In this document: in pieces, positions 1-64,000 of the stretch
How positions within the stretch are numbered: position 1 is the stretch's first letter
How the letters are laid out: the number at the start of each line of letters is the position of its first letter
DNA from: Alteromonas sp. CI.11.F.A3
Lineage (GTDB): Bacteria; Pseudomonadota; Gammaproteobacteria; Enterobacterales; Alteromonadaceae
Length of the DNA: 64,000 bases
Direction of reading: 5' to 3'
Assembly: GCF_032925565.1 (NCBI RefSeq)
Contig: NZ_CP136708.1
Span: 4,092,001 to 4,156,000, forward strand
Position numbers and translations under genes: made by a program
Notes under the pieces: generated by a model
Databases searched by the model: none
What the model saw: only the letters and a program-made list of their open reading frames with translations
Told to the model about the DNA's origin: nothing

Positions 1-362
1 CCTAGCATTACTGGGTATGGCACCAATCGTATAAATTTCCCTAGCTTAAATACCCCACAGAGTATTTGCAGTAAGCCGGCTAGAATAACGGCGGCAAACA
101 GATATTGAACGCCATGCTGTGCCACTAGTGCCACCATGACCACGGCCATAGCACCTGTCGCACCAGAAATCATTCCTGGACGCCCGCCAATGGCTGACGT
201 GATAAGTCCCATCATAAATGCGGCATACAACCCAATCATGGGCTCAACACCAGCAACAAATGCAAAAGCAACCGCTTCTGGTACCAGTGCTAGTGCAACG
301 GTAATACCAGAAAGCACGTCATTTTTTACATTACTATCTCGATTAGTAATTAAATCAAACAT
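1..362 (-). CDS. SulP family anion transporter, N-terminal fragment
   Basis: The reverse strand is open from an ATG at 362 to the window edge, giving about 120 N-terminal residues with the C-terminus cut off. The sequence is strongly hydrophobic and carries typical SulP N-terminal features: a short cytoplasmic start ([19 protein letters not shown]), then [17 protein letters not shown], a GLYAAFMMG segment and [17 protein letters not shown]. SulP proteins are inner-membrane secondary transporters of sulfate, bicarbonate or other anions. The substrate cannot be told from this part, and the C-terminal STAS domain, if present, lies outside the window. Family identification is confident; the individual function is open. 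Confidence 0.85.
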
Positions 363-688
363 GTTTTCTCAGGAGTTTAGAGGTTTTAGGGGTCGTGCGT
401 TGTCAGTATAGCTGTGGATGCTATAAATCACTGTCTTGCACAAATTTTGGTGCGATTCTACCACCATTAATGCTTAAAATCTTTTAATAGAATGTTAATC
501 GTACAGAGGATTTTAAGCTGACAAGACTGGCTTTCCATGGCATCGTAGCAAGCTTAGTTTTTATCTAGCAAATGATGCGTCGTTTATTGTCATTGACGCT
601 CTCAATTGTATTCTCACTGATTTTTTAAACTACGTCGCTGACACTTTTTGCGGCGAGGTGTATTTTGACCAACCGATAAGGAGTGGAA
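363..688. other. Divergent intergenic region, SulP gene / small membrane protein
   Basis: This 326-bp stretch lies between the SulP start (362, reverse) and the small membrane protein start (689, forward), so it should hold both promoters. It is AT-rich. I found no convincing tRNA, ORF or strong palindrome, and I cannot assign -35/-10 elements with confidence. Confidence 0.4.
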
Positions 689-973
689 GTGGTCCCTTAT
701 TTACTCACTATTTTATGCGTGCTGGTGGCTGGCGCTATTCATTGGGCATTTCCAAAAACCTTTTGGAAATCTACGTTAATGTCCACCGCTGTCATTTTGC
801 TATTTTCTATTGCCGCTTTATTTATCTTCAAAGCATCCGGCATGCTAATGACTGAGACGGGTGAAGATCCTGACTTTTCCGGTAAATTACTGATGATTAC
901 TGCGTTGATGTCTTTCTTCGGGCTGCTTATTTCTATTTTTGTCGGCTGGTTTCTGCGCGTAGTAAGAGCCTAG
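689..973 (+). CDS. Small integral membrane protein, unknown function
   Basis: This 94-residue hydrophobic protein has three predicted membrane segments: roughly residues 1-20 (VPYLLTILCVLVAGAIHWAF), 28-48 and 68-92. An AAGGAG ribosome-binding site lies at 678-683. It overlaps the GTG at 683 but sits 5 nt from the GTG at 689, so 689 is the better start. The protein ends in basic residues (RVVRA), which suggests a cytoplasmic C-terminus. I do not recognise a family with an assigned function. It is divergent from the SulP gene and followed by a hairpin at 1002-1033. Confidence 0.65.
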   Translation: MVPYLLTILCVLVAGAIHWAFPKTFWKSTLMSTAVILLFSIAALFIFKASGMLMTETGEDPDFSGKLLMITALMSFFGLLISIFVGWFLRVVRA

Positions 974-1001
974 TAAGCGCGTAATAACAAATATTAAGCG
1001 A

Positions 1002-1033
1002 GGTGCAAGGCTAAGATTATCTTAACTTGCACC
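1002..1033 (+). terminator. Hairpin downstream of the small membrane protein gene
   Basis: GGTGCAAG at 1002-1009 pairs exactly with CTTGCACC at 1026-1033, and an inner TAAGA/TCTTA pair extends the stem with small bulges. It begins 28 bp after the stop codon at 973. No U-tract follows, so a classical Rho-independent terminator is doubtful; it could instead be a processed or protective 3' structure. Confidence 0.4.
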
Positions 1034-1230
1034 GTTATCGAGCATAAAACGTATCACACGTAGTACTGGTTACAGGTGTTGGCTCAAAAACCCATCTCCC
1101 TTAAATTCCACTTTAACAAATATTCTATTAAAAACAGACACTTAAGAAAACCTATTCAAGAAAGGTACGTTAAGGCATAGGCATTGCTTTTATAAACTAT
1201 TCAATTAGTCCGCTAAATCCATAACGTATC

Positions 1231-2595
1231 ATGCAAACAGACCATGAAATAACGTCCCCTACGCATTATAGCGATGCCACTAAGCGCTTCTTGCTCGCCG
1301 CCAAACGCGCCGAGATTACGGTGCTTGAGCAGCTATCCAGCAACTGCCGTATTGTTATTTCGGTTCGTAATATGGTGCATGCTCTGCAGCGCGAACGTGG
1401 TGCCACCAACATTTATTTAGCGTCTAAAGGTGATAGGTTTGCAGGGCAGCGCGCCACTCATATTGAAGCAAGCTGTGAAGCAGAATCGATGTTACGCAGT
1501 CAACTCAAGTCACTGTATTTAACCGATAGCCATGACACCGCTAACCCTCGTTTGTTAAGCAGTATTACCTTAGCGCTGCAAGGCATTGATTACCTGCCAG
1601 TACTTCGTGAACAAGCGAAAAATTTAACCTTGTCCCCGCTAGATTCCACTCGCGCCTATTGCCGCTTAGTCGCTGGGCTACTGACTGTTATTTTTGAAGC
1701 CGCTGACATTGCGAGCGACCCAGTGATAACCCGCCTTTTAGTTGCACTTTTCAACTTTATGCAGGGTAAAGAATATGCGGGGCAAGAACGCGCATGGGGC
1801 GCTATTGGCTTTGCAGAGACGCACTTTGATAAGCGATTATGCGATAAACTCAGTGCCCTTCAACACGCCCAGCAGCATCACTTTACCGTGTTTAATGAAT
1901 TCGCCCGTTCTTGTCATAAAGACGCTTACGAGCTTTTAGATGGCAGCCCTGCTGCACACGATATTAATCAATTACGTAAAATGATTGCACAACTTGCTGA
2001 TGGTAGCCCCATTGCAGCTGAAATTAGTGAAGTGTGGTTCGATGTGGCCACGCGGCGTATTGATGCCATGCAAGAAATTGAAAATAAACTCACCGACAGC
2101 TTAACTAAAGAAGCGCAAACTAAAGTCAGTAATGCGCATCATGAAATGAAAAACCATCAACGGTTGATTGAAAGCTTTACCGATGAACATGCGCAAGATG
2201 GTTCACCCCTTACTATGCTGTTTGACCCTAGCATGCCTGGTTTGGTGGAAGACAGTGATCTGGGGCTGCTACAGCATGATACAACTGGCTCGGGTAACAA
2301 CGCAGATATTAGTGAGCAGACACAAACCCTGTCTGCGCATCGCTCATTTTACGATTTGTTGCGAGGGCAAGCCCAGTATATTGAAGATATGAGTCGTGAG
2401 TTAGAAGAAGCGAAACGCGCGATTACCGAACACAAGTTAGTAGATAGAGCTAAACTCATTCTTATGCAGCAATTTCAATTAAATGAAAATGATGCATATC
2501 GAAAGCTTCAAAAACAAGCCATGAATGAACATAAAAAGCTTACCGACATTGCTGCTACTGTTGTTGAAATATCAAATAGAGCGAACCAACGCTGA
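1231..2595 (+). CDS. nasR: NasR-like nitrate/nitrite-sensing transcription antiterminator (NIT + ANTAR)
   Basis: The 454-residue protein has a long helical N-terminal region (about 30-300) matching the NIT nitrate/nitrite-sensing domain, including the ALQRERGATNIYLAS stretch typical of the first helix. The C-terminal 60 residues (about 385-445, EEAKRAITEHKLVDRAKLILMQ...) form an ANTAR RNA-binding domain. In Klebsiella, NasR binds nitrate and prevents termination in the nasF leader, switching on assimilatory nitrate reduction. No nitrate reductase or transporter gene is in this window, so the target leader lies elsewhere. Siroheme synthase (cysG) is about 33 kb away. The gene overlaps the convergent downstream gene by 24 bp. 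Confidence 0.85.
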   Translation: MQTDHEITSPTHYSDATKRFLLAAKRAEITVLEQLSSNCRIVISVRNMVHALQRERGATNIYLASKGDRFAGQRATHIEASCEAESMLRSQLKSLYLTDSHDTANPRLLSSITLALQGIDYLPVLREQAKNLTLSPLDSTRAYCRLVAGLLTVIFEAADIASDPVITRLLVALFNFMQGKEYAGQERAWGAIGFAETHFDKRLCDKLSALQHAQQHHFTVFNEFARSCHKDAYELLDGSPAAHDINQLRKMIAQLADGSPIAAEISEVWFDVATRRIDAMQEIENKLTDSLTKEAQTKVSNAHHEMKNHQRLIESFTDEHAQDGSPLTMLFDPSMPGLVEDSDLGLLQHDTTGSGNNADISEQTQTLSAHRSFYDLLRGQAQYIEDMSRELEEAKRAITEHKLVDRAKLILMQQFQLNENDAYRKLQKQAMNEHKKLTDIAATVVEISNRANQR

Positions 2596-3219
2596 ACCTA
2601 AAGTAAGTTGCGGCCACGTTACCAGCCAATTTTTCGTTTTCACTCGTTGGGTAAACACGTCATCTCTAGGGTGGCGAGGGTTTATTGAAATCCTACCGGC
2701 AAAATTACTTGAAAGCCCATAGGGCGCAAGCATATCAAACTTATCACTCCCCTCTTTTGGGCAAAGCCTGATGGCGACACAGGTTTCTTTTTCCACCCAA
2801 TAACTAATGGCTTCTTCGCAATCTCTATAAGCGTTATGACCATGGTTCAGATGCATACGCGCCTGATTCTTCACTTGCCAGTGGGCTGATGGCACTTGCG
2901 AAGTTAACGCTTTTTCTATATTGAGCTCGGTGTCTTTTGAGGTATCTGATGGGTTGAAGTAAATAACATCGATATCGTTTAACGGCGTAGCTTTCTTATA
3001 GCCATGGAGCTCATCCCATATGGCATTACGTAGAAATCCCGCCGCTAAATACCCTTGGGGCAGGTTTAGCGCTTTGAGCGCAGTCAAACACTGCATGCGG
3101 TAGAGATCAGCGGTTAGCACACGGCTAACCGCTGATCGGGCTTTGCTTTCTATACTGGCCATGTTGGCTGTGCTAGCTGCGCTTTCGTTACTGCCTTTAC
3201 TTTTGGGGTTCGTCATCAT
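2572..3219 (-). CDS. Nucleotidyltransferase-fold protein (NTP_transf_6 / DUF925 type)
   Basis: This 215-residue protein has the family hallmarks AAGFLRNAIWDELHG and PLNDIDVIYF (about residues 60-90). The latter is an N-D-I-D acidic pair expected to bind metal in a polymerase-beta type nucleotidyltransferase fold. A second block (NPRHPRDDVFTQRVKTKNWL) near the C-terminus is also typical. The substrate of this family is unknown. The N-terminal 35 residues are Ser/Ala-rich and probably disordered. The 3' end overlaps nasR tail to tail. A 14-bp tandem repeat lies just upstream. Confidence 0.8.
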   Translation of the reverse strand: MMTNPKSKGSNESAASTANMASIESKARSAVSRVLTADLYRMQCLTALKALNLPQGYLAAGFLRNAIWDELHGYKKATPLNDIDVIYFNPSDTSKDTELNIEKALTSQVPSAHWQVKNQARMHLNHGHNAYRDCEEAISYWVEKETCVAIRLCPKEGSDKFDMLAPYGLSSNFAGRISINPRHPRDDVFTQRVKTKNWLVTWPQLTLGSALVRSI

Positions 3220-3240
3220 TGAAGCCGTTTACTTGAGCAG

Positions 3241-3296
3241 ACTAATTTCATAAGGCTAATTTCATAAGACTAATTTCATAAGACTAATTTCATAAG
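3241..3296. repeat. Four tandem 14-bp repeats
   Basis: The unit ACTAATTTCATAAG occurs at 3241-3254, 3269-3282 and 3283-3296. The copy at 3255-3268 differs only in its first base (G for A). A decayed partial copy (ATTAAT) follows. The array lies between two reverse-strand genes, 22 bp upstream of the nucleotidyltransferase-fold gene start, so it falls in that gene's leader or promoter and could vary in copy number. Confidence 0.9.
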
Positions 3297-3344
3297 ATTA
3301 ATGAAAAGGCCAACATTGAAAAGCTAGCAAGAGAAAGCTAGGCG

Positions 3345-4025
3345 TTATTTCGAATGCTCAGAACGAATGCGCAGATTCCTTTGCCATTTGATCACATAGA
3401 AACTAAATGCGGCTATCGCCCCCCCTCCCAACCATCCTGCTATTACGTCGGTCGGCCAATGCACGCCTAATTGCACTCGACTCAGGCCAATCATAAATAC
3501 CAATAGTGTAGTCAGAGAATATACCCAAACTTTTAACTTAACTTTTGTGATAGAAAAACAAAACAGCCTAGCAATACAGAAGTAAACAAGGGTAGACATC
3601 ATGGCATGAGCAGAAGGGAAGCTTTGCGTCAATACGGTAACTTGATGGCCAGACAGCGGCGGTCTAGGGCGGTCTATACCGGCTTTAAGGACAAAGGTAA
3701 TGACCAAACCTGCTGCTACCGCTATTAGTAGCGTAAATGCTTTTTTAGGATGCCCGGTCAATTTCAACCAACCGGCAACGGCAAGTGAAAAAAAGATAAG
3801 TACTTCATTACTGCCAAGTGCGGTGAAGTTTTCAAAGAAGCGTTGAACCACCCCCGGCATATTGTCCCACACCAACATTTCAATGACGGCTTGGTCGAAA
3901 GGCGCTAATACTTCCATGGTGGCAAATAGCATTAGCAGCAAAAAGCCACCACCTAATAACACCACTTGCACCGTGGGTGTTTTTACTATTTGCAAATACG
4001 CATTGACCGAACTTTTTACTTCCAT
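3345..4025 (-). CDS. PAP2 family membrane phosphatase
   Basis: This 226-residue polytopic protein contains the three PAP2 phosphatase signatures: KAGIDRPRP (about 114-122), PSAH (about 138-141) and SRVQLGVHWPTDVIAG (about 182-197). These hold the Lys/Arg, Ser-His and Arg-His-Asp catalytic residues. Five or six membrane helices are visible. Likely substrates are lipid phosphates such as undecaprenyl pyrophosphate, phosphatidylglycerol phosphate or phosphatidic acid, cleaved on the periplasmic face; sequence alone cannot choose between them. An AGGAG lies 11 nt before the ATG. The gene sits 77 bp downstream of bolA on the same strand. Confidence 0.88.
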   Translation of the reverse strand: MEVKSSVNAYLQIVKTPTVQVVLLGGGFLLLMLFATMEVLAPFDQAVIEMLVWDNMPGVVQRFFENFTALGSNEVLIFFSLAVAGWLKLTGHPKKAFTLLIAVAAGLVITFVLKAGIDRPRPPLSGHQVTVLTQSFPSAHAMMSTLVYFCIARLFCFSITKVKLKVWVYSLTTLLVFMIGLSRVQLGVHWPTDVIAGWLGGGAIAAFSFYVIKWQRNLRIRSEHSK

Positions 4026-4102
4026 GTTACGTAGCGCTCCTATTGGGGCTATAGAAAATTAAAATGAATACTTAATTAAGGAATGAAACGAATAAATACG
4101 CG

Positions 4103-4417
4103 TTAAGACTTGCTGCCACCTAAACACGCTGGAGATGTTAGTGCTTCGCCACCTCGTGCTACCCACTCTGTTGGGGTATAAGTGTGTAATGCTAGCGCAT
4201 GTACAGGCCCTTTCAAGGCTTCATCGACCAACGTATTAATTTCACGATGACGAGCAATTAAACGTTTGCCTTCAAAGGCCTCAGTCACCACGGTTACTTT
4301 GAAATGACTTTGTGCACCGTCAGGTACATTGTGCATAAAGCTCTCGTCTTCTACCTTTAATAAAACAGGTGAAAGTGCGCTGGTAATGGTCGATTCAATA
4401 AATTCTTTAACATTCAT
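4103..4417 (-). CDS. bolA: BolA family protein
   Basis: The 104-residue protein has the BolA fold: a DESFMHNVPDGAQSHFKVTVVTEAFEGKRLIARHREIN core (in two pieces here, about residues 24-61) followed by VHALALHTYTPTEW. The conserved His in the VHALALHT segment is the position used for [2Fe-2S] binding with monothiol glutaredoxins. BolA proteins act in iron-sulfur trafficking and in stress morphology. Length fits E. coli BolA. The ATG is 7 bp after the alkB stop, so the two are probably co-transcribed. Confidence 0.9.
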   Translation of the reverse strand: MNVKEFIESTITSALSPVLLKVEDESFMHNVPDGAQSHFKVTVVTEAFEGKRLIARHREINTLVDEALKGPVHALALHTYTPTEWVARGGEALTSPACLGGSKS

Positions 4418-4424
4418 ATGAAAA

Positions 4425-5054
4425 CTACTTGGTTGAAATTAAATGCCGGAAAGTAAGGTTAATTCTACCACCGATATCTTTAGTCGTCTTAGCAATACCG
4501 TGCAGATAATGCGATTGAGTGGTTTCACCCATAACCAACAGACTACCGTGCTCTAATAGTTGGGTATAACGCGCGCCGGTTTCTTTGTGTTTGAACACAA
4601 AAGGCCGAGATTCGCCAAAAGTTACCGACGCCACCACCGGGTTTGGCCCAAGTTCTGGCTCATCATCAGCATGCATACTCATACTGTCTTGACCATGTCG
4701 ATACCAGTTTGCCAGCACACTGTTAAAAGGAATATGACAAACCTCGATACATTTATCCCGAATAGCTGCCAGCTCTTGAGTCCAAGGTTGCGGTGCAAGC
4801 TTAATACCTGAATATTTATAAAAACACTCAGGATCACCATGCCAAGCCTGTAATCTAGGCACGTCTAGGCGCTTTCCATACATGCGGATAGTATCTTGTC
4901 GCCATGGCAATGTGCTTTCAAACACACCTTGATAGTCATTCGCTTGCTCTGAGCTAAGCCATTGCGGATAATAGCGCACCTCAGCTTCTGGCAACGGTAG
5001 CGTAATGGGTGAGTTTTTCGCTGCTTTTGCGTCAGTAAAAAGTGGTAATTGCAT
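4425..5054 (-). CDS. alkB: AlkB-like 2-oxoglutarate/Fe(II) dioxygenase (alkylated nucleic acid repair)
   Basis: This 209-residue protein shows the dioxygenase metal triad H128-x-D130 (MHADDE) and H185 (SHYLHGI), with 2-oxoglutarate-binding arginines in RINLTFRH (R197, R203). The N(S)VLANWYRHGQDSM lead-in is typical of the ALKBH2/ALKBH3-like branch. Such enzymes remove 1-methyladenine and 3-methylcytosine lesions by oxidative demethylation. The gene heads a likely alkB-bolA unit and is divergent from rlmG, with only 30 bp between start codons. No Ada-type regulator is nearby. Confidence 0.88.
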   Translation of the reverse strand: MQLPLFTDAKAAKNSPITLPLPEAEVRYYPQWLSSEQANDYQGVFESTLPWRQDTIRMYGKRLDVPRLQAWHGDPECFYKYSGIKLAPQPWTQELAAIRDKCIEVCHIPFNSVLANWYRHGQDSMSMHADDEPELGPNPVVASVTFGESRPFVFKHKETGARYTQLLEHGSLLVMGETTQSHYLHGIAKTTKDIGGRINLTFRHLISTK

Positions 5055-5084
5055 AACCCCCCGATAACTTTAGACAAGAAAATA

Positions 5085-6287
5085 ATGAATACAGAATTTT
5101 CAATGGCAGAGCGCCAGTTTACCTTAATACGCTACCCTGAAAAACATCAGCACAAAAGCCTACAAGCGTGGGACAGTGCCGATGAGCTGCTTATTGAGCA
5201 TGTTGAAGCACACCTTGATGCGTCATCTACCTTGGGCCCCATCCTCATTTTTAATGACGACTTTGGTACCCTTGGCTGTTGGTTTACGCAGTATAATCCT
5301 ATTTGGATTTCAGATTCGTATATTAGCGTGCGATCATTACAAGAAAACCTCAGGCGTAACCATTTAAAACCGGTTATGAATGAGGAAGGCGCGCTAACGT
5401 CACCCGTGACAAGTTTAACCAGTGTTGAAAGCCTTACTTTCATGCCAGAGCGTGCCCCAAGCGTAATTATGCTGAAAGTGCCGCGCACGCTGGCTTTACT
5501 TGAACAACAGCTTATCGATATTAAGCGATATGCAGCGCCTGGTACGCATATTGTGGCGGCGGGTAAAATAAAAGCTGTGACCAAGTCGGTATCTGCCTTA
5601 TTCGAGAAAATCATTGGCCCAGCTAAAACCTCCTTAGCAAAGAAGAAGTCGCGATTGGTTTTTAGTACTCTTGATGAAAGTATTGCTCCTATTCCCTCGC
5701 CTTACCCTGAAACATGGGAATGCAAGGGCGCCACAGGCCAAACCTTCGTATTAAAAAACCACGCAAATGTATTTTCTCGCCAGTCGTTAGATATTGGTGC
5801 CCGTCTTATGCTTGAGCACATGACGGTAAGCGCTAATGAAACCGTGGTCGATTTAGGCTGCGGCAATGGCGTGTTAGGCGTTAACGCCTTAGCTTTGGCC
5901 GGCGACTGCAAAGTTATATTCATTGATGAGTCTTTTATGGCTGTGGAAAGTGCACGATTAAATGTTCTTGAGAATTTCCCAGACAAAATTGATCAATGTG
6001 AGTTTATTGCCAGTAACTGCCTTGAAAGCTTGCTAGAAAAGCAACAATCACCTTGGGTAACCAAGATATTGTGTAACCCGCCTTTCCATCAACAAAATGC
6101 CATTACCGACCATATTGCCTGGCAAATGTTTAACGACTCAAAACACGCCTTGGTAAAAGGTGGGCAATTGGTGGTGGTTGGAAACAGACACCTTGAACAT
6201 CACGTTAAACTTAAACGCATGTTTGGTGGTTCAGACGTGCTGGCAAGCGACAAAAAATTTGTTATTTTGGGTACCGCTAAACGATAA
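5085..6287 (+). CDS. rlmG: 23S rRNA (guanine(1835)-N2)-methyltransferase
   Basis: This 400-residue protein aligns throughout with RlmG. It has an inactive N-terminal methyltransferase-like domain (PLQAW-like start, ILIFNDDFGTLGCW, KVPRTLALLEQQL) and a C-terminal SAM domain with DLGCGNGVLG (about 254-263), FIDESFMAVESARLNV and the catalytic NPPFHQQ (about 331-337). It methylates G1835 of 23S rRNA. A longer frame begins at a TTG at 5049 inside the divergent alkB start. The ATG at 5085 is chosen because it avoids that overlap and suits the family length. The cyclophilin gene follows almost immediately. Confidence 0.93.
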   Translation: MNTEFSMAERQFTLIRYPEKHQHKSLQAWDSADELLIEHVEAHLDASSTLGPILIFNDDFGTLGCWFTQYNPIWISDSYISVRSLQENLRRNHLKPVMNEEGALTSPVTSLTSVESLTFMPERAPSVIMLKVPRTLALLEQQLIDIKRYAAPGTHIVAAGKIKAVTKSVSALFEKIIGPAKTSLAKKKSRLVFSTLDESIAPIPSPYPETWECKGATGQTFVLKNHANVFSRQSLDIGARLMLEHMTVSANETVVDLGCGNGVLGVNALALAGDCKVIFIDESFMAVESARLNVLENFPDKIDQCEFIASNCLESLLEKQQSPWVTKILCNPPFHQQNAITDHIAWQMFNDSKHALVKGGQLVVVGNRHLEHHVKLKRMFGGSDVLASDKKFVILGTAKR

Positions 6288-6296
6288 GGAATGCAC

Positions 6297-6920
6297 ATGT
6301 TAAAACCGCTTATAACGGCCTTACTTTTCTCAGCTCTCGTTTTTACGTCTGCAGCAATTAGCCCTAATGCATTGGCGGCTAAAAAAGACGATGGCTCACA
6401 AATTCAGCCTGATAACTATTACCCTAGAGTAAAAATTGAAACCTCTATGGGCGATATTGTGGTTGAATTAGACCGCCGACGTGCGCCGATTACTGTGAAT
6501 AACTTTTTGCGTTATGTAGACAAGCGCAGTTATGAAAACACTATTTTCCATCGCATTGTGCCAGGGTTTGTGGTGCAAGGCGGAGGCTATACCACCGATT
6601 TTGAGGGTAAGTCTAATTATCCAGAAATATTTAACGAGTCGGGCAACGGGCTTACCAACGATTTGCACACCATCGCTATGGCTCGGCAAGATGATCCACA
6701 TACCGCAAATCGTCAGTTTTTCTTCAACGTGAATGACAACGAAACATTAAACCCAGGTCGAGACTGGGGCTATGCGGTTTTTGGCATGATTGTAGAAGGT
6801 GAAGATATTGTTGATGCGATGTCTGAAGTAGAAACTGAATACTCGTTAGTGCTTAACACCAATAATGTCCCCATTGAGCCTATTATCATTAAAAAGGTTA
6901 CCGTACTTCCGCCGTTCTAA
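6297..6920 (+). CDS. Periplasmic cyclophilin-type peptidyl-prolyl isomerase
   Basis: This protein of 207 residues starts with a clear signal peptide (MLKPLITALLFSALVF..., cleavage probably after ALA near residue 27). A compact cyclophilin domain follows: VKIETSMGDIVVELD, NFLRYVD, FHRIVPGFVVQGGG, IAMARQDDPHTANRQFFFNV and WGYAVFGMIVEG. The catalytic Arg in FHRI and the FFFN motif are present. The role is proline isomerisation during protein folding in the periplasm (PpiA-like). AAGGA at 6286-6290 abuts the ATG at 6291 but sits 6 nt before the ATG at 6297, so 6297 is chosen. It lies 9 bp after rlmG and is probably co-transcribed. Confidence 0.9.
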   Translation: MLKPLITALLFSALVFTSAAISPNALAAKKDDGSQIQPDNYYPRVKIETSMGDIVVELDRRRAPITVNNFLRYVDKRSYENTIFHRIVPGFVVQGGGYTTDFEGKSNYPEIFNESGNGLTNDLHTIAMARQDDPHTANRQFFFNVNDNETLNPGRDWGYAVFGMIVEGEDIVDAMSEVETEYSLVLNTNNVPIEPIIIKKVTVLPPF

Positions 6921-7435
6921 CGGCTAGCGTAATCACTGTTTCGCCAGAACAGGGTTTGAACCGGTGTGGACTTATCAATAAAGTAAGGGCCACGTTTTTC
7001 AAACCCTAGCTGGTGTAACAGATGTTGAGAGCGCGTGTTATTGGGGTGGGTAGAAGCGGTAATGAAATGCATATCTTCTTCCATCTCTACCCAATCAATA
7101 ACCGCTTTAGCGGCTTCTAACGCTATCCCCTGTCTACGGGCATTCGGTAGCAGCGCAAAACCTAAATCAGGGCACTTGAAAACATAGCGATTAATCAGCC
7201 CACACACACCATAAGGCGCGTTGGTTTTCTTATTTCTTATTGCCAGTAAGCCGTATTCCCACTCGTTAATTTGCGCATTAACCCGGTCAATATAATCAGC
7301 AGCATCTTCAACACTTGCCACACCACGATTACCAATGAACTGCTTCCATAGCGGGTCTTGGTGCATTTCCACAATCCACAGTTTATCGGCTTGTGTTAGC
7401 GGGCTTAATGCCAACCTTTCAGTTAGTAACAACAT
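6917..7435 (-). CDS. GNAT acetyltransferase, RimJ/RimL type
   Basis: The 172-residue protein begins LLTERLALSPLTQADKLWI, the standard RimL-like opening. It continues with GVCGLINRY, DLGFALLPNARRQGIALEAAKAVIDW (acetyl-CoA-binding loop R/Q-x-x-G-x-A) and THPNNTRSQHLLHQLGFEKRG. Substrate is unknown; relatives acetylate ribosomal protein N-termini or small molecules. The start overlaps the end of the preceding reverse-strand gene by 13 bp, indicating translational coupling. It is tail to tail with the cyclophilin gene, overlapping by 4 bp. Confidence 0.85.
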   Translation of the reverse strand: MLLLTERLALSPLTQADKLWIVEMHQDPLWKQFIGNRGVASVEDAADYIDRVNAQINEWEYGLLAIRNKKTNAPYGVCGLINRYVFKCPDLGFALLPNARRQGIALEAAKAVIDWVEMEEDMHFITASTHPNNTRSQHLLHQLGFEKRGPYFIDKSTPVQTLFWRNSDYASR

Positions 7436-8196
7436 GAATGAGTATGCCTTTGAGTGGATTGCTTTGCCTTATTTAACAGCGTATCTATTTGCGCTAAATG
7501 TTGCTTTGAAATAGCGGCAGCTCTTGGGTAAATCGGGTTTGCTCTGTCGTTAATTCTAGGGTGTTCCCAGCCATGAGTATGCTCAATAAAAGCGTTAGCT
7601 TCACTTACCCCACCATGCTCTAAACAGCCCACAAGACAGGTATCGATATAAGATTGTGAAACTGGGAAGTCGGTACTGGCATGATGACAAAGTAAGGTTT
7701 CGCACAACCAAAGTTGGTGTTGGCTTAACGCCTCGCGAAGCGCAGGGGTGAAAGAGGATTGATAACACAAGGAGGAACTTACATGTTCAATTGCACTAAC
7801 TGGTACTTCCACAAATCGATAATTCTTTTCTCGCGCACGCAATGAAGGGTTTATCTCAGCGGGAATAAGCTGTGCATTTAATTGAGATGTTTTGTCGGCA
7901 ACGGCGCCTACATAGGTTTGTTTTTCTTGCAGACTACGAGTAACCCATGCGCGTTTAAAACCTGAAACACGCACGGGTAAACCTTGAGTATAAATACCTG
8001 AGTGACGCTCCCTGGAATCTCGACTTAGTAAACTGCCGTAACCTAGCACAATATGCTTACTTTGTTGGTTAGCTAAGGTAGCTAACCAACTGTCTTTTAC
8101 TGTGCTTTCTACTGAGCTTTTTGCCGTATTTTTTACCGAGCTTTTTGCCGTATTTTCTAATAAGCAATTTGCTGCTTTTAAGTCTACCAAGCGCAC
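7423..8196 (-). CDS. Gamma-glutamylcyclotransferase-like (AIG2/ChaC fold) protein
   Basis: The core begins at about residue 49 with HIVLGYGSLLSRDSR, the Y-G-S-L substrate loop of the gamma-glutamylcyclotransferase fold. VRVSGFKRAWVTRS and later YRFVEVPVS follow. The fold fits cyclisation of gamma-glutamyl amines, but the catalytic Glu is not certain by eye, so the activity is inferred. A GTG at 8196 starts the frame. The first 40 residues are an unusual Ser/Lys/Thr repeat (ENTAKSSV, KNTAKSSV, ESTVKDSW), encoded by 24-bp DNA repeats. The gene is coupled to the GNAT gene downstream. Confidence 0.7.
   Translation of the reverse strand: MRLVDLKAANCLLENTAKSSVKNTAKSSVESTVKDSWLATLANQQSKHIVLGYGSLLSRDSRERHSGIYTQGLPVRVSGFKRAWVTRSLQEKQTYVGAVADKTSQLNAQLIPAEINPSLRAREKNYRFVEVPVSAIEHVSSSLCYQSSFTPALREALSQHQLWLCETLLCHHASTDFPVSQSYIDTCLVGCLEHGGVSEANAFIEHTHGWEHPRINDRANPIYPRAAAISKQHLAQIDTLLNKAKQSTQRHTHSCCY
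8090..8161 (-). repeat. In-frame 24-bp tandem repeat near the N-terminus of the AIG2-like protein
   Basis: GAGCTTTTTGCCGTATTTT occurs at 8114-8132 and again at 8138-8156, a period of 24 bp. A third diverged copy lies toward 8090. Translated, this gives three eight-residue units: ENTAKSSV, KNTAKSSV and ESTVKDSW. The period is a multiple of three, so copy-number changes would keep the frame. Confidence 0.8.
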
Positions 8197-8214
8197 CCCG
8201 TTTTCGCTGCGATA

Positions 8215-10644
8215 TTAGAACAGCGCACGTACTCCTAGTGTAAGGTTACGGCCAGGTAGTGGCGCTTGATCTTTCAAAAATGATGTATGAACGCGAGCTT
8301 CTTCATCTGTTAGATTGTTTCCTTTTGCATAAACAATCCACTCAACGCCTTGGCCGCCAAATTCGTACTGAACACTGGCATCTAACAAGGTGTAACCATC
8401 GGTTTGTGTTTCATAAGACGCTACGTCGTCTTGGTCATCATACCAAGTTACGCCTACATCAGCACTTATGCCATTGCTCACATAACTGATGTTACCACCA
8501 AATCGCATAGGTGGTGTACGAGGAAGGTTATCATCATCAATTTCTGCGTTAATGTAATCGCTAAATACCGTCACGCGTACTTGCGCATTTACATCGTAAT
8601 AGGCTTCAGCTTCTAAGCCCCAAATATCCGCATCGGCTTGTTGGAAGTAATAGATAGGTGTGCCTTCTTCTTCATGGCCTTCCTCTTCTTCTTCCTCATG
8701 ATCTTCGTGCTCTTCGGTTATTGCCAATAACCCAGTATTTGTTTGATAAATATAATCATCCGCTTGGTTATAGAACAATGAAACTGTATAGCCCCAATCG
8801 CCAGTGAATTTACGGAAAGTAACATCGATATTGGTGCTAACTTCTTTTTCTACGTCTTTTAAGTCTTCTTCAATATGACCGTCTTCATCTAAATCGAAAA
8901 GCAAACCTAGCTCGTAGCTTTGTGTGGCTAAATGCTGGCCTGCAGAGAACAACTCTTGTTGGCTAGGCGCACGCTCACTACGTGAAAGTGTAGTGGCGAT
9001 TGAGCGCCCTTCTGCATATTCCCAGTTTAAGCCTGCAGATAAAGACGTGCTAGTGAAGTCATACTTGTTGAAGCTATAAGAAGTCGCTTGCTCTTCGTGT
9101 TCTTCGTGATCCTCTTCTTCTTCGTGCTCATCTTCATCAGCATGCGTCACCTCAAGAGATAATTCGCTGTCGTCGGCATCGTATTCAGTGTATTCAACAC
9201 GACCACCTAGTTCGAAGGTCACGTCTCCCACTACTTTTTGTTCTACAAGGTAGACCGCATAGTTTGAAGAGGTATTTGCAGGGGTAAAGGCTTCTTCCCC
9301 TTCAGCTTCATAGTCGCTGTGTTGGAACTGGACACCTAGCACACCATGCCAGCCATCCACTTCTTCATGTGAAATTGAAGCGCGAATATCACTAGATTTA
9401 TTAGTGAAAATAGTGCCTTGCTCGCCATCTTCAATTTCAACGTGTTCGTAATCGGTATAAGCCGCTGCAAACTTCGCATTGGTTAACCCTCTGATAGGTG
9501 AATGCCATTCGCCTGCCGCTTGATAACGAGTCATGTCTACGTCAATCAATACGCCTTCTTCTTCGTGCAGCTCTTCATCATGATCTTCGTCGTCATGATC
9601 TTCATCATCGTGGTCTTCTTCATGCTCATGACTGTGACCAGGCACGCCATAACGGTTATCAAGTTGCTCTACCGCAAAGCCAAAGTAACCTTCTTCACCA
9701 ATGTAAGACAAGCCAGCCGTAATATCGCTGATTTCCATCGCGGTGCTTTCTAACACGCCGTATGCTTCATCTTCATCAGGTTCTACTGAAGCATAACCAG
9801 GAATATCCGTGTCATCTGTGTTACGAGAATAGCCATCGATGTGCCATGCAAAGTTACCGCTGCCACCAGTTACATCGCCGCGAGCAAATTTACCGTTATC
9901 TACTGTGCTGTAGCTTACTTCGGCTTCACCTTCAACGCCGTCCATTTGGTGTTGCACAATACGCTTATCAACGATGTTAACCACACCGCCAATGGCGCCG
10001 CTACCATATTGCAAAGTGGCAGGGCCGCGAAGTACTTCTACTTGTGTGGCACTTGCCAAGTTACTGGTTACATTGTGGTCAGGACCAACACGAGATACAT
10101 CAGAAACATCTAATCCATTTTGAACAATTTTAACCCGTGGGCCATCGTTACCACGAATAATTGGGCTACTTGAGACTGGACCAAAATACGTGCTTTGTAC
10201 CCCAGGAGTATTCTTTAACGTTTCACCTAATGTCGGCGCTTCAATACGTCTAAGGCGCTCTGCGCCAATAACAGTAACGGGCGTAACAGACTCAAGTACT
10301 GAAGATTGTAATGCGGTAGCCGTAACAACAATATTTTCAACAGACGAAGGGGTAAGTGAAAAATCAACGGTTTTATCACCGACGATTTCACCAAGGTCAT
10401 TGTCACCATGAATATATTGGCTTGAAAATACGTGAAGATGCACATGAGTTTGCTTAACATCGCTAAAACGGTACACACCGTTTTCATCGGTGGTAACGAC
10501 TCGGCGAGTACCTTCAATGCTAACCTCGGCACCTTCAACGGGTTGACCTGACACATCGGTAACTTTACCGCTGATAACAGTCGCAAAGGATGGAGACGAC
10601 AGTAGACCTGCTATCGTAAGACTTAGCAGTGAACGCATTTTCAT
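8215..10644 (-). CDS. TonB-dependent outer-membrane receptor, ZnuD-like (probable zinc uptake)
   Basis: The 809-residue receptor has a signal peptide (MKMRSLLSLTIAGLLSSPSFA), a carboxypeptidase-regulatory-like domain (about 23-100), a plug domain (about 110-230, with IIRGNDGPRVKIVQNGLD and LRGPATLQYGSGAIGGVVN) and a 22-strand barrel ending in GVRALF. The plug stretch containing DVSDVSRVGPDH matches the ZnuD branch. Three extracellular-loop regions are extremely rich in His, Asp and Glu (about residues 335-365, 500-518 and 643-661), as expected for capturing zinc. A Zur-like palindrome lies 58 bp upstream. AGGGA lies 8 nt before the ATG. Zinc is inferred; another divalent metal is possible. 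Confidence 0.88.
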   Translation of the reverse strand: MKMRSLLSLTIAGLLSSPSFATVISGKVTDVSGQPVEGAEVSIEGTRRVVTTDENGVYRFSDVKQTHVHLHVFSSQYIHGDNDLGEIVGDKTVDFSLTPSSVENIVVTATALQSSVLESVTPVTVIGAERLRRIEAPTLGETLKNTPGVQSTYFGPVSSSPIIRGNDGPRVKIVQNGLDVSDVSRVGPDHNVTSNLASATQVEVLRGPATLQYGSGAIGGVVNIVDKRIVQHQMDGVEGEAEVSYSTVDNGKFARGDVTGGSGNFAWHIDGYSRNTDDTDIPGYASVEPDEDEAYGVLESTAMEISDITAGLSYIGEEGYFGFAVEQLDNRYGVPGHSHEHEEDHDDEDHDDEDHDEELHEEEGVLIDVDMTRYQAAGEWHSPIRGLTNAKFAAAYTDYEHVEIEDGEQGTIFTNKSSDIRASISHEEVDGWHGVLGVQFQHSDYEAEGEEAFTPANTSSNYAVYLVEQKVVGDVTFELGGRVEYTEYDADDSELSLEVTHADEDEHEEEEDHEEHEEQATSYSFNKYDFTSTSLSAGLNWEYAEGRSIATTLSRSERAPSQQELFSAGQHLATQSYELGLLFDLDEDGHIEEDLKDVEKEVSTNIDVTFRKFTGDWGYTVSLFYNQADDYIYQTNTGLLAITEEHEDHEEEEEEGHEEEGTPIYYFQQADADIWGLEAEAYYDVNAQVRVTVFSDYINAEIDDDNLPRTPPMRFGGNISYVSNGISADVGVTWYDDQDDVASYETQTDGYTLLDASVQYEFGGQGVEWIVYAKGNNLTDEEARVHTSFLKDQAPLPGRNLTLGVRALF

Positions 10645-10701
10645 AACGGTTTCCCTAACAATTTCTTTATTTGTTTAACCATTTACATGGCTATTTTTGT
10701 G

Positions 10702-10713
10702 ATGTTATAACAT
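10702..10713. promoter_or_regulatory. Zur-box-like palindrome upstream of the ZnuD-like receptor
   Basis: ATGTTATAACAT is a perfect 12-bp palindrome, flanked by GTG on the left and TTT on the right. It sits 58 bp before the receptor's start codon. The TGTTATAACA core matches the core of proteobacterial Zur operators, which repress zinc-uptake genes when zinc is plentiful. The zinc assignment therefore rests on both site and gene; binding is not shown by sequence. Confidence 0.65.
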
Positions 10714-10890
10714 TTTGTGGGTTGAGCCGTTTATTGTCAATGGCAACTTATCTACGATTTAACTTCATTCACCGAGGACACAGGTTAAAGTAGTACTTTG
10801 ATTAGAGACAGTCGCCGTCATGCTTAACGGTGAGAATAGACTGAAGTGTGGGGCAAGGCACTGGGTAGAAAATAGCGTAAAGAGTGAAAC

Positions 10891-11859
10891 TTACGCCCTA
10901 CTCACTGGAAAGTTAAGCACCTCTTGAATATGCGACGCCCCTATTTTAAGCATTAATAACCGATCTATACCTAGCGCTACACCTGCGCAGTGTGGCAAGC
11001 CGCTTTTCAGTGCTGACAGAAATCGTGTATCTATAGGCTTTACAGATTGGCCATTATTGCGACGCTTCTCATTGTCTTGCTCGAAACGTTGCTCTTGTTC
11101 TGAAGCATCGCTGAGTTCATGAAAGCCGTTCGCGAGCTCCGCCCCTTTAAAATACACTTCAAATCTGTCGGCAGTGCGTGAGTCTTCTGTATTGATACGG
11201 GCAAGCGATGCTTGTGAAGCAGGAAACCCAAATACAAAACACGGGCGTTCTTGGCCTATAGCTGGCTCAATCGCCATTGCAAAAAGCAGTTGTAGCTTAC
11301 TGTCTTTATCAAGTTGTTCCGGGCTTGAAATATTTATATTGCAGTCAGCCATTTTAGCCAAAAGCATTTCATCCGTAGCGGTTAGTGGGTCAATCTCTAA
11401 ACGAGATTTAAACACATTTTGATAACTAACCAACTCTCCAGAATCCGTCCCTAAAGTTTCCATTAACAATGCATCAACCTCTTGCATTAAGGCGTGATGG
11501 TCGAATCCAGGACGATACCATTCAAGCATAGTGAACTCAGGATTATGCCAGCGCCCTTCCCCTTCATGCCTAAATGCTTTGCAGATTTGATAAATAGCAC
11601 CACTTTGGTCGCACAAAAGGCGTTTCATAGCGAACTCTGGGGATGTCTGCAGGTATAAGTCTACGGGCTTGCCATCATGTGAATGATTGAACCTAGTATA
11701 AAATGCATCAAGATGTTCATCGGTTACCGTACCGCTGGACAACAAAGGGGTTTCTACTTCTAGCACATCACGTGTATAGAAAAAATGCCTTATGCTGCGA
11801 AGTAAGTGGGCTCGCGCAATTCGAGAATCATGTGATGAGGTAGGTTGCCAGTCGTTCAT
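10891..11859 (-). CDS. epmA: Elongation factor P--(R)-beta-lysine ligase
   Basis: This 322-residue protein is a class II lysyl-tRNA-synthetase-like catalytic core without an anticodon-binding domain, the expected length for EpmA/PoxA/GenX. Motif 1 (VLEVETPLLS), motif 2 (FRHEGEGRWHNPEFTMLEWY) and motif 3 (GVALGIDRLLML) are all visible. It attaches (R)-beta-lysine to Lys34 of EF-P. It lies downstream of efp on the same strand (252 bp gap), with epmB divergent from efp, so substrate and both modifying enzymes are clustered. Confidence 0.95.
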   Translation of the reverse strand: MNDWQPTSSHDSRIARAHLLRSIRHFFYTRDVLEVETPLLSSGTVTDEHLDAFYTRFNHSHDGKPVDLYLQTSPEFAMKRLLCDQSGAIYQICKAFRHEGEGRWHNPEFTMLEWYRPGFDHHALMQEVDALLMETLGTDSGELVSYQNVFKSRLEIDPLTATDEMLLAKMADCNINISSPEQLDKDSKLQLLFAMAIEPAIGQERPCFVFGFPASQASLARINTEDSRTADRFEVYFKGAELANGFHELSDASEQEQRFEQDNEKRRNNGQSVKPIDTRFLSALKSGLPHCAGVALGIDRLLMLKIGASHIQEVLNFPVSRA

Positions 11860-11976
11860 GAAAAGGTGTGTGTTTACTTATTGAAAAGGGTGGTGATAAA
11901 TACGATAAAAAGCGTTGGGATTATCAACTCTTAACCTTACGAGATTCGCGCTTGCGATGCTTATGCTTACAAAGCC

Positions 11977-11999
11977 TAAGCTCAAGATTCTTGGGCTTA
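11977..11999. other. Hairpin between efp and epmA
   Basis: TAAGCTCAAGA pairs with TCTTGGGCTTA with one G:T-type mismatch around a one-base centre. It lies about 113 bp downstream of the efp stop and 118 bp upstream of the epmA start. No T-tract follows on either strand, so its role is unclear. Confidence 0.35.
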
Positions 12000-12039
12000 A
12001 TCTGGCAAATAACGCTTGAAAATGCGTAACGATAAGCGA

Positions 12040-12070
12040 GTTACCGATGCCAAATACAGCATCGGCTAAC
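12040..12070 (-). terminator. Candidate efp terminator hairpin
   Basis: GTTACCGATGC (12040-12050) pairs with GCATCGGCTAAC (12059-12070) around an 8-base loop, with a single bulged base. It lies 42 bp past the efp stop on the reverse strand. A T-rich tract follows on the forward strand rather than the reverse strand, so termination of efp is only a guess; it could mark a 3' processing boundary. Confidence 0.4.
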
Positions 12071-12111
12071 TTCAGCTTTTCTACCTACTTTTTACTTACT
12101 TTTACCTATTT

Positions 12112-12681
12112 TTACTTCTGCGCACGAGACGCATACTCACCAGAGCGAGTATCTACTTTAATCACTTCGCCTGTTTGCACAAACAAAGGAACACGTACTA
12201 CTGCGCCCGTTGTTAGCGTAGCTGGCTTACCACCTGTACCCGCAGTATCGCCTTTAAGGCCTGGGTCAGTTTCAGTAATTTCAAGTTCAACGAAGTTTGG
12301 TGGCGTTACTGTAATTGGCGTACCGTTCCACAAGGTAATAACGCATACATCGTTTTCGACTAACCACTTAACGCTATCACCCACCGCTTTTTCGTCGGCA
12401 GCGATTTGTTCGAATGTTTCGTTGTTCATAAAGTGGTAGAATTCGCCATCGGTGTACAAGTATGCAAGCTCAGTGTCCAAAACATCTGCGCCTTCTACTG
12501 ACTCACCAGAGCGGAAAGTTTTTTCTAAAACTTTGCCTGAAATAAGTTTACGAATTTTAACGCGGTTGAATGCCTGACCCTTGCCCGGCTTCACGTATTC
12601 GTTTTCTAAAATGTTACAAGGTTCACCGTCCAGCATGATTTTCAGGCCGGCTTTGAACTCGTTAGTGCTGTAATTAGCCAT
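12112..12681 (-). CDS. efp: Translation elongation factor P
   Basis: This 189-residue protein matches bacterial EF-P from [19 protein letters not shown] onward, with the beta-lysylation loop YVKPGKGQA placing Lys34 at the modified position, as in E. coli. The three KOW/OB domains end in the expected [15 protein letters not shown] relieves ribosome stalling at polyproline. The open frame extends to 12768, but AGAGGA just before the ATG at 12681 and the family N-terminus fix the start there. It is divergent from epmB, with 36 bp between start codons. Confidence 0.97.
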
Positions 12682-12717
12682 AATTCCTCTGTCTAAACAT
12701 AAGGTACAAAAAATTTC

Positions 12718-13743
12718 GTGGAACAAATAATACCTAAAAAAGCGATTTCTGTAGAGCATAACTGGCAAAAAGAATTAGCTAATAGCTTTACCAGCCCTGA
12801 AAAGCTGTTGTCTTTTTTAGATTTACCTACCAAAGACTACGAACAAGACAGTAAAGCACGACGCCTTTTTCCTATGCGTGTTCCACGACACTTTGCTTCG
12901 CTAATGGAAAAAGGAAACCCAATGGATCCACTTTTTCTGCAAGTGATGCCCCTTAAAGAAGAGTTTAGTATTGAACCGGGTTACACGAAAGACCCATTAG
13001 ATGAACACGATACTGCGAGCAAAGGCTTGTTACACAAGTACGACTCACGAGTGTTACTCATGGTTCGCACTGGGTGCGCCGTTAACTGCCGCTATTGTTT
13101 TCGCAGGCACTTCCCTTATGCCGATAACGCAGTGAATAAAGCCCAGTGGCAAGAGGCAATAGATTACATTACTGGCAACCCTGCCATTAACGAAGTGATT
13201 TTTTCAGGCGGCGACCCGCTAATGGCAAAAGATGATCACCTAGCCGCATTGGCAAAAGAAATCGCCGCAATCCCTCATATTAAAAGACTTCGCATACACA
13301 CCCGTTTACCGGTTGTATTGCCCGAGCGCCTCGATAACGCTTTTTTTGACTGGTTTACTCAGCTGTCTATTCAAAAAATACTCGTGTTACACGTCAATCA
13401 TGCTAATGAAGTATCAACAGCGTTGAAAACTAGGCTGGAGAAATTGCGTAGTCAGGGCGTTACCCTGTTAAACCAATCGGTGTTGCTAAAAGATGTGAAT
13501 GACTCGGCCGATGCGTTGTGTGAATTAAGTGAGCGGTTATTTGATGCGGGGGTTCTGCCCTACTATTTACATGTACTCGATAAAGTACAAGGGGCAAGTC
13601 ACTTCTATGTAAGCGATGATAAGGCAAGACAGATTATGCAAGAAGCGATAAAGCGCCTACCAGGTTTCCTTGTGCCTAAACTCGTTAGAGAGATAGGCGC
13701 TCAGCCTGGCAAAACGCCTATCGACTTACATTTACATCCCTAA
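12718..13743 (+). CDS. epmB: EF-P lysine 2,3-aminomutase (beta-lysylation enzyme)
   Basis: This 341-residue radical-SAM protein has the CxxxCxxC cluster at C120, C124 and C127 ([16 protein letters not shown]). It also has [24 protein letters not shown] and the C-terminal [10 protein letters not shown] typical of EpmB rather than catabolic lysine 2,3-aminomutases. It makes (R)-beta-lysine, which EpmA ligates to EF-P. The GTG at 12718 gives the expected N-terminus ([20 protein letters not shown]); its ribosome-binding site is weak. It is divergent from efp, so a shared promoter region of 36 bp controls both. Confidence 0.95.
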
Positions 13744-13746
13744 ACC

Positions 13747-13938
13747 TTAAGCGAAAGTGTTTATATTTCCGCCTACAGCAGGATTAGAAGATGTTGATTT
13801 TGGTACGTCAGCTGAATTTTCTAAAAGCTGAAGCGCCGCTTTTCCTTCTTGCTCTTGTTGACCCTTGGCCAACTTAAGCGAAGCGAGTTCAAGTGACGCA
13901 CCGGACGTTCCAGAGGCACTAGCACCTTGTAGATCCAT
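13747..13938 (-). CDS. YjfB-like putative motility protein
   Basis: This 63-residue protein starts MDLQGASASGTSGASLELASLKLA and ends NPAVGGNINTFA, resembling the YjfB putative motility family (N-terminal hydrophobic/Ala-rich helix and C-terminal NP-x-G-x-N-I/V signature). AAGGA lies 8 nt before the ATG at 13938, which fixes the start; the open frame itself reaches 13992. The gene is convergent with epmB, only 3 bp apart. Function is unknown, and the link to motility is by family name only. Confidence 0.65.
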   Translation of the reverse strand: MDLQGASASGTSGASLELASLKLAKGQQEQEGKAALQLLENSADVPKSTSSNPAVGGNINTFA

Positions 13939-14102
13939 ACCGTTTTCCTTTGTTGCTTGAAGCAAAGTAAAAAAATAGGCAAAATTGCCCACCTTCGAAG
14001 TTATCGGCTAAAGATGCTGAAACTTTAATCTAATTTTACACTGCTTTTTTCAGGCGCTTTTTATGAGACGTCTTTTATAGGCTTCTTTGTATAGGAAAAG
14101 AT

Positions 14103-14417
14103 ATGCAAGCTATTCACCAACAACTTCAAGATACTATCCAGACCCTTTATCGTAAGGCGGTGGATGCAGATCAAGCATTGGATCGTTTGCAAAAAGACAG
14201 TCAAGGCAAGTTCGCCGCCATATTTGCTGAAGATAGCCCGTTCACCACACAAGCAAAACGCTTCGGCCCTTATGTGGAAGAGATTGCAGTAGATTGGCAA
14301 GCATTGAAAGACATGACAGAAGAAGAAGCGAAGGCAGCTTTGCCGTCTTTGATTAAAAAGATTGAATTGGCACTTACCACGGTGTCTCAATTTCAGCAGT
14401 CTTTGGCAAGTAAATAG
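14103..14417 (+). CDS. Small helical protein, possible PriC-like primosomal protein
   Basis: The 104-residue protein is wholly helical and charged. It has a loose resemblance to PriC N-terminal sequence in the middle (SPFTTQAKRFGPYVEEI, then WQALKDM and a C-terminal helix with VSQFQQSL). PriC normally has about 175-200 residues, so this would be a short or diverged form. AGGA seven nt before the ATG supports the start. It is convergent with the next gene, with a strong hairpin between them. The PriC link is tentative; otherwise conserved hypothetical. Confidence 0.6.
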   Translation: MQAIHQQLQDTIQTLYRKAVDADQALDRLQKDSQGKFAAIFAEDSPFTTQAKRFGPYVEEIAVDWQALKDMTEEEAKAALPSLIKKIELALTTVSQFQQSLASK

Positions 14418-14458
14418 ACGCGCTTTTTAACCTACAAATACCATTAAACTATAAAAAT

Positions 14459-14493
14459 CCATGCTACCTTTATTCGCAATTTAGGTAGCATGG
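14459..14493. terminator. Bidirectional hairpin between convergent genes
   Basis: CCATGCTACCT (14459-14469) is exactly complementary to AGGTAGCATGG (14483-14493), with a 13-base AT-rich loop. It lies 42 bp past the forward gene's stop and 40 bp past the reverse gene's stop, the usual place for a shared terminator, although the T-tracts are weak. Confidence 0.6.
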
Positions 14494-14532
14494 CTACGTT
14501 TAGATTTTGGCTCAGGGAGCTAGCGCAAGCTA

Positions 14533-15882
14533 TTAGTGTTCCCCTACCTCGCCCGCTTCAATTTGATTGATTAAGTTCCCTTCAGCATGGGCCTTTTGAT
14601 ACATAGGCACTTGTTTGATTAGGCGCTTAATCTCAGCCACTTCGTTTAAATAGGCGTCGCTGTCTACTTGCCCATACTTTTCCGTAAATGCTTGCTTACT
14701 CAACCCTTCAGGGAAGGTTTTTATCGCAGGGACAATGTCGTTATCAGATTGAATTCGTGCCACCGCGTTTTGCGTACTTTCGGCATGCTCAGGCATGGTC
14801 GCCACTCGGGCAAATTGTGAGCCCGACATATCGGCACCTAAATCAACAAAACTGTAGCCTGAACCACCTGCACCTCTGTCCATTAACTCTTTGAACTCAC
14901 CAATCGCCCAGGACATATCTTGCTCGGCAAGTAATTCAAGGGCAGCGGAAATAATGAAATGCCGGGCCAAATCGTTACGCTCCAATAAAATAGCGGGGGC
15001 GCGAGGCTTCAGTGCTTTTGTTGGGTTGGGCTGTAAGTCACCCACTAAGCTACCAATACGATAGTGCCCCACATACGCTGCAAGCGCCAAAATAACCGCT
15101 TTATTATGTAGTGCTGCCTCTTGTGGAGAATTGCTTTGCTCTCTTGCGCGAGCCATGCCTTCCCGTAAATACTCAATAAGAGGCACTGGCTGCTTTGATA
15201 AGGCTAAATCTCGCCCTGAAATATAACGCAAGTAATAAGCGGCAAGGGTTTGAAGCTCGGTTTCTTCTTCAACGCCCATATTATTAGACACAACGGTAAG
15301 CTCTTCTAATAACGAGGCCAGTGGGGCAGTATGTAAAGACACCTCACCACGGCGCATGGTCACTTTTTCAACTCGGGTCAGGGCAATAGTGGCAATTTCA
15401 GACTTAGTCCAATAATTTATACCCTTTTCAGCAAACGAGAGCATGAGAGGCCCAGACAACGACAAATCCCCCACACTAATATAATCAATTTGCAGGCTAT
15501 CGCCGGGTAAAATCAGTGCTGATACATTGAAATATAAATCAACGCTACTGGGTGAAAAGGTAAAGGTAATTGTACTGCCTACTTCGGTTACGTTGACTAC
15601 GCCACTAAAATTAGGCACGGCCCGCTGCAACACCCCGACTAAGCTTTCAATCTGGGTTTCGGTTAGATGAATAACATGATTAGCACTACGCTCGGTGAAC
15701 GCATTTTGTAACTGAGACAATAAGTCGTTAACGCTGTCTGCGCCATCCAATTGGTTTGGTGCACTGGCTACCACTAACGGCGAGCGCTGAACTACAGCTA
15801 CGCTTACCCCTATCAATACGACAAAGGTAACCACGAATAAAGTCACCACGACACCAAGAATCCAACGACCCACACTTCTCAT
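14533..15882 (-). CDS. Membrane-anchored protein of unknown function
   Basis: This 449-residue protein has one N-terminal transmembrane segment (about residues 8-30, ILGVVVTLFVVTFVVLIGVSVAVV), and the rest is probably periplasmic. The first half reads as beta-rich (VGSTITFTFSPSSVDLYFNVSALI). A helical region follows (about 200-360) with HFIISAALELLAEQ, then a loop containing MDRGAGGSGYSFVDLGADMSGSQFA. That loop is the most conserved-looking part and may be an active or binding site. I do not recognise a characterised family. It is monocistronic in appearance. Confidence 0.75.
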   Translation of the reverse strand: MRSVGRWILGVVVTLFVVTFVVLIGVSVAVVQRSPLVVASAPNQLDGADSVNDLLSQLQNAFTERSANHVIHLTETQIESLVGVLQRAVPNFSGVVNVTEVGSTITFTFSPSSVDLYFNVSALILPGDSLQIDYISVGDLSLSGPLMLSFAEKGINYWTKSEIATIALTRVEKVTMRRGEVSLHTAPLASLLEELTVVSNNMGVEEETELQTLAAYYLRYISGRDLALSKQPVPLIEYLREGMARAREQSNSPQEAALHNKAVILALAAYVGHYRIGSLVGDLQPNPTKALKPRAPAILLERNDLARHFIISAALELLAEQDMSWAIGEFKELMDRGAGGSGYSFVDLGADMSGSQFARVATMPEHAESTQNAVARIQSDNDIVPAIKTFPEGLSKQAFTEKYGQVDSDAYLNEVAEIKRLIKQVPMYQKAHAEGNLINQIEAGEVGEH

Positions 15883-15984
15883 GATTTAATCACTTCCCAA
15901 ACACCATGAATACATACCACCACGACCTTACCTAAACGCTACGTTGTGAAGAATAGAAATAGTAGCTAAATCTAGTGGTTATGA

Positions 15985-16662
15985 CTAGCGACCTGTGATC
16001 TCTTGTTCCACCCATAATTGTAAGCTTTCGTAACGAGAGGTGGCCTCGGTGAAATCATGGGTAGCTGATTGAGTAGCAGGAACAACCACACACGCTAATT
16101 CAGCAGACAACGCTGACTGCATGCCAGTATACGTATCTTCTATGGCAATACACTTGCCAGGCGATACTCCCAACTTCTTCATCGCTAGCTGGTAGCAATC
16201 GGGCGCAGGCTTACTGTGGGTAACATCTTCTACCGCCACCACACAGGAAATGTATTGTGCTAGGCCATAACTAGTCAGTGTTTTTTCAACTGATAATGTA
16301 CTTCCCCCGGTCACTATCCCTAGGGTGTACCCTGCTTCTGCACACGCTTTGATAGTTTCAGCAGCATAGGGCATAAGGGGGAAAGCTTGCTGTAAGAGAT
16401 ATTCTTCAATTTTGTCGTGTTTCTTTTTGGCCAGCAATTCGGGCTTTGCATCTAAAGAAAAATGCTTAACTACATCTTCGGCATTTTGTTTAACGGGTAT
16501 GCCCGCCATTACCTTGCAGTAAAACTCGTCGGTTAATTCAGCCCCGTAGCTGGCGACTATTTCTTGCCAAAGAGTGAAGTGGACGTGCTCTGAATTAATT
16601 AAGGTACCATCGTGATCAAACAATAGCGTGGTAGTGTTTTTGGAAACGGAAGAGTTTGCCAT
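15985..16662 (-). CDS. HAD-superfamily sugar-phosphatase-like hydrolase
   Basis: This 225-residue HAD subfamily I protein has motif I FDHDGTLIN (D16 nucleophile, D18 acid/base), motif II IVTGGST, and motif III/IV around KPAPDCYQLAMKKLGVSPGKCIAIEDTYTGMQSA. The helical cap after motif I and the K-P-x-P/IED pattern place it with beta-phosphoglucomutase, phosphoglycolate and 2-deoxyglucose-6-phosphate phosphatases. The exact substrate is not readable. It lies downstream of the phytochrome gene but beyond a terminator, so it is probably a separate unit. Confidence 0.85.
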   Translation of the reverse strand: MANSSVSKNTTTLLFDHDGTLINSEHVHFTLWQEIVASYGAELTDEFYCKVMAGIPVKQNAEDVVKHFSLDAKPELLAKKKHDKIEEYLLQQAFPLMPYAAETIKACAEAGYTLGIVTGGSTLSVEKTLTSYGLAQYISCVVAVEDVTHSKPAPDCYQLAMKKLGVSPGKCIAIEDTYTGMQSALSAELACVVVPATQSATHDFTEATSRYESLQLWVEQEITGR

Positions 16663-16752
16663 CGATTCACCTCGAATATGAGCAAGTATTAAAACGAATT
16701 TTTTATTACTTGCATGAATGCTTATTGGAAAATGTACAGGTTATTGTACTGG

Positions 16753-16779
16753 AAAAAAAGAACCTCCAATCAGGAGGCC
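16753..16779 (-). terminator. Rho-independent terminator of the cheBR-fusion/phytochrome unit
   Basis: On the reverse strand GGCCTCC-TGATT-GGAGGTTC is followed at once by a run of seven T residues. It begins 26 bp after the phytochrome stop codon. It closes the two-gene unit and separates it from the HAD gene. Confidence 0.85.
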
Positions 16780-16804
16780 CTAGATAGATGGTCGGGCACA
16801 ATGC

Positions 16805-18307
16805 CTAACGTGTTAGCGTTCGAATTAACGATGCACGCAGCTTTTTGGAAAACAAAATATCTCGTTTAGTCCACGGTAAGCTTTGCTCACCATCAACTTC
16901 GCTCCACCGCTCAAATGACGCACGTGGCGATAGCATGCCTTGTTCGTTAATATCTTTTTCCGGCTTACCAGCCCAGTGCGTTATTTGCGCTTCAGGCTGT
17001 CTGAAAATATATAATCGCGCTTTGGCCAATTCATAGTTCATACGAATTAGCATCACGCCTCTCACGTTTTCTGAGTCTAATGCCTCTAACCCTGAGTACT
17101 GGCGAATATCTTGGGTGTGCAGAATGACATCAGAAGTGTCTGACTGAAAGGCTTTATCGATACGTTTTAGTAGGCTAATGTCGTAGCCATTGTCATTACT
17201 AATAAACCATTTTCCATTAATGAAAATGGCAGACCCACATGCGGTGAAATCTCGCTTTACGTCTTCTAGAAAATCTTGCGTTGCTTCGGCATCTTTCAGG
17301 CGAAGCTTATGCGTAATAGCCCCAACCTTCTCATCCAATGAGGTGAGTAATTGCAGGCGCTTTTTCGATTTGTGCGTGGAATACACCATAGAGAAATACT
17401 TCACCAGCATTTCCGCTTGATGGCGCAGCTGCGCATCAATGTGCGATTCAGTGCTGTTGTGACAGGACACTATGCCCCACAACTTACCAGTTTGAATGAT
17501 AGGAATAGAAAACGATGTAGCCACGCCCATGTTTTGCATATATTCGCCATGAATAGGCGACACACTGCGTAAATCCGAATACGTTAAGTTTAGCGGTTGT
17601 TCTGCTTGATTCAAAAAGTCAGCTGGCGGTGTAGCACTGCTAGCAATATATCGCGACGGATTTTCATAATACATCTGGCGGGCAATAGCTGGTATGTCCG
17701 ATGCAGGAAATTTTAACCCAATATACTTTGGCGCGCCTTCAATCACTTTTTCTGCTACCACTTCACCGCTCCAAAGTTCATTAAAGCGATAAAGCAATAT
17801 ACGTTCACAGGGCAAGAACTCATCAAGGGTTGAGATAAGCTGATCCCAAAAATCCTCATCTTCCCAATGCTGTTCAATGGTAGGAAGAATGGCCGATCTT
17901 AATTGCAAATACTGACGCTGGGAGACATTAGCAATGCTTGATTCTATCTCAATTAAAATCCCTTCTTCACTACGATGGCTTCTGAAGTTCAGTACATCAT
18001 CATTGAAGGGTTCGTTAAAGGCATAAGCTCTGTCGCCAGCCGTTGAACCTAAGTTATAAAGTATACTTAACGGTAGCCAGTCGAGTGATTTTACCGGCCT
18101 GCCTACCAGCTCTGAGGGCGAGAGGTGAATAAGACTGGCCAAATTACTGCTAGCCGCGGTGACCTGTAGAGATTCACTATCGATAAAAAAGGCGCCCCCA
18201 AATTGCTGAACCTTGCCACTTAAGTGCAAGGCTTCTTTTTCGCAATTTTCAACTAAGGTGTCAATCTCAGTATCGTGTTTATTACGGGTAATCGTATCAG
18301 GGTTCAT
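16805..18307 (-). CDS. Bacteriophytochrome photosensory core (PAS-GAF-PHY) without output domain
   Basis: This 500-residue protein matches the bacteriophytochrome photosensory module along its whole length. Cys22 in ENCEKEALHLSG aligns with the biliverdin-attaching cysteine, followed by a PAS domain (about 20-130). The GAF domain (about 150-310) has PASDIP at 201-206, His253 in SPIHGEYMQNMGV and His283 in SCHNS. The PHY domain (about 325-495) has the tongue signature PRASF at 461-465. The chain ends at the PHY boundary: no HisKA, GGDEF or other effector follows. The ATG at 18307, 7 bp past the upstream stop, is preferred over 18367. A red/far-red sensor acting on a separate partner is the natural inference. 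Confidence 0.92.
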   Translation of the reverse strand: MNPDTITRNKHDTEIDTLVENCEKEALHLSGKVQQFGGAFFIDSESLQVTAASSNLASLIHLSPSELVGRPVKSLDWLPLSILYNLGSTAGDRAYAFNEPFNDDVLNFRSHRSEEGILIEIESSIANVSQRQYLQLRSAILPTIEQHWEDEDFWDQLISTLDEFLPCERILLYRFNELWSGEVVAEKVIEGAPKYIGLKFPASDIPAIARQMYYENPSRYIASSATPPADFLNQAEQPLNLTYSDLRSVSPIHGEYMQNMGVATSFSIPIIQTGKLWGIVSCHNSTESHIDAQLRHQAEMLVKYFSMVYSTHKSKKRLQLLTSLDEKVGAITHKLRLKDAEATQDFLEDVKRDFTACGSAIFINGKWFISNDNGYDISLLKRIDKAFQSDTSDVILHTQDIRQYSGLEALDSENVRGVMLIRMNYELAKARLYIFRQPEAQITHWAGKPEKDINEQGMLSPRASFERWSEVDGEQSLPWTKRDILFSKKLRASLIRTLTR

Positions 18308-18314
18308 AATCTTA

Positions 18315-21300
18315 TTAGCTAATTTGTTTATTAAGCTCTGAGCAAGTAAGCATAGGCGAAAGAACAAGACCCTGTACTACATCGCACCCGATATCCCGTA
18401 AGTATTCGAGCTGCTGTTGAGTTTCAACTTTATCCGCGATGATTTTAAGACCTAGTGCTTTACCTGCATTAACCAAAGCTTGGATGAGTTTATTAGTGTC
18501 ATTGCTATCGCTAGCGTCGGCCATTAATCGGCTGGGAAGCTTAATTTCACTTGCACCGCTTCGTTGAAGCTGAGAGATAGCACTACTGTAAAGGCCATAG
18601 TCATCGATACAGATCACACTGCCCATTGACGCCAATGTCTTCAACCGATGGTAAATTCGCTCTTCACCACTTTCAATATCTTTTTCTGAAACTTCAAATT
18701 TAAATAGACCAGCGGTGAGTTCATAACGCTCAAGTACTGCCACAAAGTTTTTAATAAAATCGGATGTGAGCAACTGTGCCCCAGATAAATTAATTGCTAT
18801 GGCGGGCAGTTTGTTACCAAGCTGTATATATTGAGCAATTTCTCGCGCAACCAACTCAACCGCATGAAAGCCGATGGTTTCTATGAGCTTTCCACGCTCG
18901 GCAATATTAATGAATGACTCAGCACTGAGTACTTCACCATCACTATTTTTATAGCGCAGTAATGCCTCGGCGCCAATTATGGCATTCGAAGTAGACTCGA
19001 ACTGCGGTTGGTATACCATTGAAAACTGTTTACCATCTAGCGCCACTTTAAGCTGTTTTTCAACTTCTAAACGAGCCAATGCCTGCTCTTTCATCTTCGC
19101 GGTAAAGTATTGATATTGATTGCGACCAGAAGATTTCGCTAAATACATGGCTTCATCTGCGTGCTGCAAGAGTATTTCTGAGCTGATCCCATCTGCAGGG
19201 TAAACGGCGATACCAATGCTCGCAGATACGGAAATAGAATGGGTAGACACATCAAATTCGTTTTGAACCTGACTGATAATACGCTTTGCAATATCATCAA
19301 TTTCGTCGATATGAGAAGCCGATACTAAGGCTACAAACTCATCACCGCCAATTCGCGCCAACATATCTGTGTCTCGAATACATTGTTGCAGTCGCTTAGT
19401 AACCTGCTTAAGTAGCAAGTCGCCCACTTTATGACCTAAGTTATCATTAACTGGCTTGAAGTTATCTAGGTCAACAAAGAGTACACCGCACAGTTGCTTG
19501 CTGCGCTTCGCCCCATTTACCATTAATTCAAGGCGTTCAAGCAATACCGTCCTATTGGGTAAACCCGTTAATTCATCATGAGTAGCAAGGTACTCAATAC
19601 GGCGCTGCATATTTTTTATTTCGTCAATATTACTGTAAGACGCTACGTAATTAACAATATCGCCATTAGCGCCTTTTACTGCATTAACTGTTAGCCACAT
19701 TTTTACATGGCTACCATCTTTCACTTTGTTTATGACCTCACCTTGCCAAAACCCTCGTTCAATCAACGAGGCCTTCATTGCAGCAAAGAAATCTTTAGAG
19801 TGCTCTCCTGATTCCAGCAACTTAGGTGTTTTTCCGGTTAACTCCTGCTGAGAAAAACCCGTTAGCTCTGCAAATGTTTCATTGGTGGTAAGAATGCGCT
19901 GATTGGCATCGGTAACCAGGATAGCTTCACTGGTCCGCTCAAATATCTTGCCAGCTAAACGCAACTGTTCATTGGCATGTAGCTCTTTTGAAATATCTGT
20001 TGCTTGGGTACAAATTGACTTAATAGTGCCTTCTGCATCAAAAATAGGGAATCGCACACTTTTGATAATAACTTTACCAGCCCGCAAGGAGAACTCATCA
20101 AGGGTTTCTACCGGGGATAAAGCACGCATGGTGTCTAAGTCTTTTTCACGGAACTGGCGGGCAGTATCTCGCTCAAAAATTTGAAGGTCGGTTTTACCAA
20201 TCACATCTTGCGCGGTTACGCCAAAGACTTCTTCAAACCGAGAGTTCACAAACTCATATCTACCCGCATTATCTTTTAATGCAATTAACGCCAACGAGTT
20301 GTTCATTATCGATAATAGTTGCTCTTGGCTTTTTTCGATTCGCTCGTGGGCAATGACCAATTCTGAATTATCAATAATCACTAATATGGCCCCAGTGATG
20401 CGGTCTCGATTATCTAAAATTGGCGTGATAAAAATGTTGTAAGTTTCTTGGCTCGATGGCTTGATCACCATGCTCGTTTTTACACCATTACGCAGGGTTT
20501 TACTTAAGCGCTTTTCAATGTCTTCAAAATAGTCAGGAAAATTAAGCGAGTACATTGGCTTTTTAAACGAGCCATTATTCAAGTGAAAACGGCGATTGGC
20601 AGCGTCATTCGTTCGGTTTAAGCAGGTATCGGTATCAAACACCAAGATAGGGAAATCTAACGTGTTATAAACGCTCATTAACTCACTGTTTATGGCACCT
20701 AAATCAGCAGACTTACGCATGCTTTCTTCATTTACGCTAATGAGTTCTTCGTTAGTGGCTTGCAACTCTTCGTTGGTGGCTTCAAGTTCTTCGTTATTCG
20801 CTTGTAGCTCTTCGTTAGCGGCTTGCACTTCTTCATTAAGTGCCTGCATTTCTTCTGCAGAGGCAGCCATTTCCTCGGTAAGCGTTTGTAGTTGCTCACG
20901 CGCTGCAATCAGTTCGGCAACATCAGCTTCATTGGTTGCCGTCGGTTCTTTGGGCTCGGCATCAATAATAGCGTCGTCTTCGTAAAAATTAACTAAGTAG
21001 TGCTGAGGACTTTGGTTTTCTAGCGGCAACACCCTTAACTTCCACAGTAGGCTGTCATCATCAGCGAGGCGCTTAGCTCGGCTTGTGACTATTTCACCAG
21101 TACGACTGGCCTTATTCACACAAGAAATTAAGTCTGCGGCGAAAGGCGCAGCAATGAGTTTCGATAAATTAAGATCGGGCACCCCGGATGGAAACGTAAT
21201 AAAGCGTCGTAAATTGCCATGTGAGTGCAAAATGGCAAACCTTTCACTGATGAGTAAACTTGGCCCAAAGCTATCTAGCACAGAGCGAGTGAAAATATTT

Positions 21301-22817
21301 TCGTAGCTGTTAGTGATAGCCGTTTTCGTTTTAGTTATATCTACATGGCTTTTTAGCATTTTCGGCAGTGCGGGAGGCTTAGACGCCTCGCTTACTTTAA
21401 AAATTCTACTGCGCCTATCAAGGGCAACAAACATATCTTCTGTAGAGCCAATCGATTCAGACTTACCTAAAAAGAGAATACCTTCTTTGGTTAGCGAATA
21501 ACGAAACAGTGATAATACCCGCTGCTGTAAATCGCTATTAAAGTAGATAAGTACATTTCTAAACGACACCATATCAAGGTGTAAAAATGGCGGATCTCGC
21601 GTGATATCCTGACGAGAAAAGGTGATTACATCACGCAGTAATTTTTGCGGATAATACGCATTGTCAGCATACCGAAAGTATTTGTCGGTTAAATCGGATG
21701 AAAGGCTTGCAATGGCCTGAACAGAATAAGCCCCTTTGCGGGCAACTGAGAGTGCATGTTCGTCGATATCAGTCGCAAAAATCTGTAAGTTGGCATCAAT
21801 GCCCTGCTTCTCAATAGCTTCAAGAAATAAGATGGCTAATGAGTATGCCTCTTCCCCAGTGGCACATCCTGCTACCCATAACCGAATAGCATCGCCGCTG
21901 TTTTTATTCTCTACAATGCTCTGTATGTGCGTTTTGATAGCGTTAAAGGCAGTGTGATCTCTAAAAAAATCGGTAACTGAAATTAAAAGCTCTTTCGACA
22001 ATGCTATAACTTCATCGGCGTTATTGTCTAAATAGGTCAAGTAAGAGGGCAAATCTTCAGTTTGTGTGGCAATTAAACGGCGATTCACCCTGCGCAACAA
22101 GGTAGATTGTTTATAAAAACTGAAGTCTATTTTTGTAGCGGTTCTTATTTTTCCGTAGAGCTCACTCATTAATTCACTTCGAGTGTCTTCCTGCACCGCT
22201 AAGAAATTTCGCGCGATGTTTTGCGAAATATGTGCAATTTCTTGCCCCATTTCTTGGGGTTCAAGAATTGAATCCACAGCCACATTTTCAAGCGCCGCTT
22301 TGGGCATGCCATCATATTTTGCTGAGGCAGGGTCTTGTACAAAGGCAAATCCACCGACACCTTTGATGGCCTTAAGCCCTCTGGCACCATCGCCACCAGT
22401 ACCAGATAAGATAACGCCAATGGCGTGATCGCCAATTTCGTCAGCTAGTGATTCAAACAAGAGGTTTACCGAAGGCTTAGGCGAAAGCTCATCCGGGGAT
22501 TTATCGAGGTGTAAATACCCCTCTTTGTATTTGAGGTGGAAGCCCGGTGGGCCTACATAAATGGTGTTCGCTTTAATTTTACAATGCGGTGTAGCCTCGA
22601 CCACAGGGTATTCAGTTTCTCGCGCCAATATTTCTGTCATTTGGCTTTTATGGGTAGGCGATAAATGCTGAGCAATAATAAAAGACGCATTAATAGCTTT
22701 TGGTAATTCGCTTACCAAGTTAATCAATGCTTCTATTCCGCCCGCTGAAGAGCCTACGCCAACAATAAAAGGAGCTATCTCAGGTTTAGTCACCCGCGAT
22801 GACGGTAAGGATTCCAT
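18315..22817 (-). CDS. CheB-CheR-PAS-GGDEF-EAL fusion signalling protein
   Basis: This 1500-residue protein reads in order as follows. CheB methylesterase occupies about 15-195, with S24 in SSAGG, H51 and D143 in SGTGGDG. CheR methyltransferase (about 215-480) has VAGCATGEEAYSLA at 315-328 and FRNVLIYF at 419-426. A glutamate-rich coiled coil built on a seven-residue ANEELQA-type repeat covers about 636-705. Three PAS domains follow (about 711-815, 827-945, 952-1065). GGDEF (about 1075-1235) has GGDEF at 1157-1161 and an RxxD inhibitory site at 1148-1151. EAL (about 1255-1497) has EAL at 1284-1286. The EAL site is imperfect: D1462 replaces the usual Glu, and the DDFGTG loop is shortened to DDYGLY. 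It combines receptor methylation chemistry with c-di-GMP synthesis. The phytochrome follows in the same unit. Confidence 0.93.
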   Translation of the reverse strand: MESLPSSRVTKPEIAPFIVGVGSSAGGIEALINLVSELPKAINASFIIAQHLSPTHKSQMTEILARETEYPVVEATPHCKIKANTIYVGPPGFHLKYKEGYLHLDKSPDELSPKPSVNLLFESLADEIGDHAIGVILSGTGGDGARGLKAIKGVGGFAFVQDPASAKYDGMPKAALENVAVDSILEPQEMGQEIAHISQNIARNFLAVQEDTRSELMSELYGKIRTATKIDFSFYKQSTLLRRVNRRLIATQTEDLPSYLTYLDNNADEVIALSKELLISVTDFFRDHTAFNAIKTHIQSIVENKNSGDAIRLWVAGCATGEEAYSLAILFLEAIEKQGIDANLQIFATDIDEHALSVARKGAYSVQAIASLSSDLTDKYFRYADNAYYPQKLLRDVITFSRQDITRDPPFLHLDMVSFRNVLIYFNSDLQQRVLSLFRYSLTKEGILFLGKSESIGSTEDMFVALDRRSRIFKVSEASKPPALPKMLKSHVDITKTKTAITNSYENIFTRSVLDSFGPSLLISERFAILHSHGNLRRFITFPSGVPDLNLSKLIAAPFAADLISCVNKASRTGEIVTSRAKRLADDDSLLWKLRVLPLENQSPQHYLVNFYEDDAIIDAEPKEPTATNEADVAELIAAREQLQTLTEEMAASAEEMQALNEEVQAANEELQANNEELEATNEELQATNEELISVNEESMRKSADLGAINSELMSVYNTLDFPILVFDTDTCLNRTNDAANRRFHLNNGSFKKPMYSLNFPDYFEDIEKRLSKTLRNGVKTSMVIKPSSQETYNIFITPILDNRDRITGAILVIIDNSELVIAHERIEKSQEQLLSIMNNSLALIALKDNAGRYEFVNSRFEEVFGVTAQDVIGKTDLQIFERDTARQFREKDLDTMRALSPVETLDEFSLRAGKVIIKSVRFPIFDAEGTIKSICTQATDISKELHANEQLRLAGKIFERTSEAILVTDANQRILTTNETFAELTGFSQQELTGKTPKLLESGEHSKDFFAAMKASLIERGFWQGEVINKVKDGSHVKMWLTVNAVKGANGDIVNYVASYSNIDEIKNMQRRIEYLATHDELTGLPNRTVLLERLELMVNGAKRSKQLCGVLFVDLDNFKPVNDNLGHKVGDLLLKQVTKRLQQCIRDTDMLARIGGDEFVALVSASHIDEIDDIAKRIISQVQNEFDVSTHSISVSASIGIAVYPADGISSEILLQHADEAMYLAKSSGRNQYQYFTAKMKEQALARLEVEKQLKVALDGKQFSMVYQPQFESTSNAIIGAEALLRYKNSDGEVLSAESFINIAERGKLIETIGFHAVELVAREIAQYIQLGNKLPAIAINLSGAQLLTSDFIKNFVAVLERYELTAGLFKFEVSEKDIESGEERIYHRLKTLASMGSVICIDDYGLYSSAISQLQRSGASEIKLPSRLMADASDSNDTNKLIQALVNAGKALGLKIIADKVETQQQLEYLRDIGCDVVQGLVLSPMLTCSELNKQIS

Positions 22818-23333
22818 ACTACATTTAGCTCCATTTGAGTTAACTGAGTGCCAATGCGAACATTCAGTATTTGCGGCATCTTCACCGCATCTAATACGCT
22901 TACTATACCAGTAATTAGCACTGTAAAAATATACTAAAGTCTAATCTTATTACGTTAAATAAAACGCGTTACGTGCCTAAAAGGTTCAAAACGCCCGTAC
23001 TTGACGTTGAAAACTAACGCAAAGATCACGGCATTTTGCTGGTTTTATATAACGACTTCATCGGCGTTACTTGATAACTATTTCATCAAACTAAGTCTAG
23101 TTGCAAAATTGAGTCGACAATTAGGCAAGTAATAGGTTTATAGGTGGCTAAAAAGTAGGCGAGTAATAGTTAGTAACAGTAAAGAGTCCGAGGATAAAGC
23201 TCATAAATGGTAACTAAACACATATTTATGGACTGTCATCATGAAGTGATAAGTAAACGGATAGGTAAATCGCGAAAGGTATTGCATAGGGTCAAAGCCA
23301 TATCGATATCGATATGGCTAACAACGATGATGG
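22818..23333. other. Intergenic region upstream of the CheB-CheR fusion, downstream of parE
   Basis: This 516-bp stretch should carry the promoter of the fusion gene (reading left from about 22.9 kb) and the 3' end of parE transcripts. A 65-codon forward frame at 23207 has no family resemblance and overlaps parE antisense, so I do not call it. The only clear element is the 24-bp palindrome at 23296-23319. Confidence 0.5.
23296..23319. repeat. Perfect 24-bp palindrome downstream of parE
   Basis: The left arm AGCCATATCGAT (23296-23307) is exactly complementary to the right arm (23308-23319), with no spacer. The inner part alternates TATCGATATCGATA. It begins 14 bp past the parE stop. It is not GC-rich and lacks a T-run on either strand, so it is not a standard terminator. 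A dimeric DNA-binding protein site or a 3' RNA structure are both possible. Confidence 0.85.
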
Positions 23334-25244
<1,911 letters not shown>

Positions 25245-25436
25245 TTAAGCCAGCAACAAGGGTTAACGTACGCAGAAGACAACTGCAACGCAAGATAAAT
25301 TGATGTTACCAAGGCTTGCCTACCCTCGCAATGAAAAGGCGAAAGTCAGCAAGCTTGGTTAAAACGATGTGCCGTTAATACTAATGAATAATTACGAATA
25401 GTCGCGCAACAATGAGAAGCGAGTAGCCCCCAAAAA

Positions 25437-25499
25437 AATTAGCGGCCTGAACTAGCGGTGTAAATTAGCAGCCTAAATTAGCAGCACAACTTAGCTAAC
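25437..25499. repeat. Imperfect short tandem repeats upstream of parE
   Basis: Between yqiA and parE, units of 12-14 bp resembling AAATTAGCAGCCT recur four to five times with changes (AAATTAGCGGCCTG, AACTAGCGGTGT, AAATTAGCAGCCT, AAATTAGCAGCACA, ACTTAGC). They lie just past the yqiA stop. No function is evident. Confidence 0.6.
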
Positions 25500-25504
25500 G
25501 GCTT

Positions 25505-26089
25505 TTAGTCTTTAAGCAGAAAATCTGCAATGGCGGGCAAGTGATCTTCAAAGCCAATAAAGCTGTGATCGCCGCCTTCCTCTACCACTAGCGTACTCAT
25601 TGCGTATTTGGTTTCTGCTAAACGGTAATCTAAAGTTTCATCCTCAGTTTGCAATAACACCTTGTACGCTGGTGCATACTGCAATTCTTTAGCGTCTAGC
25701 TTTTCTATCACTTCAATATCGCTTTCAACGATATTAAACACTTCGCCCGTATACGGGTTGGTATGTTCTCCAATAAAACCTTGCAGTAATTCATAAGGTT
25801 TTACCGCAGGGTTAATCAATACCGCTTTTCCCGAGAACTTTTCAATTAAAAAAGTAGATAAATAACCGCCCATTGAACTACCAATAACGCGCAGGCCATC
25901 TTCAATTAGCGCAGGTGTGCTTTCTATCAGTGCCAGCAACTGGCTTTCTACTTGGCTCGGGTAATTCGAAAGCGCGGGAATATGCAATGTTACATCGGGG
26001 TGATGCTGCTCAAAATACGCTTTGGTAGCCTGCGCTTTTACAGACTGTGGTGAACTTAAAAAGCCATGAAGGTATAACACGTGTTTCAT
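25505..26089 (-). CDS. yqiA: YqiA-type esterase (alpha/beta hydrolase)
   Basis: This 194-residue alpha/beta hydrolase opens with VLYLHGFLSSPQSVKA and has the nucleophile elbow G-S-S72-M-G-G, then a C-terminal GGDHSF carrying the catalytic His. E. coli YqiA hydrolyses palmitoyl-CoA and short esters in vitro; the natural substrate is unknown. The ATG overlaps the cpdA stop by 4 bp (ATGA), indicating translational coupling. Confidence 0.92.
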   Translation of the reverse strand: MKHVLYLHGFLSSPQSVKAQATKAYFEQHHPDVTLHIPALSNYPSQVESQLLALIESTPALIEDGLRVIGSSMGGYLSTFLIEKFSGKAVLINPAVKPYELLQGFIGEHTNPYTGEVFNIVESDIEVIEKLDAKELQYAPAYKVLLQTEDETLDYRLAETKYAMSTLVVEEGGDHSFIGFEDHLPAIADFLLKD

Positions 26090-26841
26090 GTTGTTTTTAT
26101 TCTCTTTATGTCGCAGGTTAACGTTCCATCACCGCGTAACCTAATTAATTGATAACCTGGCTGCTCGTCACTTAACGCAAATTCAGGTGCCATTTCCCAC
26201 TGCCAACAACTTGCGGGGCAACCCATCACTGGTACTTTATTCTTGGTACCTAGCGTGTAACGAAGGGGCGAATGTACATGGCCATGAATAATGGCCGCTA
26301 ATGGAATGCCTTCCTCTACCCAGTTTAAAAACTCACCGGCGTTTGCCAAGTCGTGTTTATCCATCCAGCTTTCTGATGGCGAGGCATGGTGGTGCATGGC
26401 AAGTAAATGATGGCGATGTGAATGTTCAGATACTTGTTTGGCTATAGCCTTAAGCTCAAGAATATCTACTTGCCCTCTCGCGCCTTCAAAACGTGTATCT
26501 ACGCCGTGAATTTGCCAGTCGCCTAATTCAACTGGCGCGCCAGCAACAAGATGGTGAGCAGATAATGTATTAAAATGAGGGTTATTATCATGATTGCCGG
26601 CAATCACATAAACTGGTGCCTTGGCGTAGTTTTCTATTAACGCGGTAAAGTGCTGATAGCTTGTTAGAGAGTCATCGCCACTTATATCACCGGTAACGAT
26701 AATCGTGCTGATATTGGCGCTGTGCTGGAAAGCCTCAACCAATATCTGTTTTAGGCTGTGATAGGGATTAATCGCTCCATAACCTTGGCGAGTGGTATCA
26801 CCAAATAAATGGCAGTCGCTAATATGCAGCAGGGTACTCAC
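26086..26841 (-). CDS. cpdA: 3',5'-cyclic-AMP phosphodiesterase
   Basis: This 251-residue class III metallophosphoesterase has all metal motifs: HISDCHLFGD, VTGDISGDDS, AGNHDNN, MHHHASPS and IHGHVHSPL. Length and context match CpdA, which degrades cAMP and so tempers CRP-dependent control. It overlaps both neighbours by 4 bp (yqiB upstream, yqiA downstream). Confidence 0.93.
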   Translation of the reverse strand: MSTLLHISDCHLFGDTTRQGYGAINPYHSLKQILVEAFQHSANISTIIVTGDISGDDSLTSYQHFTALIENYAKAPVYVIAGNHDNNPHFNTLSAHHLVAGAPVELGDWQIHGVDTRFEGARGQVDILELKAIAKQVSEHSHRHHLLAMHHHASPSESWMDKHDLANAGEFLNWVEEGIPLAAIIHGHVHSPLRYTLGTKNKVPVMGCPASCWQWEMAPEFALSDEQPGYQLIRLRGDGTLTCDIKRIKTT

Positions 26842-27290
26842 GCTAGCGACGTTACCTTAGGACGCAGTTTGCGGCAAAAATCTAACCATTCAGCAAGAAA
26901 GATATTCACCATTTGCTTTTCATTGCGTTGGCGCATTTTTAAATTAGGGTATTCGTACGAAGGTTGAAGCGCGCCCGTATTTTGGCTACTTATTACTTCG
27001 GCCATTCTGGCATCATGGTACAAACGCACCGTCATTGATGGTGTTAAATAGCTGGGCATATCGTTGGACGTTTGTTTAAGGCTTAATGTACTGGTGTATC
27101 GAGCAGACTCAATAATCTTAATTTCGTAGGTAAGCGTGTCGCCCACAGTAAATACGTAGTTAAGTTCCTCTGTATCACAATCGGGCAGAATACGAAGAAT
27201 GTGCGCGTAGTTTAACTCGCACAATGCCTGCATTGTGGGTAGATGAGGGACGTATTTTCTGTGGGTACGTTGTGTCACGATATCTTCCAT
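26838..27290 (-). CDS. yqiB: DUF1249 protein YqiB
   Basis: This 150-residue protein matches YqiB, with YVPHLPTMQALCELNYAHILRILP near the start, IIESARYTSTL, PSMTVRLYHDARMAEV and YPNLKMRQRNEK. The open frame extends to 27377, but the ATG at 27290 matches the family and limits the overlap with nudF to 16 bp. Function is unknown. Its fixed place between nudF and cpdA is conserved in many gammaproteobacteria. Confidence 0.9.
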   Translation of the reverse strand: MEDIVTQRTHRKYVPHLPTMQALCELNYAHILRILPDCDTEELNYVFTVGDTLTYEIKIIESARYTSTLSLKQTSNDMPSYLTPSMTVRLYHDARMAEVISSQNTGALQPSYEYPNLKMRQRNEKQMVNIFLAEWLDFCRKLRPKVTSLA

Positions 27291-27901
27291 TGCTCCATTA
27301 GCGTGGATTTGTTCATAAAGAACCATTGTAGCGCAATTACTGCGGCAGCGTTGTCTATATGGCCGTTTTCCAGCCATTCAAGGGCAGTTTGCTCAGCCAC
27401 TCTATGTACTTTGATATCTTCCGACTCTGTCTCTAATCCGTGAATGCCGTGAGCTTTTTCTGCATTGGTTTTGGCAATAAAAATATGAATACGCTCGGTG
27501 GTGCCCCCAGGGCTAGATAAATAACTCATTGCTTTGGTGAGATTTTCAAGCTCAATACCGGCCTCTTCCATCGACTCTCTATGGCATACATCTACTTCTG
27601 TTTCACCTTCATCAATCATGCCTGCAATTATTTCTATCAGCCAAGGGGTTGAAGATGTCGCTAATGCCCCTATTCTAAACTGCTCAATAAGAACAAATTC
27701 CTTCAAAATAGGATCGTAGGGCAATACGCCTACAGCATGACCGCGTTCAAATAGCTCTCGTTTCACTGTACCGCTTTGGGTGCCGTCGAAGCATTTGTGC
27801 GTAAACAGATATTCTTGCATGGTGAAAAAACCACGATAAACCGGTTTTACACTCGTAATTTCAACGTCGTTTGAGGTAAATGAAAGGATTTTCTTGCTCA
27901 T
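27275..27901 (-). CDS. nudF: ADP-ribose pyrophosphatase (Nudix)
   Basis: This protein has 208 residues, with the Nudix box spanning about 101-123 (G-x5-E-x7-RESMEEAGI) preceded by STPWLIEIIAGMID. The N-terminal PVYRGFFTMQEY and LIEQFRIGAL segments fit the ADP-ribose pyrophosphatase subgroup. It cleaves ADP-ribose to AMP and ribose 5-phosphate. First gene of the nudF-yqiB-cpdA-yqiA-parE series and divergent from tolC. Confidence 0.93.
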   Translation of the reverse strand: MSKKILSFTSNDVEITSVKPVYRGFFTMQEYLFTHKCFDGTQSGTVKRELFERGHAVGVLPYDPILKEFVLIEQFRIGALATSSTPWLIEIIAGMIDEGETEVDVCHRESMEEAGIELENLTKAMSYLSSPGGTTERIHIFIAKTNAEKAHGIHGLETESEDIKVHRVAEQTALEWLENGHIDNAAAVIALQWFFMNKSTLMEQWKIS

Positions 27902-28194
27902 TTGCAGACACTTTTGGTTCGAAACGATTTATCATGCATAGTACATAGACATACCACTTTTGTATACGCGCCCTAACCGCGGACGAAAGCATAAAAAGTT
28001 AATACCGAATTTTCTGAGATAAATGTGATTACTTGCCAATGAACTAGGTTGGATCACATATTCTGTTACAGTTAAAGCAACACTGTTACGACTGTACTGT
28101 TTCGGTTTACGAATAAAATTTATACACTTCACATATTATTTATAATTATTAGCAGTCACTTAGACTCATCTAGACATAACAGGAAGACGTAAGC
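27902..28194. promoter_or_regulatory. Divergent nudF / tolC promoter region
   Basis: This 293-bp AT-rich region lies between nudF and tolC starts and must hold both promoters. AGGAAG lies 8 nt before the tolC ATG. I could not place -35/-10 hexamers reliably, and I see no convincing MarA/SoxS/Rob-type box by eye. Confidence 0.5.
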
Positions 28195-29562
28195 ATGAAT
28201 CGAAAACTTCTGTCGCTCGCAATCGGTTTCTCAGTAACAACCGGTGCGCTTGCCGATGATCTGACGCAAGTGTATCAACAAGCACTTGCCAATGACCCTT
28301 TGGTAAATCAAGCGAAAGCGCAGCGTGATGCTGCATTTGAAGGGATCAGCATTAGTCGTGCAAACCTTCTTCCTCAAATCTCTGGATCTATGTCTTATAC
28401 CACCTCTACCACAGAGAATGCACAAACATTAGGTACAAACGCAGAAGACCTACAAGTTGTCACTTTTGAGACAGACAATGACAGTATCGATTACGGTATT
28501 TCGTTATCTATGTCGTTGTACGATCATGCAAACTGGATTGGCTTAGATCGCGCCGAAAAGGTTGCAGAACAAAGCGATGCGCAATTAGCTGCTAGCATGC
28601 AAGATTTAATCGTGCGTACGGTTACCGCTTACTTTGATGTATTACGAGCCCGAGATAGTGTTGAATTTGTTAACGCAGAAAAACGTGCCATTGAACGTCA
28701 GTTAGAGCAAACCCGTCAGCGCTTTGAAGTAGGGCTTACTGCTATTACTGATGTGCACGAAGCACAAGCTAACTACGACAGCACTGTCGCTCAAGAGATT
28801 CAGGCTGAAAACCAACTAGAATTCGCTCTTGAAGCATTACGTGTGATCACCGGCAAGTACCACGACCGCTTGTTTGGCTTAGATAAAGAAACGTTTTCTG
28901 CCACTATGCCAGTGCCTGCAAAAGTCGATAACTGGCTAGAAACGGCGCAAGATAAAAACTTAGCATTGTTGGTTGACCGTTTAGCGATGGATATTGCTAA
29001 AGAAGATATCGCTGCTGCCCGTTCAGGCCACTTACCTACCCTTGATTTGTCGGCAAGCCTGGGGCGCTCGAAAAATGACGTAGATTCTCAGTTTATTCAG
29101 TACGAGACGCCTTACCTTGATAGCGAGTCAATTGGCCTTTCAGTGTCAATCCCAATTTACTCTGGCCATCGTGTAAGTTCGCAAACTGACCAAGCGAAAT
29201 ACCTTTACGTATCAGCCAGTCAAGCTGCTGAACAAACGTACCGTGAAACGGTTCAGTCTATTCGTAGCTCGTTTAATAACGTAAAAGCATCAATATCAAC
29301 CATTCGCGCCCTTGAGCAGTCTGTGGTTTCTGCAAACAGTGCATTGAAAGCAACTGAAGCGGGTTTTGATGTAGGTACACGTACTATTGTTGATGTACTC
29401 GATAGCACCCGTAATTTGTTCGATGCACGTAACAACTTATCGGGCGCGCGCTACGACTTTATCCAATCGGTTGTTACCTTGAAGCAAGCTGCAGGTACCT
29501 TAACCGGTGAAGATGTGGCTATTATCAACCGTGGCTTAAAGCCAATGGAAGACGCTGAATAG
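28195..29562 (+). CDS. tolC: TolC family outer-membrane efflux channel
   Basis: This 455-residue protein has a signal peptide (MNRKLLSLAIGFSVTTGALA) and two repeats of the OEP fold. The first contains LTQVYQQALANDPLVNQAKAQ and the second begins around NLALLVDRLAMDIAKEDIAAARSGHLPTLDLSASL. TolC trimers form the outer-membrane tunnel for tripartite efflux pumps and type I secretion. Divergence from nudF matches the classical tolC locus. A terminator follows at 29615-29642. Confidence 0.95.
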   Translation: MNRKLLSLAIGFSVTTGALADDLTQVYQQALANDPLVNQAKAQRDAAFEGISISRANLLPQISGSMSYTTSTTENAQTLGTNAEDLQVVTFETDNDSIDYGISLSMSLYDHANWIGLDRAEKVAEQSDAQLAASMQDLIVRTVTAYFDVLRARDSVEFVNAEKRAIERQLEQTRQRFEVGLTAITDVHEAQANYDSTVAQEIQAENQLEFALEALRVITGKYHDRLFGLDKETFSATMPVPAKVDNWLETAQDKNLALLVDRLAMDIAKEDIAAARSGHLPTLDLSASLGRSKNDVDSQFIQYETPYLDSESIGLSVSIPIYSGHRVSSQTDQAKYLYVSASQAAEQTYRETVQSIRSSFNNVKASISTIRALEQSVVSANSALKATEAGFDVGTRTIVDVLDSTRNLFDARNNLSGARYDFIQSVVTLKQAAGTLTGEDVAIINRGLKPMEDAE

Positions 29563-29614
29563 TCATCGACAACACAAACTGAGAAAATAATCTGGCGATA
29601 CAACCAGTGTTATT

Positions 29615-29642
29615 AAAGAAGGCGGCATTAGCCGCCTTCTTT
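29615..29642 (+). terminator. tolC Rho-independent terminator
   Basis: AAAGAAGGCGGC pairs perfectly with GCCGCCTTCTTT around an ATTA loop, 52 bp past the tolC stop. The GC-rich stem with A/T arms is a standard intrinsic terminator. Confidence 0.92.
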
Positions 29643-29832
29643 GTAAATGATGTAAAGTCAGAACATGATGTCAGGCACTTTGAGCCAGTAATATGCCGGT
29701 GATACAATTTTACTTGCAACAAGCACAATGCATCGTCCATGATGTTGCCCCTTTTTTATTATCCCTAAATAAGCCTATTCATCGTAAATGATTGGTAGCG
29801 CTTATTTGTTTGTAATGTGAGCAAAGAAAAAC

Positions 29833-30657
29833 ATGCAAGCTTCTGAGTTACAAAGTCGATTTGAACGCATTCGCGCTAATAAATGGTTTGAAGCCTTTGT
29901 GGTTAGCGTTATCGTCATTTCAGCGTTATTAGTAGGCGCTAAAACCTATGAACTGCCCGCTGGATTTGGCAGTGTTACCCTGCTACTTGATTGGTTTATC
30001 AGCGCTTTTTTCTTAACTGAAATCACTATTCGTTTTTTAGGCGAACGCCGAAAGCGAAATTTTTTCAAAAGCTTCTGGAATGTATTCGATACCGTCATTG
30101 TTATTATCAGCCTTATACCTGCCGATGATACTGAACTTGCCTTGATAGCACGACTAGTAAGGGTGTTTAGGGTGCTGCGGATGATCTCCATCATTCCTGA
30201 ACTGCGCATACTCTTAGTGTCGCTGGTAAAAGCGTTACCTCAACTGGGCTACGTAATGTTGCTCATGTTTATCATTTTCTATATTTACGCTGCCGTGGGC
30301 AGTACATTGTTTGGCGATATTAACCCTGTCCTTTGGGGCGACATTACCATCTCATTGCTTACCTTATTCAGGGTGATGACCTTTGAAGATTGGACCGATG
30401 TTATGTACGAAACCATGGAGGTTTATCCGCTAAGCTGGGTGTATTACTTAACCTTTATCTTCTTTACTGCATTCGCCTTTTTAAACATGGTGATTGGTAT
30501 TGTGGTGAACGTGATGGAGCGTGAAAATGAAAAAGCTAGGGAAGAGAAGGAAGCCTTGTTAAGAGCTGAATTAGAAGCCGAAGGCCATAGTGAACCTACA
30601 TTACAAGACGTAATGGCAGAGCTTACCGCGATTAAGGCCAAACTCGAAAAACAATAA
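29833..30657 (+). CDS. Single-domain voltage-gated cation channel (BacNav/BacCav type)
   Basis: This 274-residue protein has six membrane segments. S4 carries regularly spaced arginines (R107, R110, R113, R116 in ARLVRVFRVLRM). A pore loop follows with the selectivity filter T183-F-E185-D186-W187-T-D189, then S6 (about 203-228) and a charged C-terminal coiled coil (about 228-274), all as in NaChBac-like tetrameric channels. The filter has Glu-Asp-Trp-Thr-Asp instead of the Glu-Ser-Trp of sodium-selective members, so calcium or mixed permeability is possible. It has its own terminator downstream. No obvious partner gene adjoins it. Confidence 0.9.
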   Translation: MQASELQSRFERIRANKWFEAFVVSVIVISALLVGAKTYELPAGFGSVTLLLDWFISAFFLTEITIRFLGERRKRNFFKSFWNVFDTVIVIISLIPADDTELALIARLVRVFRVLRMISIIPELRILLVSLVKALPQLGYVMLLMFIIFYIYAAVGSTLFGDINPVLWGDITISLLTLFRVMTFEDWTDVMYETMEVYPLSWVYYLTFIFFTAFAFLNMVIGIVVNVMERENEKAREEKEALLRAELEAEGHSEPTLQDVMAELTAIKAKLEKQ

Positions 30658-30682
30658 TTCGCAACAGTAAATAACAGACAAT

Positions 30683-30731
30683 AAAAAAGCGCCTAGGGAA
30701 GATTGAAGTGGCAACCTAGGCGCTTTTTTTT
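30683..30731. terminator. Bidirectional terminator between channel gene and prsT
   Basis: AAAAAAGCGCCTAGG (30683-30697) pairs with CCTAGGCGCTTTTTT beginning at 30715, giving a long stem with A and T tracts on both sides. It lies 25 bp past the channel stop and 78 bp past the convergent prsT stop. Confidence 0.92.
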
Positions 30732-30808
30732 GTATTCACTTAGCTGTTAATGTCGCTATTATTTTAATTAAATCAATAGCTAATAGCTTCTAAGTAACGA
30801 ATAACTTT

Positions 30809-33586
30809 TTATAACTTGTAGCTAGTTTTAAGCGTTTCTATACGCTGAAGTGATACTTCTTTTTCAAACTCTCTACTGGCTAAGCGACGCTTAGCTAACG
30901 CTTGTTTATCCATCTGCAATAATAGCTCTACGTGATTAAGATATACCTCATCATTTAAGATAGGCCGAGTTGCAATATCTGAATACAGTTTAAGGGCGGC
31001 TTCTTTATCGCCTTTAGCAATCAGTATTTGCGCCAGCGTATCTACTGAGTCAGCATTTTCAGGTTGCAAAGACACGGCCTTTTTCGCCATGGTTTCAGCT
31101 TTATTTAGGTTTCCATTTTGAAAACTCAAAAACGCTAAGTTATTCAACACTACAAAGTTATCTGGGGTTTTAGTCAAAATAGTTTCATAGGTCGCTATGG
31201 CAGTTTCTTTATCGCTACCAATTTGGCGTTCAGCTAACAGCATGGCACTGCGTACATCGTTTGGCGTGTTATCCACATGCTTTTCAAGAAATGATAAAGC
31301 TTCGGCTTGTTTACCTGTCATTTCAAGAATAGCCACCATTAGCAAAGCCATGTCTGAGTTTGGCGTAGCTTCATAAGCCACCTCTGCATGTTCTAATGCT
31401 TGTTCTGGTTGCTTATCGATAACATACAGTCGTGCAAGAATACCGCGTACAAATGGCAGAGCTTGTACCTCATCAGAGGTGCCATTAATAACCTCCCATG
31501 CCGGTTTGCTTTGCCCCATCATGGCGTGGAAATACGCTTTTAAAAGGCTAATCTGTGCATCAGGACGTTTCGCTAATACTTTTTCAGTAAGCGCCAAACC
31601 GTCGCGGTAGTTATTCTCTGAATCAAGGATAAGCAACATGCCCAGTACCGCATTTTTATCTTGCGGGTAAAACGCGACCCAACGCTCAAACAACGCTTTG
31701 GCTTTTCCAACTTCGTTGGCACGAATTAGCCCTTGGCCTTTTAAATTCCAAAACGCCATTGGGGTGCTTTCATCACCTTCCACAGAGGCTAGCAAGTTAT
31801 TGTTCTTGGCGACTTCACCCATTCGCGAATAAATACGGGCTAATAATAAACGCAAATCGATATCAGTTGATCGCGTTGCAAGTTGCTTCTCTAAGTAATC
31901 AACCACTACCCCATCATTATTTTCTCGCGCTTCTAGGGCATACCACATGGTCAACGCCTGCACGTCAGAAGGGTTGTCTTTTATATGAGACTTAACAAGC
32001 GTAACAGCGTCAGCAAACTGCTTCTGCGCAATCAGCAATTTCACCTTGGCATAAGCCACTTCTTTATTGGCACCCTCTAGCTTCTGAGCGCTATTTAGTA
32101 AGTCGGTTGCTGTAGTAAAGTCTTCCTCTACAATCGCAATGCTGGCTAGGTACACCAACGGCAAAGCCTCGTTTGGCGCTTGATCACGCCATTCGCTGGC
32201 AGCCACTTTTGCCTTTTCAAGTTCACCAGTAGCGATGTATGCGCGCAGCAAGGTATTTTGAGACACTGTCGATTCTGGCGCTCGTTGTACTGCTTCTTCA
32301 ATGTTAACCAAACCGGATACATCGTTTAATGAAAGTTGCAGTACGCCTAAACGAGCAAGATCTTCTGGCGAGGTATCAACAACCGCTTCGGTTTTTTCTA
32401 CCATTTGCTTGGCACCAAGCACGTTACCTTCACGAAGTAATTGATACCCCGCTTTTGAAAATAACGCTGCGTCTGTGGTCGCGCCGCCTTCCACTCGGTT
32501 TAACACGGCAAGAGCTTCGTCGTTTTCACCCAGTTGCAACATGCTGTCTGCCAGCATTCTTAAGCCTGGGTGATTTTCAGGTAATCTTGATGCCACCATA
32601 GTTAGGTGTCGTTGGGCAGCTTCAAAATCTTGAATTTGATACGCGCTGAAACCGGCAACCAATCGCACCACTTGATCATTACGACCGTTTTGTACTGCTG
32701 TCTCTAAATGCGCTAACGCTTTTGCATGATTACCATTGGCCGATTCAATTATGCCTTTAAACGTATTTAACAGTGGGTGTGCTTCATTCAGCGTTAACAG
32801 CTCATCCACCACCGGCTCAGCACGTTCTAAATCACGCTGCTCTATTAGCAAAGCAGCGTAAGCGAACTTACTGGTCACGTCTTTTGGATAGGCTTTGGTG
32901 TAATCTTCATAAACACCAATGGCTTCTGGTTGTTTTTGTTCTAGTAGGTAAAGACGGGCAAGCTGCAATAAAACATCTTTGTTACTTGGCGCTTGCTTTC
33001 GCAGTATTTCAGTAGCCGTAAGTGCCTGCGCGTAGTCTTCACTAAGCACATGTTGGTAGCTTTCAATTAAGCCCTTATACACAGATTGCGTATCAAGGGT
33101 TAGTAAATCGTCTAGCAGTGCTTCAGCCTCTGCCAGTTTTTCTAACTGCACTAAAGCTTGAAGCTTATAAAAGCCGACTTCGGCAGATTCTACGGCAGTC
33201 ATGCCCTCTGCACGATAATCCACTTCTCCTAAAGCATTTTCTGCACCCGACTGTTGATAAGCAACAGAGAGCAAGGGAATGACTTCGCTGGCGGGGTGGC
33301 CTAGCTCTAACGCTTTATTTAATTCTTTTTCGGCTGATACGTAATTATCATTTTGAAGGTATAATTTACCTAACTCAAAGCGAGGTACCGCTGCATTGGG
33401 GTCCATCTGAATGGCATTTTTATATTCAACAATTGCAGCAGCATTATTTTGATTTAGAGCATAAGCTCGTGCGTCTTCGAGGTGAGCGTCTATCGATTTG
33501 TCGCCGCATCCTACTAAAAGGCTGCTCAAAATAAGAACTGCGATGGAAGATCGCTTAAAAATCTGCTGTGGGTATTTCTTATTCAT
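30809..33586 (-). CDS. prsT: PrsT-type TPR lipoprotein (XrtA/PEP-CTERM system family)
   Basis: This 925-residue protein begins with a lipoprotein signal (hydrophobic run ending LLVGC, Cys27). It consists almost entirely of tetratricopeptide repeats (over 20 units, e.g. AAIVEYKNAIQMDPNAAVPRF and NLAFLSFQNGNLNKAETM). The N-terminal DKSIDAHLEDARAYALNQN segment and overall length match the PrsT family, found with exosortase A and polysaccharide loci. PrsT is thought to act in envelope sorting or exopolysaccharide export, but its function is not proven. No exosortase, PEP-CTERM substrate or glycosyltransferase is in this window, so it is an orphan here. Confidence 0.85.
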   Translation of the reverse strand: MNKKYPQQIFKRSSIAVLILSSLLVGCGDKSIDAHLEDARAYALNQNNAAAIVEYKNAIQMDPNAAVPRFELGKLYLQNDNYVSAEKELNKALELGHPASEVIPLLSVAYQQSGAENALGEVDYRAEGMTAVESAEVGFYKLQALVQLEKLAEAEALLDDLLTLDTQSVYKGLIESYQHVLSEDYAQALTATEILRKQAPSNKDVLLQLARLYLLEQKQPEAIGVYEDYTKAYPKDVTSKFAYAALLIEQRDLERAEPVVDELLTLNEAHPLLNTFKGIIESANGNHAKALAHLETAVQNGRNDQVVRLVAGFSAYQIQDFEAAQRHLTMVASRLPENHPGLRMLADSMLQLGENDEALAVLNRVEGGATTDAALFSKAGYQLLREGNVLGAKQMVEKTEAVVDTSPEDLARLGVLQLSLNDVSGLVNIEEAVQRAPESTVSQNTLLRAYIATGELEKAKVAASEWRDQAPNEALPLVYLASIAIVEEDFTTATDLLNSAQKLEGANKEVAYAKVKLLIAQKQFADAVTLVKSHIKDNPSDVQALTMWYALEARENNDGVVVDYLEKQLATRSTDIDLRLLLARIYSRMGEVAKNNNLLASVEGDESTPMAFWNLKGQGLIRANEVGKAKALFERWVAFYPQDKNAVLGMLLILDSENNYRDGLALTEKVLAKRPDAQISLLKAYFHAMMGQSKPAWEVINGTSDEVQALPFVRGILARLYVIDKQPEQALEHAEVAYEATPNSDMALLMVAILEMTGKQAEALSFLEKHVDNTPNDVRSAMLLAERQIGSDKETAIATYETILTKTPDNFVVLNNLAFLSFQNGNLNKAETMAKKAVSLQPENADSVDTLAQILIAKGDKEAALKLYSDIATRPILNDEVYLNHVELLLQMDKQALAKRRLASREFEKEVSLQRIETLKTSYKL

Positions 33587-33802
33587 TGTCGTTCCTTTGC
33601 CCTACATCATTTGAATTTCGAGGTATACCCGAAGTTTACACGACCAATTGTGCATTTTTTCGTCATTATTGTGCAATTTCGTGGCAACCTGACCATTATT
33701 CGAATATAATAACGTTTTTTGCAATACCGCGAGCACACTCCGACGTTTGAAGGCGTCCTACAGTATGCCGCACCCTCCTTACTTAAAGCATCAGGACCCT
33801 TA

Positions 33803-35569
33803 ATGACAACAACTGTCGACATGACATTTAAAGATCTAAAACTACCAGAACCTATCTTACAAGCCCTTGAAAAAGTTGGCTACGAGAAACCGTCACCTAT
33901 TCAAGCCGAGAGTATTCCATTACTGCTTGAAGGTCACGACTTACTCGGTCAGGCCCAGACAGGGACAGGAAAAACCGCAGCGTTTGCCCTTCCAATGTTG
34001 GCAAATATCGATCCTGAGCAACGTAAGCCGCAATTACTGGTACTAGCACCTACTCGCGAATTAGCGATTCAGGTAGCAGAAGCGTTCCAAGTGTACGCTA
34101 GTTTCAGCCATAAAATTAAAGTACTGCCTGTTTACGGCGGTCAATCTTACGACAACCAAATTCGCCAGCTTAAGCGCGGCGTTCAAGTTGTGGTAGGTAC
34201 ACCAGGTCGTGTAATCGATCATATCAAACGTAAAACGTTGGATTTAAGCGAACTTAAATTCCTCGTACTTGATGAAGCCGACGAAATGCTACGCATGGGC
34301 TTCATTGATGACGTTGAGCTTATTTTGAGCCACGCGCCAGCTGAACGCCAAACGGCGTTGTTCTCGGCTACTATGCCTGGTCCAATTAAGAAGATTACTC
34401 AGCGTTATCTTAAAGATCCTAAGCACGTAAAAATTGCGTCTAAGGTAAGTACTGCAAGTACTATCCGTCAACGTTACTGCCAAGTCGCGCCTCATCATAA
34501 GCTTGAGGCACTTACGCGTATCATGGAAGTAGAGCGTTTTGACGGCATGATTATTTTCGTGCGTACTAAAACAGCGACTGTTGAACTTGCTGATAAACTT
34601 TCTGCACGTGGATACGATGTTGAACCGCTAAATGGTGATATTCCTCAGAACGCTCGTGAGCGTACTGTTGATAAGCTTAAGCAAGGTAACATTGATATCT
34701 TAGTAGCAACTGATGTTGTTGCACGTGGTCTTGATGTTGAACGTGTTAGTCACGTAGTTAACTACGACGTACCTTACGATAGTGAATCTTATGTTCACCG
34801 TATTGGTCGTACTGGCCGTGCTGGACGTCAAGGTGATGCAATCCTTTTCATCTCTCATCGTGAAAAGCGTATGCTTTTCTCTATTGAGAAGACGACTAAG
34901 CAGCCAATTGAAGCAATGCCAATTCCTTCAATTAGCGAAATCAACGAGACCCGTTTAAGCCGTTTCAAGCAATCTGTTATTGAAGCTACGCAAGATGACA
35001 GCATTGAAACGCTTATTCCATTGGTTGAGATGATTAAAGAAGAAGCTGAAGCTTCTCCTGAAGTGCTTATGGCAGCATTACTTAAGATTGCCCAAGGTGA
35101 TGAGCCGCTTATTCTTAAAGAAAGCGACCGCCCTGATCTTCACAGCAAACCACCTCGTGATAGCCGTGAACCTCGTGGCGACCGCAGAGATGGCCGCGGC
35201 GACGGTCGTGAGCGTAAGCCTAGAGCGCCTCGCACTGGTCGTAAGCCAGAAGCAGGTATGCAGCGCTTCCGTATCGATGTAGGTCATACACACGGTGCTA
35301 AGCCGGGTAATATCGTTGGCGCAATCGCAAACGAAGGTAACATGGATTCTAAGCACATTGGTGCTATCGAAATTTATGATAACTTCAGTACTGTTGATTT
35401 GCCTGAAGGTATGCCAAAAGAGACTAAAGATAAACTTCAAGGTACTCGCGTAGCGGGTCAACGTTTATCTATTCGCGAATGGTCTGATACACCACCAGCG
35501 AAGCGTGAGCGTGGCGACAACCGTGGTGAAAACCGCAGCCGTGATAACCGCGCACGTCGCAAGTCGTAA
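33803..35569 (+). CDS. deaD: DEAD-box ATP-dependent RNA helicase DeaD/CsdA
   Basis: This 588-residue protein has all helicase motifs: AQTGTGKT, PTRELAIQ, TPGRV, DEAD, SAT and HRIGRTGRAGR. A C-terminal DbpA-like RNA-binding domain follows (MQRFRIDVGHTHGAKPGNIVGAI onward) and then an Arg/Gly/Asp-rich tail. DeaD helps ribosome assembly and mRNA decay, especially in the cold. The frame runs upstream to a TTG at 33719. The ATG at 33803 is chosen because MTFKDLKLPEPILQAL is the family start. The leader between prsT and deaD may be long, as in E. coli. Confidence 0.95.
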   Translation: MTTTVDMTFKDLKLPEPILQALEKVGYEKPSPIQAESIPLLLEGHDLLGQAQTGTGKTAAFALPMLANIDPEQRKPQLLVLAPTRELAIQVAEAFQVYASFSHKIKVLPVYGGQSYDNQIRQLKRGVQVVVGTPGRVIDHIKRKTLDLSELKFLVLDEADEMLRMGFIDDVELILSHAPAERQTALFSATMPGPIKKITQRYLKDPKHVKIASKVSTASTIRQRYCQVAPHHKLEALTRIMEVERFDGMIIFVRTKTATVELADKLSARGYDVEPLNGDIPQNARERTVDKLKQGNIDILVATDVVARGLDVERVSHVVNYDVPYDSESYVHRIGRTGRAGRQGDAILFISHREKRMLFSIEKTTKQPIEAMPIPSISEINETRLSRFKQSVIEATQDDSIETLIPLVEMIKEEAEASPEVLMAALLKIAQGDEPLILKESDRPDLHSKPPRDSREPRGDRRDGRGDGRERKPRAPRTGRKPEAGMQRFRIDVGHTHGAKPGNIVGAIANEGNMDSKHIGAIEIYDNFSTVDLPEGMPKETKDKLQGTRVAGQRLSIREWSDTPPAKRERGDNRGENRSRDNRARRKS

Positions 35570-35591
35570 GATCGAAATAAAAGCAACTTCC

Positions 35592-35622
35592 GCCTTTATA
35601 TAACGTTGTGGAATATAAAGGC
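35592..35622 (+). terminator. deaD terminator hairpin
   Basis: GCCTTTATAT (35592-35601) pairs exactly with ATATAAAGGC (35613-35622), followed by a T-rich stretch. A second, weaker hairpin with a strong T-run lies at about 35643-35681, immediately before cysG. Together they probably end the deaD transcript. Confidence 0.7.
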
Positions 35623-35693
35623 TGATTTCGTTGTTTCTAATTAAAAAGAATTAGCGCAAAATAGCGTTAGTTCTTTTTTTTATGTGCCCTTTG

Positions 35694-37079
35694 ATGGATT
35701 ACTTTCCCCTATTTTTAGATGCTCGCTCTCTTCGCTGCTTAATTGTTGGCGCTGGAGAAGTAGCCGCCCGCAAACTTGAGCTCATCATGAAGACCCCAGC
35801 TCACATCACTGTGGTGGCGCCTTGGGCATGCGATACGGTAAAACGTTTGGCACAAAACGAAAAAGTAACCCTGATTGAGCGAGAATTTATCGATAGCGAT
35901 TTAGCCGACAAAGACATGGTTTTTATTGCCACTGATAAATCAGAAACCAATCAAGCTATTCACGATTTAGCTCGCGAACAAAAAGTGCTAGTAAACGTGG
36001 TAGATAACACACCACTTTGCCAATTCATTACCCCTTCTATCGTAGACCGTTCACCTATTATTATTGCCATGAGTAGCGGCGGCGTAGCGCCCGTACTATT
36101 GCGCTATTTGCGGCAAAAGCTGGAAACCGTGCTACCTGCTAATTTAAGTAAACTGGGCGCGTTCTCTGAGAAATTCAGAGAAAAAGTAAAGCAAGCCTTA
36201 AATGGTGTTACTGCAAGGCGTTACTTTTGGGAAGACGTATTAGACGGTGATATTGCTGAGATGGTCGAAAAAGGCCAAGACAGTAAAGCCGATGCAGCTT
36301 TTGAGACCGCGCTAACGGCAGCGGCTGAAAACAATCAAGTGCAAGGCCAAGTTTATTTGGTAGGCGCAGGTCCTGGCGATCCAGACTTACTCACCTTTCG
36401 CGCATTGCGCTTAATGCAAAAAGCCGATGTGGTAGTTTACGATAGATTAGTGTCACCACAAATTTTAGAACTCGTTCGCCGCGATGCCGAAAAAATTTAT
36501 GTGGGTAAAGCAAAGAGCAACCATAGCTTGCCGCAAGATGACATAAACCAATTGATGGTTGATGAAGCGAAAAAAGGTAACCGTGTAGTGCGCTTAAAAG
36601 GCGGAGACCCGTTTATTTTTGGCCGTGGCGGGGAAGAGATTCAAACTCTTATTCAGCACGGTATTGAGTTTCAAGTTGTGCCCGGTATTACCGCGGCCAA
36701 TGGCGCATCTAGTTATGCAGGCATTCCATTAACCCATAGAGATCACGCCCAATCAGTGGTGTTTGCTACAGGTCACTTAAAAGACGGTACCATCGATTTA
36801 AATTGGCAATCACTCGCACACGCTAATCAAACGATTGTGTTTTATATGGGGTTAACGGGTTTACCCATTATTTGCGAAAAGCTAATTGAAAATGGTCTTA
36901 CCGCAGATACCCCTATTGCACTTATCCAATCGGCCACTACTGAAAATCAGGTAGTGGTAACAGGCACGCTTAGCGATATTACACAAAACCCAGCTACATC
37001 TGCGTTAAAGCCCCCTACACTCATTATCGTAGGTACAGTAGTAAATTTGCATAACCAGCTCAATTGGTTTGGTGACTAA
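35694..37079 (+). CDS. cysG: Siroheme synthase CysG (multifunctional)
   Basis: This 461-residue protein has an N-terminal NAD-binding precorrin-2 dehydrogenase/ferrochelatase half (CLIVGAGEVAARK, then MSSGGVAPVLLRYLRQKLE). The C-terminal half is uroporphyrinogen-III methyltransferase (VYLVGAGPGDPDLLTFRAL, VVRLKGGDPFIFGRGGEE, TGHLKDGTIDLNW). It makes siroheme for sulfite and nitrite reductases. An in-frame ATG lies at 35682, within the terminator's T-tract; the ATG at 35694 (MDYFPLFLD) matches CysG starts. No sulfate or nitrite genes adjoin it. Confidence 0.94.
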   Translation: MDYFPLFLDARSLRCLIVGAGEVAARKLELIMKTPAHITVVAPWACDTVKRLAQNEKVTLIEREFIDSDLADKDMVFIATDKSETNQAIHDLAREQKVLVNVVDNTPLCQFITPSIVDRSPIIIAMSSGGVAPVLLRYLRQKLETVLPANLSKLGAFSEKFREKVKQALNGVTARRYFWEDVLDGDIAEMVEKGQDSKADAAFETALTAAAENNQVQGQVYLVGAGPGDPDLLTFRALRLMQKADVVVYDRLVSPQILELVRRDAEKIYVGKAKSNHSLPQDDINQLMVDEAKKGNRVVRLKGGDPFIFGRGGEEIQTLIQHGIEFQVVPGITAANGASSYAGIPLTHRDHAQSVVFATGHLKDGTIDLNWQSLAHANQTIVFYMGLTGLPIICEKLIENGLTADTPIALIQSATTENQVVVTGTLSDITQNPATSALKPPTLIIVGTVVNLHNQLNWFGD

Positions 37080-37251
37080 CTTCCCCATGTGAGCAGGCGT
37101 TGGTTTTAACTAATTTGTTGCAATTTACCCCTGTGTACGCATACTGAATTAATCAGCTAAGCGGCATGTCGGCATTTATACATTGGTAATCACACCAAAG
37201 CGAAGGTTTCAATTTGTAGGGCATGTAAGCCGTCTTTGCAGGCAAACGGCG

Positions 37252-38289
37252 ATGTTTGTCATAGGCTTATCTACTCGGCTATTTAAGCCGTTAGCGCTCT
37301 GGTTAGCCTTTCCGCTTGCCTTTTCACTGGCACCGCCACTAGCCCTGCCGCTTAGGATCGCACTTTTTCTTCTTTGTTTTGCCCCTATCGCTACTTACGC
37401 ATCGCAACTCTCTTTCGACAAAACCGTGACGCCTGATGATATTCAGTTCAAATATCGATGGCTAGATAGCGAAGGTATGGAACAAACCATTGCATTCTCT
37501 TTGCCCAATAGCGCGTTAAAGGTAGCGCCTACCACACAAGCCAACTATAAATCTGAAATAGCCCAGCGTTACGTTACTGTGTCGTTATTGAAAGAGGCAA
37601 AGAAAGTCGACCCGCGCGAAGCCGTTGTGTCAGTTACCCATGAAAATGACGCCGTTAATATTAAGGTAAAATCAACCAAGCCAAATAAAGCTGACCAAAT
37701 ATTATCTCAACTAAAAGACGTGCAACGAACCGCTTATTCTGACTACCTTGATAAGCATTATTACACCCGATTCACCACGCTTTTTAATCAACAAGCGGTA
37801 AAGCCGGACCACCTTCGCTACGTTGCACAAACGTTTGAATCGCTTAGGCCTATATCGGAAGCATTTTATGACAAAATAGGTCGTATCGAAAACAACCGCG
37901 CTTATTTACAGCTTTTACTCAGCTGGGTTCAAAGCATTCCTTACGACACGCTGGAAGATAGAGTTGCTAGTAACGGCTCAGGGTTTGCGCCGCCTCTAGG
38001 GTTACTGATGCAAAACAGAGGCGACTGCGACAGTAAGGCGGTGCTGACGGGCGCTTTGGTACGTGCCTTTCTTCCTTCTACCAACATCATTATGGTTTTT
38101 CTTCCCCATCATGCGTTACTAGGGGTGGCGATAAACGCCACTTCCGAAGACGAGAAGTTAGACGTTGAGGGTAAGACTTACGTGCTTTTTGACCCAACCG
38201 GCCCAGCCCTTATCCCCTTTGGCGACATTTCAGAAGATACGAAACGCTACATCTCTACGGGCCGCTATCAAGTGGAGCATATTGACTGA
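37252..38289 (+). CDS. Transglutaminase-like cysteine protease-fold protein, exported
   Basis: This 345-residue protein has an unusually long hydrophobic N-terminus (about 1-52, proline- and leucine-rich, ending FAPIATYAS) that should act as signal or anchor. The C-terminal part shows a transglutaminase-like triad: Cys in NRGDCDSKAVLTGAL, His in LPHHALLGVAI and Asp in VLFDPTGPA. A membrane-associated periplasmic protease or amidase-like role is inferred. A TTG at 37183 would add 23 residues; the ATG at 37252 is preferred but not certain. No partner gene is evident. Confidence 0.75.
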   Translation: MFVIGLSTRLFKPLALWLAFPLAFSLAPPLALPLRIALFLLCFAPIATYASQLSFDKTVTPDDIQFKYRWLDSEGMEQTIAFSLPNSALKVAPTTQANYKSEIAQRYVTVSLLKEAKKVDPREAVVSVTHENDAVNIKVKSTKPNKADQILSQLKDVQRTAYSDYLDKHYYTRFTTLFNQQAVKPDHLRYVAQTFESLRPISEAFYDKIGRIENNRAYLQLLLSWVQSIPYDTLEDRVASNGSGFAPPLGLLMQNRGDCDSKAVLTGALVRAFLPSTNIIMVFLPHHALLGVAINATSEDEKLDVEGKTYVLFDPTGPALIPFGDISEDTKRYISTGRYQVEHID

Positions 38290-38368
38290 TAGTGCTCTAA
38301 CAATATTAACCCTTTCTGTGCCTTATCGTAAACATTACCGCTATAAACACAGGCTTTGATGTTGATAG

Positions 38369-40567
38369 CTATAAAGTGGGCTTATTAAAATAATCTAACG
38401 CTTTAGCATCATCCATTTTCTGAGCGAAGTTAATTCCCAACTGCCGCAACTGCGGATCATACCGATAACGGCTTAACGCCTCTTTTAACTCTCGTAAGGC
38501 TTTGTCAGTTTGCCCTAAGCTATCTAAAGCTAGAAAGTAGACGTAAATGTATTGCACATTGTCGGGAGCTAATTTAACAGCTTTCCTAAATGCTTCTATT
38601 GAATCTAATTTTCTTTGCGAACGAATTAAGTACATGCCACGAGCATAATATAATACAGCTGAGCTAGGGTTAGCTTTCAGCCCTGCATTAAGTGTTAGTT
38701 CTTCGTCTTTAGCTAGCGCCGCTTGACGATAAACATCAGCTAAGTTGACATAATTAGGTACATAGTAAGGGTCTACTTCGATACCATGTTGCAAGCTATT
38801 CAACGCCTCTTGTATACGTCCAATTCGTAAATAAACCATACTCTGATTAAGCGCTGACTCCCCGCGCCACATAGACACTTCGTTAGACATCAATAATAGC
38901 GCCAATGCTTTTTTAAAAGAAGCTTGGTAGTTCAATCTAGCATCCAGTAAATGATTAGCAGCCCCAAGACGTACCGCCTTAAAGCGATCATCTAATAACG
39001 TTTGATAAGATTTCAACCGCTCAGGAATAGGCAACAAGTTTCCAATTCCAGCTACCGCCAAACGAATAAGTTCATGTTCTGAATGCACCCAGCCTTTAAT
39101 ATCGTCATCAGAGAGTTGCTCAACACTGTAAGGCAGCATCGCGATTGCGCTAGCGCGTACAATAATACTAAGTTTATTATTGTCAATTAGCGCGAAGTGT
39201 TGGGCAATCGGTAAAGTACCATTATGCATTAAAGCGACAAAATCATCTGGTGTCGACTTAGGGGGGGCAATGCCTTCGCGACGCTTATTTATAATATCTG
39301 CAGACCAGCTGGAAGATTGTGATGTATGACAACTATTACACACATTTGGTGTTTCGAACTTAGTGCTTAACTCAGGCTGCGGCACTTTAAAACTATGATC
39401 CCTACGAGCATCGACTCCCATAAAAGTTGTTTGTGGCATATGACAGCTTACGCATTGCCCTGCGAATGAATTTAGGTCGTGGCGAATGTGAGATTGTTTC
39501 TGATATACCTCGCTGTTGTGGCATTGTAAACATAACCCGTTACCCTGAACTTTTATTTTCATAGTATGTTTGTCGTGGCAATCCAAGCAATTCACTCCCG
39601 CGGTATACATTTTACTTTGTAGGAATGAGCCATAAACATAGACCTCTTCTTTGACTTGCCCATCTGCGTGATACATCGTCGGCGTCAACAGCGAGGGCAC
39701 AAACTGGTCTAAAAAGGCAGCATTCGGATCTATGCCATCAGTGATGGGGGTGCGTAATGAATGGCAGGCGAAGCAGGTCTCCATGAAACGATTGTCTCTA
39801 GGCTCTCCATGCCATGAAGCAATTTTATCCCCGTCGTCCAGTAACCACTCACCCAAAGCTTTTTGATCATCTGATGATAGAGGAAATTGACCAGTTGAGA
39901 GCTTATGTGAAGAGCTATTTTTGGATAAAGACGAAGATGATGCGGCGGTTTCGGTGTGATTATTCATTTTACCGTGACAAGACTGACACCCCACATTTAT
40001 GTTGTGCCACCTAGTATCGAACTGATTCGTTTCAACAGAATAGTTGCGGGTTAAACCATCTGAATGACAATCTGCGCACATACCGTTCCAATTTTGCAAC
40101 GGTTGACGCCAATGTAAGCGGTCTGCGGGTTGAATATCTTCCTGAGAATTCAGGGGGTACCACTGTTGGCCTCCTTCTGATTCAGGCCGAGAGTCCCACG
40201 CAAAAGGGAATACTTGAAGCTTTCCGTCACCAACTTCGATTAAATATTGTTGTAAGGGATAGTGCCCAAAAGTATATTTTACTGGGTAATCCGTTGTGTT
40301 TTCGGCTTCTGTAAAATTTATCCAGAACTCTTCGCCTTTTTGGTAGAAGCGCGCCACCTGCGTATGGTGTTCTGCTTCTACACCCGAAAAATCACCCAAT
40401 ACTGTCTTTGATACTGCCACATCCATGGCTTTCGCATGATCAGATTCTTGCCAGTTGGAAACTGCTTTATGATGACAACTGACACAGTTTGTATTTCCCA
40501 TTACCTTAAAAGGTAAAATTAAAAATAGACTCGCCATTAGTAGGCTAGTAAACGTTAAATACTTCAT
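38369..40567 (-). CDS. Octahaem c-type cytochrome with C-terminal TPR region
   Basis: This 732-residue exported protein has a signal peptide (about 1-24) and eight CxxCH haem-binding motifs in the first 430 residues: CVSCH (28-32), CADCH, CQSCH, CFACH, CLDCH, CLQCH, CVSCH and CNSCH. A helical, HEAT-like segment follows, then TPR repeats (about 570-725). A Ser-rich loop separates the third and fourth haems. It is probably a periplasmic electron carrier or reductase whose TPR part binds partners; the electron acceptor is unknown. The DNA looks more AT-rich than its neighbours, which is compatible with later acquisition. No maturation genes adjoin it. Confidence 0.87.
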   Translation of the reverse strand: MKYLTFTSLLMASLFLILPFKVMGNTNCVSCHHKAVSNWQESDHAKAMDVAVSKTVLGDFSGVEAEHHTQVARFYQKGEEFWINFTEAENTTDYPVKYTFGHYPLQQYLIEVGDGKLQVFPFAWDSRPESEGGQQWYPLNSQEDIQPADRLHWRQPLQNWNGMCADCHSDGLTRNYSVETNQFDTRWHNINVGCQSCHGKMNNHTETAASSSSLSKNSSSHKLSTGQFPLSSDDQKALGEWLLDDGDKIASWHGEPRDNRFMETCFACHSLRTPITDGIDPNAAFLDQFVPSLLTPTMYHADGQVKEEVYVYGSFLQSKMYTAGVNCLDCHDKHTMKIKVQGNGLCLQCHNSEVYQKQSHIRHDLNSFAGQCVSCHMPQTTFMGVDARRDHSFKVPQPELSTKFETPNVCNSCHTSQSSSWSADIINKRREGIAPPKSTPDDFVALMHNGTLPIAQHFALIDNNKLSIIVRASAIAMLPYSVEQLSDDDIKGWVHSEHELIRLAVAGIGNLLPIPERLKSYQTLLDDRFKAVRLGAANHLLDARLNYQASFKKALALLLMSNEVSMWRGESALNQSMVYLRIGRIQEALNSLQHGIEVDPYYVPNYVNLADVYRQAALAKDEELTLNAGLKANPSSAVLYYARGMYLIRSQRKLDSIEAFRKAVKLAPDNVQYIYVYFLALDSLGQTDKALRELKEALSRYRYDPQLRQLGINFAQKMDDAKALDYFNKPTL

Positions 40568-40865
40568 TAAAATTTCACTAAAATACCATATCCGACATCT
40601 TACTTACTCAAGGCCAATATTTAGATTAATTTTAAAAAAACTTACGACCCAACCTTGTCCTAGTCGCTTTAGCAATCAGCTTATCGACTATGAAACATAT
40701 GGCCCCCGCTACAATGTAGGTGTGAGAGGTAAGTTTTAAGCATAATATAAGCGGTGTCGCGCTGTTTAATACCACGCAAAAATGACGGTTGTTCTACGCT
40801 TATCAATAATTTTGCCTTGGGGAAATATCCCCCCCAAGGCAAACTATTATTAGCAAGCTACCACA
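40568..40865. other. Intergenic region, phoH-like gene / cytochrome gene
   Basis: The reverse-strand cytochrome start is at 40567 and the phoH-like stop at 40866. The 298 bp between should hold the cytochrome promoter and the phoH-like terminator (hairpin at 40811-40843). I see no ORF or RNA gene. Confidence 0.45.
40811..40843 (-). terminator. Hairpin downstream of the PIN-PhoH gene
   Basis: TTTGCCTTGGGG (40811-40822) is exactly complementary to CCCCAAGGCAAA (40832-40843), 22 bp past the phoH-like stop on the reverse strand. The stem is strong, while the following T-tract (AATTATTG) is short. Confidence 0.75.
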
Positions 40866-42263
40866 CTAAAGATTCTCTTCTGCAAAGCTGGCTAAACGGC
40901 TTCGCACTACCCCATCTAAGTTTAGTGTCGCACTACCGGAAAAGTCTTTGAACTTCTCTACCAAGTAAGTAAGACCTGAAGTTACGGCACTTAAGTAATT
41001 ACTGTCGATTTGGGCCAAGTTTCCGCCCACAATAATTTTAGTCCCCTCGCCGCATCGGGTGATAATGGTTTTAAGCTGTGACGCAGTTAAGTTCTGAGAC
41101 TCATCCAAAATAACAATAGAATTTTGAATGCTTCGCCCGCGCATAAAGTTAACCGACTTATACTGGATATTGGCTTTTTCCATGATGTAATTCATAGAGC
41201 CTTTCACATTCTCATCGTGCTTATGTAGCACCTCTAAAGAGTCTGTAATGGCCGCCAACCACGGCAGCATTTTCTCTTCTTCCGTACCCGGCAAGAAGCC
41301 TATCGATTCGGCTATTTCTGGCGTGCTACGTGTCACGATTATCTTATCGTACATGTTACGCTCTACCACCATTTCAAGGGCGGCGGCTAGGGCCAATAGG
41401 GTTTTACCACTCCCAGCAGGACCAGTAAGGATCACCAAGTCGATGTGTGGGTCAAGTAACGCATGAAGCGCCATAGCTTGGCCGATATTCTTAGGCGTTA
41501 TTCCCCACGCATGGCGGCCCATTAAGCGCTCATAGCCTAAATCGAGCACTTCAAGAGAGTCACCGTTAATCGCTTCAACGAGTCCAGCAAAGTCGTTGCT
41601 TTCATCAAGTAAAAACTCATTGATGTAAGCTTCTGGCAGCATGGCTTTGGGAATGGTGTGAATGGTATCGCGGCCTTCAGTGCGACTATCTACACTTTTA
41701 ACCTTGTCCCAGAAATTGCCCTCAAACCGATGAAAACCCCGAGAGAGGTATTTAATATCACTGATAAGTTGGTCGGTGCGGTAATCCTCTACATGAGCAA
41801 GACCTGCCCCTTTGGCTTTGAGGCGCATGTTGAGGTCTTTGGTGACCAACACCACTTGTTGCGGTGCATTTGCCTTTTGTAAATGCAGAGCCACGTTAAT
41901 GATGCGGTTGTCATTCTCATTACTGGTGAACACTTGCTGCGATTGCGCCATGCCCAAATCAGTATAAATAGACAACGAACCTGTGGGCGCTGTTTCACCT
42001 GCACCCATTCCCACCATAGACACACCCGCCACCATATTGTCAGGTGACGCATCGTGCAATAAGTCTTCCATTGCACGAATAGATACTCGCGCATCTCGGG
42101 CAACGTCTTTCTTACTGTCTTTGATGTAATCTAGTTCTTCAAGCACTGTCATTGGTACAACGACATCGTGTTCTTTAAAGGAGAGAAATGCGTGAGGTTC
42201 GTGCAGCAGAATATTGGTATCGAGGACGTATATTTTTGTATCAGTGGAATTTTTTCTTGGCAT
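40866..42263 (-). CDS. PIN-PhoH fusion ATPase (PhoH2 type)
   Basis: This 465-residue protein starts with a PIN nuclease domain (about 10-150, YVLDTNILLHEPHAF and TKDLNMRLKAKG with conserved acidic residues). It ends with a PhoH ATPase domain (about 245-460: GPAGSGKTLLALAAALE Walker A, VILDESQNLT Walker B). PhoH2 proteins couple RNA unwinding to PIN RNase activity. No small antitoxin-like gene is next to it. Divergent from rapA across 372 bp. Confidence 0.92.
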   Translation of the reverse strand: MPRKNSTDTKIYVLDTNILLHEPHAFLSFKEHDVVVPMTVLEELDYIKDSKKDVARDARVSIRAMEDLLHDASPDNMVAGVSMVGMGAGETAPTGSLSIYTDLGMAQSQQVFTSNENDNRIINVALHLQKANAPQQVVLVTKDLNMRLKAKGAGLAHVEDYRTDQLISDIKYLSRGFHRFEGNFWDKVKSVDSRTEGRDTIHTIPKAMLPEAYINEFLLDESNDFAGLVEAINGDSLEVLDLGYERLMGRHAWGITPKNIGQAMALHALLDPHIDLVILTGPAGSGKTLLALAAALEMVVERNMYDKIIVTRSTPEIAESIGFLPGTEEEKMLPWLAAITDSLEVLHKHDENVKGSMNYIMEKANIQYKSVNFMRGRSIQNSIVILDESQNLTASQLKTIITRCGEGTKIIVGGNLAQIDSNYLSAVTSGLTYLVEKFKDFSGSATLNLDGVVRSRLASFAEENL

Positions 42264-42635
42264 CCTTTACTCCGGTAAATAAGGCCAGGCACACACAACA
42301 AATTAGCGTGCTAGGAACAGTTCCGCTGAAGGAGAAGAAGTTGTCGCTCGAACAGGACTTCCACTCCTTGTCGCGTCGACCGAAAAGTGGCAGTTACCTA
42401 AACACCGCCACTTCACACGCTTGCCCAACAAACAATCACAAGCGCTAAATCCACCATAATCCAGATTTTCATTATTAGCACTGTTTTTCTGCTAAATTTT
42501 TTTTCTTCTGTTTTTTCCTTCCTCCTCCAACCACATTTTCCAACCCAAGATTAAAACGCACAAATGGGCTAGTATTAATGACTTATTAATACACAATGCG
42601 TACAATACCGCCCCCGCAAAAAAGGTTGGTGATTT
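42264..42635. promoter_or_regulatory. Divergent PIN-PhoH / rapA intergenic region
   Basis: These 372 bp should hold promoters for both flanking genes. The middle (42480-42540) is strongly pyrimidine-rich on the forward strand. An inverted repeat at 42572-42592 lies 43 bp before the rapA start. An 86-codon frame over the left part shows no recognisable protein. Confidence 0.5.
42572..42592. promoter_or_regulatory. Inverted repeat upstream of rapA
   Basis: GTATTAAT is exactly complementary to ATTAATAC across a five-base spacer (GACTT). Its place 43 bp before the rapA ATG suits an operator overlapping the core promoter. The regulator is unknown. Confidence 0.5.
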
Positions 42636-45464
42636 ATGAGTTCAGGAAATCCGTTTTCCATTGGTCAGCGTTGGTTAAGTAATACTGAAACCGAATTAGG
42701 TTTAGGCGCTGTTATTAGTGTTGATTTTCGCTCAGTTGAGGTGTTTTTCCCTGCTACGGGAGAGGCGCGAATGTATACAAAGCAAGAAGCCCCCCTTACC
42801 CGTTTAGTGTTCGATATTGGCGAAACCATAAAAAGCCAAGACGGCTGGCAAATGACAATTTCTGAAATTGAAGAAAGCCAAGGCGTTTGCATTTACTTCG
42901 GTATCCGCGAAGACACCAAAGCACAGGTACGCCTATCTGAAACCTTGCTTGATCACCATATTCGATTAAACCAACCTGAAAAGCGTTTGTTCAGCGAGCA
43001 ACTTGACCACCCTAAGTGGTTCGACTTACGCCTTAATGCGCTGAACCACCAATACGATTATTTACGCTCAAGCACTTTGGGCTTAGCGGGAGCTCGTATC
43101 TCGCTCATTCCCCACCAGCTGCATATTGCCTCTGAAGTGGGTGGACGCCACGCACCACGTGTTTTACTTGCCGATGAAGTTGGCTTAGGTAAAACCATTG
43201 AAGCCGCGCTTATTATTCACCAGCAACTGCGCACGGGGCGCGCTCAGCGAGTACTCATTTTAGTACCAGATTCATTGGTACATCAGTGGTTGGTTGAAAT
43301 GCTGCGCAGAATTAATCTGCCTTTCGCTATTTTTGATGAAAGCCGCTGCGAAGCTTTAGATGATGATGGGGAAACCAACCCCTTTGATAACGACCAGTTA
43401 GTGCTATGTAGCATCGACTTTTTGAGTCAAAGTGAAAAACGTCAGCAACAAATTCAAGCGGCATCGTGGGATTTAATGGTGGTTGATGAAGCCCATCACC
43501 TTGCGTGGTCTGCCGATGCCCCTTCTGCTGAATATACTTGCGTGGAAGCGTTAGCCAATGAAACCCCAGGGGTATTGTTATTAACCGCAACACCAGATCA
43601 ACTTGGCCATGAAAGCCACTTTGCCCGCTTGCGATTACTCGACCCTGCTCGCTTCCATAGTTACGAAGCATTTTTAACCGAAGAGTCGCGTTACAGTCAG
43701 CTTGCCGACGCGGTAGCCCCGTTACTTTCAGACACCACACCGGACGAAAAGCAGCGCACTAAGCTAACCGACTTCGCCCCGGATGTGATGGAAAATGCAG
43801 GTGATTTAGCACAACCTGAAGCACGCCGCGAATTAGTACATCAGCTTATTGATTGCCACGGCACTGGCAGAATGCTGTTTAGAAACCGCAGAGCCAATAT
43901 CGAAGGCTTCCCTGACCGCGTATTGCTTGGCTACCAACTCGAACTGCCAGAGGCATATCAAAGTGCGGTAACCGGTGGTGATTTAACCCATGCGTTATAT
44001 CCTGAGCGTATGCCAAGCGTTGTGAATAGCTGGATGGATGAAGATCCTCGGGTTGGTTGGTTACTTGATTTTATGCAGTCGGTAAAACCAGAAAAGATAT
44101 TACTGATTTGTGCCAGTGCGCGCACCGCGCAAGAACTTGGTGAAGTCATTCGCACTCAAACCGGTGTACGTCATAGTGTGTTCCACGAAGGCATGACCAT
44201 TGTTGAGCGAGACAAAGCCGCTCATTATTTCTCTGATGAAGAAGACGGCGCACAAATATTACTGTGTAGCGAAATTGGTAGTGAAGGTCGAAACTTCCAG
44301 TTTGCCCATCACTTGGTGTTATTCGATTTACCAGTAACACCCGACTTACTTGAACAACGTATTGGACGCTTAGATCGTATCGGTCAAACGCAAACCGTTG
44401 AAATTCACGTGCCTTATCTGAAAAACACCGCTCAGCATGTGTTGGTGGATTGGTATCATGAAGGACTGAATGCATTCGAGAAAACCTGCCCGACTGGCTC
44501 AGGTGTGTTTGACGACGTAAAAGCCTTATTGATTGGCGCGTGCTTGCACCCTCACGATCTTCATACTCGTGATGAACTTATTAACTTAAGTACCACGTTA
44601 AATAGTCAGTTAGTGGCGCAGTTAGAAGCGGGTCGTGACCGTTTATTAGAGCTTAATGCGTCTGGTGAAGGCCGCGTTGAACAGTTACTTGAAGACATCA
44701 TATTGCTTGATAACTCGCAAGATTTATCGCGTTTTATGGGTCGTTTGTTTGATGCTATTGGCGTTCAGCAGGAAGAAAAAGGCAGCGATTGCTTTATTCT
44801 CATGCCAACCGAATCTATGGTTAGCCAATTACCGGGTCTTGATCCTGAAGGCATGACGGTAACCTATAAACGTCGCGTTGCTACCACCTTAGAAAATGTG
44901 CAATTTTTAAGTTGGGATCACCCCCTTGTACATACCGCTATCGATTTAGTACTTAGTGATGTGCACGGTAAGAGCAGCATTGGCTTTATTGCCGATCCTG
45001 ACCTTCCCAAGGGCGCTTACTGGTTAGAGGCCTTGTTTGTGTTAGATGCCAACGCCCCTAAAGCACTTCAGCTTGGTCGTTTCTTACCACAAACGCCACT
45101 GCGTATTTGTTTAGATGCACAAGGTAATCAGGTTGACTTAACGTTTGAAGTTAAACGCAAAGTGAATCGAAAGATTTCGCATCAATTGATTAAAGCACTG
45201 CATCAACCGCTTACCTTAGCAATTGAGAACAGCCGGAAACTGGCGCATCAACAAGCGAATCAAAAGCTACACGATGCACTGCAAGACATGCATAAAACCC
45301 TAAACAGTGAAATTCAGCGCTTAGTCGACTTACAAAAGCGTAACCCGTCAGTGCGTGACAGTGAAATTGAGTTTATTGAAAATCAAATGAACGCGTTAGA
45401 CAAAGTAATACAAGGTGCTGACGTGCAGTTTGATGCCCTTCGTTTAGTGGTGAATAACCCTTAA
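42636..45464 (+). CDS. rapA: RNA polymerase-associated ATPase RapA
   Basis: This protein of 942 residues has N-terminal Tudor-like domains (FSIGQRWLSNTETELGLGAV), a Swi2/Snf2 ATPase with LLADEVGLGKTIEAALI (Walker A) and VVDEAHHL (DEAH box), a helicase C lobe (EIGSEGRNFQFAHHLVLFDLP, RIGRLDRIGQ) and a long C-terminal region. RapA recycles RNA polymerase stalled after transcription. Length and motifs match E. coli RapA closely. The stop overlaps the rluA start by one base. Confidence 0.96.
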   Translation: MSSGNPFSIGQRWLSNTETELGLGAVISVDFRSVEVFFPATGEARMYTKQEAPLTRLVFDIGETIKSQDGWQMTISEIEESQGVCIYFGIREDTKAQVRLSETLLDHHIRLNQPEKRLFSEQLDHPKWFDLRLNALNHQYDYLRSSTLGLAGARISLIPHQLHIASEVGGRHAPRVLLADEVGLGKTIEAALIIHQQLRTGRAQRVLILVPDSLVHQWLVEMLRRINLPFAIFDESRCEALDDDGETNPFDNDQLVLCSIDFLSQSEKRQQQIQAASWDLMVVDEAHHLAWSADAPSAEYTCVEALANETPGVLLLTATPDQLGHESHFARLRLLDPARFHSYEAFLTEESRYSQLADAVAPLLSDTTPDEKQRTKLTDFAPDVMENAGDLAQPEARRELVHQLIDCHGTGRMLFRNRRANIEGFPDRVLLGYQLELPEAYQSAVTGGDLTHALYPERMPSVVNSWMDEDPRVGWLLDFMQSVKPEKILLICASARTAQELGEVIRTQTGVRHSVFHEGMTIVERDKAAHYFSDEEDGAQILLCSEIGSEGRNFQFAHHLVLFDLPVTPDLLEQRIGRLDRIGQTQTVEIHVPYLKNTAQHVLVDWYHEGLNAFEKTCPTGSGVFDDVKALLIGACLHPHDLHTRDELINLSTTLNSQLVAQLEAGRDRLLELNASGEGRVEQLLEDIILLDNSQDLSRFMGRLFDAIGVQQEEKGSDCFILMPTESMVSQLPGLDPEGMTVTYKRRVATTLENVQFLSWDHPLVHTAIDLVLSDVHGKSSIGFIADPDLPKGAYWLEALFVLDANAPKALQLGRFLPQTPLRICLDAQGNQVDLTFEVKRKVNRKISHQLIKALHQPLTLAIENSRKLAHQQANQKLHDALQDMHKTLNSEIQRLVDLQKRNPSVRDSEIEFIENQMNALDKVIQGADVQFDALRLVVNNP

Positions 45465-46255
45465 TGGCTAATCCAGCGTTTGTTTATAACCCGCCCGTAC
45501 AGCCCTATTTAACCATTCTCTACCAAGATGATGACATCTTGGTAGCGAATAAGCCCAGCGGCCTGTTAAGTGTGCCAGGTAAGGCACAAGAACATAAAGA
45601 CTCGCTTATTAGCAGAGTAAATACCGTGTTCCCCACTGCCACTGTGGTGCACAGGCTAGATATGGCGACATCGGGCATTATGGTGATGGCGCTCAATAAA
45701 GAAAGCCATCGGCATATTTCAAAGCAATTTGAACTACGCAAAACCAAGAAGCGCTATTTTGCTCGTGTTTTCGGCCACGTGAAAAGTAACAAGGGGGAAG
45801 TGAACTTACCCCTTATTTGTGATTGGCCTAATCGCCCAAAGCAAATGGTTGATTATGAGCGAGGCAAAAAAGCCCTAACCCACTATGAAGTGGTAGACGT
45901 AACGCCAAGAGCATCGCGTATCACCATTAATTCAGCCACTAGCGCTAATACTCCCCCTGATATAAGCCCCGGCTTTAGCACTACGAGTGAGCAAAGCGAA
46001 ACGTTAGTGGCCTTGTACCCGGTTACAGGGCGCTCCCACCAACTCCGTGTGCACATGCTTGAGTTAGGTTACCCTATCTTAGGTGATAGGCTTTATGCGC
46101 ATCCACAAGCCCTAGGTATGGCCGAACGTTTACAGCTGCATGCAGAAAGCTTGAGCTTTGCGCATCCTTCGTCTGAAGATTGGCTAACGTTCCAAACGCC
46201 TATTCCGTTTACTGGTTATACACACTACTCCCCCGCCCCACTATCTATCGATTGA
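45464..46255 (+). CDS. rluA: rRNA/tRNA pseudouridine synthase RluA
   Basis: This 263-residue protein has the catalytic Asp in VHRLDMATSGI, with early ILYQDDDILVANKPSGLLSVPGK, LPLICDWPNRPKQMVDYERGK and GRSHQLRVHMLELGYPILGDRLYA. These match RluA, which modifies U746 of 23S rRNA and U32 of some tRNAs. It is longer than E. coli RluA because of a Ser/Thr-rich insert of about 35 residues just before the final block. The TAATG junction with rapA shows translational coupling, and the same gene order is known in E. coli. Confidence 0.94.
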   Translation: MANPAFVYNPPVQPYLTILYQDDDILVANKPSGLLSVPGKAQEHKDSLISRVNTVFPTATVVHRLDMATSGIMVMALNKESHRHISKQFELRKTKKRYFARVFGHVKSNKGEVNLPLICDWPNRPKQMVDYERGKKALTHYEVVDVTPRASRITINSATSANTPPDISPGFSTTSEQSETLVALYPVTGRSHQLRVHMLELGYPILGDRLYAHPQALGMAERLQLHAESLSFAHPSSEDWLTFQTPIPFTGYTHYSPAPLSID

Positions 46256-46404
46256 AATTCTGGGCTATAGATTGAGACTTTGTGGCACTTCTTACCTATC
46301 TGTTTCACCTGCTTTCATTAAAGCGGTTAATTAACCCAGCGCTAAAAAATACTCTTGGTTCGAACTGAAGTTTTCAAAGGTTTAGCCGATAATTAAAGTG
46401 TTGA

Positions 46405-47271
46405 ATGCTTTATTGGTACGCCATGTTACATTTATTTCGTTTTCTCGTGGTGGGTTGCAGCTTTATGTTTTCGATGGGATATTTTGTGCCTGGTGCGCAA
46501 GCCCAAAGCTTGTATGAGGATATCACCCACGCTTTTTTACCCGACGACATTACCTATGTAATGGCTGGGGAAATCCGCGTGCCTATTTTTGAGAGCTCTT
46601 CAGCATTGCCTATCTCTCGCGGTGCGGCCATTATTTTAGCTGATGCCTCGCCCACCGGACTCTCCATTGGGGATGCACGTCAATTAGCCAGCTTACTCAA
46701 TGAAAAAGGTTGGCATGTGGTGGTTAGCCCAGTTTCATTGACGCTAGAGGAAGACCCTGACCTACCCGTCGATGAGGCTATTCACCCGAAAGCTGACAGT
46801 CGGCTTCAACGACAAAATTACGTATCGTCCAGCCAGCATCTAACCATCTTAATCAATGCGCTTAATACTCACCTTGAAAGTCATCAAGGGTTTAGAATGA
46901 ACATTGCCTATGGAATGCAGGCTGCACAATTGCTGGATTTAGGTTCTAAAGGCATTATTCCCTCACCAGACACTTTAGTCGCCATCACCCCCTTTTGGCC
47001 GAATGACGACATAAACCGCGCTGTACCAGAATTTATTGCAGGCACTGAATTTCCGGTGTTAGACTTATCGATTAACGGCACCAATCCATGGGCGTTGCAA
47101 ACGCAAGCAAAACGAAAGCAACTTGCCACCACTTCCCTTAAGCTTCACTACAGACAACAGTCTCTATTCACGCAAAATTCAACCTTTGGTCTAATGGACA
47201 ATGAGAATAGCGCTAAAATTCAGCTAATTGCTGGCAGCGTTCTTGGATGGGCTCAACATTTAGGCTGGTAA
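46405..47271 (+). CDS. DUF3530 family exported protein
   Basis: This 288-residue protein has an N-terminal signal or anchor (about 8-34, ending GAQAQ). An alpha/beta-like body follows (RGAAIILADASPTGLSI, LASLLNEKGWHVVVSPVS, FRMNIAYGMQAAQLLDL, PVLDLSI), typical of the DUF3530 family with an alpha/beta-hydrolase-like layout. The GxSxG nucleophile motif of true hydrolases is replaced by AYGMQAA, so activity is doubtful. An alternative ATG is at 46423. It lies alone between rluA and the next small gene. Confidence 0.75.
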   Translation: MLYWYAMLHLFRFLVVGCSFMFSMGYFVPGAQAQSLYEDITHAFLPDDITYVMAGEIRVPIFESSSALPISRGAAIILADASPTGLSIGDARQLASLLNEKGWHVVVSPVSLTLEEDPDLPVDEAIHPKADSRLQRQNYVSSSQHLTILINALNTHLESHQGFRMNIAYGMQAAQLLDLGSKGIIPSPDTLVAITPFWPNDDINRAVPEFIAGTEFPVLDLSINGTNPWALQTQAKRKQLATTSLKLHYRQQSLFTQNSTFGLMDNENSAKIQLIAGSVLGWAQHLGW

Positions 47272-47401
47272 TTAGAATCTAAACCAATTAGTCTAATTTA
47301 CAGTTTAAAACAGTAACCTATCTCATTTGCCTTGGGTTTTACAAGGTATCACTGGGTGTTCTGAACTATAATTCTTTTTAATCTTTAATAACGGCGGCTG
47401 T

Positions 47402-47731
47402 GTGTCTATGACTGTTCAAACATTCGTAAACAAAAAGGCCAAGCAGCTGTGTTTTTATCTGAGGTCATTTTGGCAAGGAGAGCTTCCAGTCGAGGAGATT
47501 GAGCTATTCTTTTGGGATAGTATGGAAGAGTGGGGCCAGATAGAGTACACATTTACCCAACCTTACACCTATAAGGAACGGGTCTTTTGGCATTTGCTCC
47601 ATCAAGTCCATTTTTGGCAAGAAGATAAGTTACGTTCAGATAAATATCTTGTCGATGAGTTAATGAACTGTGTATTGTTTTTAGAAGGCAAAGGGCACTG
47701 CCCCATCGATTGTGTTGGTATACGCCCCTAG
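47402..47731 (+). CDS. Conserved hypothetical protein, Trp/Phe-rich
   Basis: This protein of 109 residues is cytoplasmic, rich in aromatic residues and acidic (FYLRSFWQGELPVEEIELFFWDSMEEW; VFWHLLHQVHFWQEDKLR), with three Cys near the C-terminus. It reads as a small helical protein. I do not recognise a characterised family. The start may be the GTG at 47402 or the ATG at 47408. A hairpin lies between it and the AmpG-like gene. Confidence 0.65.
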   Translation: MSMTVQTFVNKKAKQLCFYLRSFWQGELPVEEIELFFWDSMEEWGQIEYTFTQPYTYKERVFWHLLHQVHFWQEDKLRSDKYLVDELMNCVLFLEGKGHCPIDCVGIRP

Positions 47732-47796
47732 CAACTTTCTTTATTTATCAATTTATTAGTGATTCAACCCTTTATCGTTCGTTTTCATTGAAACTG

Positions 47797-47833
47797 AAGC
47801 GTGATCATGGCTCAATACGAATGGATCACGCTT
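47797..47833 (+). other. Inverted repeat between the small gene and the AmpG-like gene
   Basis: AAGCGTGATC (47797-47806) is exactly complementary to GATCACGCTT (47824-47833), with a 17-base loop. It ends 16 bp before the TTG start of the transporter. It could be a weak terminator of the upstream gene or a leader hairpin near the transporter's ribosome-binding site. Confidence 0.6.
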
Positions 47834-47849
47834 TGGCCATGGAACGCAT

Positions 47850-49187
47850 TTGTTAGACTCTCTCAAAACTTATCAAGACAGACGTTACCTTAGTATTTTT
47901 CTATTTGGCATTACCAGTGGTTTTCCATGGATTATGATTGGTTCGGTGCTTTCAGCGTGGTTAAAAGATGAAGGCCTATCTCGGTCTGCCATTGGCTTGT
48001 TTGGTGCTATCTTTGCGGTCTATTCCTTCAATTTTCTTTGGTCTCCTTTAATTGACCGCGTAAAACCTCGCTTTCTTGGCCAGCGTCGAGGCTGGATTTT
48101 CATCATGCAAGGCGGCATTGCCCTGTGTTGTGCGTTGATGACACAACTCTCTGCTAATAGTCATTTGTTTTACTTAGCATTGGTGGGCTTACTCATTGCT
48201 ATCTTTTCATCAACTCAAGATATTGCGATAGATGGCTATCGAATTGATGTCATTGAAGAAAATGACAACGACGGTTTGTCGGCAGCATCATCTGTAGCCA
48301 CCGCTGGTTGGTGGACGGGTTATGGTGGACTTGGAGCCATCCCATTTTTTATTGCAGACAACAGCAGCTGGTATTGGCCTGATATTTACGGCTTACTCGC
48401 CCTTTTTATGCTTGTACTTATGGTCACCACGGTGTTTGCCAAAGAGCCTGACATAGATCGTGACTTACTGCGTAGCCAAGTGGTGGGGAGCCCAACACAG
48501 GGCAGTGCCGGAGAAGGCTCTTCTAAAATAGCGTTTTGGTTTAAACAAACCTTAGTGGCCCCTTTTTCAGAATTTTTCTCCCGTAATGGCGTCAAGCTCG
48601 CCCTCTCTTTTTTGCTGTTTATATTCTTGTTTAAAATTGGAGAAGCCTTCTTAGGAAGAATGAGTATCGTTTTTTACAAAGAAATTGGTTTTTCAAATAG
48701 TGATATAGGCACTTACTCAAAGCTGCTCAATTGGTGGGTGACCATTATCTTTTCTCTGATAGGTGGGCTAGTCAACATTCGCTACGGCATTTACAAGGGG
48801 TTAATGACCGCCGGTATTGCTATGGCGGCTTCTAACCTTATGTTTTCCCTTATTGCTACCACTGGGCCTGATGTTACACTTCTGGCCGCTGCGGTTATTA
48901 TCGACGGCTTTACGGCTGCTTGGAGCACCGTGGCCATGGTCGCTTTTATTTCTCTGTTGTGTAATCGCGCTTTCAGTGCCACCCAATACGCCCTTATGGC
49001 ATCGCTAAGTGTAGCGGGGAGAACCTTAGTGGCATCCAGTAGTGGTTTCGTGGTTGATTTCCTTGACGGTAATTGGAGCCAGTTCTTTGTTATTACAGCA
49101 CTTATGGTTATTCCCAGCTTGCTGTTCTTACACAATATTCGACACAAAATCACTCATTTGGAAAAATCTAAAACTTCTGAGCAATAA
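47850..49187 (+). CDS. AmpG-like MFS muropeptide transporter
   Basis: This 445-residue polytopic protein has 12 predicted membrane helices and typical AmpG family features: RRYLSIFLFGITSGFPWIMIGSVLSAWL, FLWSPLIDRVKP, LGQRRGWIFI and SSTQDIAIDGYRIDV. AmpG imports GlcNAc-anhydroMurNAc peptides for wall recycling and beta-lactamase induction. The frame starts at a TTG with GGA six bases upstream. No ampC, ampR or recycling enzyme is adjacent. AmpG-like family membership is secure; substrate is inferred. Confidence 0.85.
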   Translation: MLDSLKTYQDRRYLSIFLFGITSGFPWIMIGSVLSAWLKDEGLSRSAIGLFGAIFAVYSFNFLWSPLIDRVKPRFLGQRRGWIFIMQGGIALCCALMTQLSANSHLFYLALVGLLIAIFSSTQDIAIDGYRIDVIEENDNDGLSAASSVATAGWWTGYGGLGAIPFFIADNSSWYWPDIYGLLALFMLVLMVTTVFAKEPDIDRDLLRSQVVGSPTQGSAGEGSSKIAFWFKQTLVAPFSEFFSRNGVKLALSFLLFIFLFKIGEAFLGRMSIVFYKEIGFSNSDIGTYSKLLNWWVTIIFSLIGGLVNIRYGIYKGLMTAGIAMAASNLMFSLIATTGPDVTLLAAAVIIDGFTAAWSTVAMVAFISLLCNRAFSATQYALMASLSVAGRTLVASSSGFVVDFLDGNWSQFFVITALMVIPSLLFLHNIRHKITHLEKSKTSEQ

Positions 49188-49196
49188 CGTTGCAAT

Positions 49197-49257
49197 AACT
49201 CATTTCCCATCTAAAGTTAAACTACAGTGCATATAAGCAATGATGAGGAAATGAGTT
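49197..49257. repeat. Long inverted repeat downstream of the AmpG-like gene
   Basis: AACTCATTTCC (49197-49207) is exactly complementary to GGAAATGAGTT (49247-49257) around a 39-base AT-rich centre. It starts 9 bp after the transporter stop. No T-tract follows, so it may be a loose 3' hairpin or a decayed mobile-element end. Confidence 0.6.
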
Positions 49258-49430
49258 CGTAAAAGGATAGCCTAAATTAGCCATACAATAAGCGTTCACT
49301 TGGCTTCAAGATAGCTGATTAAAATACAGTAGTAGGCTTGGCGACAGCCCAATGGCTAAGTGAAAAATCAGTAACGGCTAAGAAAAAACCAAGAATAGGC
49401 CAATAGTAGGCGTAGTAGCATGGAGTCGCT

Positions 49431-51617
49431 ATGAGCAAGAATGAAGTACCATTAAACGAAGCAACGCATCGGAATTTATACATCGCGACAGGGTTTGCCG
49501 TAGTAATATTGTGTTTTTTCGCCTACCTATACCACTTTTTACACACCCACTATACGTTGTCGCAATCGCTAAATGCGAGCAACTCACTGCATCATGCACT
49601 CATTGAAATAGAAAACCGTATTGAGACACTTGCTAAGCCACAACCTTCAGATGAAATAGCCACTATCCAGAGGGAGTTAATGCCCCTTGCCGTTGAAGCA
49701 AAGTATCACTTTCAACATGCTTTTTTAACTGACGATGCGCATTTCGATGACTTTAATACCCAGGCACTCAGTTTAGATGCCTATATCAGCGAACAACAAA
49801 GAAGCACTTCACTTTCACTTCCCGAGCAGGTTAAAGTTACTTTGTATTTGCTCCGTACGATTGTTGATTTACCCCCTAGTGAAGTAGCGGGTTATCTATC
49901 CCCCCCGCTTCAGCTTTCGCCACTTATTAGAGATATTCGGCTTCAAGAACAAATTACCTTAAATCGGTTAAGCCACAGTGCTCAAAACCTCAAAGTAAGC
50001 TTGTTTGTGATTACCGCCTTGTTAGCACTTTCTCTTATGGCGCTGTGGCTATATGTTTTCTCAAAAATTAACCAAAATAGAACTCGTCTGCTTAAGAAAG
50101 AAGCGCATACCTCTTCGAAACATCAAGAATCTGAAGGCTTACTTGAGAATGAAAAGCGCGACTTCCTGAACTTAATGAGCCACGAGTTTAGAGGGCCAAT
50201 TAGTGCCATTATTACTGCACTAGAACTTATTCCTAACATGAAGCAGCAGCAAGGAAAGCTTATTCAACAAGCGGAACAATCATGCTACCGGCTATTGAAC
50301 TTAACCAATAACTTGCTCGATATTTTATCGATTGGTAGCGAACAAGATAAACACATTGGCCGGGTTGACCTTATCAGTTTGCTCGACGAATGTATTGCCC
50401 CTTACTCCGTTCAGGTTAGAGGGAAAAAAGTCGAATTTACGATGCATTGCAACCATAGCGTTCCCCACTTTATTGAAGGGGATGCCACAAACTTATCTAA
50501 AGTCATCCGCAACACGTTAGACAATGCCGTTAAGTTCACACCCAATGGCATTATTGATGTAAATGTCACCACCTTGGTGAAAAACAAAAAGGTTTGCTTG
50601 GTCATAAAAGTGAGAGACTCAGGACTCGGCATTGCAGATGACATAAAGCCTAAAATTTTTGAACGCTTTTTTCGTGGCGAACAGCCGCTAGATCATCGGT
50701 TTCCAGGTGCTGGTATCGGGCTTACCGTAGTGCAAAAAAGCATTGATCAACTAGGTGGAAGCCTCTCGTTTACCAGCCAAGAGGGCATTGGTACTGAATT
50801 TGTTGCCAATATTCCTATTACGCCTTTATCCGATATCGAAACACCCAAAATTAATACTAGCACTGCGCGCTTCGCTATTGTTGATGATTTAGAAATTTCT
50901 CGACTGCATATACAAAACATTATTACTAGCGAAGGGTTTTCCGCCCGTTGTTTTGCTTCAGGTTCAGACCTACTAAGCTTGCATGATGAGTTACTACAAT
51001 ACACCGCCATTTTCGCCGACCTCTACATGCCTGGCATCGATGGTTTAGAGCTTACACGAACACTGCATGCTATTTACGGAAAACGTACACCACCTATTGT
51101 GGTGTTATCGGCTACACCAGATATTGCCAATGTTATTGCAAACAGTCAGCTTGAAGTATGGCAATCGTTTGTTAAGCCGGTTGATAAAAACCGTATTGTG
51201 GATACACTCCATCATTTGGCGCAACCGAACAAATCAGCTTACCAAACAGTGAATCATGCCAAAGTGTTGGTGGTAGAAGATGAGCCTATCAATGCCCAAA
51301 TGCTGGAAAACATGCTGATATGCATGGGTCACTCACCTAAAACTGTCACCACTGGCAACGATGCCATCATTCAAGCCAGTGAAGAGTCTTACGACGCTAT
51401 TTTGTTAGATATTAATTTACCTGATATTAGCGGATTAGAGGTGGCAAAAATTATTAAAGAGAAAAAGCCAAACATTCCCATCGTTGCCATTACGGCTAAC
51501 GCACATAAAGACGACAGAAAAGCCTCTGAACTTGCTGGTATTCGCTACCACTTAGTTAAACCTGTTACCTTTCAAGAGTTGAAAAATACCTTAGGATTAA
51601 CTCTGTTGAAGTTATAG
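49431..51617 (+). CDS. Hybrid sensor histidine kinase with two receiver domains
   Basis: This 728-residue protein has two membrane segments (about 15-36 and 188-212) framing a periplasmic helical sensor. Next come HisKA with the phospho-His in LMSHEFRGPISAI (about 249-261) and an HATPase with N, G1 and G2 boxes (NTLDNAVKFTPNG, DSGLGI, GAGIGLTVVQK). Two receivers end the chain: the first (IVDDLEISRLHI, FADLYMPGIDG) and the second (VVEDEPINAQML, LLDINLPDISG). GGAG before the ATG supports the start. No dedicated response regulator or Hpt gene is adjacent on the same strand. Confidence 0.92.
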   Translation: MSKNEVPLNEATHRNLYIATGFAVVILCFFAYLYHFLHTHYTLSQSLNASNSLHHALIEIENRIETLAKPQPSDEIATIQRELMPLAVEAKYHFQHAFLTDDAHFDDFNTQALSLDAYISEQQRSTSLSLPEQVKVTLYLLRTIVDLPPSEVAGYLSPPLQLSPLIRDIRLQEQITLNRLSHSAQNLKVSLFVITALLALSLMALWLYVFSKINQNRTRLLKKEAHTSSKHQESEGLLENEKRDFLNLMSHEFRGPISAIITALELIPNMKQQQGKLIQQAEQSCYRLLNLTNNLLDILSIGSEQDKHIGRVDLISLLDECIAPYSVQVRGKKVEFTMHCNHSVPHFIEGDATNLSKVIRNTLDNAVKFTPNGIIDVNVTTLVKNKKVCLVIKVRDSGLGIADDIKPKIFERFFRGEQPLDHRFPGAGIGLTVVQKSIDQLGGSLSFTSQEGIGTEFVANIPITPLSDIETPKINTSTARFAIVDDLEISRLHIQNIITSEGFSARCFASGSDLLSLHDELLQYTAIFADLYMPGIDGLELTRTLHAIYGKRTPPIVVLSATPDIANVIANSQLEVWQSFVKPVDKNRIVDTLHHLAQPNKSAYQTVNHAKVLVVEDEPINAQMLENMLICMGHSPKTVTTGNDAIIQASEESYDAILLDINLPDISGLEVAKIIKEKKPNIPIVAITANAHKDDRKASELAGIRYHLVKPVTFQELKNTLGLTLLKL

Positions 51618-51627
51618 AGAGTAAACG

Positions 51628-51661
51628 CAGAGTTGGTGTAATAAGCGCACTACCAACTCTG
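51628..51661. terminator. Hairpin between convergent kinase and diguanylate cyclase genes
   Basis: CAGAGTTGGT (51628-51637) is exactly complementary to ACCAACTCTG (51652-51661) with a 14-base loop. It lies 10 bp after the kinase stop and 51 bp after the opposing cyclase stop, so it can serve both, though T-tracts are short. Confidence 0.65.
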
Positions 51662-51712
51662 TTTGAAGCTACCGAAAAAGACTATGCATGTAGTTGCATT
51701 GCAAATAGTTGC

Positions 51713-52672
51713 TTACACTCCGGCTAGCGCGCTAATACAGTATTTGTTCCGCCCACTTTCTTTAGCTTCGTAAAGCGCTTGGTCGGCTTTTTCAAGCCAA
51801 GCCATAGAGCTTTTACTATGAGGGTCGAATTCAGCTAAACCCAAACTCACCGTAAAAGTAATTTCTTCACCATCGTGCTCTACCACCAAACGTTCCGCTA
51901 AACGACGAATACGCTCAGCCACTATAACGGCCTTTTCAACGGGTGAGTCGGTAAGAATAACGGCAAATTCTTCGCCGCCATATCGACCTGCTAAATCAGT
52001 TTCCCGGACGCAGCGCGTGATAAGAGCGGACAGCATCTGAATCACTTTATCGCCTGCTTGGTGACCATAAGTATCGTTCACTTTTTTAAAGTGATCGATG
52101 TCTAACATCATTGCGGTACTCGCCTTTTCTTGGCGCTTGGCTAACTTATAAGATTGCTCAAAACGCTCCTGCCAGTATCGACGATTAAACAGCCCCGTTA
52201 AGCCATCAATTCGGCTGGCTGTTTTTAGCTCTTCATTCAGCCTTTCCATACCAATTTTGCTAAGTGCTTGGTCTGTTACGTCATAAACGACGATACAGAA
52301 CTTCTCAACATCACCGGTTTCAGAAATTAGTGGAAACATGGTCACGTTCTGATACATGAAACTGGCTTGGCAGGTAATAGGTCTATTGCCGCCAAATTTA
52401 AATAAGTATTGGCGCTGTTCCCAAATAATAAATACTGGGCTTTTTAAGTTAAAGACCGGTCCTGATTTAAGCCTCAGCCAATTTTCATCAATCTCTGAAA
52501 AATGGGTAAATAAGGAGGTACCTTTAATATCGTGGGGTAGAATTGAAGAGTGGTTCTCCATGAATTTATTCCACGCTTCCACTACGAAATCTCGGTTTAG
52601 TACAACAATACCCACTTCGATGGAGTCGAGCAGTTCAGCGGGTAAATTTCCACCTGCAGCCAGTGAAATCAT
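51713..52672 (-). CDS. PAS-GGDEF diguanylate cyclase
   Basis: This 319-residue protein has an N-terminal PAS domain (about 10-135, LDSIEVGIVVLNRDFVVEAWNKFM) and a GGDEF domain (about 150-312). The active site GGEEF is at 232-236, preceded by an RETD inhibitory site (223-226), so it should make c-di-GMP with product feedback. No membrane segment is seen; it is cytoplasmic. Its ATG overlaps the stop of the upstream REC-CheX gene by one base (TAATG), which argues for a stable sensor/effector pair. Confidence 0.93.
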   Translation of the reverse strand: MISLAAGGNLPAELLDSIEVGIVVLNRDFVVEAWNKFMENHSSILPHDIKGTSLFTHFSEIDENWLRLKSGPVFNLKSPVFIIWEQRQYLFKFGGNRPITCQASFMYQNVTMFPLISETGDVEKFCIVVYDVTDQALSKIGMERLNEELKTASRIDGLTGLFNRRYWQERFEQSYKLAKRQEKASTAMMLDIDHFKKVNDTYGHQAGDKVIQMLSALITRCVRETDLAGRYGGEEFAVILTDSPVEKAVIVAERIRRLAERLVVEHDGEEITFTVSLGLAEFDPHSKSSMAWLEKADQALYEAKESGRNKYCISALAGV

Positions 52673-53697
52673 TATGAAGCCTCCTTTTCTACATCCACTA
52701 AACGCCCATAAATATGGTTCATCGCTTCATCGGGAAACAGGAGTAATAAATCGAATGCAATATCTCTGGCTTTAATGGCGTAACCAATTTCGATTGCCAT
52801 TACCTTGCCCCACTTCTTAACATTGTCGTTAAGTAACGCAGCTAGCCCTTGATGTCGACCGAGTAATACAGGAAGCGTATGACTAAATGACACGTTTAGT
52901 TGTTCAGACAGTCCATTTAGGCATGCACCGATTAAAATATTCGACACATCCATTAATGCTTCAAGCTCTAAGCTGCCCGTAGACTGATGGGCATTATATT
53001 TTAGTAACTCAACAATGTTTTGCGAATTAGTATCGTTGAAGATAACCAGCGCTTCACCGCGAATTCCAGCACTGACAAAACCTTTCGACACTGCTGAAAC
53101 ACAGTCGTTGCGATTTATCTCGGCGATGGCCATCGACAGTTCATTACTTTCTAGCAAATTAACATTGGGAATAGGCAGGTCGACAAACTCGCCCATAAGT
53201 TGTGCTAGGCTTTCACCAGCTCGGCCCATAGCGATATTCACCATTTCTCGATAAGCATCTAGCTTATCGTCCAACGATGATGCATCGGTGTCTCTTGCAA
53301 CCGCTTCTCGCTGTATTGCTGTAGAAACGCCACTATAGATACCGTAAGAAGATAGAATGTTAGTGAGCTTTTCGTTATCAATAGGTTTACGAATAAAATC
53401 GATAGCACCTAAAGCCAACATTCGATCTCGCGCTTGTGCTTGTACATCCCCTGACACCACGATAACTAAGCAAGGTAAGTCTTCTTTGCGAATGGCTTCC
53501 ATGGTTTCATAGCCGTCCATGACGGGCATATTCAGGTCAAGAAAGACCACATCGCCTTTACCAGCACGGATAACCTCAAGGGCTTCTTGTCCATTACCGG
53601 CAAATGAAATCTCTACGTCCCAACTATCTGGGATACTGCGCGCCATCTGACGTCGCGCAAAGCCTGAATCATCACATATAAGAATAGGTGTAGACAC
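52672..53697 (-). CDS. Response regulator with C-terminal CheX/CheC-like phosphatase domain
   Basis: This 341-residue protein has a receiver domain (about 3-120; ICDDSGFARRQM, FLDLNMPVMDG with the phospho-Asp near residue 54, IRKP). A linker follows, then a CheC/CheX-like domain (about 140-330) with ELEALMDVSNILIGACLNGLSEQL. This helix carries the E-x-x-N-type pattern used to dephosphorylate CheY. REC-CheX proteins tune phosphorelays or chemotaxis. It is followed directly by the PAS-GGDEF gene. It starts 9 bp after thyA ends, at the tail of the housekeeping run. Confidence 0.88.
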   Translation of the reverse strand: MSTPILICDDSGFARRQMARSIPDSWDVEISFAGNGQEALEVIRAGKGDVVFLDLNMPVMDGYETMEAIRKEDLPCLVIVVSGDVQAQARDRMLALGAIDFIRKPIDNEKLTNILSSYGIYSGVSTAIQREAVARDTDASSLDDKLDAYREMVNIAMGRAGESLAQLMGEFVDLPIPNVNLLESNELSMAIAEINRNDCVSAVSKGFVSAGIRGEALVIFNDTNSQNIVELLKYNAHQSTGSLELEALMDVSNILIGACLNGLSEQLNVSFSHTLPVLLGRHQGLAALLNDNVKKWGKVMAIEIGYAIKARDIAFDLLLLFPDEAMNHIYGRLVDVEKEAS

Positions 53698-53706
53698 AAA
53701 ACCTCC

Positions 53707-54540
53707 TTATATTGCGACGGGTGCTTTTATGTGAGGGTGAGACTGGTAGCCTTTAAGCGTAAAGTCCTCAAATGAAAAATCAAAAATGTCTTTCACGCTT
53801 TCGTTTAATTCCATAACGGGCGGCGCAAAAGGCTCTCGGCTTAATTGCAGGTCAACTTGCTCTAGATGATTACTGTATAAATGCGCATCACCCAATGTCA
53901 GAATGAAATCACCCGGCGCTAGGTCACATACTTGGGCGATCATCATAGTGAGTAAGGCATAGCTAGCAATATTAAAAGGAATACCTAAGAAAATATCACC
54001 GCTGCGCTGATATAGCTGACAACTCAATTTGCCATCAAGCACATAGAATTGAAACATGGTATGACACGGTGGCAATGCTTGCTTACCCATACTCGCATTT
54101 TCACTTGGCGAATATTGTGTATCTGGCAATACAGACGGATTCCATGCACTGACAATAAGACGGCGAGAATCTGGATTGGTCTTGATTTGGTCAATCACAT
54201 CGGCTATCTGATCGATAGTTGTACCATCGCCATTGTCCCAACTGCGCCACTGCTTACCGTAGACAGGGCCTAATTCGCCCTCTTCTGTTGCCCAACCATC
54301 CCAAATGCTCACGCCATTTTCTTTCAAATAAGCGATGTTACTTTCGCCTTTCAAGAACCATAGCAGCTCGTGAATAATAGATTTAAGGTGGCATTTTTTA
54401 GTGGTAACTAACGGAAAGCCTTGTTGTAAATCAAACCGCATTTGATAGCCAAATACACTTAACGTACCGGTTCCAGTGCGGTCTTCCTTTTTTACACCTG
54501 TATCACGTACATGGCGCATCAATGCGAGATATTCTTTCAT
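53707..54540 (-). CDS. thyA: Thymidylate synthase
   Basis: This 277-residue protein matches Thy[35 protein letters not shown], the catalytic Cys in [12 protein letters not shown] and [20 protein letters not shown]. It is about 13 residues longer than E. coli ThyA owing to an insert before the catalytic Cys (around [11 protein letters not shown]). It converts dUMP to dTMP with methylenetetrahydrofolate. It lies 12 bp after lgt, as in many gammaproteobacteria. Confidence 0.97.
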
Positions 54541-54552
54541 CTTTCTTCTTAT

Positions 54553-55356
54553 TTATTGTTTAATTTGTTGCTGTTGGCGGGTGTAGGCGCGCACTAATAG
54601 CCCTATGCCTAATGCAATCATAGGTAAACATAATAGCTGCCCTTGGCTTAGCCCCATTTGGTATAAACCAATGTGAGCATCTGGCTCTCTAAAGTACTCC
54701 ACGATAAAACGGAAACTCCCATAGCCAAGTAAAAAGACACCACTTACCGCGCCAACCGGTCGAGGTTTAGCAGAATAAAGCCATAAAATAACAAACAATA
54801 ATACGCCTTCCAAGGCAAATTCATATAACTGGGAAGGATGGCGAGGCACATTACCGGCACTTGGGAAAATGATTGCCCAAGGCACATCAGTGGTACGGCC
54901 CCATAATTCAGCGTTAAGGAAGTTTCCAATGCGTCCTGCGCCCAAGCCAATGGGCACTAAGGGAGCCACGAAATCACCTAAACGTAAAAACGTGGTTTTC
55001 ATTCGCTTAGCCTGCCACATTAAGGCCACTAATACGCCAACAAGTCCGCCATGGAACGACATACCTCCGGCCCATATTTTAAACAGGTAGAGGGGATTTT
55101 CTAGAAACATGCCAAACTGATAGAAGAACACATAGCCAATGCGACCACCTAAAATCACACCAACAAAGCTCCAGAACAATAAATCACTTAGTTGATCTCG
55201 CGTCCATTCAGTACGAGACAAACGCTTCTGCGCTAGCAAATATGCGGCAATAAAACCAACGAGGTACATCATGCCGTACCAACGGACACTTAATGGCCCG
55301 AGGCTAAAAATAATAGGGTCTATACTGGGAAAAACCAAATAACTGCTTTCAGCCAT
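54553..55356 (-). CDS. lgt: Prolipoprotein diacylglyceryl transferase
   Basis: This 267-residue seven-helix membrane enzyme has the Lgt signature [14 protein letters not shown], the His-Gly segment [10 protein letters not shown] and RHPSQLYE. It transfers diacylglycerol from phosphatidylglycerol to the lipobox Cys of prolipoproteins. It lies between tauE (4 bp upstream) and thyA (12 bp downstream), in one likely transcript. Confidence 0.97.
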
Positions 55357-55360
55357 ACGC

Positions 55361-56167
55361 TTAATTAATTCCTACAAACATTTTGATACTTACCAACACT
55401 AACAAACACGCTAGCATTGCTTTTAAAACTCGAGTATTAACCCGCTGGCCCAGCTTTGCGCCAATACCTGCGGTAAATATTGATGTGGTGACAATACCTG
55501 CTGTGGCGGGCAAATATACGTAACCTAAACTCCACTGTGGCATACCTGCTTGCTGCCACCCTGCAGCAACAAAACTGGCGGTGCCAAATATTGCGATTAA
55601 CAAGCCACTAAATGCCGCGCAACCAATCGCCAATCTTATATTAATTCTGAACCAGACTAAGGCTGGCACTAACAAAGCGCCACCACCAATACCCATCAGA
55701 GCGCTAATTAAACCTGTGCCACAACCTACGCAACTTAGCACCCATGGTGACGCTTCGCTGTCTGATGTTTTCTGCTTACCGAATATCATTTGTGCGGCAA
55801 TAATAATAACCAGAACCGCAAAGATATCTTTTAATAGCGCACCGGAAATATGACTGGCAATTTGCGCCCCTAAGATAGCACCTATTGCTATACCAAACCC
55901 AGTATAAAGCACTGTTGGTTTATGGATATTACCTAAGCGATAGTGTGCGAACGCAGACGACATGCCCGTAAAAATAATGGTAGAAAGTGAGGTAGCTATG
56001 GCCACCGGCATCACAGTCTCAACGGTCATACCAGCAAAGTGAATCAGTAAGTAGGAGAGTACAGGAACGATGATAAGACCACCACCTATACCTAACATTC
56101 CTGCTAATAACCCGACGATCACGCCAAGGACTAAGCAGCTCACAAAAATGATGGTTAACGGTTCCAT
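55361..56167 (-). CDS. TSUP (TauE/SafE) family membrane transporter
   Basis: This 268-residue protein has eight predicted membrane helices in two halves with the repeated GxxGIGGGxLxxP pattern ([21 protein letters not shown] and [17 protein letters not shown]). The TSUP family exports sulfite, sulfoacetate or related anions, and the substrate here is unknown. The gene is inserted between ptsP and lgt, with a 4-bp gap to lgt, and is probably co-transcribed. Confidence 0.88.
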
Positions 56168-56226
56168 TCAAAATCCTTTATCACACAGCAGAATCTAGCA
56201 TTTACACTGCTAGCGCCATGCCTATT

Positions 56227-58518
56227 TTACGCACCCGCCCGTATTAACCCACCTAAGCCTTTTGTCTCTAAATATTCGTTTAAATGACCGAATACTTGTT
56301 CATGGCTTTGCGACGTTAACGCGAGAGAAAGAAGCTGTTTGCTTTCCGCCAGCGAAACCTTACGAATAAGCCAATTAATTTTTCGAATATTGAACGCATT
56401 CATACTTAAACGACGATACCCCATGCCCATTAATAAAATAGCACCTGCCGGTTCACCGGCAATCTCGCCGCAGATGGTCACAGGGATTTGGTTCTCGTTT
56501 GATTGCTGCACAATGTCGTAGAGTGCAGCTAATACCGCTGGATGGTAGCTGTTGTACAGCCCTGCCACACGGGTGTTGTTTCTGTCTACCGCCAACAAGT
56601 ATTGGGTTAAATCGTTACTGCCCACCGAGAAGAAATCTACGTGTTTCGCAAGCTGCGGCAGTTGATACAATACCGAGGGTACTTCTAACATGATACCTAA
56701 CTTAGGTCGCTGAAGTACTTCACCCGACTCACAAACCTCGTCACATATCTCAAAGTAGGCTTGGTTAACTAAGCGCTTGGCTTCTTGCACTTCTGCCACC
56801 GTAGATATCATGGGTAGCATAATGCGTAGGTTTTTAAGCCCAATACTGGCTCTTAGCATGGCCCGTACTTGTACCAAGAATATCTCAGGGTGATCGAGTG
56901 TTAATCGTATGCCCCGCCACCCTAAGAACGGGTTCTCTTCATTGATGGGAAAATAGGGTAGTGGCTTATCGCCCCCCACATCAAGGGTACGCATGGTAAT
57001 CGGCAAATCGGGTGCCGACTCTAAGATTTGGCGATAAAGCTCGACTTGCTCTTGCTCAGAAGGAAAACGCTCCCGTAGCATAAAGGGAATTTCAGTACGG
57101 TACAGACCAATACCCGAGCCAATATGGCCAGCATTAAGCTCGGCTTCAGCAGACAAACCCGCATTGATATATAGCGACATGCGACAGCCATCTACGCTTT
57201 CACAAGGCTGCCCGGCTTCGGCGTCTATGCGCTCGGTTATTGCCGACTCTTCTTCAATAAGCTGAATAAATTCAGTTTTAATGTTCCGCTCGGGGGAAAC
57301 AATTACCTCACCTGCATAACCATCGAGTAAAAGCTCTTTACCCTCAAGCAGTGCAGGAGACACATTCTGACACCCCATCACCGCAGGCACCCCCATTGCC
57401 CTTGCTAGAATAGCGGCATGAGAGTTGTTCGACCCACGGATAGAGATGATGCCTTTGAGCTTTTCTCTTGGAAACTCTGCCAGCATGGTTGCCGATACTT
57501 CATCGGCCACCAAAATACTGTCTTCGGTGGCGAGTTTTTCGACCAGCTTTTGTCCTTGGCCTTCGGTAAGAATATTAGCCAGAATACGGTCTGAAAGGTC
57601 GACGATATCGATGGCACGCTCTTGCATGTAAGGGTCGTCCATCGCGCGAAAACGTGCGGCGTAATTTTCGACTACCATCTTAAGTGACGACGCAGCATCC
57701 CACCCTTGCCTAATTTTCTCTTCTACCTCGCGGCCTAAACTATTGGCATCAAGCAAATGGTGATAAAGCTGAAAGATGGATTTAACGTCATCAGGAATAT
57801 CGTCATCTAAACTTTTCGATAATCCATCTACGTGTTGGCGCGTGACTTCCACGCCTTTGCGGTAGGTTTGGATTTCGTCGTTTGGATTTTTACTGCGTTT
57901 AACAACCCAGTTTTTTAAATTAAGTGACTTATCAGGGGAAAAGCCTTTACCGATAGCTAAGCCGGGCGAACCCGCAATACCAGAGACATTTTTTTGCAGT
58001 GCAATACTGTTCACATTGGCGGTATTGTTTAGTGCCCCGCGCATGTCAGCATTGGTAATTTCAAGCGCAAGCTGTGCTGCTAAGGTAACTAAGAAAGCTT
58101 CTTCGTCTTCACTGAAGCGGCGCATTTCGCTTTGCTGCAGGGTAATTACCCCCAACACTTTACGCTGGTGAATAATGGGCGTACCCAAAAAAGCGTTGTA
58201 GTTTTCTTCTTTAACTTCAGGATAGTGTTTGAATCGAGGATGATGCTGGGCGTTAACAATGTTGAGCGGTTCTTCACGCTGACCGACTAAGCCAATTAAG
58301 CCTTCAGAAAAGCCAATATGAACTTGCTCTACTGCATCAGGGTGCAGACCGTCGGTAGCCTTTAAAATAAAGGTTTGTTTCTCGTAATCGGCTAGATATA
58401 TGGAGCATGAGTCGACATCTAGCGTTTGTTTAACGCGAGATGCCAGGCGAAACAAGGCAGTATCTAGCGCAGGAATTTGATTCATTTCCTGCACGATACG
58501 TTTAAGCGTGGTTAACAT
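56227..58518 (-). CDS. ptsP: PTS enzyme I-Ntr (PtsP)
   Basis: This 763-residue protein has an N-terminal GAF domain (about 10-160, SVYLAD-like CSIYLADYEKQTFILKATDG). The enzyme I parts follow: the phospho-His region GSNNSHAAILARAMGVPAVMG and the PEP-binding barrel (TMRTLDVGGDKPLPYFP, GSNDLTQYLLAVDRNN, ICGEIAGEP). It phosphorylates NPr in the nitrogen PTS. A TTG at 58545 with GGGAG is possible, but the ATG at 58518 (MLTTLKRIVQ, with AAGG upstream) matches E. coli PtsP. Confidence 0.95.
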   Translation of the reverse strand: MLTTLKRIVQEMNQIPALDTALFRLASRVKQTLDVDSCSIYLADYEKQTFILKATDGLHPDAVEQVHIGFSEGLIGLVGQREEPLNIVNAQHHPRFKHYPEVKEENYNAFLGTPIIHQRKVLGVITLQQSEMRRFSEDEEAFLVTLAAQLALEITNADMRGALNNTANVNSIALQKNVSGIAGSPGLAIGKGFSPDKSLNLKNWVVKRSKNPNDEIQTYRKGVEVTRQHVDGLSKSLDDDIPDDVKSIFQLYHHLLDANSLGREVEEKIRQGWDAASSLKMVVENYAARFRAMDDPYMQERAIDIVDLSDRILANILTEGQGQKLVEKLATEDSILVADEVSATMLAEFPREKLKGIISIRGSNNSHAAILARAMGVPAVMGCQNVSPALLEGKELLLDGYAGEVIVSPERNIKTEFIQLIEEESAITERIDAEAGQPCESVDGCRMSLYINAGLSAEAELNAGHIGSGIGLYRTEIPFMLRERFPSEQEQVELYRQILESAPDLPITMRTLDVGGDKPLPYFPINEENPFLGWRGIRLTLDHPEIFLVQVRAMLRASIGLKNLRIMLPMISTVAEVQEAKRLVNQAYFEICDEVCESGEVLQRPKLGIMLEVPSVLYQLPQLAKHVDFFSVGSNDLTQYLLAVDRNNTRVAGLYNSYHPAVLAALYDIVQQSNENQIPVTICGEIAGEPAGAILLMGMGYRRLSMNAFNIRKINWLIRKVSLAESKQLLSLALTSQSHEQVFGHLNEYLETKGLGGLIRAGA

Positions 58519-58574
58519 TGCGCCTTTGTGACCCTGAGTGTCCAATCGCTACTCCCTATACTTTGCTCGTTCGC

Positions 58575-59117
58575 CTAGCCTCGCCTGCGCTTTTTACCGC
58601 GCTTTTGCGACGACGTATTATGGCGCTGTTGTGGACGCTGTTGAGCAGCCATTACAACAGGGGAAAATTCCTTCATAACCCGACGGTAGACGTCTCGCTT
58701 GAACGACACGACATTTCTAATTGGATACCAATAGCTCACCCAACGCCAATCATCAAATTCTGGGTGCCCTGTTTTCAATACATTCACGTCCCGCTCATTA
58801 CAGTCAAGCTGCAGCAGGAACCACTTTTGTTTTTGGCCTATACAGACCGGATTACTTCCCTGACGAATTAATCGCTTAGGAAGCTTATATCTAAGCCAGT
58901 TACGTGTAACACTTAAAATGGTGACATCTTTCGGTGTCAGTCCCACTTCTTCGTGCAGCTCGCGGTACATAGCTTGTTCGGCAGATTCCCCTTCATCAAT
59001 TCCGCCTTGAGGGAACTGCCATGAATGTTGACCATAACGCCTTGCCCAAAATATTTGACCCATTTTGTTGCAAATCACTATGCCCACATTCGCACGGAAT
59101 CCATCGGCATCTATCAC
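58575..59117 (-). CDS. rppH: RNA pyrophosphohydrolase
   Basis: This 180-residue Nudix enzyme has the box [23 protein letters not shown] and the RppH-specific [17 protein letters not shown] and [13 protein letters not shown]. It removes pyrophosphate from mRNA 5' ends to start decay. The open frame reaches 59156, but GGGAG precedes a GTG at 59117 giving (M)[16 protein letters not shown], which matches the family start exactly. The C-terminus is Arg/Gln-rich. It heads the rppH-ptsP-tauE-lgt-thyA run and is divergent from mutH. Confidence 0.96.
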
Positions 59118-59233
59118 ATAGACTCCCGGGCACACTATACTTTTATATCTCTGCATTCTTCCATAATATATACACCATTCAAAGCATTAATCGAAATTCA
59201 TGCTTTCCTTATAGAAAATTACTGAGCTGAACT

Positions 59234-59908
59234 ATGCGTCCACCCGAGTCTCCACCTGAAAATTCAACTGCGTTATTAGCACGCTGTGACGCCATTGCGG
59301 GCTTAACCTTGGGAGAATTAGCCCACATGGCTGACGTTGCCATACCAGAAAATTTACAGCGTCATAAAGGCTGGCCAGGTATGTTGATTGAACGTTGGTT
59401 AGGGGCCAGTGCCGGATCTAAACCTCAGCAAGACTTCCCAGAGCTGGGTATTGAACTTAAAACTATTCCCATCGATGCCAATTTTATGCCCCTTGAAACC
59501 ACCTATGTTTGCTATGCCCCCTTGTTGATGCAGCCAGGGTTAACGTGGGAAACAAGCAATGTACGCAACAAAATTCAACAAGTGCTGTGGTTACCTATTG
59601 AGGGAGACAGGCGCATTCCATTGGCGCAGCGCAGAGTCGCCAGTGCGTTTTATTGGCAGCCGAGTGCACTAGAAGATGCGATATTAAAACAAGACTGGGA
59701 AGAGCTTACAGAGCAAATACTGACAGGGCATGTAGAATCAATCACTTCTCGACAAGGCGAGGCGTTGCACCTTCGCCCTAAGGCTGCCAGCGGCAAAGTA
59801 TTAACTGATGCCTTAGGTCCGCAAGGCGAGCGAATCAAAACGCGCCCTCGTGGGTTCTACTTGCGTAAAACCTTTACCCAGCAGGTGCTTTATAACGCGT
59901 TTAGCTAA
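59234..59908 (+). CDS. mutH: DNA mismatch repair endonuclease MutH
   Basis: This 224-residue protein has the catalytic D-x6-E-x-K motif in DFPELGIELKT. GWPGMLIERWLGASAGSKPQQ precedes it, and a C-terminal YLRKTFTQQVLYNAF helix follows. MutH nicks the unmethylated strand at hemimethylated GATC sites once called by MutS/MutL, so Dam methylation is implied for the organism. The mutH-rppH divergence is conserved in gammaproteobacteria. Confidence 0.96.
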   Translation: MRPPESPPENSTALLARCDAIAGLTLGELAHMADVAIPENLQRHKGWPGMLIERWLGASAGSKPQQDFPELGIELKTIPIDANFMPLETTYVCYAPLLMQPGLTWETSNVRNKIQQVLWLPIEGDRRIPLAQRRVASAFYWQPSALEDAILKQDWEELTEQILTGHVESITSRQGEALHLRPKAASGKVLTDALGPQGERIKTRPRGFYLRKTFTQQVLYNAFS

Positions 59909-59957
59909 CTTTACGTTTAGCATGGTGATGTCGGTTGGATAAATAGAGGCTGTTAAA

Positions 59958-61043
59958 CTAGCGTGTCTCTTGAGAGCTGCGGAAATGCTTTACCAACACA
60001 TCGCCTAAAAACTTTTCAGAATTAAGACCTAAGCGTTTTGCCACTTTCGCTATTTTGGCATCACTTCGCAGCAGTACATTTTTGGCGTAGTCCAGCCGGT
60101 ACTGATACACAAAGCCGCGAAAGTTTTTCTTAAGTTCTAAGTGCAAGGCAATCGCTAACGTGGTGGGTTCGACTCCTGCCTCATCGCTAAAGTCTTTCAA
60201 TGTTAGCCCAAGCTTCTTGTAGTTTTTACCATCAATCATGGTGCGCTTAGCTTGACCAATGACCGCTCGCAATTCAGCTGGCTTTACCGCGCCTTCATCC
60301 AGCCGCTCGTAATCTAAAGGCGACGGTGACGTTACCCTAGGAAAAGTAAGGCTAAATAGCACCACAAGCAGAGAAACGCCGAGGGCCGTATGATGTAGGC
60401 TTTCCCAAAAAGGCACGGTAAAAAAGCCAAAGGTGGCAGCAGTCACCAGCAAAATACTGGCAAACGCCACAACAACCGTATTTGCCATGACGCTGGCAAG
60501 TCTTGGTACGCGAAACTCTTGAACATCAACCGCCTGTTCGGGTAAATGCCTATGATACATTTGAATGTGTTCAGTGATGAGAATACCAATGAGCAACACG
60601 CAGAACCCCGTTGTTAACGAGGCTAAATAAGCTGGCCATAGCATTAATGGCTCGCCACTCGGAGAGGCTTCTAGCCACAATAGCTTGTCTTCGGTGGGGA
60701 TAAGCAAAATAGTTAATTGCAGCACGGCCATTACCCAAAAAGGCACCCACAATCGAGAACGTTTAGACGGGTAAGCTAATAACATGGGTTTAACCATTCT
60801 ATAGCTACACGTCATTAGCAGTACCGCAAATACGTCTGACAACCCATACAGAGGCGCCAGTTGGGTTAACTGCCATAACCGCATCCACTCATCTAACATG
60901 AAAACAGGCCAGCACAGAATGGCAGCCGCTAGCCAACGCCCTTGAGGTATGCGCTGACGATAATAAACAAACCTGGCTACCACAATAAAATAGAAAAACA
61001 GCGCCGCATAAAGGGCGTAGTCATACACTATATCTGCTTTCAC
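59958..61043 (-). CDS. Membrane-bound AraC-family regulator
   Basis: This protein of 361 residues has seven predicted membrane helices in the first 235 residues (from ALYAALFFYFIVVARFVYY to LGVSLLVVLFSLTFP). A cytoplasmic AraC-type helix-turn-helix domain (about 265-360) follows, with LTLKDFSDEAGVEPTTLAIALHLELKKNFRGFVYQYRLDYAK (in two pieces) and KIAKVAKRLGLNSEKFLGDVLVKHF. AAGGAT before the GTG at 61043 supports the start. It presumably senses a membrane or external cue. No obvious target adjoins it. Confidence 0.85.
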   Translation of the reverse strand: MKADIVYDYALYAALFFYFIVVARFVYYRQRIPQGRWLAAAILCWPVFMLDEWMRLWQLTQLAPLYGLSDVFAVLLMTCSYRMVKPMLLAYPSKRSRLWVPFWVMAVLQLTILLIPTEDKLLWLEASPSGEPLMLWPAYLASLTTGFCVLLIGILITEHIQMYHRHLPEQAVDVQEFRVPRLASVMANTVVVAFASILLVTAATFGFFTVPFWESLHHTALGVSLLVVLFSLTFPRVTSPSPLDYERLDEGAVKPAELRAVIGQAKRTMIDGKNYKKLGLTLKDFSDEAGVEPTTLAIALHLELKKNFRGFVYQYRLDYAKNVLLRSDAKIAKVAKRLGLNSEKFLGDVLVKHFRSSQETR

Positions 61044-61079
61044 CTTACTACATCCTTGTTCGCGATTTACTTGGCAACA

Positions 61080-62585
61080 TTACCAGTAAATATCTCGTTC
61101 TAATGCCACAGCGCGGGTTCGCTCCATCACTTTTACGAGCACGGTCAGCTTGCTGCTTGTCCACTTGCTAAGTTCGTCTTGCGTTTCTAATTCGGAATCT
61201 TGTACGGCTTGGCGAAGCATTAACAGCGCATTGAGTTCCTCAATACCGGTTAACAAATCTAACCAAGGCGCTCTAAAGTTACCCCGCTCTTCTAAAAACA
61301 AATCCCCAAGTAGAAAACCGCTCCACAAAGTTTGTCGAAGTACTACCTCTACTAAGGTGTAGTTGGCGGGGCCCATGGCTTTATTGGCTGGCATACTTTG
61401 CTGCACCGTTTGCCATCCCTGAGATAACCACCCTTTGGCATGATCTAAAACCAGCAAATCATACCCTGTGGCTTCTCTACGCCATGGTTTTGCGTTAATT
61501 AAGTCGATAGCTTGCAGTTTAATATCGGTCGCCATGCTGTCGAAAAATAAACTGGCGGGGTCATGGGCGTGCAACAGCCCTGCTTTACGCCCCTGCAAAT
61601 AACTGACAATAGCAGGGTGTTTGCTTAAGGTTTTGTGAAACAGGCTCTTTTTAGATAATAAATACCGTAAGCTTTGTAGATCGTCTTGCCAGGCCCATTG
61701 CTGCGCATAAGCTATGAGCTTTTTATGTAACGCAAGCATTTCTGGGCATTGTAGTACGGGTAAATACAAAGACACGCTTTGTAACAGCAAGCGCACACTC
61801 TTGGCCACTTCTGCTAGGGTTTTAATAGAGGCACTTTCAATAAACACATGCTCATGGTGCTGCCAATGAGCTAAAGCCAATTGAAGTGCACTTGAAAAGG
61901 CTTCTTCGGTAGACGATTTTGGATTTAGCGGCAAAAAGTCTGGCAAGGGTTTTACTTTGGCGTTAAAACCGTGCAGAAGCTGATACCCTTGCGCCGCTTT
62001 AGACACATCACTTAGCCTCACATCCATGCAACTGTTAATGTGAGTGGCCAATATAAATAGGCTATCTAGATCGCCGCTTTGAAGCTCAAGTTCAATCTCA
62101 TTAATCGGTGAACTCGCTTTATCAGTGGCGGCTTCACCACAATCAAGTACTACCTCTACGCGACTCTTCTCTACCTCTACAATATAAGCATGGCGAGTAA
62201 AGTGGGTACTAAATTGCTTTTCCAATTTGCTGTTCATGCTGGAAATATTCCAGCTAGAAGGCCACACTGAGGTATCAAACAGGGTTAAGTCGGGTTCAGG
62301 TGCATTGAGATCAATGTTGTATTCTGCACGCTGATGTAACCCACCACTGACTTTCCCATTAGTTTTTAAGGTTTGCTCGTAGCTGCCATTATTGCCGCGT
62401 ACACGAAAACCCATCTTACTTTCTTGAAAATCGTGATTTACCGTATCGTAATAATCGTTTTCAAGCCGAAGTTCGGTGTGGGAAATGAGGATGATATTAT
62501 TTTTTTCGAAAAGAGGGAGTACGCGGTCTTTAAATGCTTGATGCGCACCATCTTGAGTAACAAATTTTAGTTCAATTTCAGACAT
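61080..62585 (-). CDS. ygiF: CYTH-CHAD inorganic triphosphatase
   Basis: This 501-residue protein starts MSEIELKF, whose E3-x-E5-x-K7 is the CYTH metal/phosphate signature. The CYTH tunnel domain covers about 1-200. A CHAD domain (about 220-495) follows, with scattered His/Arg/Lys for binding polyphosphate. E. coli YgiF is a specific triphosphatase. The open frame extends to 62618, but the ATG at 62585 fits the family. Divergent from ygiM as in E. coli. Confidence 0.92.
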   Translation of the reverse strand: MSEIELKFVTQDGAHQAFKDRVLPLFEKNNIILISHTELRLENDYYDTVNHDFQESKMGFRVRGNNGSYEQTLKTNGKVSGGLHQRAEYNIDLNAPEPDLTLFDTSVWPSSWNISSMNSKLEKQFSTHFTRHAYIVEVEKSRVEVVLDCGEAATDKASSPINEIELELQSGDLDSLFILATHINSCMDVRLSDVSKAAQGYQLLHGFNAKVKPLPDFLPLNPKSSTEEAFSSALQLALAHWQHHEHVFIESASIKTLAEVAKSVRLLLQSVSLYLPVLQCPEMLALHKKLIAYAQQWAWQDDLQSLRYLLSKKSLFHKTLSKHPAIVSYLQGRKAGLLHAHDPASLFFDSMATDIKLQAIDLINAKPWRREATGYDLLVLDHAKGWLSQGWQTVQQSMPANKAMGPANYTLVEVVLRQTLWSGFLLGDLFLEERGNFRAPWLDLLTGIEELNALLMLRQAVQDSELETQDELSKWTSSKLTVLVKVMERTRAVALERDIYW

Positions 62586-62762
62586 ATTTGCGCAGTGGCA
62601 CACGTGATAATGATGCAACCTTACCTGTGTCCAAACTAATTCGCAATGACACTGTTAACTGGTTGCGATGAAATTAACCAGTAGACAAAAGTGGAACAAA
62701 CTTGCCTTTATCGCGGTCAACCAATACCATCTCCATGTTTTAGACGAGTATTTGGACTACCT

Positions 62763-63365
62763 ATGATTCGAAAGTGGTTAGCAGTTGCCCTTTTTGCATG
62801 CTCTTGCCAAGCGCTGGCTCTTCAAGAGAGCGATACGCTAGAAGCGTCGTCGTCGCACTATATTCGCGATGATTTATTTATCTTTTTACACACGGGCCCA
62901 GGCCGAAACTACCGTATTCTAGGGTCTGTAGAGGCAGGCACACCGATTACTGTGCTAGACCGTGATGCTGATGCAGAGTTCACGCAAGTGACCGATGATG
63001 AAGGTCGTAAGGGGTGGGTTGAATCAAAGTATGTGACTACAGAGATGTCACAAGCTGAAAAACTACCTATGTTAAGTGAGCAGTTAGCACAAAGCCAAAC
63101 CAGCTTACAAACTACCCAACGCGAGAATGCGAACCTGCGCCAGCAGCTTAATGATGCGCGCCAGCAAATTACGCAACTCACAACGGATACTGAACAACAA
63201 AGCAACGATATTAAACGCTTAAGTGCGCAAGTAGAAAGTGCAGATAAAGATGAACTGGTCACCTGGTTCACCCGTGGCGGCATTGTTGCCGGCGCAGGTA
63301 TTTTATTGGGCGTACTTCTGACTTATATGCCGAAAAAGCGTAATCGCAGTAAAGAGTGGATGTAA
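62763..63365 (+). CDS. ygiM: SH3-domain membrane protein YgiM
   Basis: This 200-residue protein has a signal peptide (MIRKWLAVALFACSCQALA), a bacterial SH3 domain (about 25-95: YIRDDLFIFLHTGPGRNYRILGSV, GRKGWVESKYV), a Gln-rich coiled coil (about 98-160) and a C-terminal membrane helix with basic tail. The open frame starts at 62691, but the ATG at 62763 gives the proper signal peptide. The role may be in cell-wall interaction; unproven. Confidence 0.9.
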   Translation: MIRKWLAVALFACSCQALALQESDTLEASSSHYIRDDLFIFLHTGPGRNYRILGSVEAGTPITVLDRDADAEFTQVTDDEGRKGWVESKYVTTEMSQAEKLPMLSEQLAQSQTSLQTTQRENANLRQQLNDARQQITQLTTDTEQQSNDIKRLSAQVESADKDELVTWFTRGGIVAGAGILLGVLLTYMPKKRNRSKEWM

Positions 63366-63407
63366 TTACCGATACTGTTGTATCGATAAGGTAAAATTGT
63401 CGATGTT

Positions 63408-63437
63408 AAAAAAAGCGGCTTGTTAGCCGCTTTTTTT
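63408..63437. terminator. Bidirectional terminator between ygiM and histidine kinase
   Basis: AAAAAAAGCGGCT pairs with AGCCGCTTTTTTT around TGTT. It lies 42 bp after the ygiM stop and 24 bp after the kinase stop on the other strand. Confidence 0.93.
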
Positions 63438-63461
63438 ATATCTAGGTATATAAAATGGCTC

Positions 63462-64000
63462 TCACGACTGCACTTCGGTATCTTCAGGTTCATTAAGAGT
63501 AAGTGTAACGTGATAACCATTTACGACCGCACCGGCCTGGAACTGCCATCCCAACCGTTCTGTTAATTTAGTAATTAGCTTAAGTCCCAACCCGTAACCA
63601 TTATCCTCAACGTTAGATAGTGACGAAGCCTCTGCGTCATTCTCGTTTAGGTTCTGGCTGTATTTTAACTCATGGTTCTCGATGGTTAAGGTAGTGTCAT
63701 TTAGTGAAATAGACACTACACCACTGTCGGTATGTTGAAAGGCATTTCGGATAACATTTCCAATAATTATTCTACTCGCCGTGTCGGGCAGATACAGTGT
63801 CGTACTTAGCACATTCACATCGACGGTGACGGTTTTTCCTTTTAATAAGTATCTCAAGTCATCACAAAGTTGATCAACCATGGTAGCAATGTCCACGGGA
63901 TGATGAGGCAAAGGTTGACTGTCTTCGCGTGCTAACCACAATAAAGTTTCGGTTAAATCGGTCATTGTTTTAGAGGCGTTATCAATCCGCATTAAGGCAT
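63462..64000 (-). CDS. Sensor histidine kinase, C-terminal fragment
   Basis: The reverse strand is open from the window edge to a stop at 63462 (about 178 residues; the first ATG is at 63992 but the frame continues upstream). It begins at the end of a HisKA dimerisation helix (MTDLTETLLWLAR) and contains an HATPase domain with the N box (NVIRNAFQHTDSG) and G box (DNGYGLGLKLITKL). The D-x-G G1 box is weak. Sensor domains are outside the window, so the signal is unknown. Confidence 0.88.
   Translation of the reverse strand, partial: ALMRIDNASKTMTDLTETLLWLAREDSQPLPHHPVDIATMVDQLCDDLRYLLKGKTVTVDVNVLSTTLYLPDTASRIIIGNVIRNAFQHTDSGVVSISLNDTTLTIENHELKYSQNLNENDAEASSLSNVEDNGYGLGLKLITKLTERLGWQFQAGAVVNGYHVTLTLNEPEDTEVQS

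Follow-up and report, generated by a model that had tools for sequence, protein, structure and literature searches.

What does a light sensor act on when its gene encodes no output domain? This question is raised by two adjacent genes in Alteromonas sp. CI.11.F.A3, whose genome is a single contig of 4.66 Mb. The window (i.e., the whole 64,000-nucleotide stretch of DNA that was analyzed) covers positions 4,092,001 to 4,156,000 and contains the pair at the following window coordinates.

18315..22817, minus strand: CheB-CheR-PAS-GGDEF-EAL protein of 1500 aa with an ATG start, first gene of the pair (ORF, Pfam, full-length relatives in 12 other genomes)
18308..18314, minus strand: 7-bp intergenic gap between the stop of the large gene and the phytochrome start (sequence)
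16805..18307, minus strand: stand-alone phytochrome core PAS_2-GAF-PHY of 500 aa with bilin Cys22 and no output domain (ORF, Pfam, structure model)
16759..16781, minus strand: terminator-like hairpin with a T tail, 3' of the pair (9 pairs, 5 of them G-C)

An earlier note on this DNA had described a 500-residue phytochrome that ends at its PHY domain and begins 7 bp after a 1500-residue gene, and the ORFs and Pfam searches confirmed that description. The phytochrome ORF runs from an ATG at 18307 to a stop codon at 16805-16807; an alternative ORF of 520 aa uses an upstream TTG start and overlaps the large gene. The same note had the pair closed by a strong terminator. A hairpin with a T tail was indeed found, but such sites were barely more frequent than in shuffled sequence (8 observed versus 6.2, standard deviation 2.7), so that the hairpin is credible by its place and length and not by its mere presence. 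According to Pfam, the 5' neighbor of the pair is a type II topoisomerase B subunit gene, which we take to be parE, and the 3' neighbor encodes a HAD hydrolase. A 449-aa protein (14533-15882, minus strand) without a match in Pfam or NCBIfam is also a neighbor in 12 relatives, in one of which (L046) it is split into two ORFs. At the place of the HAD hydrolase, just past the phytochrome, five relatives have an extra GGDEF-like gene (392 to 421 aa) on the strand opposite to the phytochrome (L041 6552-7775, L043 6497-7720, L044 6659-7882, L045 6385-7563, and L086 6193-7458).

The short protein has the photosensory core of a bacteriophytochrome. Its PAS_2, GAF, and PHY domains (PHY, residues 376 to 498 of 500) are accompanied by an N-terminal bilin Cys, the DIP motif, the GAF histidines, and a PRxSF tongue, and the chain ends where PHY ends. 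It is the sole PHY-domain match in the host genome at an E value of 0.001. Pfam detected no kinase domain, and the score against the BphP sensor kinase family NF041576 (NCBIfam) was 161.7 bits versus a cutoff of 1040. Nor is it a fused phytochrome-GGDEF-EAL protein of the BphG1/PadC type, as sensor and output are separate genes in 20/20 genus genomes. The structure model is confident (pLDDT, 84.5; pTM, 0.80) and matches solved photosensory modules, including those of Agp1 and the Idiomarina phytochrome-cyclase (IsPadC, 5lly). Judged from its residues and its modeled fold, the sensor looks competent. Named relatives by phytochrome identity are Alteromonas sp. MMG017 (99%), A. lipotrueae (93%), A. 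profundi (61%), and A. halophila (42%). A protein search restricted to lengths of 275 to 875 aa returned 2882 matches; among the 120 best that were listed, 119 were 405 to 526 aa long with phytochrome domains only, from organisms such as Rheinheimera, Rhodoferax, Thiohalocapsa, and Skermanella. A plasmid search gave 131 records, and the 30 listed were annotated as kinase or ATP-binding, as bphP, or not at all.

The large protein carries the following parts, all on the minus strand.

22236..22763, minus strand: CheB methylesterase domain, residues 19-194 (Pfam, residue alignment)
21417..22148, minus strand: CheR methyltransferase domains, residues 224-467 (Pfam, residue alignment)
20718..20900, minus strand: coiled coil that links the CheR part to the PAS part, residues 640-700; its EE pairs recur at intervals of seven residues (alignment, model)
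19626..20672, minus strand: three PAS domains, residues 716-1064 (Pfam)
19116..19586, minus strand: GGDEF diguanylate cyclase domain, residues 1078-1234, with motif and RxxD site intact (Pfam, alignment)
18354..19058, minus strand: degenerate EAL domain, residues 1254-1488 (Pfam, alignment)

In Pfam terms, the order is CheB_methylest (19-194), CheR_N (224-266), CheR (281-467), PAS_10 (716-816), PAS_4 (840-943), PAS_9 (964-1064), GGDEF (1078-1234), and EAL (1254-1488). A fourth, unannotated PAS-like stretch likely occupies about residues 505-613 in a model whose pTM is only 0.37. Paramagnetospirillum magneticum AMB-1, a bacterium that moves toward visible light (PMC6532209), has a partner-type protein (P0149) with 46% identity to that of the window. 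With both methylation domains in one chain and their catalytic residues present, the protein is a CheB/CheR fusion: across 51 aligned partner proteins, CheB Ser24/His51/Asp143 and CheR D350, R420, N421, and Y425 were conserved in every one, G317 being replaced by Ala in 8. Each GGDEF and RxxD position was kept in 50 or 51 of the 51. The motif and site qualify the large protein, on sequence grounds, as a putative diguanylate cyclase, and the c-di-GMP output proposed earlier is accordingly plausible as a prediction.

Its EAL domain is another matter. Two positions with known catalytic roles are altered (KID to KLP and AEGVE to ADKVE), which leaves the window's protein short of the conserved catalytic positions of an EAL phosphodiesterase; relatives elsewhere keep the EAL residues. 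Both positions are substituted in 11 proteins (the window's own, L036-L039, L083-L085, L088, P0020, and P0017), and L088, P0020, and P0017 lack five more (E1284, N1343, D1405, D1406, and Q1482). Because these 11 form exactly one clade of the partner-protein tree, a single loss of phosphodiesterase activity, in that clade, is probable. Three other proteins, from outside the set of known pairs, lack the KID aspartate only. A two-way c-di-GMP enzyme is thus probably not what the window encodes.

Within the genus, the two genes travel together. Among 60 relatives, 12 besides the host hold a short-frame phytochrome, and one full-length counterpart of the large protein, at least 56% identical to it, occurs in each of the same 12 and in no other genome among the matches listed; in G001, a more distant 1833-aa frame matched both halves of the large protein in two pieces. 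At an E value of 1e-100, the stand-alone phytochrome was present in 20 of 59 genus genomes (the host's own and one same-species genome included) and the unit was absent from 39. In all 20, the large gene lay directly upstream on the same strand, at a gap of -4 to +27 bp. The topoisomerase gene was the upstream neighbor in 18; of the two exceptions, L044 has a different upstream side, and the unit of L089 (G062) is located elsewhere, among other flanking genes. Because the arrangement is kept in every genus genome with the phytochrome, it is more than chance, and a stand-alone sensor encoded with its effector is what is found in trans-acting photoreceptor pairs.

The pairing extends beyond the genus. 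Profiles were run on overlapping sets of 394 order, 369 class, 398 phylum, and 48 further genomes, and six genomes outside the genus had a Cys-bearing stand-alone phytochrome (G169, G693, G524, G590, G818, and G1135). CheB-CheR was directly upstream of it in 6/6, with the full CheB-CheR-PAS-GGDEF-EAL architecture (1503 to 1518 aa) in 4/6. We counted G818 and G590 despite their two-ORF partners: the former reads as 1058 + 423 aa, and in the latter a CheB-CheR ORF adjoins the phytochrome while PAS-GGDEF-EAL is a separate upstream gene. G1135 was also counted, with a phytochrome in two frames (L092 7324-8813) between intact neighbors on both sides. Co-conservation in relatives, which the earlier note had set beforehand as a test of its proposal, therefore held in 20/20 genus genomes and 6/6 outside.

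Several matches were left out of the six. The candidate in G807 (L079 8569-10577) is a 447-aa ORF of 20% identity without an N-terminal Cys; it lies among flagellar genes and adjoins a short GGDEF ORF. G965 and G992 have fragments with no CheB-CheR match in the stretch inspected, and G218, G513, and G869 have short or partial matches. Two more G818 fragments lie at contig ends, one on C3 and the other (L081) comprising a sensor fragment and the start of a heme-oxygenase gene, its upstream side missing at the contig end. At L080 (5135-9469), a single 1444-aa ORF has phytochrome, PAS, GGDEF, and EAL similarity and so corresponds to the split unit in fused form.

Contig sizes offered a further view. 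Of the 120 listed partners, 118 could be compared (one had no size, and the other matched none), and 17/120 listed phytochromes lay on a contig of exactly the same size as one of these 118 partner contigs, where about 0.5 would be expected; 3 of the 17 were genomes already inspected. In the 25 paired and 14 contig-paired phytochromes that were aligned, the bilin Cys, DIP, both GAF His, and PRxSF were kept in 39/39 (25/25 and 14/14), and every chain ended 33 to 45 residues past PRxSF. From the partner side, full-length matches above 2400 bits in the 369-genome class sample were those of G000 (the host), G524, and G693, all paired. The next full-length partners, G766 (L090, 1441 bits) and G561 (L091, 1223 bits), had no phytochrome match in the surrounding 17 to 18 kb. 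These counts refer to the two best candidates per genome among the matches listed, so weaker unpaired partners may exist.

Trees separated the stand-alone phytochromes from the fused ones. In a quick-method tree with long branches and 71 hand-picked rows (25 inspected pairs, without G1135; 14 of the 17 contig-paired; 12 others without context; and 20 fused), a branch with a support of 97 set the 20 fused phytochromes apart, and 50/51 stand-alone rows grouped together (support, 98), P0122 joining the fused side. The partner tree, which left out G590 and G1135, placed 38 paired proteins on one side of a branch and the two unpaired ones (L090 and L091) on the other; 12 proteins without context information fell on the paired side, some among the paired ones. 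Sensor and partner distances were correlated at 0.951 over 37 pairs (reached by 0/2000 permutations) and at 0.909 over 13 distant pairs (0/5000). Common descent alone can yield such a correlation, so it demonstrates joint inheritance and not contact. When co-divergence was calculated per domain, no partner domain stood out.

Given the 20/20 and 6/6 pairing, the phytochrome is best read as a photosensor that acts in trans and is dedicated to this partner. We consider it probable that the two genes make up one split photoreceptor, in which the sensor controls the c-di-GMP output of its partner in trans, through contact between the two proteins. In phytochromes, PHY usually relays the signal to an output domain fused to it. 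Here the sensor has no output of its own, the same end point is kept class-wide, and an effector with PAS domains and a coil is adjacent, so docking in trans is the simplest reading. The two genes, their recurrent pairing, the kept photosensory and catalytic residues, and the co-divergence are observed; we infer biliverdin binding, the contact, the direction of the light effect, the c-di-GMP output, and the role of CheB and CheR. The phytochrome core would bind biliverdin supplied by a heme-oxygenase-like enzyme, whose gene lies at another place in the host genome, and would switch between red- and far-red-absorbing forms. Its PHY end would most likely be the part that contacts the large protein, at the stack of PAS domains and coiled coil, and the light state of the sensor would set the diguanylate cyclase activity of the partner. 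Since the window's clade has probably lost EAL catalysis, the process under light control there would be the synthesis of c-di-GMP or else its binding by the EAL domain.

The supply of bilin was traced with a profile (A3) built from BphO-like genes of relatives. This own-built profile found a heme-oxygenase-like gene in 13/13 genus genomes tested, in two pieces in G025. The host gene (225 aa), which is unlinked to the pair, adjoins an exonuclease-like gene, an arrangement shared with several relatives; the gene product had no Pfam or NCBIfam match, so that its function is putative. Outside the genus, a heme-oxygenase-like gene lies 3' of the phytochrome in 5/6 genomes and is absent there in G524; four of the five score above the Pfam cutoff of 23, and that of G818 reaches 22.1. 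The first PF01126 match in the host was weak (22.2 bits; 23.1 with neighbors). It lies between ligase-like and SDR-like genes, in a row of ligase-like, HDO-like, and SDR-like genes (L048 1498-2178, i.e., G000:C1 about 1,854,953-1,855,633). We set it aside as probably not a bilin-making heme oxygenase, and presumably it is a TenA/PqqC-type protein.

Several observations count against this reading: the unpaired partner relatives (L090 and L091, with the distant G001 frame as a further candidate), the unlinked host heme-oxygenase-like gene without a family match, the absence of any partner domain that stands out in co-divergence, and the lack of the unit in 39/59 genus genomes at the threshold used.

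The coiled coil raises the alternative that survives best. In the 13/13 genus proteins of the first set, which are otherwise 55 to 96% identical to the window's, each of the 61 residues from 640 to 700 is invariant. Among 135 partner proteins picked as best matches, the coil was the best conserved 60-residue window (0.86; domain means were 0.66 for CheB, 0.66 for CheR, and 0.70 for GGDEF). The structure model has a single helix over residues 631-719, and eight relaxed small-xx-EE/EQ-xx-small units (one with EQ) lie in heptad phase within the coil. The phytochrome may thus act on the CheB-CheR half, with the protein's own EE-heptad coil as methylation substrate and built-in adaptation helix, and the c-di-GMP output following; that CheB-CheR alone is the direct neighbor of the phytochrome in G590 speaks for this alternative, which we regard as possible but doubtful. 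The strict chemoreceptor methylation consensus, used as a yardstick, had 0 matches in residues 640-700. Across all 20 genus proteins, moreover, the longest invariant runs, again in the coil, shrink from 61 to 24 and 21 residues (640-663 and 665-685), and conservation of the outer residues suggests a modification target or, equally, a docking face. We can only tentatively entertain the broader proposal of a widespread light module of two or three genes, whose output-less phytochrome would drive a partner equipped for its own adaptation: CheR and CheB would reversibly methylate the coil, and c-di-GMP signaling would thereby adjust to constant light much as chemoreceptors do to a constant attractant level, within one protein and without a receptor array.

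It is unlikely that the phytochrome serves another, unlinked target (a kinase or transcription factor) and that its neighborhood reflects co-transcription only. Other bacterial phytochromes do have targets in trans, PpsR among them (PMC10813442), but the same neighbor recurs in 20/20 and 6/6 genomes, including G062, where the flanking genes differ. Less likely still is the idea of the earlier note that light alters chemoreceptor methylation by the large protein, tuning chemotaxis together with c-di-GMP. Its intact CheB and CheR catalytic residues make some methylation substrate likely, but no receptor (MCP), CheA, or CheW was recognized among the genes identified in the unit or its conserved flanks, and the coil is a nearer candidate; light-set chemoreceptor adaptation thus found no support. 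Finally, it is most improbable that the short phytochrome is what is left of a decaying kinase phytochrome: an output domain is missing and one outside-genus copy (G1135) is in two frames, but the end point and bilin residues are fully kept in 39/39 and its branch is separate from that of the fused phytochromes.

These findings have implications beyond this genus. A large class of output-less bacterial phytochromes is indicated (119 of the best 120 of 2882 matches), now with a candidate partner, and their signaling route becomes testable. CheB/CheR fusions would gain a defined input, with which a methylation substrate could be sought, and optogenetics would gain a red-light c-di-GMP system in which sensor and output are naturally separate. 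Precedents exist for trans-acting photoreceptors, for fused phytochrome cyclases, and for CheB/CheR fusions. A conserved output-less phytochrome with this effector, often together with a heme-oxygenase-like gene, was not described in the literature searched, whose coverage mostly excluded subscription papers and preprints.

Several known systems resemble the pair in part. CheB/CheR fusions with PAS and GGDEF-EAL share their domain order and EE-heptad coil with the large protein; one group of them has the phytochrome next door, and two unpaired full-length relatives lie across a branch. The BphP sensor kinases (Agp1 and PaBphP) have the same photosensory core and fold, whereas the window's phytochrome has no kinase. 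BphG1 of Rhodobacter sphaeroides is reportedly a fused phytochrome with GGDEF-EAL output. Like the window pair, BphG1 and IsPadC join a phytochrome sensor to a GGDEF (and EAL) output; they do so in one chain, whereas the window has two proteins and adds CheB-CheR. The closest parallel in logic may be PapB-PapA of Rhodopseudomonas palustris, in which a small photosensor that carries no further domain controls a distinct c-di-GMP enzyme by forming a complex with it (PMC8846402). By analogy, the window pair would likewise combine a stand-alone sensor and a separate c-di-GMP enzyme in a putative complex. PapB is a BLUF protein that senses blue light, and PapA consists of an EAL phosphodiesterase alone, whereas the window pairs a bilin-type PAS-GAF-PHY sensor with a CheB-CheR-PAS-GGDEF-EAL protein.
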